From a bacterium (lineage in GTDB: Bacteria; UBP14; UBA6098; B30-G16): a DNA stretch of 36,664 nt. A model generated the notes under the pieces. That model had not been told where the DNA came from. It saw nothing but the letters and a program-made list of their open reading frames with translations, and made no database searches. Shown piece by piece: positions 1-36,664 of the stretch (within the stretch, counting starts at the first letter, position 1; the number at the start of each line of letters is the position of its first letter). The position numbers and the translations under genes are program-made. The stretch lies in assembly GCA_021161555.1 (NCBI GenBank), contig JAGHAI010000102.1:1-36664 (forward strand), given 5' to 3'.

Positions 1-67
1 AAATATTTCTTGCCCATTTTAAAAGCATATTTAATTTGTGAAAATTATTGAAAATTTGGGAGGATAT

Positions 68-1936
68 ATGGCACAATCAATTTTTATGAAAAAGCTTCGT
101 GATAGTATGGGAGTTATATTTTTCATCGTTGCTCTTTTGTTTGTCGCATCGATTGCGTTTCGGGGTTTGTTCAACAAGGAGCGCAGTGCGACGAAGCAGG
201 AGAATACAATCGCAGTTGTCGGCATTGATAGAAAAATCGATTATGCAGATTATGCGCGTGAACTTGATGCGGAAATTCAGAATGCGCACGACAGAGGACA
301 GAATGTGGATGATTTCACCGTTGAAGATTTGCGCGAACAGGCGTGGCATACGATAATCAATAGGGAAATTTTAAAGCCGCAGTTTGAGGAAAAGCATACC
401 GCTGATGTATTGCCAGACGAGATTTACGAAAAGTTGAGGTTAAATCCGCCCGATTGGATAAGACAGCATCCGCAATTTCAGACGAATGGGCAGTTTGACT
501 ATCAGAAATATGTTGAAGCGTTGAATAACCAGCAGGTTGATTGGAGTCCTGTCGTAAACGCTGTGGCGGCAAATCTGCCATACGATAAATTGAAAACTCT
601 CATTTCCACGATGACATATACCACAACTCCCGAAGCGATGGATGAGTTTATGTTTCAGAACATAAAATATCGCGCTGAATACGCAATTTTTGGACCGCAG
701 TGCGGCGAAGTTCCTGTTGATACATCGGAGACTGCGCTGAAAAAGTATTACGAGGAACACAGGGATTCGCTCGTGGAAAATCCCTATGTGATATTTTCGT
801 ATATTGCGATTCCATATCTTCCGTCGAAGCGCGATTCTGATGAGGTTCGCGTCGATGTGGACACTGTTATGTCGCGTCTTGCGCAGGGCGATGATTTTGA
901 AATGCTGGCTTCGGCGCATTCTCAAGATGTTCAAACTGCGCAGAACGGCGGTGAACTTGGATGGTTCACGCGGGGAAGACTGGTAAAGGAATTTGAAGAG
1001 GCGGCGTTTGAACTGGACAGCGGCGAAGTATCTCAACCCGTTCTAACTCAATATGGATGGCACATAATAAGATGCACAGGGATAAAGGTAAACGAGGACA
1101 CCCTCACGGGAAAAACCGATACGCTCCATCATCTTCAGCATATTTTATTTCGCATAGAGCCAGGTTTTGAGACATCGGACAGCATCGAAGCATTTGCGGG
1201 CGAAGTTCATAGATTTGCGAAGAAAGAAGGGCTTGAGGCGGCGGCAGAAAAGTTCGGGCTTGAGATATATCACACTCCTCCCGTCGGTCCGGATGAAGCA
1301 ATTCCCGAAATCGGACTCCGAACGATGCTCAACGAATATGCCTTCAAACACGGGAAGGGTTCAATACCCGATGTAATTATGAGCAACAACAAATATTTTA
1401 TCGTTTCCGTGGATGAAGTAGTTCCTGAAAAGTTTAAAAATTTTGACGAGGCGAAGTGGTATGTGAAAAAGAAAATAAAGGAAGCTACGAACAGAGAACA
1501 TTGCAAAATAGTTGCACACGAGGCGCTGGCGAAAATTCGTAAGGGTGCTTCCCTCGAAGGTGTTGCGGCGGAATATGGAGCGGAATACGGGAAAACGCCT
1601 CTGGTCGGAATTTTTGAGCCAATTCCCGACCACGGCTTCGACCCGTGGATTTCTGGCGCCGTGATGGGAATCGACGCAGAGGATTCCGTGTCCAATGTCA
1701 TCACGACCGACGACGGAAGATTTTACATCGTGAAGTTGCTCGAATATCAGCATCCCGAACTTGCAGATTTCGGAAATCAAAAGGAACAACTCCGAATGCA
1801 GATATTCCAAGCGAAGCGTGATAACGCATATAATCAGTGGTTCAGCAACCTTCGAGAACACACGAAGATTGAGGATTTCAGGATGCAGTATTTTGGCATC
1901 GGAACGGAAGAACCACAGGATACAAGCACGCAGTAG
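68..1936 (+). CDS. ppiD: PpiD/SurA-like membrane-anchored peptidyl-prolyl isomerase
   Basis: This is a periplasmic folding factor of the parvulin (PpiC) class, 622 aa, close to the 623 aa of E. coli PpiD. One hydrophobic segment (about residues 15-33) follows a short basic N-terminus and would anchor it in the inner membrane. A SurA_N-type helical region follows. A parvulin domain lies at about residues 235-345, with the family signatures GGELGWF and YGWHII. The remaining C-terminal half contains a weaker parvulin-like stretch and more chaperone-like helical sequence. The ATG at 68 is chosen because GGGAGG (58-63) lies just upstream; a GTG at 38 would put that Shine-Dalgarno inside the gene. 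It stands alone on the plus strand and converges on the endonuclease III gene. Family assignment is secure; PpiD rather than another SurA-like paralog is inferred from length and anchor. Confidence 0.85.
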   Translation: MAQSIFMKKLRDSMGVIFFIVALLFVASIAFRGLFNKERSATKQENTIAVVGIDRKIDYADYARELDAEIQNAHDRGQNVDDFTVEDLREQAWHTIINREILKPQFEEKHTADVLPDEIYEKLRLNPPDWIRQHPQFQTNGQFDYQKYVEALNNQQVDWSPVVNAVAANLPYDKLKTLISTMTYTTTPEAMDEFMFQNIKYRAEYAIFGPQCGEVPVDTSETALKKYYEEHRDSLVENPYVIFSYIAIPYLPSKRDSDEVRVDVDTVMSRLAQGDDFEMLASAHSQDVQTAQNGGELGWFTRGRLVKEFEEAAFELDSGEVSQPVLTQYGWHIIRCTGIKVNEDTLTGKTDTLHHLQHILFRIEPGFETSDSIEAFAGEVHRFAKKEGLEAAAEKFGLEIYHTPPVGPDEAIPEIGLRTMLNEYAFKHGKGSIPDVIMSNNKYFIVSVDEVVPEKFKNFDEAKWYVKKKIKEATNREHCKIVAHEALAKIRKGASLEGVAAEYGAEYGKTPLVGIFEPIPDHGFDPWISGAVMGIDAEDSVSNVITTDDGRFYIVKLLEYQHPELADFGNQKEQLRMQIFQAKRDNAYNQWFSNLREHTKIEDFRMQYFGIGTEEPQDTSTQ

Positions 1937-2007
1937 CCTTTTAAAATTCCCGAATCCACATCAAATTTTTTCAATTGTCGCAGGATTTATCATAGCGGGA
2001 CATCCGT

Positions 2008-2673
2008 TTATTCCTTCCTGTTTGCGGGGCAGATATTTTTTACAGGACAAGTTTCGCACATAGTTTTCCGTGCGGTGCAATAATTTCTCCCGAGTTCGAG
2101 TAAATTAAGATGAAGTGAATTATGTATTTCGTGAGGCACAATTTCGGACAGGGCAAAAATCATCCTTTCAGCCGAAGTTTTTGGCGGAAAAATTTTCATT
2201 CTAATCATAATTCTTTTTATGTGCGTATCCACAGGGAATAGTGGCGCATCGCCGCAGAACAGCAGGAACACCGCCGCCGTCTTCACGCCGATGCCTGGAA
2301 GAGAAGTCAATTGTTCAAGCGCCCTTTTGTAATCCATATCGAGAAGGAACTGCGCATCGATTTCTTTGCCGCTATGTTGTTTAAGCCATTGCAGTAAATT
2401 TTTAATTCGTTCTGTTCTCTGTCCTGACATCCCTGCTGTGCGGATGACCGCTGCGATTTCTTCGTCGCTGGCGTGCAGCACATCGTTCCAATCGCGAAAC
2501 TTTCTGGTTAATGATTCAAATGCTCTGTCGCGGTTTCTGTCGTTTGTGTTCTGTGATAGAATGCCGCGGACCAGCGCACCTGTCGGGTCACCGCAGTGAT
2601 GTTCTGGTGGAACGCCAAATCTTTTGCGCAGTGCGGAATCGAGTTTTTTAAAAAATTTTGCGTCAACATTCAT
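2008..2673 (-). CDS. nth: Endonuclease III (HhH-GPD DNA glycosylase/AP lyase)
   Basis: This base-excision repair enzyme removes oxidised pyrimidines and cleaves the abasic site; 221 aa, normal for the family. A helix-hairpin-helix reads LPGIGVKTA, with the catalytic lysine in GVKTA, followed by the catalytic aspartate in the motif PVDTH. The C-terminus carries the [4Fe-4S] loop as C-X6-C-X2-C-X5-C (starting at NYCTARKTMC). The early motif ILSQNTND is also characteristic. Its ATG (2671-2673) overlaps the stop of the upstream methyltransferase by four bases (ATGA), so the two are almost certainly co-transcribed and translationally coupled. No functional link between them is evident. Confidence 0.95.
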   Translation of the reverse strand: MNVDAKFFKKLDSALRKRFGVPPEHHCGDPTGALVRGILSQNTNDRNRDRAFESLTRKFRDWNDVLHASDEEIAAVIRTAGMSGQRTERIKNLLQWLKQHSGKEIDAQFLLDMDYKRALEQLTSLPGIGVKTAAVFLLFCGDAPLFPVDTHIKRIMIRMKIFPPKTSAERMIFALSEIVPHEIHNSLHLNLLELGRNYCTARKTMCETCPVKNICPANRKE

Positions 2674-3512
2674 TCCTGTTCTCCCGGAGTTTTCTCCGCT
2701 ATTAAAAAACTTCTCGGACCGCGCCGAAAAATTTTTCTCATCAAAAGAGCAATGCCCGAAAGACGAAGAATTTCATATAAAATTCCGCCCGATAGGGAAT
2801 AAAATTTATACGCAAATCTTATTAAACCTGCGGGTGCAAATCTTTGCATAATTGAAAATAAAGAGTTCCATATCACATCGTAAATTCTGCCCCATATTCT
2901 CATATCGCGCTCGAATGTGCCGCTTTCGATGATGTTCAAGCCGACTTTTCGCGCAAGTCGTTCGAGTTCATCCGGTTTGTATGCCGTGTGGATGTATTTA
3001 TCGTCTTCTATGCCAAAATTTTTTAAAATTCCCACATCGACTTCCACAGGTTTTTCTCCGCGCCAGTTCGGACAAGTGATGATGGTTTTCCCGCCGTCCT
3101 TCAAAATCCGATAAATTTCCGAGAAAAACATTTCGGGATTTTCAAGGTGTTCGATTGTTTCCGACGATAGAATGAAATCTGCAAAACGAGATTTTATCGG
3201 CAGAGTTTCCGCGTCGGCGCAGATGAGCATTGCGTCGGCACATCTTTGTTTTGCTCGCAAAAGTGCGGGATGTGATATATCCGCGCCAAAAATCGCTTTT
3301 GCGCCAGCATTTTTAAAAATTTCTAAGTAAATTCCTCCACCACAGCCGATGTCCAGAACGGATTTTTTAACTACATATTTCGCATAGCGCCGAAAAATCG
3401 ATTTTAAAAATCTCCTCCTCGACTTTCCCCATCCACTGCTGTGGACATATTTCTCCTCCTCGTAAACGGCGCCGAGTTTTTCGTAAAATTTTTTTAATTT
3501 CTTACTGGTCAT
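2670..3512 (-). CDS. Class I SAM-dependent methyltransferase
   Basis: This 280-aa protein has a Rossmann-type methyltransferase domain (Methyltransf_11-like). Motif I is LDIGCGGG, an acidic residue follows in GADIS, and post-motifs read ADAETLP, SSETIEHL and ILKDGGK. About 100 residues follow the catalytic fold, the last part rich in hydrophobic and basic residues. The substrate cannot be told from sequence; relatives modify small molecules, quinones, lipids or sugars. The ATG at 3512 is preferred although it has no strong ribosome binding site. The only longer start, a TTG at 3602, lies inside the terminator hairpin of the preceding gene. It overlaps nth by four bases downstream. Confidence 0.8.
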   Translation of the reverse strand: MTSKKLKKFYEKLGAVYEEEKYVHSSGWGKSRRRFLKSIFRRYAKYVVKKSVLDIGCGGGIYLEIFKNAGAKAIFGADISHPALLRAKQRCADAMLICADAETLPIKSRFADFILSSETIEHLENPEMFFSEIYRILKDGGKTIITCPNWRGEKPVEVDVGILKNFGIEDDKYIHTAYKPDELERLARKVGLNIIESGTFERDMRIWGRIYDVIWNSLFSIMQRFAPAGLIRFAYKFYSLSGGILYEILRLSGIALLMRKIFRRGPRSFLIAEKTPGEQE

Positions 3513-3558
3513 AACAATTTGTATATTGCAGTGGAAGTGGCTTTCACACAAATCGCTA

Positions 3559-3597
3559 TAAAAAATGGGGGAAATCCACAATAGACAGGATTTCCCC
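3559..3597 (-). terminator. Intrinsic terminator after the fumarase alpha gene
   Basis: A perfect 10-bp stem (GGGGAAATCC at 3568-3577 pairing with GGATTTCCCC at 3588-3597) has a 10-nt loop. Read on the minus strand it is followed by CA and a run of six T residues (3560-3565). It begins about 15 bases after the fumarase stop and before the methyltransferase start, so it separates the two minus-strand transcription units. Confidence 0.85.
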
Positions 3598-3613
3598 GGC
3601 AATTTTCATTGAT

Positions 3614-4456
3614 TTATATGACGATTTCCTTGTGTCTTGCTGCGTGGCAGTTGAGATTGACTGCGGCGGGAAATGTCGCTATGTGCAGTGGATATTGCTC
3701 GATGAAGACTTCGAGTGCTGTGGTTCTTCCGCCAAGTCCCATTGGACCAACGCCGGATTTGTTTATTCTTTCGAGCAGTTCTTCTTCGATTTCGGCGTAG
3801 AATGGGTCTTTGTTTCTTTCGCCGATGTTCCGAAGCAGTGCTTTTTTGGCGAGGAATGCGCATTTGTCGAAGGTTCCGCCGACGCCGACACCGACGATGA
3901 CTGGCGGACACGGGTTCCCGCCAGCTTCAACCACAGATTGCACAACGAAATTTTTAAAACCTTCAACTCCATCGGAAGGGCGCAGCATTTTCGTGCGACT
4001 CATATTTTCGCTGCCGCCTCCCTTGGGCGCTATGGTAATCTTCACCTTATCGCCAGGGACGAGGTCGAACCATATCACTGGCGGAGTATTATCTCCCGAA
4101 TTTGGCGAGCGTTTGAGCGGGTCGATGAGTATGCTTTTGCGCAGATATCCATCCGTATATCCCTTCGCAACGCCCTTTGAAATTGCCTCTTTGATATCCC
4201 CGTCGAAGTGAACTTCCTGACCTATCTCCGCATATACGACTGTGAAACCGGTATCCTGACAGAGGGGCATCTTTTCTTCGGCTGCGATTTCCTGATTTTC
4301 GAGTATCTGACGCAAAATCTCCTTTCCCACAGGGGATTCTTCGGCATCACGCATTTCCTCGATGCGCCTGCGAACATCCTCGGGAATGTAATAATTTGCG
4401 TCCATACAGAGTTTTGCCACCGCTTCGGTGACCTGCTCCGTCGAAATTTTCCGCAT
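3614..4456 (-). CDS. Fumarate hydratase class I, alpha subunit (TtdA/FumA N-terminal type)
   Basis: This is the catalytic [4Fe-4S] half of a two-subunit class I fumarase (or tartrate dehydratase), 280 aa, as expected for the alpha chain. Diagnostic motifs are PLCQDTG, APKGGGSENMS, GGNPCPP, GVGVGG, and the C-terminal NCHAARH. Cysteines in the first, third and last of these are candidate cluster ligands. Class I enzymes interconvert fumarate and malate; tartrate or mesaconate activity cannot be excluded. The start is supported by GGAGGTG just upstream. It lies 24 bp after the PD40-OmpA gene, so the two probably share a transcript that ends at the hairpin at 3559-3597. The beta subunit normally encoded directly downstream is not present in this window. 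Confidence 0.93.
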   Translation of the reverse strand: MRKISTEQVTEAVAKLCMDANYYIPEDVRRRIEEMRDAEESPVGKEILRQILENQEIAAEEKMPLCQDTGFTVVYAEIGQEVHFDGDIKEAISKGVAKGYTDGYLRKSILIDPLKRSPNSGDNTPPVIWFDLVPGDKVKITIAPKGGGSENMSRTKMLRPSDGVEGFKNFVVQSVVEAGGNPCPPVIVGVGVGGTFDKCAFLAKKALLRNIGERNKDPFYAEIEEELLERINKSGVGPMGLGGRTTALEVFIEQYPLHIATFPAAVNLNCHAARHKEIVI

Positions 4457-4480
4457 TTATTCACCTCCATTTATAATACA

Positions 4481-6274
4481 TTACTCTTTGTTCAAAATCG
4501 TGAATGTCACTCGTCGGTTCTTCGCTCTTCCTTCTTCTGTGCCGTTGTCGGCTATTGGTTTTTCCTCGCCGTATCCCTTCGCAACAATTCTGTCCCTGTC
4601 GATGCCGTTTTCAATTAGCCAGTTTGCAACCGACTGCGCACGCTCCTGCGAAAGTTTTTTATTATATCCCTTCGTGCCAACGGAATCGGTGTGTCCGGCA
4701 ATTTCGACGCGAATATTGGGATTATCCTTCATCAATTTGAGCAATCGCTTCAATTCACCTATGCTTTCGGGCTGCAGTTCCGCGCTGTTGAATTCAAAGA
4801 ATATATTGTGCAGAACAATTTGCGAACCGACTGCAACCGGTTTCAATTCTATGTCTTTTTTATATGTAGTAAATTCGTCTGCGTTTGTTAAATCTATGTG
4901 TCCCGAATGGAAAAGATAGCCTTTTTTTGAAATCGAGTAGCCATATTTTTCACCGGTTGGCAGAACAATTGAATAATATCCTGTTTTTGGGTTGCTGGTC
5001 GCAATGCCGAGATTTTTTCCATCGGAAAGGCGTTCATATTTTATATCCGCGCTCACGGGGTTGTTATCGGCATCTCTGACAATTCCTTCAATTGTAACCA
5101 CAGGTCTTGGTTTTGCCTCCTTTGGCAGTTTTACGCGAAAGATGTCCGTTCCACCGATTGAACCCTTTCGTGACGACACGAAATACACGAAGTCGCCCTG
5201 AGCGGGTATTGTATAATAGGCATCCCATCCCACTGTGTTGAGTTCCTTGCCGAGATTTTTGGGGAAAGACCAATTTTTCCAGGAATCGTCGAGCCTGCGC
5301 GTGAGAAACATATCAGCATTTCCGAGTGTTGGATGTCCGTCGGAAGAAAAATATAGAGTAACGCCATCGGGAGCGAGAAAAGGGGTTCCATCAGTTCCTT
5401 TAGAATTCACTGTTGGACCGAGATTTTCTGGTTTTGTAAAGGTTCCGTCTTCCTTTCTGAAGGATACATACAGGTCGAGGTCGCCATATCCGTCGTCCCG
5501 TTCGAGTGCGAGAATTAAGGTCTTTCCGTCGGCGGCGAGGCAGGCGCTCGTATATTTGTTGTCGTTGTAATAATCATCTATGACGACAGGTTCGGGAAAT
5601 GACCATTTATCTCCAAGATTGTGAGATATTGAATATCCAGCGTTTTTTGTGCCATCGGATAGATAAACTCCGTTGAGGAGCACGGTGTTTCCATCGGGCA
5701 ATACCGAAAGTATGCCATCGGAATATTCTGTATTAAGAGGTGCGCCGATGGGTTTCCTTTTGGTCCATTTGCCATCTTCTCCCAGTGTCGAAAAGTATAT
5801 ATCCTGGTTGCCGTTCTGGTCAACTATGAAGTATAATGTCTTTCCGTCGGGGGAAATAACGGGCATAATTTCCCCTTCCTTTGAGTTGACCGTCTCGGGC
5901 AGATGAATTGGAGATAATCCCTGCTCGGGTTCTGATACGACCTTTGCGAGTGTGTTCCATCTAACGCTGTTATCTCTGTCGTTTTTGGAAAGCCATTTAT
6001 ATGCTTTTTCTGCGTCTTTCCATCTTCTGAGAGCAGTATAGCAGATTGCGAGGTTGCGCATAACTTTCATCGAATCTGACCTGTTTGCATTTGGGCGACT
6101 CAAAAACCTCTCAAGGCGATTCGCCGCCTCGCCATATTTTCCATCATCAAGAAGTTTTTGTATTTCAGCAGCACCTTTACCATATCTTCTCGGCCGCCTG
6201 CCGCGAGGCCTGTGCTGGGAAAAGGATACCGTAAAAATAAATAAAATTGATATGAATAGAACAAGCCGCCTCAT
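4481..6274 (-). CDS. TPR-PD40-OmpA family outer-membrane/periplasmic protein
   Basis: This 597-aa exported protein starts with a signal peptide (MRRLVLFISILFIFTVSFSQ). The domains in order are: TPR-like helices at about 30-115; a PD40/WD40-like propeller at about 135-385 with repeated blocks such as SPDGKTLYF, LPDGNTV, APDGVTLYF and GGTDIFRV; a carboxypeptidase-regulatory-like beta sandwich at about 395-470; and an OmpA peptidoglycan-binding domain at about 485-597. The OmpA domain keeps the motif GHTDSVG and the RA/RNRR residues that contact diaminopimelate. The architecture matches Bacteroidetes PD40-OmpA proteins, including the T9SS-linked PorE group. It would tether an outer-membrane structure to the cell wall. 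GGAGGA precedes the ATG. Membership of a T9SS complex is inferred only. Confidence 0.88.
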   Translation of the reverse strand: MRRLVLFISILFIFTVSFSQHRPRGRRPRRYGKGAAEIQKLLDDGKYGEAANRLERFLSRPNANRSDSMKVMRNLAICYTALRRWKDAEKAYKWLSKNDRDNSVRWNTLAKVVSEPEQGLSPIHLPETVNSKEGEIMPVISPDGKTLYFIVDQNGNQDIYFSTLGEDGKWTKRKPIGAPLNTEYSDGILSVLPDGNTVLLNGVYLSDGTKNAGYSISHNLGDKWSFPEPVVIDDYYNDNKYTSACLAADGKTLILALERDDGYGDLDLYVSFRKEDGTFTKPENLGPTVNSKGTDGTPFLAPDGVTLYFSSDGHPTLGNADMFLTRRLDDSWKNWSFPKNLGKELNTVGWDAYYTIPAQGDFVYFVSSRKGSIGGTDIFRVKLPKEAKPRPVVTIEGIVRDADNNPVSADIKYERLSDGKNLGIATSNPKTGYYSIVLPTGEKYGYSISKKGYLFHSGHIDLTNADEFTTYKKDIELKPVAVGSQIVLHNIFFEFNSAELQPESIGELKRLLKLMKDNPNIRVEIAGHTDSVGTKGYNKKLSQERAQSVANWLIENGIDRDRIVAKGYGEEKPIADNGTEEGRAKNRRVTFTILNKE

Positions 6275-6600
6275 AAAATCCTCCAGGTTATTTTATTTCA
6301 ACTGGTTTCTGCATTTCGCGGAAAGAAATTGCCAGATTGAATTCCAAGAGACATAATGATTTATTTTCTGTTCCACCCTTTATACAAAATAAAACATTGT
6401 GTTCATTTTGTCGAGCAAAAAATTCCTGCCGCAAATTACGATTATTCTATTCCAATGAAATTCAGTTAAATAAATAAAATACCTGATAAATAATCTACTT
6501 TCTATCTTTAAGCATTTTTTGAAACTGTTTTTATAACTTCAATAATAACAGCAGGATAGAGATTGCGAAAAATATTTTTTCAAAAAATTTAAATTTATCC

Positions 6601-6628
6601 TTGACAAATTCGTTTCCATCCATAAGAT
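6601..6628 (+). promoter_or_regulatory. Sigma70-type promoter of mraZ and the dcw cluster
   Basis: A perfect -35 hexamer TTGACA (6601-6606) is followed by a 16-bp spacer and a -10 of TAAGAT (6623-6628, 4 of 6 consensus). Transcription would start near 6635, inside the GTGG repeat array, leaving a leader of about 90 nt before mraZ. Confidence 0.7.
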
Positions 6629-6631
6629 ATT

Positions 6632-6668
6632 TAGTGGAGACAGGTGGAGATAAGTGGGGAAAAGTGGT
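6632..6668 (+). promoter_or_regulatory. MraZ operator: four GTGG direct repeats, 10-bp period
   Basis: GTGG occurs at 6634, 6644, 6654 and 6664, exactly one helical turn apart. The first three copies share the extended form GTGGRGA. MraZ proteins are known to bind short direct repeats of this type (TGGG in E. coli, AAAGTG in mollicutes) upstream of their own gene. The array begins just after the -10 element, so MraZ bound here would cover the transcription start and early transcribed region. Confidence 0.85.
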
Positions 6669-6728
6669 AATTCCATATAAATCAATTAGTAAAAAAGGTT
6701 TTTTCACAAAATTTCGAGATAGAACACA

Positions 6729-7229
6729 ATGTTTATCGGCAGATACATACACAAGATAGATTCTAAAGGGCGGCTTGCGCTTCCAATCAGGATGAGAGAA
6801 GCGGGGAAAGGCGTAAGTTATTCGCAGTTTATAGTGACAAAGGGGATTGGTGGTTGTATCGCTGTATTTCCCGTGGATAAGTTTGAGAATTTTCTGGATG
6901 GTTTTGACCCCGAGGAGCTTTCTCCTGAACAGGGGTTGAACTTTTACCGTGAAGTGGCGTCCTGGGCGCACGATGTGTCCGTTGACAATCAGGGAAGGAT
7001 AAATCTTCCCCAGATGTTGATTGAAAATGTTGGTTTAAACGAAGAGGTTCTCGTTCTCGGCGTCGTCGATTGGATTGAGATATGGGACCCTATGAAGTAC
7101 AGGGAACATATTGAGAAGAGCAACACTCAATATGATGACGGCGCTATGCAATTTTTCAGTTCTTTGATTCGCGGAAGAAAGAAAAAGAGGCAGTCTGATG
7201 AGGAGTCATCGGAGCGTGATGGTGAATGA
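6729..7229 (+). CDS. mraZ: Transcriptional regulator MraZ
   Basis: This DNA-binding regulator of the dcw cluster has two AbrB/SpoVT-like halves, each with the signature DxxGRxxLP (DSKGRLALP near residue 12 and DNQGRINLP near residue 87). MraZ forms a ring-shaped oligomer that reads tandem repeats such as those at 6632-6668. At 166 aa it is longer than the usual 140-152. The extra residues are a charged tail (RKKKRQ then acidic residues) that overlaps the start of rsmH by 32 nt. The ribosome binding site is weak (only GAG about 12 nt upstream), but the N-terminal MFIGRY matches the family start. Confidence 0.95.
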   Translation: MFIGRYIHKIDSKGRLALPIRMREAGKGVSYSQFIVTKGIGGCIAVFPVDKFENFLDGFDPEELSPEQGLNFYREVASWAHDVSVDNQGRINLPQMLIENVGLNEEVLVLGVVDWIEIWDPMKYREHIEKSNTQYDDGAMQFFSSLIRGRKKKRQSDEESSERDGE

Positions 7230-8121
7230 GGTCCTGCGCTATCTTATCACCAATGAGGATGGAATTTATGTTGACGGAACGCTCGGAGACGGCGGACACA
7301 GCCTCGAGATATTGAAAAATTTTGATAATGTAAAGATTATCGGCATAGATGAAGATTACGATGCGCTCAATACGGCATCGAAGAAATTATCGCTCTTTGG
7401 CAATCGTATCACCCTCGTTTGTGGAAACTTTGCAAACCTCGAAAGCCTCGTGCGGGAAGAGGTTGGTATTATGTATGTGAACGGTGTTCTTCTGGACATC
7501 GGTTTGCGTCAGGAGGTTGTGGATGACCCGGAGAGAGGATTTTCGTTTTTACGCGATGGTCCTCTCGATATGCGGTTTGATAAGCGCTCCCAACGAACCG
7601 CCTACATTGTGGTCAACAGGTATTCGCAGAAGCGACTGGCAGAGATTTTTAAGAACTACGGCGATGTAAAAAAATCCCGACACATCGCCGAAGCAATTGT
7701 CTCGGCAAGAAAAAGGTCGCCAATCGCGACGACCGGCGAACTGGCGCAAATAATTAAAAGCCTCTTCCCGCCGAGTGCTGTGAAGAAAAATCTGCAAAAA
7801 GTGTTTCAGGCAATTCGCATCGAAGTGAACGATGAATTGAACGCGCTTAAATCGGCGCTCGAACAATCGCTTGAAATACTCGAACCAGGCGGAAGAATCG
7901 TCGTGATTTCATATCATTCCGGCGAAGACAGAATTGTTAAAAATTTTTTCGCCACAGAAGCGAAGGATTGTATTTGTCCGCCTGAAATACCCGTGTGCAG
8001 ATGTGGACATCGCAGGACTTTGAAGGTGATAACCAGAAAAGTTGTTCGCCCAACTGATGATGAGATAGCAAAAAATCCCAGTGCAAAATCTGCGAGGATG
8101 AGGGTAGCCGAGAAAATATGA
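7198..8121 (+). CDS. rsmH: 16S rRNA (cytosine-1402 N4)-methyltransferase RsmH
   Basis: RsmH methylates N4 of C1402 in the 16S rRNA decoding site and is the usual second gene of dcw clusters; 307 aa is normal. Visible motifs are HRSVMVNEVL at the N-terminus, DGTLGDGGHS (SAM-binding motif I), GIDED, RGFSFLRDGPLDMRFD and the late SYHSGEDRIVK. The canonical SSPQL that follows DLGV in most members is replaced here by RQEVV (about residues 99-103) without a length change. The start at 7198 is kept because the conserved His lies only three residues in. It overlaps mraZ by 32 nt. Confidence 0.95.
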   Translation: MRSHRSVMVNEVLRYLITNEDGIYVDGTLGDGGHSLEILKNFDNVKIIGIDEDYDALNTASKKLSLFGNRITLVCGNFANLESLVREEVGIMYVNGVLLDIGLRQEVVDDPERGFSFLRDGPLDMRFDKRSQRTAYIVVNRYSQKRLAEIFKNYGDVKKSRHIAEAIVSARKRSPIATTGELAQIIKSLFPPSAVKKNLQKVFQAIRIEVNDELNALKSALEQSLEILEPGGRIVVISYHSGEDRIVKNFFATEAKDCICPPEIPVCRCGHRRTLKVITRKVVRPTDDEIAKNPSAKSARMRVAEKI

Positions 8122-8137
8122 AATAGAAAGGAGCGAA

Positions 8138-8572
8138 GTGAAACCGTTTTTGAAAAATTTGTCGGATGGATTTGCAAGAATAAAAACTCCCTCAATAATG
8201 CTGATGGTATTGGGATTTGCTTTGCTTTTTGTCTGGCAACGGGCATATACGATGTCGCTGTCCAGAAAGATAACTCGCCTCGAAAATCACCTGCTCGAAC
8301 TTCGGGCAGACAATTCTAAAAAACTTATCCAAATCGCCCATCTGACATCGCCAGAAAGACTCGAAGAACTGGCACGGCAGATGTGTGGTCTGCGGTATTC
8401 CAGACCTCAGGAACGAATATGCGTCGTTCCGAAAAGCGAAAATCGGAAAAATCCAGACTCTAATTGGGAAAGAAGCATCTTTACTATAAAAGATTTCTTC
8501 AGGCAGGAATGGAAAAAGTTTGTGGCGGTTTCTTCGAGCAAGCGATGGGGATTACGCAACGAAAATCTATGA
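8138..8572 (+). CDS. ftsL: FtsL-like divisome protein (single TM plus coiled coil)
   Basis: This 144-aa protein has a short cytoplasmic N-terminus and one transmembrane segment (about residues 20-38). A heptad-like helix of about 40 residues follows (ITRLENHLLELRADNSKKL, then LTSPERLEELA) and a basic tail. FtsL is poorly conserved, so the call rests on topology, the coiled coil and position between rsmH and ftsI, where FtsL normally sits. FtsL forms the FtsQLB complex that activates FtsWI. It uses a GTG start with AAAGGAG at 8127-8133. The tail after about residue 85 is longer than in typical FtsL. Confidence 0.75.
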   Translation: MKPFLKNLSDGFARIKTPSIMLMVLGFALLFVWQRAYTMSLSRKITRLENHLLELRADNSKKLIQIAHLTSPERLEELARQMCGLRYSRPQERICVVPKSENRKNPDSNWERSIFTIKDFFRQEWKKFVAVSSSKRWGLRNENL

Positions 8573-8736
8573 CACTGCGCTCCGCGAAAAAAGCGCGATT
8601 GTTATAGATTTTTTTGTTTTTCCTTACTAAATGGATTTATCGTTGAAAATCGGAATGTTTCCGATTAGCAGGGCTTTCTCACCTCATCGCTTCGACATCA
8701 TAGGTACGCTGGTGCAAAAAATATCGCAGTTATGAA
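8573..8736. other. 164-nt noncoding gap between ftsL and ftsI
   Basis: This is the largest gap inside the dcw cluster. It contains a perfect 8-bp hairpin with a 3-nt loop (AATCGGAA 8648-8655, TTCCGATT 8659-8666) and a T-rich stretch at 8609-8621. An in-frame TAG at 8701-8703 bars extending ftsI upstream. No strong promoter or ribosome binding site for ftsI was found, so the region may be regulatory or a processing site. Confidence 0.5.
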
Positions 8737-10917
8737 ATGCTTTCGGGGAAAAACATAAATCGACTTGTGGCGATAGTAATTGTCTGGGCAGTTGTCGTGT
8801 TCGTCGTTCAGAGCAGGCTTCTTGGACTTCAAATAGTTTCGTCGGGCGAACTAAAAAAAAAGGCGTGCCAGCAGCAGAGAAAACCGCAGGATATCCCGGC
8901 AAGACGGGGAACTATTTACGATAGAAATGGTATCGCTCTGGCAGTTGACAATCTCTTTTATGATGTATATGGAGACCCATCGCAGATTGAAGACCCCATT
9001 CTTGTCGATTCAGTTCTTTGTCAAATTTTTCATAAGAAACGAGGGTATTATTTCAAGCGCATAGAGGATTCACCGAGCAGATTTTTCGTCTATCTGGAGT
9101 GGAAAGTTGATGTTTCTCAGGCGACAAAAGTTCGCGAGAGTAAACTGCACGGAATTGGAATGACGCCGATATACAACAGATTTTATCCCTACGGAAAAAT
9201 CGCTTCAACAGTGATTGGCTGTGTCGGACACGATGGCGTTGGACTTGATGGAATAGAATACCTATATAATGACGAACTTTCGGGAATTCCCACGCAGAAA
9301 ATCGTGTTCACAGATGCCTTTGGAAGAACATATCCGCTGTTGTGTTATTCCACAGGTGAACCAGTTCCCGGAAATGACCTGTATCTCACCATTGATATAA
9401 GATTGCAGCAGATTCTTCAGTCGGAACTTGAGAGGGCAGTTGCGAAACATCTCGCCGATGGCGCATACGGAGTGTTTATGAATCCCAAAACGGGAGAGAT
9501 TCTCGCTATGGCGTCCGTTCCGAATTATGACCCCAATGAGTATTCCGAATTTCCGCTTAAACTGCGAAGAAATCGGATAATTACAGACCCTTATGAGCCA
9601 GGTTCTATTTTCAAGTTGGTAACAATGGCTGCGGCTCTTTCCGAACAGGTCGTTTCAACATCGGATACAATTGACACTGACCACGGCAGAGCAAAGATAT
9701 GCGGAAGAATTGTAAGCGATGTCCATTCTCTCGGAAAAATCCCCCTCGCCGATGTGATTGTTCATTCTTCGAATGTGGGAATTGTTAAAGTGGCACAGTT
9801 TCTCACGAAGAAAAAACTCTACGAATACATTTGCCGCTTCGGTTTCGGCACCATAACAGGGATTGACCTGCCTGGAGAAAATGGCGGCCTTTTGAGCAAT
9901 ATCAATAAATGGTCGGGCACGACGATGGCGACAATTCCAATGGGATATGAAATCGCGGCAACGCCGCTTCAGATAATATGTGCATACAGCACCATCGCAA
10001 ACAGCGGAAGACTTATGCGACCGTTGGCGGTGAAAAAATGCGTCAGATATGACGGGACAGTTAAGTGGAGTAGAAAGCCTATGGTAGTTCGACAGGTAAT
10101 TCCCCGCGAAGTTGTGGATACGCTGACGCAAATGTTCAGGGATGTCGTCGTCAAGGGAACAGCGACAAAGGCAAATTCCAATTTCATTGCGATTGCCGGC
10201 AAAACAGGCACCTCTCACAAGCAGAAAAAAGGTGAAAAAGGATACTATGCTCGTGAGTATTATTCGTCATTTGTCGGATATGCGCCGTATGATAATCCCG
10301 AAGTCGTTGGTCTGATAATGGTGGATAATCCCCAAAAGGGTGGACATTATGGCGGTGTTGTCGCTGCGCCTGTGTTCCGAGCAGTCCTCGAAAAGGCAAT
10401 TAGTTCCGGAATTTCATCTTTGCCGTCATCGAAGCAGATTGAATTCAGTTCGAAAAATGGTCGGAGCACCGTTTCCGTGCCATATCTGATAAGAACCACG
10501 CCGGAACAGGCAGAAGAAATTTTAAGATTGAGAGGTCTGTCGGCAAAGTTCTACGGTGTGGGAAACACCGTCGTGGAACAAAGCCCGTCTCCCGGAAGGG
10601 CGTTGAAACCGGGCTCAAAGGTAATCCTGCATCTCCGACAGATGCCGCTCAAATCAAGCAGAGTAGTTTCCGTTCCAGATGTTCGCGGTATGCCTGTGCG
10701 AAATGCGGTAAACGAACTGGCGAAATCCGATGTAAAGTTCAGAATCGATGGGTCTGGCATTGTCGTGGAACAATATCCAGAGCCCGATACGAAAATCGAT
10801 ACCAACGGTATATGCGTTTTGATATGCCGGTCGAAGGATGGCGGAGATTTATTGGGCAGTTCGCGAGTCGGAGGAGAAGAGACATCGTTTGTCGATAGTT
10901 CATCGGCTCTTGAGTGA
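8737..10917 (+). CDS. ftsI: Division-specific penicillin-binding protein (class B) with two PASTA domains
   Basis: This transpeptidase cross-links septal peptidoglycan together with FtsW; 726 aa. An N-terminal membrane anchor (about residues 10-28) precedes the dimerisation/pedestal domain. The catalytic domain has the three penicillin-binding motifs: SIFK (serine near residue 290), SSN (near 344) and KTGT (near 489). Two PASTA modules follow at about 575-635 and 640-700, with openings VSVPYL and VSVPDV and the pairs VVEQSPSPG and VVEQYPEPD. PASTA-bearing division PBPs resemble the SpoVD/PBP2x layout. The start is an ATG with no strong ribosome binding site; an upstream stop fixes it. It overlaps murE by four bases. 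Confidence 0.95.
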   Translation: MLSGKNINRLVAIVIVWAVVVFVVQSRLLGLQIVSSGELKKKACQQQRKPQDIPARRGTIYDRNGIALAVDNLFYDVYGDPSQIEDPILVDSVLCQIFHKKRGYYFKRIEDSPSRFFVYLEWKVDVSQATKVRESKLHGIGMTPIYNRFYPYGKIASTVIGCVGHDGVGLDGIEYLYNDELSGIPTQKIVFTDAFGRTYPLLCYSTGEPVPGNDLYLTIDIRLQQILQSELERAVAKHLADGAYGVFMNPKTGEILAMASVPNYDPNEYSEFPLKLRRNRIITDPYEPGSIFKLVTMAAALSEQVVSTSDTIDTDHGRAKICGRIVSDVHSLGKIPLADVIVHSSNVGIVKVAQFLTKKKLYEYICRFGFGTITGIDLPGENGGLLSNINKWSGTTMATIPMGYEIAATPLQIICAYSTIANSGRLMRPLAVKKCVRYDGTVKWSRKPMVVRQVIPREVVDTLTQMFRDVVVKGTATKANSNFIAIAGKTGTSHKQKKGEKGYYAREYYSSFVGYAPYDNPEVVGLIMVDNPQKGGHYGGVVAAPVFRAVLEKAISSGISSLPSSKQIEFSSKNGRSTVSVPYLIRTTPEQAEEILRLRGLSAKFYGVGNTVVEQSPSPGRALKPGSKVILHLRQMPLKSSRVVSVPDVRGMPVRNAVNELAKSDVKFRIDGSGIVVEQYPEPDTKIDTNGICVLICRSKDGGDLLGSSRVGGEETSFVDSSSALE

Positions 10918-12452
10918 TGAAATATGTTATGAGCGAGAGTTTTACATTCAGGGAAATTGAAATGCAAAAGCGTTCTTTGAAAAAGATTTTTGAAAAATTG
11001 CGGTTGAAGTTGAATGCGCAAATTTTCAACGAAATTCCCGACATATCCGTGTCCGACATAACATCCGATTCCCGCAGAGTTGATAATGGCAGTATTTTTG
11101 TGGCTATACGGGGCGTTTCTGCTGACGGTCATAATTTCATCGGTGATGCAGTTGAAGGAGGTGCTGTTGCCGTTGTCGTCGAGCGCAGTGGTATTCAGAA
11201 TGAATTAAAAATTCCCGTTGCAGTGGTGGATGACACTCATAAGGCGCTCGTCATACTGTTGAAGGATTTTTGGGGTGAACCGCCGCCAAAAATCTTTGCG
11301 ACGACGGGAACAAATGGAAAGACCACAGTTTCGCATATTCTCTGGCACATTTTCACAGAGTGCGGCGAAAAAGCGGGCGTCATAGGAACACTGGGATATG
11401 CCCTCGATGACGGAATTTTTAAAAAACTGCCGGTCACAACACCTGATGCGGAATCTCTGTGGCGGCTCTTTTCCGAAATGAAAAAGAGAAAAATAACCAC
11501 AGTGGCAATGGAAGCATCTTCACACGGCATCGTGCAGAAGCGAATATGGGGAATTGAATTCGATGCGGCGATTTTCACAAATCTCACACAGGACCATCTC
11601 GATTATCACGGAAATATGGAAAACTATCTTTCGGCGAAGTGCGAACTGTTTGCCAGTTTGCCGGAATCGTCTGTGGCTGTGGTCAACATCGATGATGAAC
11701 ATTCGAAAAGGATAATTGAGCGAAACCGCGGGGAACTTTTGACCTATGGAATTGAAAGCAGACGGGCAGATATCGTCGCCGATGTGAAACAGATGGATAT
11801 AGGCGGCAGCGGCTTTTTAATGCGCAGTCCGTTCGGAAATTTTCGTATAAGGACGAATTTGCCGGGGAGATTCAATATTTACAATGTTCTCGCTGCGGTT
11901 GGTGCTGCGCTGGCAAGGGGTTATGAAGCCAATGCGACAATTTCAGCCGTGGGAAAAGTTGGTGTGGTAAAGGGCAGATTTCAGCGGATTGAACTCGGGC
12001 AGAATTTTTCCGTCATCGTCGATTATGCGCATACCCCCGATGCGCTGAAAAATCTTCTCATAACGGCGCAGGAACTTGCAGGTGGAAGGGTCATTCTCGT
12101 GTTCGGCGCTGGTGGAGATAGAGACAGGGCAAAAAGACCGCTTATGGGAAGGATGGCAGATGAATATGCCGATTTTTCGATAATAACATCCGATAATCCG
12201 CGCAGTGAGAAGCCTTTGTCGATAATTGAAATGATTGAAGATGGTTTTTATGACGAGGGAAAATATGAAAAAATTCCCGACAGGCGCGAGGCTATTTTCG
12301 CCGCTGTGAAGATGGCTATGCCTGGCGACATCGTTCTTATTGCCGGAAAGGGGCACGAAGATTATCAGATACTCGGAGATAGGATAATTCACTTTGATGA
12401 TGCGGAAGTCGCAAGGGATGCGATTATACGGAAACTCGAAGGGAAATTATGA
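10914..12452 (+). CDS. murE: UDP-MurNAc-L-Ala-D-Glu:meso-DAP ligase MurE
   Basis: MurE adds the third stem-peptide residue in the cytoplasm; 512 aa. The ATP-binding loop is TGTNGKTT (near residue 131), followed by EASSHG and TNLTQDHLDYHG. The substrate-selecting motif is DNPR (near residue 426), which marks meso-diaminopimelate rather than lysine specificity. The GTG at 10914 overlaps the ftsI stop (GTGA). ATG codons at 10917, 10929 and 10962 are alternatives; the last would give a more standard N-terminus. Tight coupling with ftsI and murF indicates a single operon. Confidence 0.95.
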   Translation: MMKYVMSESFTFREIEMQKRSLKKIFEKLRLKLNAQIFNEIPDISVSDITSDSRRVDNGSIFVAIRGVSADGHNFIGDAVEGGAVAVVVERSGIQNELKIPVAVVDDTHKALVILLKDFWGEPPPKIFATTGTNGKTTVSHILWHIFTECGEKAGVIGTLGYALDDGIFKKLPVTTPDAESLWRLFSEMKKRKITTVAMEASSHGIVQKRIWGIEFDAAIFTNLTQDHLDYHGNMENYLSAKCELFASLPESSVAVVNIDDEHSKRIIERNRGELLTYGIESRRADIVADVKQMDIGGSGFLMRSPFGNFRIRTNLPGRFNIYNVLAAVGAALARGYEANATISAVGKVGVVKGRFQRIELGQNFSVIVDYAHTPDALKNLLITAQELAGGRVILVFGAGGDRDRAKRPLMGRMADEYADFSIITSDNPRSEKPLSIIEMIEDGFYDEGKYEKIPDRREAIFAAVKMAMPGDIVLIAGKGHEDYQILGDRIIHFDDAEVARDAIIRKLEGKL

Positions 12453-13819
12453 AGCCCGAACAGCTTGGAAAGATAGCAAAAATTCTCGGCGGACGACTTG
12501 AACCTGCCGAAGCAGAGCGTGTTTATGCTGGAGGAGTTTGCACAGATACGAGAATGCTTTCGCCCGGCGATATTTTCATTGCGCTCGAAGGAGAACGGGA
12601 CGGACACAATTTCGTTATGGATGCGTATAGCAAAGGCGCGATTGCTGCAATAGTCAGCAGGGATGTGCAAATTCCGATTCCTCAAATTATCGTATCGGAC
12701 ACGCTCGAAGCGCTTGGAAATCTCGCGATGGAATATCGTAAGGCGATTGCCCCCCGGGTTGTTGCGATTACGGGTTCTGTCGGAAAGACTACGGCGCGCG
12801 AAATGATTGCAGTGGCGCTGAAAACCAGGTTTTCCGTCCACAGCGCAAAGAAAAATTACAACAACCTCATCGGGTTGCCTCTATCTCTGCTCGATATGAA
12901 GGAGAACACAGAAATAGCGGTCGTCGAACTCGGGATAAATCAGTCAGGAGAAATTGAGCGCCTCGTCGAAATTGCCATTCCCGATGTGGGTGTGATTACA
13001 TCAGTTGCACCTGTCCATCTTGAGGGGCTTGGCAGTCTGGATAAAATTGCAGAGGAAAAGTTCAAATTGGCGACGATGATTTCTCCAGACGCTCCTGTCT
13101 TTGTGAATGCGGATTCGCAGGTTCTGCTTGATGTTGCGAAGAAACACGAGCGCAAAGTCATCACTTACGGCATCGACAGCGATGCGGAATTTCGTGCGGA
13201 GAACATTTCGTTTGAAGATGGTCGTCCGCATTTCACTGTTGGAGATGCTCGTTTTGAATTGAAGCTACTGGGCAGAGCGCCAATTTATGCGGCTCTTGCA
13301 GCGGTTGCCGTTGCAAAAATCTTCGATATTCCAGAGCCGATTGCGGCGGAAGCGTTGAGAACATTTCAGCCGCGTGAACACAGAATGAACCTTTTTGATT
13401 GCGGCGACATAAAAATTCTCGACGACTGCTATAATTCAAGTCCTGCGGCTCTCGAAGAGGCATTGAAGACGATGAGTTTTATCAAAGCAAAGGGGAAAAT
13501 CGCCGTTCTGGGAGATATGCTCGAACTGGGAAAGGATGAGAAAAAGTATCATCGCGAAGTGGCAAATATGCTTGAAAAATATGCGATTGATGAGGCGATT
13601 TTGTTCGGAAAACTGATGAAGAGCGCATTTGACGAGGCGAGAAAAAATGGTTTTTCGGATGTGAAATTGTTTGAAGATGATTTCGCCGAAGCAAGGGATT
13701 ACCTGCTCAAAACTGTTCGCGCGGGAGACCTGATATTGATAAAGGGTTCGCATTCAATGGAGATGGAGCGTTTTGTGAAGGCGCTTGTGGAAAATTTTTG
13801 CGAGGAGGACGCGGAATGA
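12449..13819 (+). CDS. murF: UDP-MurNAc-tripeptide:D-Ala-D-Ala ligase MurF
   Basis: MurF completes the UDP-MurNAc-pentapeptide by adding D-Ala-D-Ala; 456 aa, typical. The P-loop is TGSVGKTT (about residues 108-116). Other family motifs are KKNYNNLIGLPLSLL, the C-terminal substrate region LDDCYNSSP, and GDMLELG, which is nearly diagnostic for MurF. The ATG overlaps the murE stop by four bases (ATGA). Its own stop overlaps the next small gene in the same way. Confidence 0.97.
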   Translation: MKPEQLGKIAKILGGRLEPAEAERVYAGGVCTDTRMLSPGDIFIALEGERDGHNFVMDAYSKGAIAAIVSRDVQIPIPQIIVSDTLEALGNLAMEYRKAIAPRVVAITGSVGKTTAREMIAVALKTRFSVHSAKKNYNNLIGLPLSLLDMKENTEIAVVELGINQSGEIERLVEIAIPDVGVITSVAPVHLEGLGSLDKIAEEKFKLATMISPDAPVFVNADSQVLLDVAKKHERKVITYGIDSDAEFRAENISFEDGRPHFTVGDARFELKLLGRAPIYAALAAVAVAKIFDIPEPIAAEALRTFQPREHRMNLFDCGDIKILDDCYNSSPAALEEALKTMSFIKAKGKIAVLGDMLELGKDEKKYHREVANMLEKYAIDEAILFGKLMKSAFDEARKNGFSDVKLFEDDFAEARDYLLKTVRAGDLILIKGSHSMEMERFVKALVENFCEEDAE

Positions 13820-14073
13820 GGACGAAGGATTTTTTAATGACGGTTGTCTTTCTTCTGGCACTAATTTTGTCGGCATTTGGACAGGGACTTGCAATAAATA
13901 TCGTTATGAAAAGTGCGAGGAAAACGCTGGATGAAAGGTTTGTTGCGGGGAGGTTTTTCTGGAAACCAGAGTTGCCGCTGTTGTTCAAACCAGCCAGAGC
14001 GGGTATTGTTCATTTTCGACAGGGAAAACGCAATTTTGTTCCGCCATTTGCAAAGCACAAGAGGAGCGGTTGA
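13816..14073 (+). CDS. Small basic single-pass membrane protein of unknown function
   Basis: I do not recognise this 85-aa protein. One transmembrane helix (about residues 6-28) follows the basic N-terminus MRTK. The remaining 57 residues are strongly basic, rich in Arg, Lys and Phe, with two prolines and no cysteines. It starts at an ATG that overlaps the murF stop (ATGA) behind GAGGAGG (13803-13809), and its TGA overlaps the mraY ATG. The good ribosome binding site and coupling on both sides argue for a real gene. No standard dcw protein sits between murF and mraY. It is not obviously a second FtsL, because there is no heptad pattern. A link to MraY or lipid II synthesis is only inferred from position. 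Confidence 0.7.
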   Translation: MRTKDFLMTVVFLLALILSAFGQGLAINIVMKSARKTLDERFVAGRFFWKPELPLLFKPARAGIVHFRQGKRNFVPPFAKHKRSG

Positions 14074-15161
14074 TGTTCTATTATCTATTAAAGCCATACT
14101 GGAGAGATTTTATTCTTTTCAATCTCTTTAAGTATGTGACCTTTCGCGTCGTAATGAGCGCGACGACGGGGTTTATCGTTTCGTGGCTTATTTGTGGACC
14201 GCTGATAAAGTTTCTGAAAAAACGCCATTACGAAAGCGTCATCAGGGAAGATGTTCCAGAAAGGCATTTGAAGAAGCGCGGAACGCCGACGATGGGGGGG
14301 ATTGCGATAATTACAGGAATAGTTGTATCGACACTGCTGTGGGCAAAGGTGGGAAGCAGATATATAATTATGGCGCTTGTTACCCTTCTCTTCACAGGTT
14401 TTATGGGGTTTGTGGATGATTATCTCAAAGATGTTCGGCACCAGCCGAAGGGGTTGCTTGCAAAGTATAAACTATATGGGCAGTTTGCCGTGGGGTTGAC
14501 CATCGCCGCGCTGATTTTCTTGATGCCGCCCGACGCAAAATTTAAAAGTTTTACCGAACTGCCGTTCATCAAGGATGTGTATCTTCAAATGGGTGTAGCA
14601 TACATAATATTTTCGGCTCTTGTTGTGGTTGCTTCGTCCAACGCCGTCAATATATCAGATGGGCTGGACGGACTCGCCGCAGGATTGGTGGCGATTCTCG
14701 CTGCAACTTTCACCGTCGTGGCTTATGTGTCCGGCAGAGGCGACTTCACAACATATTTGAACATAGTTTATCTAAAGGGCAGCGAGGAACTGGCGATATT
14801 CTGCGCGGCGATGTCGGGGGCAACTCTCGGCTTCCTGTGGTATAACTCGCATCCCGCAGAAGTTTTTATGGGGGATACCGGTGCACTGTCTCTCGGTGCA
14901 TCTATCGGTGCTGTGTCGATTATGCTTAAAAAGGAGTTTCTACTGTTAATCGCCGGTGGTGTGTTCGTGATAGAAACTCTATCCGTAATTGCGCAGGTGG
15001 CGTATTTCAGGACAACTGGAGGAAGGCGCATTTTCAAAATGGCGCCGCTGCACCATCACTGCGAATTGTCGGGATGGTATGAATCAAAAATCGTGGTCAG
15101 GTTCTGGATACTCGGCATAATTTTCGCCCTTCTCGGGCTTGTTTCGTTCAAGGTGAGGTAA
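14073..15161 (+). CDS. mraY: Phospho-MurNAc-pentapeptide transferase MraY
   Basis: MraY transfers phospho-MurNAc-pentapeptide to undecaprenyl phosphate, forming lipid I at the inner membrane; 362 aa with about ten transmembrane segments. Catalytic and binding motifs are GTPTMGG, the double aspartate in VDDYLKD, NISDGLDGLAAG, FMGDTGALSLG and the cytoplasmic HHH in APLHHHCELSGW. ATG at 14073 is chosen over TTG at 14070, with GAGGAG at 14061-14066. The ATG shares one base with the stop of the small membrane protein upstream. Confidence 0.97.
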   Translation: MFYYLLKPYWRDFILFNLFKYVTFRVVMSATTGFIVSWLICGPLIKFLKKRHYESVIREDVPERHLKKRGTPTMGGIAIITGIVVSTLLWAKVGSRYIIMALVTLLFTGFMGFVDDYLKDVRHQPKGLLAKYKLYGQFAVGLTIAALIFLMPPDAKFKSFTELPFIKDVYLQMGVAYIIFSALVVVASSNAVNISDGLDGLAAGLVAILAATFTVVAYVSGRGDFTTYLNIVYLKGSEELAIFCAAMSGATLGFLWYNSHPAEVFMGDTGALSLGASIGAVSIMLKKEFLLLIAGGVFVIETLSVIAQVAYFRTTGGRRIFKMAPLHHHCELSGWYESKIVVRFWILGIIFALLGLVSFKVR

Positions 15162-15169
15162 TTTTTCTG

Positions 15170-16546
15170 ATGCGTCGTATTTCAATCATAGGTCTTGGCA
15201 GAAGCGGCGAAGCGGCAGCGCTTCTCGCAAAAAATGACGGTTTTTCCGTTCTCGTTTCCGATTCTTCAGACGGCGATGATGTGCGCAGGCGAGCGGAAAA
15301 CCTATCACGGCAGGGAATTTTTGTCGAATTTGGCGGTCATTCCGAAAAAATACTGGATGCGGAAATAATTGTCGTGAGTCCCGGCGTGCCGCTGGATATC
15401 GAAATCCTGAAAGAGGCGGAAAAATCAAAAATCCCGGTTATTTCCGAAATTGAATTCGCATACCGTCACGAACAGGGAAAGGTCATAGCAATCACAGGCT
15501 CAAACGGGAAAAGCACCACGGTAACGCTCGTCGCAAGGATATTTGAAAGCGCAGGATATACTACATTTCTCGCGGGGAATATTGGCAATCCCTATTCTTC
15601 CAGCGTGATGAAGACATCGCCTTCTTCCATTACGGTTCTCGAATTGTCCAGTTTTCAGCTCGAAGCGATGGATTCCTTTCATCCCTGTGTGGCGGCAATT
15701 CTCAATCTTTCCCCCGACCATCTGGATAGGTATTCGTCGCCTGATGATTATTTTGCGGCAAAATTCCACATATTTGATAATCAAAGTGCGGATGACTATG
15801 CCGTTCTATGGGCTGACCAGAAGGAGTTGAAAAGTCTGTCGGAACGGATTTTTGCACAAACGCTTTTCTTTTCGTCATCGTCGGAAGTGAAGTATGGAGC
15901 GGATGTGCGCAACAATACTATATATCGCAGCGGTGAGGAAATCCTGAATGTCGAAAAACTCGGCATCCCCGGACCACACAACCTGAACAATGCGCTCGCC
16001 GCTGTGGCAATGACAATTCCATTTGATGTATCCGCTAAAGTTCTCGGCAGGACTTTGAGAGAGTTCAAAGGAATAGAACACCGTCTGGAGAGATTTTTTG
16101 AACATCGGGGAATTATCTTCGTAAACGATTCGAAGGCAACAAATCCCGATTCGCTGAAATATGCGCTTCTCTCTTTCGAGAGACCGATAGTTCTCATCGC
16201 AGGCGGATATGATAAGGGAGCTGATTTTTCTGGTCTGCGGGAAATTTTTTCAAAAAGGGTGAAAGCGGCGGTCTTCACCGGCGATACAGGGGAAAGAATG
16301 GCTGCGCAGTTGTGCGATGTCGCCGATTTTTGTGCGGTGATATGGGAATTTGAAAAAGGGGTTCGCAGGGCAGTCTCTCTGGCTGCAGAAGGTGATGTCC
16401 TCCTGCTTTCCCCCGGATGTGCCAGTTTCGACCAGTTCAAAAACTTTGAGCATCGCGGAAGATTTTTTAAGGAAATAGTGCAAAAAATTATTGCCGAGCG
16501 GGATTCCGATAAAACAGCAAAAATACCCGCCACGAAGGGAAATTAG
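15170..16546 (+). CDS. murD: UDP-MurNAc-L-alanine:D-glutamate ligase MurD
   Basis: MurD adds D-glutamate, the second stem residue; 458 aa. The N-terminal Rossmann-like domain begins ISIIGLGRSGEAAA. The ATP site is TGSNGKST (near residue 110). NLSPDHLDRY and the C-terminal LLSPGCASFDQF are specific for MurD. The ATG lies 8 nt after mraY, behind GAGG at 15155-15158. The next gene, ftsW, follows the TAG directly. Confidence 0.97.
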   Translation: MRRISIIGLGRSGEAAALLAKNDGFSVLVSDSSDGDDVRRRAENLSRQGIFVEFGGHSEKILDAEIIVVSPGVPLDIEILKEAEKSKIPVISEIEFAYRHEQGKVIAITGSNGKSTTVTLVARIFESAGYTTFLAGNIGNPYSSSVMKTSPSSITVLELSSFQLEAMDSFHPCVAAILNLSPDHLDRYSSPDDYFAAKFHIFDNQSADDYAVLWADQKELKSLSERIFAQTLFFSSSSEVKYGADVRNNTIYRSGEEILNVEKLGIPGPHNLNNALAAVAMTIPFDVSAKVLGRTLREFKGIEHRLERFFEHRGIIFVNDSKATNPDSLKYALLSFERPIVLIAGGYDKGADFSGLREIFSKRVKAAVFTGDTGERMAAQLCDVADFCAVIWEFEKGVRRAVSLAAEGDVLLLSPGCASFDQFKNFEHRGRFFKEIVQKIIAERDSDKTAKIPATKGN

Positions 16547-17689
16547 ATGCGCGGTTATGACAGAAACATATTCTGGGCGACGATTATCATTGTGCTTTTT
16601 GGCACTGTTATGGTTTACAGTGCATCGTCCATTACGAGCCAGAGCCGTTTCGGCGACCCTATGTTTTTTCTGAAAAGGCAGTTAATTCGTCTCGTTCTGG
16701 GATTTGGTGCTATGGCTCTCGGTATGTGGCTCGATTATCACATCTGGCAGCGGTATGCCGTGTGGGCTATGATTGGTATTTGCGCATTTCTTCTGCTTCC
16801 GCTTATCCCTCAATTCGCCGGAATGGGACCTGTGAAGGGAGCGAGCAGATGGGTTAGATTGTTCGGTTCAAGTTCGCTTCAGCCGTCGGAGCTGGCAAAG
16901 TTTGCTATGATAATATTTTTAGCAGAAGAACTTTCCCGAAGAAGACAGCTGCTCGAAAGTTTTTGCGATGGCATCGTGCCGATAATAATTCCTGTCGCAG
17001 TTTTACTCGGCCTCATCGTTCTTCAGCCGAATTTTGGAATGGTTATAGGGCTTTCTTTTGTCGCGGTCGCGATGATGCTCGTTGCAGGGATACCCATAAA
17101 GCATTTTGTATATGTTTCAATTCCTGGGTTTGCTTTGCTCGGATTGCTTATGTTGAAATCGCACCACGCCTTTCTGAGATTGAAATCGTTTTTCACATCT
17201 GGCGACCCCCTGCACGAGGGGTATCAGATAGCGCAGTCGCTCATTGCGCTGGGAAGCGGCGGAATTTTTGGCGTTGGACTCGGGCAGAGCAAACAGAAGA
17301 TATTCTACCTGCCCGAGGCTCACACCGACTTTATTTTCGCAGTTATCGGGGAAGAACTTGGGCTTGTCGGTGCAACTGCGGTGGTGATGATTTTCGCCTA
17401 TATCACCTGGCGCGGAATTCGTGTCGCCCTTCGCGCACCTGATAGGTTCGGTGCATATCTTGCTTTTGGTTCGACCGCAACGATTTTCACATTTGCAATG
17501 ATAAATCTCGGCGTTGTCACGAGATTGTTGCCAACGACAGGAATACCATTGCCTTTTGTGAGTTATGGTGGTTCGCAACTGGTGGTGCATATGTTCATAA
17601 TCGGGGTTTTGCTGAACATATCGTCCGCTGTTAAGGTGCCCGTTGCGAAACCGATAATTGAAATAGTGGGGAGACGATGCGCTACTTGA
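16547..17689 (+). CDS. ftsW: Septal peptidoglycan glycosyltransferase FtsW (SEDS family)
   Basis: FtsW polymerises glycan strands from lipid II at the division site and pairs with FtsI; 380 aa with about ten membrane helices. Motifs are SRWVRLFGSSSLQPSELAK, the conserved loop LPEAHTDFIFAVIGEE that carries the essential SEDS aspartate, and TTGIPLPFVSYGGSQL near the end. The usual LQPDFGT motif reads LQPNFGM. FtsW rather than RodA is chosen because of its place between murD and murG. The ATG starts immediately after the murD stop; the end overlaps murG by 13 nt. Confidence 0.95.
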   Translation: MRGYDRNIFWATIIIVLFGTVMVYSASSITSQSRFGDPMFFLKRQLIRLVLGFGAMALGMWLDYHIWQRYAVWAMIGICAFLLLPLIPQFAGMGPVKGASRWVRLFGSSSLQPSELAKFAMIIFLAEELSRRRQLLESFCDGIVPIIIPVAVLLGLIVLQPNFGMVIGLSFVAVAMMLVAGIPIKHFVYVSIPGFALLGLLMLKSHHAFLRLKSFFTSGDPLHEGYQIAQSLIALGSGGIFGVGLGQSKQKIFYLPEAHTDFIFAVIGEELGLVGATAVVMIFAYITWRGIRVALRAPDRFGAYLAFGSTATIFTFAMINLGVVTRLLPTTGIPLPFVSYGGSQLVVHMFIIGVLLNISSAVKVPVAKPIIEIVGRRCAT

Positions 17690-18774
17690 TGGCAGGAGGT
17701 GGAACCGGCGGGCATATAATTCCTGCAATTAACATTGCCCGCGAAATTTTGAAAATTGATACGAATGCAGAGTTCCTGTTCATCGGGACGGAGCGAGGGA
17801 TGGAGACAAAAATCGTCCCAAATGCGGGATTTGAGTTGAAGATGGTTGAGGCAAGACCCTGGAAGGGAATCAGTTCTTTAAAAAATCTTATTGCATCGAG
17901 CGGTTTTGTGGCGCAGATAATCGACGATTTCCGCTGCGATGCAGTTGTTGGAACCGGCGGCTATGTCAGTGCTCCGGCGATTGTGGCGGCAAAGAAAAGG
18001 AAGATTCCGCTTTTCATTCAGGAGCAGAACACTTTTCCCGGTCTGGCGACGAAACTCGGTTCGCTATTTGCAAAAAAGGTATTTCTCGGTTTCGAGCAGG
18101 CTAAAAAGTTCCTCTGGCGAAAGAGCAGAGCGATTTTTTCGGGAAATCCGGCAAATATCACAATTCCGAACAGAGACAGGGAAGCGGTGAGGCGCGAATT
18201 CGGATTGTCTCCAAACTACCGCACGATTCTTATCACGGGTGGCAGTCAGGGGGCATCGGCGTTGAACGAAACGATGAAAATTCTGCTCGAAAGAAGCGGT
18301 CTGCCTGCCAATACACAGGTTCTGTGGCAGTGTGGTAATAGAGGATTTCCCGCTCTGGACAGTTGGCTTGCGGGTAAAAATTTCCCTGTGGTGCTGAAGC
18401 CGTTCATTGACAATATGGCGCTGGCTTATCTTTCGGCGGATATCGTAATTGCTCGTTCTGGCGCGCTCACGCTGGCAGAAATCGCAATCGCAAAGTTGCC
18501 GGCTATCTTAATTCCATATCCTCATTCAGCAGGAAACCATCAGTTGAAGAATGCGGCTGTCTTCGCCGATGCTGGTGCTGCTGTGGTAATTGAGCAGAAA
18601 GACCTGACGCCGGCGCTTCTTCTATCATCGATAGAGGAAATTATCACAAACCCCGCGAGGATGGAGGAGATGTCGAAATCGGCGTGGTCGCTGGCAAAAC
18701 CGGATGCGGGAAAGATGATAGCGCGGGAAATCGTCGAAGCGCTGGAAAATGAACGAATAAATAGTTTGAAATAA
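17677..18774 (+). CDS. murG: Lipid II synthase MurG (GlcNAc transferase)
   Basis: MurG adds GlcNAc to lipid I on the cytoplasmic membrane face, giving lipid II; 365 aa. The family-defining glycine-rich loop AGGGTGGHIIPA starts the protein. GTGGYVSAP, IQEQNTFPG, TGGSQGA, and the donor-binding segment RSGALTLAEIA near residue 264 follow. GGGGAG precedes the ATG, which lies inside the end of ftsW (13-nt overlap). Confidence 0.97.
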   Translation: MRYLMAGGGTGGHIIPAINIAREILKIDTNAEFLFIGTERGMETKIVPNAGFELKMVEARPWKGISSLKNLIASSGFVAQIIDDFRCDAVVGTGGYVSAPAIVAAKKRKIPLFIQEQNTFPGLATKLGSLFAKKVFLGFEQAKKFLWRKSRAIFSGNPANITIPNRDREAVRREFGLSPNYRTILITGGSQGASALNETMKILLERSGLPANTQVLWQCGNRGFPALDSWLAGKNFPVVLKPFIDNMALAYLSADIVIARSGALTLAEIAIAKLPAILIPYPHSAGNHQLKNAAVFADAGAAVVIEQKDLTPALLLSSIEEIITNPARMEEMSKSAWSLAKPDAGKMIAREIVEALENERINSLK

Positions 18775-18791
18775 AACAGGGAGGCAGGGCA

Positions 18792-20258
18792 ATGAGCCCA
18801 AGAAGTGGACATATGTTTAAAAAAATCAAGAGGTTGCATTTTGTGGGTATAGGCGGCAGCGGGATGAGCGGTATCGCCGAAATCCTGCTTAACCTCGGAT
18901 ACTACATCACAGGTTCGGATTTGCGCAGAACGGAAACCACAGAACGGCTGGAAAAACTTGGCGCTACAATTTACTACGGACATTCCCCCGCAAATGTTGG
19001 TGATGCCGATGTCGTTGTCATTTCGTCGGCGATACGAGGGGATAATCCCGAACTCGTAGCCGCTTCGGAGCGCGCGATACCAATTATTCGCAGGGCAGAG
19101 ATGCTTGCCGAACTTATGCGGATGAAATACGGCATCGGAATAGCGGGCACTCACGGCAAAAGCACGACGACATCCCTCGTCGGCGAGGTGCTCACAAATG
19201 CAGGACTCGACCCGACGGTGATTGTCGGCGGAAAAGTCGTAAATCTCTCTTCAAATGTCAGGCTTGGCACAGGGGAATATCTCGTGGCGGAAGCAGACGA
19301 GTTCGACCGTTCCTTTCTCAAATTAAGCCCCACAATTGCTGTGGTGACGAATATGGAACGCGAACATATGGAATGCTATTCAAATATGGATGAACTTCGC
19401 GGTGCATTTCTCGAATTTATGAACAAAGTTCCTTTTTACGGTGCGGTGATAATGTGCGTCGATGAACCGCCGCTTCAGGAGTTGATGCCCGAAATAGAGC
19501 GCAGAATGATAACTTATGGACTTTCAACGCAGGCCGATGTGCGTGCGGTGAAGGTGGAATTTGTGAACGGAAAGACCAGATTTTTAGCTATCGCCGACGA
19601 CGAACCTCTTGGGCAGGTCGAAACAAATCTAATAGGTTTGCACAATGTAAAAAATGCTCTCGCCTCCATTGCTGTTGGACTTGAGATAGGGATTGAGTTT
19701 GAAAAAATTGCGGAAGCGCTGACTAAATTCAAAGGAGTATATCGCAGATTCCAGATAAAGGGCGAGGTCAATGATATACTCGTCGTGGACGACTTCGGTC
19801 ATCATCCAACCGAAATTCAGGTCACCCTTGAAGCCGCAAAGACCACTTACGATAGAAGGATTGTGGCGGTATTTCAACCGCATCTCTATTCGAGAACTCA
19901 GGAGTTCTTTCAGGAATTTGGAAAAGCCTTCCTCAATTCCGATGTTCTGGTAGTGGCGGAGATATATGGTGCAAGAGAAGACCCGATACCCGGGATTTCT
20001 GGAGAAATGATAGCGAGAGCTGCAAAGGATTTTGGACATAGAAATGTCTATTTTGAGCCGAACACTCAAAAAATTCCCGAGCTGCTCGAAGAAATTGTCA
20101 TACCGGGCGACCTTGTGATTACAATCGGCGCAGGTCCTATATGGAAGGTTGGCGAGAATTTTTTAAAAATTCTCGAGGAGCGAAAAAAACAAAATCAGCA
20201 GAATTCTGATAGCGACCCAAAACCGGCGGAAGAAAAGGCTATCGTATCGACGATATGA
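18792..20258 (+). CDS. murC: UDP-MurNAc:L-alanine ligase MurC
   Basis: MurC attaches L-alanine to UDP-MurNAc, the first stem-peptide residue; 488 aa. Motifs are VGIGGSGMSGIAE at the nucleotide-sugar domain, AGTHGKSTTTS (ATP site, near residue 119), EADEFDRSFL, and FQPHLYSRT in the last domain. The ATG is preceded by GGGAGG (18780-18785). The C-terminus has a charged Lys/Gln/Glu-rich tail of about 30 residues beyond the catalytic fold. It overlaps murB by four bases (ATGA). Confidence 0.97.
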   Translation: MSPRSGHMFKKIKRLHFVGIGGSGMSGIAEILLNLGYYITGSDLRRTETTERLEKLGATIYYGHSPANVGDADVVVISSAIRGDNPELVAASERAIPIIRRAEMLAELMRMKYGIGIAGTHGKSTTTSLVGEVLTNAGLDPTVIVGGKVVNLSSNVRLGTGEYLVAEADEFDRSFLKLSPTIAVVTNMEREHMECYSNMDELRGAFLEFMNKVPFYGAVIMCVDEPPLQELMPEIERRMITYGLSTQADVRAVKVEFVNGKTRFLAIADDEPLGQVETNLIGLHNVKNALASIAVGLEIGIEFEKIAEALTKFKGVYRRFQIKGEVNDILVVDDFGHHPTEIQVTLEAAKTTYDRRIVAVFQPHLYSRTQEFFQEFGKAFLNSDVLVVAEIYGAREDPIPGISGEMIARAAKDFGHRNVYFEPNTQKIPELLEEIVIPGDLVITIGAGPIWKVGENFLKILEERKKQNQQNSDSDPKPAEEKAIVSTI

Positions 20259-21172
20259 ACAGGTGGGAGAAAATATTTGAAAATTTAAGCAATATCTGTC
20301 GCGCTGAACGAAATTACTTGCTGTCCCGAATTACAAGTTTCGGCGTTGGTGGAGAGGCAAAAGTTGCGATTTTTCCCCGAACAGTAGCGGAACTCGAAAG
20401 GGCAATGTCGGTTATCCGGGATTCTGAATTGCCACACTTTGTGATTGGTCGCGGGACAAATCTTCTTGTAGCGGACAGCGGTTATAATGGAATTGTCATA
20501 TTTGTCGATGGCGGTTTTGATGGAGTTGAAAGGTTATCCGATAACATCTGGACATTTGGCGCTGGTGCGCTGATGTCGGCGGCAGTGAAGAAAGCGGCAG
20601 AACAGGGTTTTGGCGGTCTGGAAGAACTCGCTGGAATTCCTGGTTCTGTCGGTGGATGTGCGAAGATGAACGCCAGCGCTTATGGAAAGTCGTTCTCGGA
20701 CAATATCGTTTTTCTGAATGTCCTGACGAGACGCGGCATAGGTAAAATATCTGCGGATGAAATTGGAGCGGATTACAGACGCACTGCTATCGAAAATGAT
20801 GTGATAATTCTTTCTGCTGGTGTGTCGCTTGAGGAAAAACCGCCAGCGGAAATAGATGGCAGGATTATGGAGTTCAATCGAATGCGCGTTCGCAGTCAGC
20901 CAATCGACCAGAAAAGCGCGGGGTGTATTTTCAAAAATCCCGAAGGAATGCACGCAGGAGCGCTAATTGACGAAGCGGGATTGAAGGGAAAATCCGTTGG
21001 TGGAGCAATGGTTTCCCAAAAACACGCGAATTTCATCATCAACAGGGGAAAAGCCACAGCCAGCGACATCGTCGAACTTATCAGATATGTGAAAAACGAA
21101 GTGATGAAAAAATTCGGCGTGGAACTCGAATTGGAGGTAATCCCGCTCGGTTTCGACGGGGAAATTTTGTGA
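20255..21172 (+). CDS. murB: UDP-N-acetylenolpyruvoylglucosamine reductase MurB
   Basis: MurB is the FAD/NADPH enzyme that makes UDP-MurNAc; 305 aa, the size of type II enzymes. FAD-binding motifs are GRGTNLLVAD and AGIPGSVGG, with a conserved arginine in ADYRRT. The motif containing the proton-donor residue reads AGCIFKNP, with Cys where E. coli has Ser229. The Ser/Cys swap appears in other MurB proteins to my knowledge and should preserve activity. Its ATG overlaps murC by four bases, and murB between murC and ftsQ is a common dcw arrangement. Confidence 0.96.
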   Translation: MNRWEKIFENLSNICRAERNYLLSRITSFGVGGEAKVAIFPRTVAELERAMSVIRDSELPHFVIGRGTNLLVADSGYNGIVIFVDGGFDGVERLSDNIWTFGAGALMSAAVKKAAEQGFGGLEELAGIPGSVGGCAKMNASAYGKSFSDNIVFLNVLTRRGIGKISADEIGADYRRTAIENDVIILSAGVSLEEKPPAEIDGRIMEFNRMRVRSQPIDQKSAGCIFKNPEGMHAGALIDEAGLKGKSVGGAMVSQKHANFIINRGKATASDIVELIRYVKNEVMKKFGVELELEVIPLGFDGEIL

Positions 21173-21915
21173 TGAGAAAAGTTTTCAGCATAGGCATCGT
21201 TATCATCGCGGCAGTCTCGATGATTGTGGGCTGGGCGTTAATTACACCCTATTTTGCAATTCGCCGTGTGGAATTCTTCGGGTTGCGCAGCATAAAAGAG
21301 GATGAGATAAGACTGCCGTTCGACTACGGGGACAACTTGCTGCTGATGTCAGCCAGTCTGATTGAGAAGAGGATAGGCGAGGACAGAAGGATAGAGCGCG
21401 TTGAGGTGAGGAAGCGGCTTCCAGATGGTGTGGAGATTTTCGTCGTCGAAAAGAGCCCCTGCTATCTGTTGAACTGCGGAGAGTTGTGGGGGCTTACGCG
21501 AAACGGTGAGGCAATACCGATGAGCGACCCGCGAAAAATACCAAATCTGCCGATAATCACCTCGGTTCAGATGTATCAACCAATTCCATACAGAAAGGTC
21601 AATGAGCCTTCGGTTTTGAGGGCGCTGAAGTTCGCGAACAAAATCGCCGACGAAAATCCTTCGTTTCTCGATGAAGTTTCGGAGTTCATTTCCAGAAGGG
21701 AAGGCGAATATTCGTTGTTTCTCGCTAACACGGGAATTGAGGTTTCGCTTTCCGATGCAGGTGAAAATTCGCTTGAAAAATTGTCCGTGATAATGCGGGA
21801 ACTGGGCGAGCAGAAGAAAGATGTCGTGCAAATCGACCTTCGCTTTCCCGAACAGGGAATAGTTCGTTTTCGAAAAGGTTCTTGCGCAGAAGAGCAATCC
21901 GGCGGGAGAAGCTGA
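21172..21915 (+). CDS. ftsQ: Cell division protein FtsQ (POTRA domain)
   Basis: This 247-aa bitopic protein links early and late divisome components through FtsL/FtsB. A transmembrane helix (about residues 5-25) is followed directly by a POTRA domain (IRRVEFFGLRSIKEDEI through VRKRLPDGVEIFVVEK) and then the FtsQ/DivIB beta domain (GEAIPMSD, LPIIT). The ATG at 21172 shares one base with the murB stop; a GTG at 21169 would add one residue. Position directly before ftsA supports the name. Confidence 0.92.
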   Translation: MRKVFSIGIVIIAAVSMIVGWALITPYFAIRRVEFFGLRSIKEDEIRLPFDYGDNLLLMSASLIEKRIGEDRRIERVEVRKRLPDGVEIFVVEKSPCYLLNCGELWGLTRNGEAIPMSDPRKIPNLPIITSVQMYQPIPYRKVNEPSVLRALKFANKIADENPSFLDEVSEFISRREGEYSLFLANTGIEVSLSDAGENSLEKLSVIMRELGEQKKDVVQIDLRFPEQGIVRFRKGSCAEEQSGGRS

Positions 21916-21916
21916 T

Positions 21917-23149
21917 ATGGACGAAATTATTGCATCGGTGGACATAGGCACGCACAAGACGGCGGTGGTTATAGGTGAACAGGGGGAAGTTGGTTTTATG
22001 GTGAAGGGTTTTGGGATTGCGCGGAATAATGGTATTGTCAGGGGAAATATCATAAATGTTGAGAAAGCAGAACAGGGGCTGTTGCGTGCGCTTTCGTCCG
22101 CTGAAAAGCAGGCACAACTTAAGGTGAAAAAACTCGTCGTCGCTGTGGGTGGAAGCAAACTGCGGGCAGTGAAAAGTCACGGCGTGACATCTATTGCGCG
22201 TGAGGTGGGCAGAGTTTCATCAAGTGATGTGGCGAAGATAATTGAGACAGCGAAGAACATCCCGATACCGCCCGATGCACACATAGTAGATTATGCAATT
22301 ATGGACTTTGATATAGATGGACAGAGCGGAATTATCGACCCCATAGGTGCAGCAGGGTCAAAGCTTGGCGCCGATGTGATGATTTTTATAGTGCAGAATA
22401 CGGCATTTCAAAATTTGCAGATGGTTCTGGATGGTGCAGATGTTATCCCTATGGATTTTGTGGCAGCGCCAATTGCCGCAGCTGAAGCGATTCTATCACA
22501 GGAAGAAAAGGAAATGGGAGCAGCGGTGTTCGACATCGGCGCTGGAACAACCGATGTCGTCGTCTATAAGGCGAACAGACCGCTCTATGCGATTACAATT
22601 CCCTATGCAGGTGAAAGCGTCGTCCACGATTTGATGGTTGGCTTGAAGCTGACGCATCAGACGGCGGAAAAGGTGGCGTCGGAATTTGGCTGCGCAGTTG
22701 AAAATATGATTCCTGAAGATGAAGAAGTGGAACTTCCCGGCATAGGCGGCCGCGAACCAAGAAGAATAAAGAAAAAATTTATCGGGATGATAATCGAAGC
22801 GCGGCTGGAAGAGATTTTTATGATGGCGAAGCAGCGCATCGAAGAAATGGGCGGAAAAATCGACACAGAAACACTGCCTGCGGGAATTGTCCTCGTTGGC
22901 GGAACATCTCTTATACCTCAAATAGTCTATCTTGCGGAGAGAATTTTAAAAGTTCCAGTTCGTCTCGGGCTTCCTGGTGATGTGGCGCATCTTCCCGAAG
23001 GAATGAACACCCCCGACTATCACATCGCTCTTGGGACAATTAACATCTTCCTTCGCAGAAGGGAGATTGTTCGTCAGACGGAAATGGAACAGGGTAAAAT
23101 CGGAGGTCTGTGGACAAGGCTGAAGGAGTGGGTTTTGAGGAGATTATAA
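21917..23149 (+). CDS. ftsA: Cell division protein FtsA (actin-like)
   Basis: FtsA is an actin-fold ATPase that tethers FtsZ filaments to the membrane; 410 aa. Phosphate-binding loops read [10 protein letters not shown] and [10 protein letters not shown]. The SHS2 1C domain lies at about residues 85-165, and GGTSLIPQI is the adenosine motif. The final residues [14 protein letters not shown] form the amphipathic membrane-targeting helix expected of a functional FtsA. The ATG follows the ftsQ stop by one base, with GGGAG upstream. Confidence 0.96.
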
Positions 23150-23186
23150 CCGTTCAAAATGTAATAACCAATTAAGGAGGTGTGTT

Positions 23187-24506
23187 ATGGTATTCGAGTT
23201 GGCGCAGGAGGAGTTGGAAGTGGGTCAGATAGCGCGTCTTAAGGTGATGGGGATTGGCGGCGCCGGTGGAAATGCCGTCAATCGGATGATTGCCGCAGGT
23301 TTAAGTGGCGTGGAATTTGCGGCAATCAACACAGACCACCAGACGCTCGAGTTGAACGATGCCCCGGTCAAGGTGCGCATAGGGACGAATCTGACAAAGG
23401 GGCTTGGGGCAGGGGGAGACCCCGAAATCGGCAGAAAAGCCACCGAAGAGGATAAAGACCTCATCGCTGAACATCTGGAAGATGTGGATATGCTTTTCAT
23501 CACAGCGGGGATGGGTGGTGGCACTGGAACTGGCGCCGCACCAGTCGTGGCAAAACTTGCAAAGGATATGGGTATTCTTACAGTCGCCGTGGTCACAAAG
23601 CCATTCAGCTTTGAGGGACGCAAGCGAACTCAAAACGCCGAAATGGGCATCGAGGAATTGAAAAATGTGGTGGACACGCTGATAGTTATTCCGAACGAAA
23701 AATTGCTCAATCTGGTTGAAAGAGACACCACATTTGAATCTGCTTTCGCCAAAGCGGATGAAGTGCTATTAAACGCCACACAGGGCATATCAGAACTCAT
23801 CACGCGCACAGGTTTAATCAATCTCGATTTTGCCGATGTCCGCTCGGTTCTTCAGGGAATGGGTGGCGACGCCCTGATGGGAACAGGAGTTGCCAACGGT
23901 GAAGGCCGTTCCCTGGAAGCAGCGCGAAAGGCAATATCAAGTCCACTGCTTGACGATGTGTCCATAACAGGAGCAAAGGGAGTGCTAATCAACATCACGG
24001 GAGACCCAACTCTATCGCTTGCGGAAGCAGCAGAGGCGGCAAGGCTAATTTCGGAACAGGCAGGACCAGAGGCGAATATAATTTTCGGCGTCGTGCTCGA
24101 CGAACAATTGCAGGACGAAGTAAGAATAACGGTTATTGCGGCGGGATTTCAGAAAAAAGCGAGGCAGAAAAAGACAAATGTGGGAACTACATTTTCGCAG
24201 AGATTGGCACAGGCTATGGATATGTTTGAGGCACCTCGACAGGGAGTTGCTCAACCCACACAAAAACAGCAGACCTATGAAAAAGTTCCCGTTGATGCCG
24301 CAGCGCAGGAAAATACTGAAAATGCGGCAATGGAACCAGCTTTTGCCCCTGTTGAAAGTAAGGCAATCGATAAGCAGCAACAGGAAATCCAGAGCGATGA
24401 AACCATCGTCGTGCCGAATAACCCATCGCCAGGCTTGATGGATTTTTCCGCCGACGACTATGACACGCCAGCGTTTATCAGAAGAAAACAGTCAGCGAGT
24501 CAATAG
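23187..24506 (+). CDS. ftsZ: Cell division GTPase FtsZ
   Basis: FtsZ is a tubulin-like GTPase that forms the Z ring; 439 aa. The nucleotide-binding motifs are [11 protein letters not shown] and the tubulin signature [11 protein letters not shown] (near residue 110), with the T7 synergy loop NLDFADV. A Gln/Glu/Ala/Pro-rich variable linker of about 85 residues follows the core. The C-terminal peptide DTPAFIRRK matches the D-x-P-x-F-x-R-R consensus that binds FtsA and other partners. A strong ribosome binding site (AAGGAGGTG, 23174-23182) and a 37-bp gap after ftsA suggest boosted translation relative to ftsA. It is the last gene of the cluster. Confidence 0.98.
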
Positions 24507-24518
24507 AGGGAGGGAAAC

Positions 24519-24552
24519 GAGGAGGAAATCTTATGGCGGAGATTTCCTCCTC
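24519..24552. terminator. Hairpin between convergent ftsZ and rlmH
   Basis: A perfect 12-bp stem (GAGGAGGAAATC 24519-24530, GATTTCCTCCTC 24541-24552) with a 10-nt loop lies between the ftsZ stop and the rlmH stop, six bases from the latter. It is probably a shared bidirectional terminator, although neither strand shows a long T run after it. Confidence 0.65.
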
Positions 24553-24557
24553 TGAAT

Positions 24558-24998
24558 TTATTCTCCTCTGTGATATGGAAGTCCTGCGTTTATTGAGAGC
24601 GCCCTGTATAGTTGTTCCAGCAGAACAATCAGCGCGACATCGTGCTGGATTGTAATCGGTCCAAGGGAAATTTTTCTATCGCATAACGATAAAATTTTTT
24701 CCGAAAGTCCTTCCGCATCGCCAACGACAAATGTGATATTGCCAGGCGATAGCGATAAATTTTTCAACATATCAGCCCAATCTTTGCTCGAATACTTTTT
24801 CCCCTTTCTCGTCAGTGCTATGCAGTATTTGTCAGCAATTCTTTTGATAATGGTGTTTTCGACATTCCTGGATTTGGCGAAATAGAGTTCGATTTCTGCG
24901 AGGGAAAAAATTCTTTTCTTCCAGTGATTTACCCCATCCAGCGCCCATTTCGCAGGTGCGCCACAGCAGACTATTTGCAGTTTCAATTTCTTGCTCAT
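24558..24998 (-). CDS. rlmH: 23S rRNA (pseudouridine-1915 N3)-methyltransferase RlmH
   Basis: This SPOUT-class methyltransferase modifies pseudouridine 1915 in helix 69 of 23S rRNA on the assembled ribosome; 146 aa, slightly shorter than E. coli RlmH (155). The knotted SAM site shows FVVGDAEGL. The C-terminus keeps LLEQLYRA and ends in LPYHRGE, close to the family's typical PYHR/PYHH ending. The start ATG at 24998 has no strong ribosome binding site. It converges on ftsZ, and a small ORF on the same strand ends 7 nt upstream. Confidence 0.93.
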   Translation of the reverse strand: MSKKLKLQIVCCGAPAKWALDGVNHWKKRIFSLAEIELYFAKSRNVENTIIKRIADKYCIALTRKGKKYSSKDWADMLKNLSLSPGNITFVVGDAEGLSEKILSLCDRKISLGPITIQHDVALIVLLEQLYRALSINAGLPYHRGE

Positions 24999-25005
24999 AA
25001 TCCAA

Positions 25006-25266
25006 TCAAGGTATGCTTATTTTACCGCTCATGCCAATTTTAAGCCACTGCTCGTCGGTATATCGATAATATGTCGGCGCAGCAAACCAGAACCACAACG
25101 GAACATTTTCCTGCGGACATATATTCCATCCGCCATCGCCAAATCTGCACGAATCTGCCCAGAACAGAGTCGTATCCACAAAATCATAGCAGGTTGAATG
25201 CTGGTAATAGGAAAAGTTCCACAGTGATAAAGTCATTAACTTTGAATTTTCAAAATTCCAATCCAT
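25006..25266 (-). CDS. Small aromatic-rich hypothetical protein
   Basis: I do not recognise this 86-aa ORF. It is unusually rich in Trp, Tyr and Phe, has three cysteines, and ends in GMSGKISIP. Codon use resembles its neighbours (GAT, GAA, CGA, GGC mixture), and it ends 7 nt before rlmH on the same strand, which favours a real gene. Against it: there is no ribosome binding site at the ATG, and a TTGAAA/TATAAT promoter-like pair (25295-25290 and 25273-25268) abuts the start, so a transcript would begin inside the ATG or be nearly leaderless. It has neither signal peptide nor TM segment. It could be the C-terminal remnant of a longer protein, since a stop occurs 11 codons upstream (25299-25297). 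Confidence 0.45.
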   Translation of the reverse strand: MDWNFENSKLMTLSLWNFSYYQHSTCYDFVDTTLFWADSCRFGDGGWNICPQENVPLWFWFAAPTYYRYTDEQWLKIGMSGKISIP

Positions 25267-25317
25267 TATTATATTATAAAAAATTTTTATTTCAATCTAT
25301 CTATTAAGGAGATTATT

Positions 25318-26088
25318 TTGAATCCCCTAATAGCGATAAGCAGTAGTTGGGCGCCGGAAAGGAAAGGGCGTCCTGAATTTCCCGACCCCGAAATCGATTA
25401 CTTAAAATGCCAGTATTCTCACAAAATAGCGAATGCAGGCGGAATTCCGATAATTGTTCCCAATCTGGAAGTGTCCTTCTTAGATGACAATTACCTAAAA
25501 AATCTTTTTGCAAGATTGGATGGTTTGCTGCTTTCGGGCGGAATCGACATTGACCCGGCATTCTATGGCGATGATAAAATTCATCCCGATACAAAAGTAA
25601 GCCGCAGAAGAGATGATGTTGAGATGGCAATTTTAAGATTCGCCCTTTTCGAGACAAAAATTCCCATCTTTGCCATTTGCAGAGGACATCAACTGCTCAA
25701 TGTGGTATGTGGTGGCAATTTGTGGCAGGACATCACGATGTTCTGGAAGGAAAATTTTTCCCGGGTCATTATTGAACATAGAAGAATATCAGATGAAAGC
25801 GGCATAAAACATCGTGTGTGGCACAAGGTTAAGATTTTTGAAAATACGAGATTGGCAGAGATTATTGGAAAGGATGAAATTGTTGTAAATTCGTCTCACC
25901 ATCAATTTGTGAAGGAAATTGGAAAAGGTCTTGTGGTGTCGGCTCGTTCTCCTGATGGCGCTGTTGAAGCGCTTGAAATGAAGGATAACAGATTTATACT
26001 TTCAGTTCAATGGCATCCCGAAGCGATGGTTGATGAGGATTCCGATAGGCTGTTTGAAGCATTTGTGAGAGAAGCAGCAAAAGGATAG
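25318..26088 (+). CDS. Class I glutamine amidotransferase-like hydrolase (peptidase C26, PuuD family)
   Basis: This 256-aa cytoplasmic protein has the fold of gamma-glutamyl hydrolases such as gamma-glutamyl-GABA hydrolase PuuD. The catalytic triad is visible: Cys near residue 121 in FAICRGHQLLN, and His and Glu near residues 233-235 in VQWHPE. LLSGGIDIDPAFYG upstream and VNSSHHQ are also family motifs. The real substrate is uncertain; relatives act on gamma-glutamyl amines or folate polyglutamates, and no polyamine genes lie nearby. The start is a TTG behind AAGGAG (25306-25311). It is transcribed away from rlmH and seems monocistronic. Confidence 0.85.
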   Translation: MNPLIAISSSWAPERKGRPEFPDPEIDYLKCQYSHKIANAGGIPIIVPNLEVSFLDDNYLKNLFARLDGLLLSGGIDIDPAFYGDDKIHPDTKVSRRRDDVEMAILRFALFETKIPIFAICRGHQLLNVVCGGNLWQDITMFWKENFSRVIIEHRRISDESGIKHRVWHKVKIFENTRLAEIIGKDEIVVNSSHHQFVKEIGKGLVVSARSPDGAVEALEMKDNRFILSVQWHPEAMVDEDSDRLFEAFVREAAKG

Positions 26089-26159
26089 CCGAAAATCACT
26101 TGCGTGTGATTAACAATATGCCAAAATCGAACTATTAGCAGAATTGTCTTTTTTTAAGG

Positions 26160-26187
26160 TTGACTTATATTAGAAAATAAATATTTT
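26160..26187 (+). promoter_or_regulatory. Candidate promoter of the giant repeat-protein gene
   Basis: TTGACT (26160-26165) is followed after 16 bp by TATTTT (26182-26187), in a very AT-rich stretch about 40 bp before the start codon. The -35 matches 5 of 6 and the -10 4 of 6 consensus positions. Confidence 0.4.
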
Positions 26188-26224
26188 TAAAAAAGATTAT
26201 AACATCGTTCTTGGAGGGGATTTT

Positions 26225-29200
26225 ATGAAATTGCGAAGAATTATTTTTGGGATTTTTCTCTTTTCCGCGGTTTTTTCATTCGGTCTTCCGAGTGATAAAC
26301 TTGTCGGTCCTGTCGATTTGAAGATGCCCAAGATATTGGATTCCAGTTCTGGTAATCATCTCAAGATGTATGTTGTTGATGAGAGTTATCGTCGTCCGCC
26401 GACGATGGCTGAGATGATTTACAAAAACTGGAGAAGGGGCATTCTTAAATCACCCAGGCCCCTGCCGAGACAGTTGCCACAGGGATTGGAAAAATTTTAT
26501 GGTCCTCTTCCTGTTTCGCTTCCGAGTTCCATTGTGAACGGAGTTTCTGAAAAATCGGGCGGTTTTGAAAGGGTAATGGCGACTTCTGAAATGCTTGCCT
26601 ACGGTGGATTTGATGCTTCTGACCATCTCGTTTCGATACCTTCTACAAATCCGCAGAGACAGCCTTCCGTTGCAACGGATAGTTTTGGTGTCATCTATGC
26701 TGTCTGGGGCGAGGCGCTCGATGCAAATACCAATGCCATTATGTTTTCAAAGTCCACTGACGGCGGAAATACCTGGTCAACTGCGGTGGTTGTTGATAAT
26801 GTGGGAACGAATTTTATGCCTCGAATTGCCGTTCATTCGGGAACGAGTCCGTCCAACACAAGAGTTCATGTGGCGTATAATTACATAGAAATGCACATAT
26901 ACGATATTTACGACACAAGCGGAACTTATCTCGGTCAGGATACCACTTACGAAGGCGATGTCTATTATTCTCGTTCGAACAACGGCGGTGGGTCATTCTC
27001 GACATATTATGCCATAGCGAACAGCGATATTGACCTGATTATTATGCATTTCAATTATGATGAGGGCGGCGCAGATGTAACTGTGGATGAAAATAATGAT
27101 GTTGCGGTTGCTTATTATTCTCAAGCCGACGAAGGGCATCTCATCAGTATAGGGCTTTTGATAGTTTACATTATTTTGTATGGCGGACTTCCGCCTTTCT
27201 GGTTCGATTATACCTGGTACACTGTGTGTTATCGCGGCTCTCACAATGGCGGCGGTTCCTTTGAAGGCGAAGTGGAAGTGGTCAACGATTGGTTCGTCGA
27301 TAGGTGGAATCCTGGTATTGATGTGTATGGCTCGGGGACAGGCGCAGAACTTCACTGCACATATTCCGAAGCAGGATTTTTATCTCTGGCTTCTGCGAGT
27401 GCTTCCTATAAGAAAATAACTGACCCATTTTATAGCCCGTCTGTTGGAAGTGAAGTGTATGTCGCCGATGGATACACTTATGCGGGAAACACAAAAGTTG
27501 CCAGCGATGGAAATCCTTATGTTGCTATAACAGATGACTTTTCCTGGACAGATTACGATATTTATTTCACCCGCTCCACCGATGGAGGTGCATCTTTTCT
27601 CGACCCGATTGCAGTGGATATTGGTCTTTATGATTCCTACGAAGCTCGTCTGTGGCTCGACCTTGCCGACAATCCTTTCCTTGCCTGGACAGATGAAAGA
27701 GAAGGAAACTATGATATTTATTGTGTCTGGTCGGAAGACGCTGGCTCCACATTCAGGTCGGACTTTCACAAGGTCAATCACGACCCCTGGAACGACGACC
27801 AGTACTGGCCTGATTTATCTATGTTTTTACCCGATTCAATTCGTCGGCTCGATGTGGTCTGGTGGGACACATATTCCGACCCCGATGGAGATATAAAATA
27901 TAATGGCGCTACCTGGTGGCGAACGAATGTGGTCATTCAGATTCACGATACACTGGCAAATCCAATGGGGGGAACAGTTACAATAGATTACACTTCCTTT
28001 GGGGTGGATATCCATCGTGAATTGAATGAAGGAACCTGGATAATCTATCACGACCCATATACATCGATTACGGTGGATGGTATTTCGAGCGGTTCCGATG
28101 CTTCGGAGCGCTGGGTTCTCAACGATGATGGACACGATACCACATACACGCCCACAGGTCCTGGTGAAACGATTACGCTTACATATTTTGACCAGTATTA
28201 CACCACCTTTACGGTGACGAAGGGAAATCCGCCAGCTTGCACTCACACGCCGCCGACGGGAATCCCATTTACATATATGTTCTTTGCTGGTGTTCAGGTT
28301 GCCAATACAGATTACACTCATTGGGCTGATGTCCACGGGGAATATCAATATACGCCGAGTTATCCGCCTGGTGCGACGACGGAGCGGTGGCACACTCCCG
28401 AACCGACGGGATATGTTATGAGCCCCACTATTGCACCTACATATTATCATCAGTGGCAGGCTGACTTCCGCAATCCCAACAAGATGAACCCAAGCACGGG
28501 CGAATGCGCCTGCACACACACCGTTCCCACTTTTTCGCTCGTGCAGAGATATGAGGACGGAGAAAATCTCGGTGGCGCAAGTGGTTCATCCTTCTGGACG
28601 GACTGCGGTAGCATTTACGAATATGAAAATCCAAAGATGATTACTTCACAACAGAGGTGGTTAATTACAAGCGGGGCATCTGATGTGGTCGATGGCACCG
28701 GTCCTTATGCGCCCGATGTCTATCACCAGTGGATGCCGAGCATTGTTCTGGTTGGTCCCGAGTGCCCTGGCAATACGACCTGCAGTGAAGAATATTGGAA
28801 CGGCGGCATTGAATATTATGATGTGGATTTGTGCGGCACATATCAACCCTGGGTCGACTGTGCATCGCGGTTGAAGATGTGTGATTTCACCACTCTCGGC
28901 TGGGTTGCCAGAGACCCCACTGAATTTCCCTGTGTGGTTTCGGCATTTATGGCATCGATTAGATATGGAAATGTCGTCGCGGTGACGCTTCGCAACGATT
29001 TCGGATATGGTTTCATCGTCGCGGATGGCGATACATTTTCGTCCCCTTATGTCGCTGGTTGGGCGCCGAGCACCGACCATATTATTACCGCAGTTACTCC
29101 ACAGGTGTTCGGCGATACGAGATATGTGTGGGACCACTGGGATGATGGCGGCGCGGAATCTCATATGGTAACTGTTATTTCAGATACTGAATTCGTCGCA

Positions 29201-32200
29201 TACTTCAACAGGCAGTATTTTCTGGAAGTCAATTCTGACCACGACGCGCCCTATGGCGAGGGATGGTATGACGAAGGAGCAACCGCTGATTTTGGCGTGA
29301 ATATGCACGATTCCACAGGCGGGATAAGATATACTTTTACGGGATGGATTGGAACTGGTGCTGGTAGTTATACGGGAACGGATACGGCGCACACCGTCAC
29401 GATGAACAATGGCATTATAGAGGAAGCGACCTGGACTGTTGAATATAAATTGACCCTTGATTATACAGGAACGGACACTATGGTTCCTGCGCAATCTGGC
29501 GATGGATGGTATAGCGCTGCCGCGATGGCGTCAATTTCGACTGATTCCATAGTCGGCGATGAGGGAACTGATGATGATTCTCTTCGCTGGCTTTTCGACC
29601 ATTGGGAAAGTTCCCCTGCTGGAGCGACGATTGGCTGTCCCACCTGCGCGAACACATCGGTATTTATGGACCAGCCATACACGATGACAGCCGTATATGT
29701 TAGGCAATATCGTTTCTGGGTATATAATGACACTTCTGAAGCGACCTTTGGCAGTCCGAATCCGCCTGTGGGTGCGCACTGGTACACAGAAGGGGATAGT
29801 GTGGTCGCGAGTGTTGTGTCGCCTACTTCGGGTATGTATTGCACAGGATATACTGGCACAGGTTCGCTTTCCGATGGAACGAGTGATACTGCCGAATTTG
29901 TCATAAATGAGCCTTCTTCTGTGGAATGGCATTGGGGGGCACAATATGCTCTTGTTATTCACGCTGTTCTGGATGGTGTTTCTGGATATTCTGACTGGCT
30001 TCTTGGAGCTTGCGGGGCATCCCCGCCTGCCGGAACCACCTGGGTTATTCCTGGCAGTGATACCACTGTTCTTCTTGCAAATACAATTGTTCCCCTTGGT
30101 GGAACGATGAGGGATACCTGTTATATGTGGAGCGCTGAAGGTGCGCCCTGTTCTCCTGCCGATACCTGTTCAGGAACAGGAGATTCCGTTACCTTCACGA
30201 TGACGACAAATACTGTGTGGATCTGGCATTTCAAACAGCAATTTAAGTTCGATGTTCAATGCACAGTTGAGACAGCGGGAACGGGCTGTGGATACGATAC
30301 ACCTGACCCTGCTTATGGCACATATTGGATGGATAACGGTGCCACAATCACGGCAACGATTGATGCTTTTGATGGTGATTATGTCTGTGTGGGATATTTT
30401 TATGGCACTGCGCCTGCCTTCTCATCGGGATGGGGAACGAGCTGGACGCACACATTTACAGGACCGATTACTCTTGTCTGGCGCTGGCTGAATCGTGCCG
30501 ATGCTGAAAGTGTCCGTGTTGTGTCCGAACACGGAGAATGGGGATGTGTTCCGCCTGTCGGGTGGAACTTCTTCCCGCGAGGCGCTGTCGTTGACCTGTG
30601 GACGACATTATATGATGTCCCCGACAGCACCGAAGGAATTCGTTATCACTGCACAGGATGGACTGGAACGGGATGTATCCCTTCGTCCGGGACAGGCAAT
30701 GTGTGTTCTGGCGTCGCCATCAATGATTCGGGAACTATCGTGTGGAACTGGCAGCAGGAAAATCGCCTGCGAATATTCAGCGATTTCGATTCGCCATATC
30801 CCGATACAGGAGAATACTGGTTCACTGCGGGAATGAGTCTTCCCTGCTCGATTGCCAGCACAATAGATACGACGGATACCGGGACTTCCGTGTATTGCAC
30901 GGGCTGGCATCCCGATTTCTTCAACGGCGATACCTGTTTAACCTTCCCGCCTTATGATACAACAGATTACAATTTCACTCTGACGCTGAATTGCCCTGTG
31001 GACATCACCTGGAAGTGGAGCGATTATCTTGCGCCGCTCTATGTGTATTCCGACCACGATTCACCGATACCTTCCGATACGAGCTGGTGGATTCCTGGGA
31101 CTGACATCACCGCTTTCGTGACATCTTCTCCTGCTGATTGGGATACAGCTTATGGCGAGCGATGGATTTGCACCGGCTGGACTGGAACGGGAGATGTTCC
31201 CGCTTCGGGGACGGATATTGCGGTTTCCTTTACAATATACGATACTTCTTCGATTACCTGGCACTGGCAGCAGCAGTTCAGGCTGCACATCACGACGAAC
31301 AATTATCCTACTGTCTGGGGAGTGCCTTATCCCGATGTCGGCGACCACTGGTATGATGCCGGCGATTCTGTGTATTGCTTTACTCATCCCGTTGACATTG
31401 ATGGAACTGATACCGTATATTGCACTGGCATTCACGGGACAGGCTGTGTTCCTTCGGATTATCCGATGGCGGAAATCTGGCTGGAAATAAGTGAGCCTGG
31501 CACTCTGGAATGGCAGTGGCATCACGGGGATAGTATTGCCGCACTGTATGTGATTTCGGAACTCGACGACCCGTTCCCCTATGGAATTTCGTATTGGCTG
31601 ATTGGTGATACTGTGGATGCAACCGTTGACGATTCGGTATGTTACGAAGGCGAATGGGTTCACTGCATCGGCTGGACGGGAACGGGAGATTCCCTGCCTG
31701 CGATTGGTGATTCGACGCACATAGTGTTCACAATCTGGAATACCTGCACTCTGGAATGGGACTGGTCAACGGTAAAGCGTTTCACCGTTGTAAATCCTGG
31801 TGGACACGATACTCCACATCCGCCAGAGGGCGATTATCTGTATCCCACGGGCAGTTATGTTTCGGGCTATGTCGAATCTCCTGTTGTCGTAGAGGGTGCA
31901 GATACATATTATTGTGTGGGATATTACGGCACAGGCGACCTCGATTCTGTGTCTCCGCAGGTAGATTTTGACTTCACGATAACGCAGAATTCGTCAATCA
32001 CCTGGCGCTGGACTGACGAAGCATACCGTCTTGATGTGTATTCCGGCTATGGCAGTCCCCATCCCTATGGGACGACTTACTGGATACCGGGAAGCGATGT
32101 CCACGCCACAGTCGATGAAAATGTCACGCTCGCCGATGGAGTGCGCGCACACTGCATCGGCTGGGTGGGAACTGGTTCCGTGCCTTCGTCGGGGACGACC

Positions 32201-34435
32201 AATTCAGTTGACTTTGTAATAAGCGAAAATTCGTCCATCACCTGGCTCTGGGAAATTCAATACAGGTTTACAATAAGCGGTTGGCCCTCTGAATACGATT
32301 CGCCAACGCCAGATTACGGTGAATACTGGTATGCTGGCAGCACAGATGTCTCCGGTATGATTACGGAAAACCCTGTATATGTTGGTTCGCCGGATGATTC
32401 TATGTATTGTATTGGCTACATCGGCACGGGAGACCTGCCCGACACGAGCCATCAGACCGATTTTGACTTTACGATAACACAGCCCACGAGCATTACCTGG
32501 TTGTGGTATCCTGCGGATACCGTCGTGAGACTTATAGTTCACTGCCCTTATGATAATCCGATGCCTTACGGAACAACATATTGGCTCATAGACCAGTATG
32601 TTGTGGCGACGGTCGATTCTGTTGCCTATGAAGCGGATTCCACCACAAGACACGACCTCGTTGGTTTTGAAATCGCCGGTGCCATAGATTCGCTCGATTC
32701 GTCTGGTGTGAATATGGTCGTGTTCCAGATTGATACAAATACAGATTTGTGGTGGCTGTGGGACGAACAATATTACATTACGCTGGAGTATGAGGGGCTT
32801 CCAGGTTCTCCTGGTGAATTTGTCCCCGTTCAGATTGGCGAAGGATGGTATAGTGCGGGTGATACTGCCTGGATTGAGACGGAATCCCCTGTGGATTGCG
32901 GAAGTTATGGATATTATGGTTTCTACTTATGGACTTATGAACCTCACGATTCTGGCGTTGTGGCAGATACGCTGATGGCGGAAACTTATGTCATCGTCAA
33001 TGATAATTATACACTGACGGCGCATTATTCTCCTGCTTATCAGGTTGTCGTGAGCAAGGACCCCACAAGCGACAACTTTGGCTGGATTTTGATAGACAGC
33101 GAATACTACGACAGTGTTGCCTCCATCGTTGATTGGTGGGGTGGTGGAAGTTATCATTACATTGGTGTTCCTTATATTGATAGCGCCGCCTGGGGTGAGA
33201 GATATACATTTGAATATTGGTCTGACGGCGGGGATACAGTGCATATGGTTGGTCCAATAATAAGTGATACTTCCTTTACTGCGTATTACACGAGACAAAT
33301 AATGGCTGTTTTTGCGAAGAATCCTATTCACGAAACGGGCTGGCTCATTGTGGATAGTGTTTTCTACTGGGACAGCAATTATGTTTACGGCACGCTCACA
33401 TCGGTGTGGCATTGCGATACATTTGGCGACCCATCTTCGCCTGATTCGATTGTCTGCGATTCTATTGTTGTTTGTGCCGACAGCGCCACAACTGGATGCA
33501 GTCGTGCGCTGGTTCTGTGGTGGACACCAGGTGAAGTGCACTATATGGAGGCAAGTGTTGCAGATTCCTGCGTTGGAGAATGCGACACGGCGAGGTTCTT
33601 CTTCGACCATTGGTCAGATGGCGGTGACACTGCTCACTGGACCGATACAATCAATACTCCTGCTGCATTTACTGCGTTCTATGATTCGAGAATAAGGGTC
33701 AGGCTTTTCAAAAATCCGCCCGAACCCTATGGATACTTTATGATGAACGGGGAATATGTGTATGGAGTTTCGCAGTGCGATTTCTGGAGTCGTCCTGATA
33801 CTGTTGCGAACATCGGAGTTTCGGAATTTGATATATACGACGATACTCTCGGGTATGAAGGCGATACTGTGTATATATTCAGTAGTTGGAGCGATGGCGG
33901 TGCGATTATTCACGACATTGGTCCAATTACAGGTCCTGTGGAACGAACAGCCAATTACGATGTATTTCAGGCGAATTTAAGCATAACTCTTACGCCTTCG
34001 ATGCCTTCGGAATGGAATCTTGATACGCTTTCGCAGGGTGAAACGAAGGATATGTCGCCTGTCGATTCCATCAAGGTGGTCAATATAGGAAATGTGCCGT
34101 GCGACCTTGGTCTGTATGTCCAATCTGTTTCTCCTGTGGGATGGACGCCTTCGTATTATAGTGGACACGACAAGTTTACCCTGCTTGCAGAGTTTAACGA
34201 TGAAGTATATCCACCTGTCACATTTTCTCCCATACGGGATTATGTGAAATCAACCATCACCTGGGCGGATGAGGAAATCTTTGGTCCTGGTGGAGTTAAT
34301 TTGCTTCCGCCTCCATATACTGCTCCCGACTGTGAAGAACATATCTGGCTCAAGTTTATCGCACCGTCCTATACGACTGTGTTCACCGAGGTGAGAATTG
34401 TTCTTCAGGTTAAGGCGAAATATCATATGCCATAA
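26225..34435 (+). CDS. Giant secreted BNR/InlB-B-like repeat protein (2736 aa)
   Basis: This is a very large exported protein with a signal peptide (MKLRRIIFGIFLFSAVFSFG). Residues about 120-555 contain Asp-box (BNR) motifs such as STDGGNTW, SNNGGGSF, SHNGGGSF, STDGGASF and SEDAGSTF, which form a sialidase-like beta propeller; no sialidase active-site arginine motif was recognised. Residues about 560-915 hold longer beta-rich modules ending in YHQW. About 19 divergent InlB-B-like repeats follow to residue 2580, then a final beta-sandwich. About 50 cysteines are scattered through the protein. There is no T9SS sorting domain, LPXTG motif or autotransporter barrel, so its secretion route is unclear. 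GGAGGGG precedes the ATG. It is probably a surface or extracellular adhesin, filament or matrix protein; that is inference. Confidence 0.85.
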   Translation: MKLRRIIFGIFLFSAVFSFGLPSDKLVGPVDLKMPKILDSSSGNHLKMYVVDESYRRPPTMAEMIYKNWRRGILKSPRPLPRQLPQGLEKFYGPLPVSLPSSIVNGVSEKSGGFERVMATSEMLAYGGFDASDHLVSIPSTNPQRQPSVATDSFGVIYAVWGEALDANTNAIMFSKSTDGGNTWSTAVVVDNVGTNFMPRIAVHSGTSPSNTRVHVAYNYIEMHIYDIYDTSGTYLGQDTTYEGDVYYSRSNNGGGSFSTYYAIANSDIDLIIMHFNYDEGGADVTVDENNDVAVAYYSQADEGHLISIGLLIVYIILYGGLPPFWFDYTWYTVCYRGSHNGGGSFEGEVEVVNDWFVDRWNPGIDVYGSGTGAELHCTYSEAGFLSLASASASYKKITDPFYSPSVGSEVYVADGYTYAGNTKVASDGNPYVAITDDFSWTDYDIYFTRSTDGGASFLDPIAVDIGLYDSYEARLWLDLADNPFLAWTDEREGNYDIYCVWSEDAGSTFRSDFHKVNHDPWNDDQYWPDLSMFLPDSIRRLDVVWWDTYSDPDGDIKYNGATWWRTNVVIQIHDTLANPMGGTVTIDYTSFGVDIHRELNEGTWIIYHDPYTSITVDGISSGSDASERWVLNDDGHDTTYTPTGPGETITLTYFDQYYTTFTVTKGNPPACTHTPPTGIPFTYMFFAGVQVANTDYTHWADVHGEYQYTPSYPPGATTERWHTPEPTGYVMSPTIAPTYYHQWQADFRNPNKMNPSTGECACTHTVPTFSLVQRYEDGENLGGASGSSFWTDCGSIYEYENPKMITSQQRWLITSGASDVVDGTGPYAPDVYHQWMPSIVLVGPECPGNTTCSEEYWNGGIEYYDVDLCGTYQPWVDCASRLKMCDFTTLGWVARDPTEFPCVVSAFMASIRYGNVVAVTLRNDFGYGFIVADGDTFSSPYVAGWAPSTDHIITAVTPQVFGDTRYVWDHWDDGGAESHMVTVISDTEFVAYFNRQYFLEVNSDHDAPYGEGWYDEGATADFGVNMHDSTGGIRYTFTGWIGTGAGSYTGTDTAHTVTMNNGIIEEATWTVEYKLTLDYTGTDTMVPAQSGDGWYSAAAMASISTDSIVGDEGTDDDSLRWLFDHWESSPAGATIGCPTCANTSVFMDQPYTMTAVYVRQYRFWVYNDTSEATFGSPNPPVGAHWYTEGDSVVASVVSPTSGMYCTGYTGTGSLSDGTSDTAEFVINEPSSVEWHWGAQYALVIHAVLDGVSGYSDWLLGACGASPPAGTTWVIPGSDTTVLLANTIVPLGGTMRDTCYMWSAEGAPCSPADTCSGTGDSVTFTMTTNTVWIWHFKQQFKFDVQCTVETAGTGCGYDTPDPAYGTYWMDNGATITATIDAFDGDYVCVGYFYGTAPAFSSGWGTSWTHTFTGPITLVWRWLNRADAESVRVVSEHGEWGCVPPVGWNFFPRGAVVDLWTTLYDVPDSTEGIRYHCTGWTGTGCIPSSGTGNVCSGVAINDSGTIVWNWQQENRLRIFSDFDSPYPDTGEYWFTAGMSLPCSIASTIDTTDTGTSVYCTGWHPDFFNGDTCLTFPPYDTTDYNFTLTLNCPVDITWKWSDYLAPLYVYSDHDSPIPSDTSWWIPGTDITAFVTSSPADWDTAYGERWICTGWTGTGDVPASGTDIAVSFTIYDTSSITWHWQQQFRLHITTNNYPTVWGVPYPDVGDHWYDAGDSVYCFTHPVDIDGTDTVYCTGIHGTGCVPSDYPMAEIWLEISEPGTLEWQWHHGDSIAALYVISELDDPFPYGISYWLIGDTVDATVDDSVCYEGEWVHCIGWTGTGDSLPAIGDSTHIVFTIWNTCTLEWDWSTVKRFTVVNPGGHDTPHPPEGDYLYPTGSYVSGYVESPVVVEGADTYYCVGYYGTGDLDSVSPQVDFDFTITQNSSITWRWTDEAYRLDVYSGYGSPHPYGTTYWIPGSDVHATVDENVTLADGVRAHCIGWVGTGSVPSSGTTNSVDFVISENSSITWLWEIQYRFTISGWPSEYDSPTPDYGEYWYAGSTDVSGMITENPVYVGSPDDSMYCIGYIGTGDLPDTSHQTDFDFTITQPTSITWLWYPADTVVRLIVHCPYDNPMPYGTTYWLIDQYVVATVDSVAYEADSTTRHDLVGFEIAGAIDSLDSSGVNMVVFQIDTNTDLWWLWDEQYYITLEYEGLPGSPGEFVPVQIGEGWYSAGDTAWIETESPVDCGSYGYYGFYLWTYEPHDSGVVADTLMAETYVIVNDNYTLTAHYSPAYQVVVSKDPTSDNFGWILIDSEYYDSVASIVDWWGGGSYHYIGVPYIDSAAWGERYTFEYWSDGGDTVHMVGPIISDTSFTAYYTRQIMAVFAKNPIHETGWLIVDSVFYWDSNYVYGTLTSVWHCDTFGDPSSPDSIVCDSIVVCADSATTGCSRALVLWWTPGEVHYMEASVADSCVGECDTARFFFDHWSDGGDTAHWTDTINTPAAFTAFYDSRIRVRLFKNPPEPYGYFMMNGEYVYGVSQCDFWSRPDTVANIGVSEFDIYDDTLGYEGDTVYIFSSWSDGGAIIHDIGPITGPVERTANYDVFQANLSITLTPSMPSEWNLDTLSQGETKDMSPVDSIKVVNIGNVPCDLGLYVQSVSPVGWTPSYYSGHDKFTLLAEFNDEVYPPVTFSPIRDYVKSTITWADEEIFGPGGVNLLPPPYTAPDCEEHIWLKFIAPSYTTVFTEVRIVLQVKAKYHMP
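28970..33967 (+). repeat. About 19 tandem InlB-B-like protein repeats within the giant gene
   Basis: Units begin near 28970, 29218, 29447, 29713, 29951, 30248, 30509, 30767, 31037, 31283, 31544, 31781, 32030, 32267, 32531, 32777, 33044, 33299 and 33692. Spacing is 229-297 nt (76-99 residues), except for one of 393 nt. The core pattern is a short strand, then D-S/T-P-x-P-x-x-G-x-Y-W, then an alternation ending C-x-G-W-T-G-T-G, then S-I-T-W-x-W. The first and last few units use W-S-D-G-G plus T-A-Y/F instead. They resemble the divergent InlB B-repeat (Flg_new_2) class. DNA identity between units is low, so the expansion looks old. Confidence 0.8.
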
Positions 34436-34498
34436 TGAATAGTTTGCTAATGTTGAACTGTCGGGGTGAATAGTTTTTTCAGAACTGATGGTCTGATT

Positions 34499-34525
34499 AA
34501 CGGGGCAATTTAACATTGCCCCGTT
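34499..34525 (+). terminator. Hairpin terminator after the giant gene
   Basis: AACGGGGCAA (34499-34508) pairs with TTGCCCCGTT (34516-34525), a 10-bp stem with a 7-nt loop. The sequence after it is only moderately T-rich. It lies 63 bp past the stop codon and 30 bp before the next gene's start. Confidence 0.65.
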
Positions 34526-34554
34526 GGAGTTGTAATTACATCGGAGAGCAAGAA

Positions 34555-36471
34555 ATGTTCCGAAGGATACTTGCGCTATTTATCATTTTTGCCGCATTTT
34601 TGGATGTTTATGCTGTGATGTTTCCCAAAATACCTGTATCGGAAACTTTTGGTTCGTCGGGATGTGGCGCATGCAGACATTTTGATGAGCAGATGGGAGA
34701 AGTCTATCCGCCTTATATTGATTCCGTCGCTGTGGTGCTGAATATCGGCGGAATCACTCCTGAAGATGCATATTCGCGGATTGATTTTTACAGAGATTTT
34801 TATCCAATAGGTGGTATTCCCTGGACCGCTCTCGACGGAGTTGATATGGACCATTTCACAGCGCCGTCCGTTATGGATAGTGCTGTGTATATTTTTCACC
34901 GAACGCCTTTGTCTCCCATTGGGTTCGACCTGTTGTATTACGACCACGATTCAATTGTCGTTCAAATTTATACCGATTCGCTTTCGTATGCTGGCGAATG
35001 GTCGCTTGTGGTAGTTGTGGAGCGCGATTCCATAGACCTCGGCGATGATTTAATCGCCAATTGGGTGTGCAAGGGGATAATAACCCCTGATACGGGGGAG
35101 TTAATAGATATTGAAGCAGGTGTTCCATATCGCTGGAAGTGTGATAATATCATTCCTGCGGATGATGATGCAGGTTTGTATCGCGCTGTGTTCTGGCTGC
35201 AAAAGCCACACGATACGGAAATTGCAAACGCATATCACACGAGTCTTCGCCCGCGATTGCCCTTTGACTTCGAAGTGGTGCAGGATAAAAGGCGATATAT
35301 CATTCCTGCTGGTGAGATAATCGATGTGGGTATTATGCTTAAAAATTGGGGTTTGATGGACGATACATATCACACATATCTTGAATGGGATGCGCCTTCG
35401 GGCTGGGAATTTTTCTACAATTTCCCTGCGGAGCCAACTTCCGCCGATATTTTCGTCCGTGCCTTTGGAGATACCGTTTTTTCGATTTCATTTGTAGCGC
35501 CGTCTGTGGGAGTTGCAGACATCAGGTTTCTGACTTATTCCGACAGCATTCCCGATAGAATTGACACTCTTTTCTTTCAGGTGAATGCGGGCAAGGAATA
35601 TCTTCTCGTGTGTGATTCACCAACGCCTGATGATTCTGCTATTTACAAGGAAGCGATGGACGAACTTGGTGTGGATTATGTATATTGGGATACTCATCGT
35701 GATGGGACGCTTTTCAATGTCGATGAGGTCGGTGCAAGACGGATTTTCTGGTTCTGCGGCGAAGATACAGTGGAAAACATCTTCGGCGATGAAAGACAGG
35801 CGCTGGAGAATTTTTTGTTCGACGGCGGGGAACTTTTCATCTGCGGTTCCGGAATAGGCAGAGTTAATAGTTCTTCCTTTTTGTTCTTCAGCGATGCGCT
35901 TGGCTGTCATTATGACGGTGTCGCAGATGATTTCGCCAGTGCTGTGGCGTTGCCGTTGTATCCATTTATGGGATTTTTCGGAAATATCGAAGATGTTGTA
36001 TCGGCTGAAAAATTTTCCCCCGAAGAAACCAATGGCGGAAGAACGATTCTGCTATATCCCGATGGTTTTCCCGCTGCTGTGACAAAGGTGCAGGACGATT
36101 CGAAATCGATAATCGTTGGTTTTCCCATAGAAAAATTTTCAGGGCACGGTTTTGCTGATTTTTTCCAGCGGTGCTGGGAATTCTTCGACATCGGCTGGTC
36201 TGGTATTTCTGAAAAAGATATTCCTCAAAATCTTTCGGTGAATATTTTCCCCAATCCCTTCAATTCCGTCTGCGAGATTTACATCTTTTCGCCATCTGCG
36301 GGTGATTTGAGGATTTTCGATGTTTCGGGGCATAGCGTTGCACAGTTTCCAGTTGCAAGCGGACAAAATAGAATTAAATGGCGCGCCGATGGAATGAATT
36401 CGGGTGTGTATATATATCGGGTAGATGCAGAAAAAAATACATCTGCGGGAAAAATTGTATTTGTTAAATAA
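34555..36471 (+). CDS. Secreted thioredoxin-like protein with T9SS-type sorting domain
   Basis: This 638-aa exported protein has a signal peptide (first 20 residues, ending DVYA). A thioredoxin-like domain follows, with CGAC at residues 37-40 in GSSGCGACRHF and a cis-proline-type loop GGIPWTALDG. The middle is beta-rich. A region at about 345-545 resembles a ThuA/glutamine-amidotransferase-like fold (FLFDGGELFICGSG). The last 75 residues are a type A T9SS sorting domain: NIFPNPFNS, LRIFDVSG, GVYIYRV, ending GKIVFVK. It should be delivered to the outer membrane surface. The layout recalls Omp28-like thioredoxin proteins of FCB bacteria. ATG at 34555 has GGAGAG upstream; the TTG at 34516 lies in the terminator stem. 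Confidence 0.82.
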   Translation: MFRRILALFIIFAAFLDVYAVMFPKIPVSETFGSSGCGACRHFDEQMGEVYPPYIDSVAVVLNIGGITPEDAYSRIDFYRDFYPIGGIPWTALDGVDMDHFTAPSVMDSAVYIFHRTPLSPIGFDLLYYDHDSIVVQIYTDSLSYAGEWSLVVVVERDSIDLGDDLIANWVCKGIITPDTGELIDIEAGVPYRWKCDNIIPADDDAGLYRAVFWLQKPHDTEIANAYHTSLRPRLPFDFEVVQDKRRYIIPAGEIIDVGIMLKNWGLMDDTYHTYLEWDAPSGWEFFYNFPAEPTSADIFVRAFGDTVFSISFVAPSVGVADIRFLTYSDSIPDRIDTLFFQVNAGKEYLLVCDSPTPDDSAIYKEAMDELGVDYVYWDTHRDGTLFNVDEVGARRIFWFCGEDTVENIFGDERQALENFLFDGGELFICGSGIGRVNSSSFLFFSDALGCHYDGVADDFASAVALPLYPFMGFFGNIEDVVSAEKFSPEETNGGRTILLYPDGFPAAVTKVQDDSKSIIVGFPIEKFSGHGFADFFQRCWEFFDIGWSGISEKDIPQNLSVNIFPNPFNSVCEIYIFSPSAGDLRIFDVSGHSVAQFPVASGQNRIKWRADGMNSGVYIYRVDAEKNTSAGKIVFVK

Positions 36472-36585
36472 TATGTCGTTATCTTTTCCGAATTGTCTTC
36501 TACGGGTTCAGGTTGCGCTTTCAAAAACTTCTTGCGCTTGCTAAATTCTTTTTTATCTTTTTCGCCAAGTTACAAAGGAGGATTT
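36472..36585. promoter_or_regulatory. Spacer upstream of ahcY with a possible weak promoter
   Basis: The spacer contains TTGCGC (36532-36537) and TATCTT (36554-36559) separated by 16 bp, and a strong AAAGGAGG (36575-36582) just before the ATG. TTGCGCTT occurs twice (36513-36520 and 36532-36539). I found no clear S-adenosylhomocysteine riboswitch or terminator here. Confidence 0.3.
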
Positions 36586-36664
36586 ATGATTGCGCATCAT
36601 ATCAGGGATGAGAATTTGAAGGAACTTGGAATTAAACGAATTGAGTGGGCGGAGAGGGATATGC
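36586..36664 (+). CDS. ahcY: Adenosylhomocysteinase, N-terminal fragment (cut by window end)
   Basis: Only the first 26 codons are inside the window. They read like the start of S-adenosylhomocysteine hydrolase, which splits SAH into adenosine and homocysteine in the methyl cycle. LGIKRIEWAERDM matches the conserved N-terminal helix ahead of the MPGL motif. AAAGGAGG lies at a good distance from the ATG. The call rests on about 20 residues and position only. Confidence 0.65.
   Translation, partial: MIAHHIRDENLKELGIKRIEWAERDM

Follow-up and report, generated by a model that had tools for sequence, protein, structure and literature searches.

How could a secreted protein of 2736 aa, lacking the type IX secretion system (T9SS) tail that ends the product of the very next gene, stay at the cell surface? 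The question is posed by the gene for P0001, located at positions 26225-34435(+) of a 36,664-nucleotide bacterial contig, the whole of which is referred to here as the window. The sequence-only reading of this DNA had described an extended repeat protein composed of a signal peptide, a BNR propeller, YHQW modules, about 19 InlB-B-like units and a terminal beta-sandwich, and had noted that no anchor was visible and that export across the outer membrane was unexplained.

Architecture and conservation of P0001

The ORF is indeed open throughout, and the N-terminus of its product, MKLRRIIFGIFLFSAVFSFG, resembles a Sec-type signal peptide (residues 1 to about 20; 26225-26284(+)); a search for the lipobox cysteine of a lipoprotein anchor yielded none in residues 1-60. 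The region of residues about 125-560 (26597-27904(+)) is a probable beta-propeller: residues 1-600 contain five Asp-box-like matches (at residues 177, 249/251, 339 and 451, including one overlapping pair), and none of 2000 shuffles yielded as many. The YHQW modules occupy residues about 570-930 (27932-29014(+)), with the YHQW sites themselves at residues 741 and 833, and are shared with a paralogue in the same genome (C130). An iterated profile delineated with confidence 15 divergent repeat units between residues 1004 and 2268 (29234-33028(+); each with i-E ≤5e-17), followed by three further units at residues about 2285-2580 (33077-33964(+)), of which the one at 2432-2484 has an E-value of 3e-10 and the other two are marginal. 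With one more repeat found by eye near residues 935-1000, the total comes to about 19, as had been counted from the letters alone.

While the propeller-like sites and the number of repeats thus stand, the labels “BNR” and “InlB-B-like” should be regarded as resemblances, since P0001 yielded zero matches at E ≤1 in Pfam and NCBIfam, and its repeats were not matched by the divergent InlB B-repeat family of Pfam, PF18998. Another paralogue in the same genome, C91, matches PF18998 at 1.1e-8. The protein contains 52 cysteines, many of which are spread across the repeat units.

The same searches revealed no T9SS sorting domain in P0001 and confirmed that its neighbor has one: the adjoining gene at 34516-36471(+), with a likely start at 34555, codes for a secreted protein with a T9SS type A tail (PF18962, TIGR04183), and is treated here as a contrast case. 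At a contig end elsewhere in the genome (L012:4146-4529(-), from G000:C167), the final 127 residues of this T9SS protein recur almost identically, which points either to a recent duplication or to a repeat at which the assembly was broken. The genome, a MAG of 2.3 Mb that is 93% complete, contains SprA and 103 PF18962 matches, about three quarters of them above the family cut-off. A 597-aa protein encoded in the window at 4481-6274(-) has matches to two OmpA-type T9SS-associated families, PorE and CHU_0125, both below the cut-offs.

Single full-length colinear matches to P0001, 2660-2772 aa in length and 43-63% identical, were found in G002, G003, G008 (twice), G009, G010 and G011, which represent other genera and families, indicating that P0001 is no chance ORF; as judged by sequence comparison, it is a class-conserved protein. 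Orthology was defined by pairwise colinearity only, as clustering of all giants merged several groups via their repeats. In G009 and G010, the P0001 orthologue is located directly behind a second giant of about 2260 aa (L110, L112) that ends in the same C-terminal domain. Many adhesins vary in repeat number; in contrast, the length of P0001 is nearly fixed over this distance, which suggests a structural role.

A C-terminal domain shared by diverse secreted proteins

We gave the name CTX to the last ~150 residues of P0001, and used residues 2582-2736 (33968-34432(+)) as the search query. The profile search of the terminal domain that the sequence-only reading had proposed showed that it is shared across the genome of origin and throughout the class. 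In the former, CTX is present in frames of 2252, 1862 (cut by the contig end), 3773, 1403 and 362 aa, with a weak match in a 588-aa protein; the profile search confirmed this set and brought in two small ones, of 178 and 194 aa. As the protein of 1403 aa is a C11 peptidase protein, CTX does not depend on the presence of repeat rods. Alignment A1 detected CTX in 17 out of 17 class genomes at 1-22 copies each. When 386 genomes were screened, the positives comprised these 17 and 12 of the 369 others, the 12 belonging to seven other families, with E-values down to 4e-26. A scan of genome contigs with alignment A3 yielded five named loci, all in MAGs, which are filed as “bacterium” except for one assigned to candidate division Zixibacteria bacterium 4484_93, and whose names suggest Guaymas Basin and Zodletone spring as sampling sites; the contig scan with P0001's own domain as a query returned no match. 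Phage records and viral contigs contained no CTX-related match, Pfam and NCBIfam gave no credible match to CTX, and sequence searches of PDB produced nothing significant. We treat CTX, previously undescribed, as a module in its own right, and regard it as close to certain that it is a domain shared across proteins. The absence of a visible anchor holds as far as the family libraries are concerned, but P0001 does end in a recurrent, strictly C-terminal module which these libraries lack.

The position of the domain is nearly invariant. In 67 stretches comprising the window and the class loci, 84 out of 85 CTX matches end no more than 16 residues from the stop codon, most of them no more than 5, and the same limit of 16 residues holds for 106 of the 107 scored matches when the distant genomes are included. 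The sole exception is found at 1397-2098 in L138 (on the same contig as L147), where CTX is followed by an in-frame, intact-looking T9SS type A tail; this gene is broken, with its 5′ part frameshifted.

Two decayed sequences were noted in the genome of origin. In C91, a degenerate T9SS tail (L011:19105-19356) lies in frame 70 bases past the CTX of the 3773-aa giant, behind stop codons, and looks like what remains of an earlier gene end or of a fusion since lost; no such remnant is seen in its relatives L084, L085 and L086. In the window itself, the segment at 25009-25296(-), between rlmH and a C26 amidotransferase gene and on the opposite strand, is a fragment of a decayed second CTX gene covering the last 59 domain residues (i-E 3.6e-17). 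The fragment is most closely related to the CTX proteins of 1037 aa in L134 and L135, sharing 49% identity with the C-terminal end of the one from L135.

Predicted fold of CTX

AlphaFold models, obtained in two runs with six-sequence alignments as input, predict a beta-sandwich for the CTX of P0001 (pLDDT 66.9) and for that of its relative from L145 (pLDDT 78.5), in agreement with the terminal sandwich originally proposed. In Foldseek searches against PDB, neither model had a match with E <1e-3, and TM-scores were in the 0.3-0.5 range; nevertheless, among the leading matches of both models, donor-strand pilins were the most numerous class (best E 1.4e-3, prob 0.97-1.0). The top pilins were FimG, FimA/FimI and CsuA/B for the P0001 model, while the L145 list was headed by CfaB (E 1.4e-3, prob 0.99), CsuA/B (0.97), CanA and the Sulfolobus filament 7pnb (0.97). 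Both MSP/PapD-like domains and sandwiches of other kinds were matched as well. The models support the assignment of CTX to pilin-like sandwiches of the Ig class, which in itself does not prove donor-strand assembly. CLIPPER (DUF11, 9ifr), which appeared among the fold matches, is an isopeptide-containing stalk domain and not a C-terminal module, and was rejected as the identity of CTX.

Small stand-alone CTX proteins and their operon

On contig C84 of the genome of origin, the 1403-aa CTX protein is followed by the CTX proteins of 178 and 194 aa and by a secreted protein of 276 aa, which we designate CHAP. CHAP consists of two probable Ig-like halves with weak fn3 and Cep192 matches only, and comparison with Pfam and NCBIfam gave nothing convincing. 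The order large CTX, small CTX, small CTX, CHAP is kept, in whole or in part, at 12 class loci, among them L115, L123-L130 and L142, and in distant families the small CTX genes adjoin CHAP relatives (L203, L204, L205, L207, L212, L213 and L215). The giants, for the most part, are found alone, outside of the small-CTX operon. CHAP is present in 17 out of 17 class genomes and in none of 24 others. Its paralogues, however, also occur without CTX: in several families, they adjoin T9SS proteins of about 1170-1190 aa (L178, L179, L180, L185, L188 and L189), and CHAP therefore may not be a dedicated CTX partner, but may have a wider role. Directly upstream of one CHAP paralogue in the genome of origin lies the gene for a 1273-aa protein (L173:31-3849, from G000:C107) with a von Willebrand factor A domain and a type B T9SS tail (CHU_C), indicating that this genome uses both types of T9SS tails.

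The small and the large CTX are homologous across the domain (hhalign 99.2%). The small proteins carry in addition an N-terminal alternating strand of the form F-x-I-x-V-x-V, located just after the signal peptide and before the first strand of the domain. It is present in every one of the 19 small class proteins that are complete, and thus in 19 of 20 when the remaining, contig-cut one is counted, as opposed to 0 of the 62 larger proteins (Fisher p = 1e-17, a value which ignores the kinship of the small proteins and therefore overstates the contrast). This motif count replaced a strict count of N-terminal strands, which had found only 8 of the 28 small CTX proteins. Similar starts, such as DTVNITVTIS, can be seen by eye in small CTX proteins from the distant genomes. 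We also considered T9SS-tailed neighbors as base subunits donating a strand; suitable N-termini were noticed by eye in a few distant ones, but the strict count was 0 of 27 T9SS proteins, and the idea was rejected. As a pattern of residues, the contrast between small and large CTX proteins corresponds to that between shaft pilins and the terminal adhesin in donor-strand fibers.

Possible role of CTX in surface assembly

It is likely that CTX serves surface assembly or attachment. As to the mechanism, our preference goes to strand complementation, albeit tentatively and at somewhat less than an even chance. The CTX of a giant would be an incomplete sandwich, to be completed in trans by a beta-strand, which could be donated either by the F-x-I-x-V-x-V N-terminus of a small stand-alone CTX protein or by CHAP. 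The giant would thereby be fixed by its C-terminus to a CTX-based surface fiber or patch, from which its repeat rod and N-terminal propeller would extend outward. In such an arrangement, giants would play the part of the tip adhesin (acceptor only), small CTX proteins that of shaft subunits (acceptor and donor), and CHAP that of the two-Ig partner, although this layout would fit the large WxL, small WxL and WxLIP proteins of Gram-positive bacteria equally well. Surface location, strand complementation and the direction of assembly are what we infer for CTX proteins from these patterns. For P0001 itself, membership in a group of giants that end in a shared pilin-like CTX and are mounted on the surface by strand complementation is a reading which falls just short of being evenly balanced. 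It would explain in part what could keep this lineage's largest proteins at the surface without the T9SS tail carried by up to about a hundred of their neighbors; no usher that could take P0001 across the outer membrane was found in any class genome.

The strongest rival is a T9SS-linked role, in which CTX would be a new sorting domain that the type IX translocon recognizes and exports, possibly followed by cleavage and attachment in the manner of type A and type B tails. The obligate C-terminal position on diverse secreted proteins is that of the known T9SS tails, SprA and the numerous PF18962 matches place the machinery in the same genome, and neither an usher nor another dedicated exporter was found. 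We nevertheless consider this possibility unlikely: CTX stands alone in small proteins with an N-terminal extension of their own, encoded in an operon with CHAP, a mode of occurrence not known for T9SS tails. Moreover, in the broken gene of L138 the type A tail comes in frame after CTX, P0001 matches neither the PF18962 nor the CHU_C profile, and no T9SS tail was seen in the distant CTX loci L203 and L204.

A strictly WxL-like function, in which CTX would bind an envelope polymer such as lipopolysaccharide or another surface glycan directly, with CHAP stabilizing it and no fiber being formed, appears rather unlikely. The only three matches to WxLIP_PGBD (PF06030) in the 17 class genomes are all located within CHAP genes, but they are below threshold, and since equally loose matches were obtained in 9 of 14 control genomes, they can be regarded as suggestive only. 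The WxL domain (PF13731) itself had no match above or near the cut-off in the 17 class genomes, while the Lactococcus lactis control was positive. In addition, WxL binds peptidoglycan, which in diderms lies beneath the outer membrane, and an N-terminal strand limited to the small forms is better suited to the role of a donor. Finally, although terminal beta-sandwich caps are common on repeat proteins, it is very unlikely that CTX is a mere folding cap closing the C-terminal end of extended beta-rich proteins, with no role in sorting or attachment, as it also ends rod-less proteins such as the C11 peptidase protein and exists alone, and as neither this lone existence nor the operon partner would be required of a cap.

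Returning to strand complementation, a more complete picture would be that of an usher-less and PapD-less system in uncultured diderms, which mounts rods of up to 3800 aa on small-CTX fibers with the help of a two-Ig partner and operates beside T9SS; in this full form, we consider it less likely than not. Overall, the CTX set suggests a distinct way of building surface structures in bacteria already using type IX secretion. CTX and CHAP can now be searched for as families absent from two general family libraries.

Comparison with known systems

Chaperone-usher pili (FimA/F/G/H, FimC and FimD; CfaB; CsuA/B) resemble the CTX set in having a pilin-like sandwich, as judged by the fold search, a subunit-type domain without an extension at the C-terminus of large proteins, an N-terminal alternating strand on small subunits, and a secreted two-Ig partner. 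In contrast, the usher (PF00577) was found in 0 out of 17 class genomes, with the E. coli control being positive, PapD_N (PF00345) had no match above the cut-off in the same 17 genomes, and there was no profile similarity between CHAP and FimC (hhalign 0.5%) or between the small CTX and FimA/F/G/I (hhalign 0.2%); also, the CTX giants reach 3800 aa.

The T9SS type A and type B tails (PF18962, CHU_C) are likewise strictly C-terminal on many secreted proteins, and are found in the same genome; CTX, however, is longer, has no T9SS profile match in P0001, exists in stand-alone forms, and is placed in series with such a tail in one broken gene.

WxL clusters of Gram-positive bacteria code for large WxL proteins, small WxL proteins and WxLIP (DUF916-DUF3324), the usual set consisting of two domain proteins and one partner, a strand of which is predicted to complete the WxL sandwich (PMC10599100). 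They share with the CTX loci a domain of ~150-190 aa at the end of large surface proteins, small proteins made up of this domain alone behind a signal peptide, and an adjoining gene for a partner with two probable Ig-like domains (PMC10599100), so that the layout of large and small domain proteins plus a two-Ig partner in one cluster is found at CTX loci as well. The CTX set differs in its diderm hosts, in the extra N-terminal strand on the small forms, and in that no C-terminal transmembrane helix was noted in CHAP.

Donor-strand filaments assembled without an usher have been described in an archaeon (the Sulfolobus thread) and in Bacillus (TasA) (PMC9715654, PMC9674648). CTX is similar to these in its fold match to 7pnb (prob 0.97) and in its proposed assembly without a known usher, but no sequence relation to them was found; their hosts are archaeal and Gram-positive, and the CTX set adds large proteins with the C-terminal domain, as well as CHAP. 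As there is no sequence-family match, the CTX system, in our reading, would work like WxL clusters, chaperone-usher pili and usher-less filaments while joining none of them: it appears to be functionally akin to the known donor-strand and WxL sets, and by sequence a member of none. Its gene cluster reproduces the layouts of both WxL and chaperone-pilus systems with unrelated sequences and, if strand complementation holds true, it would represent a further route to donor-strand surface structures.
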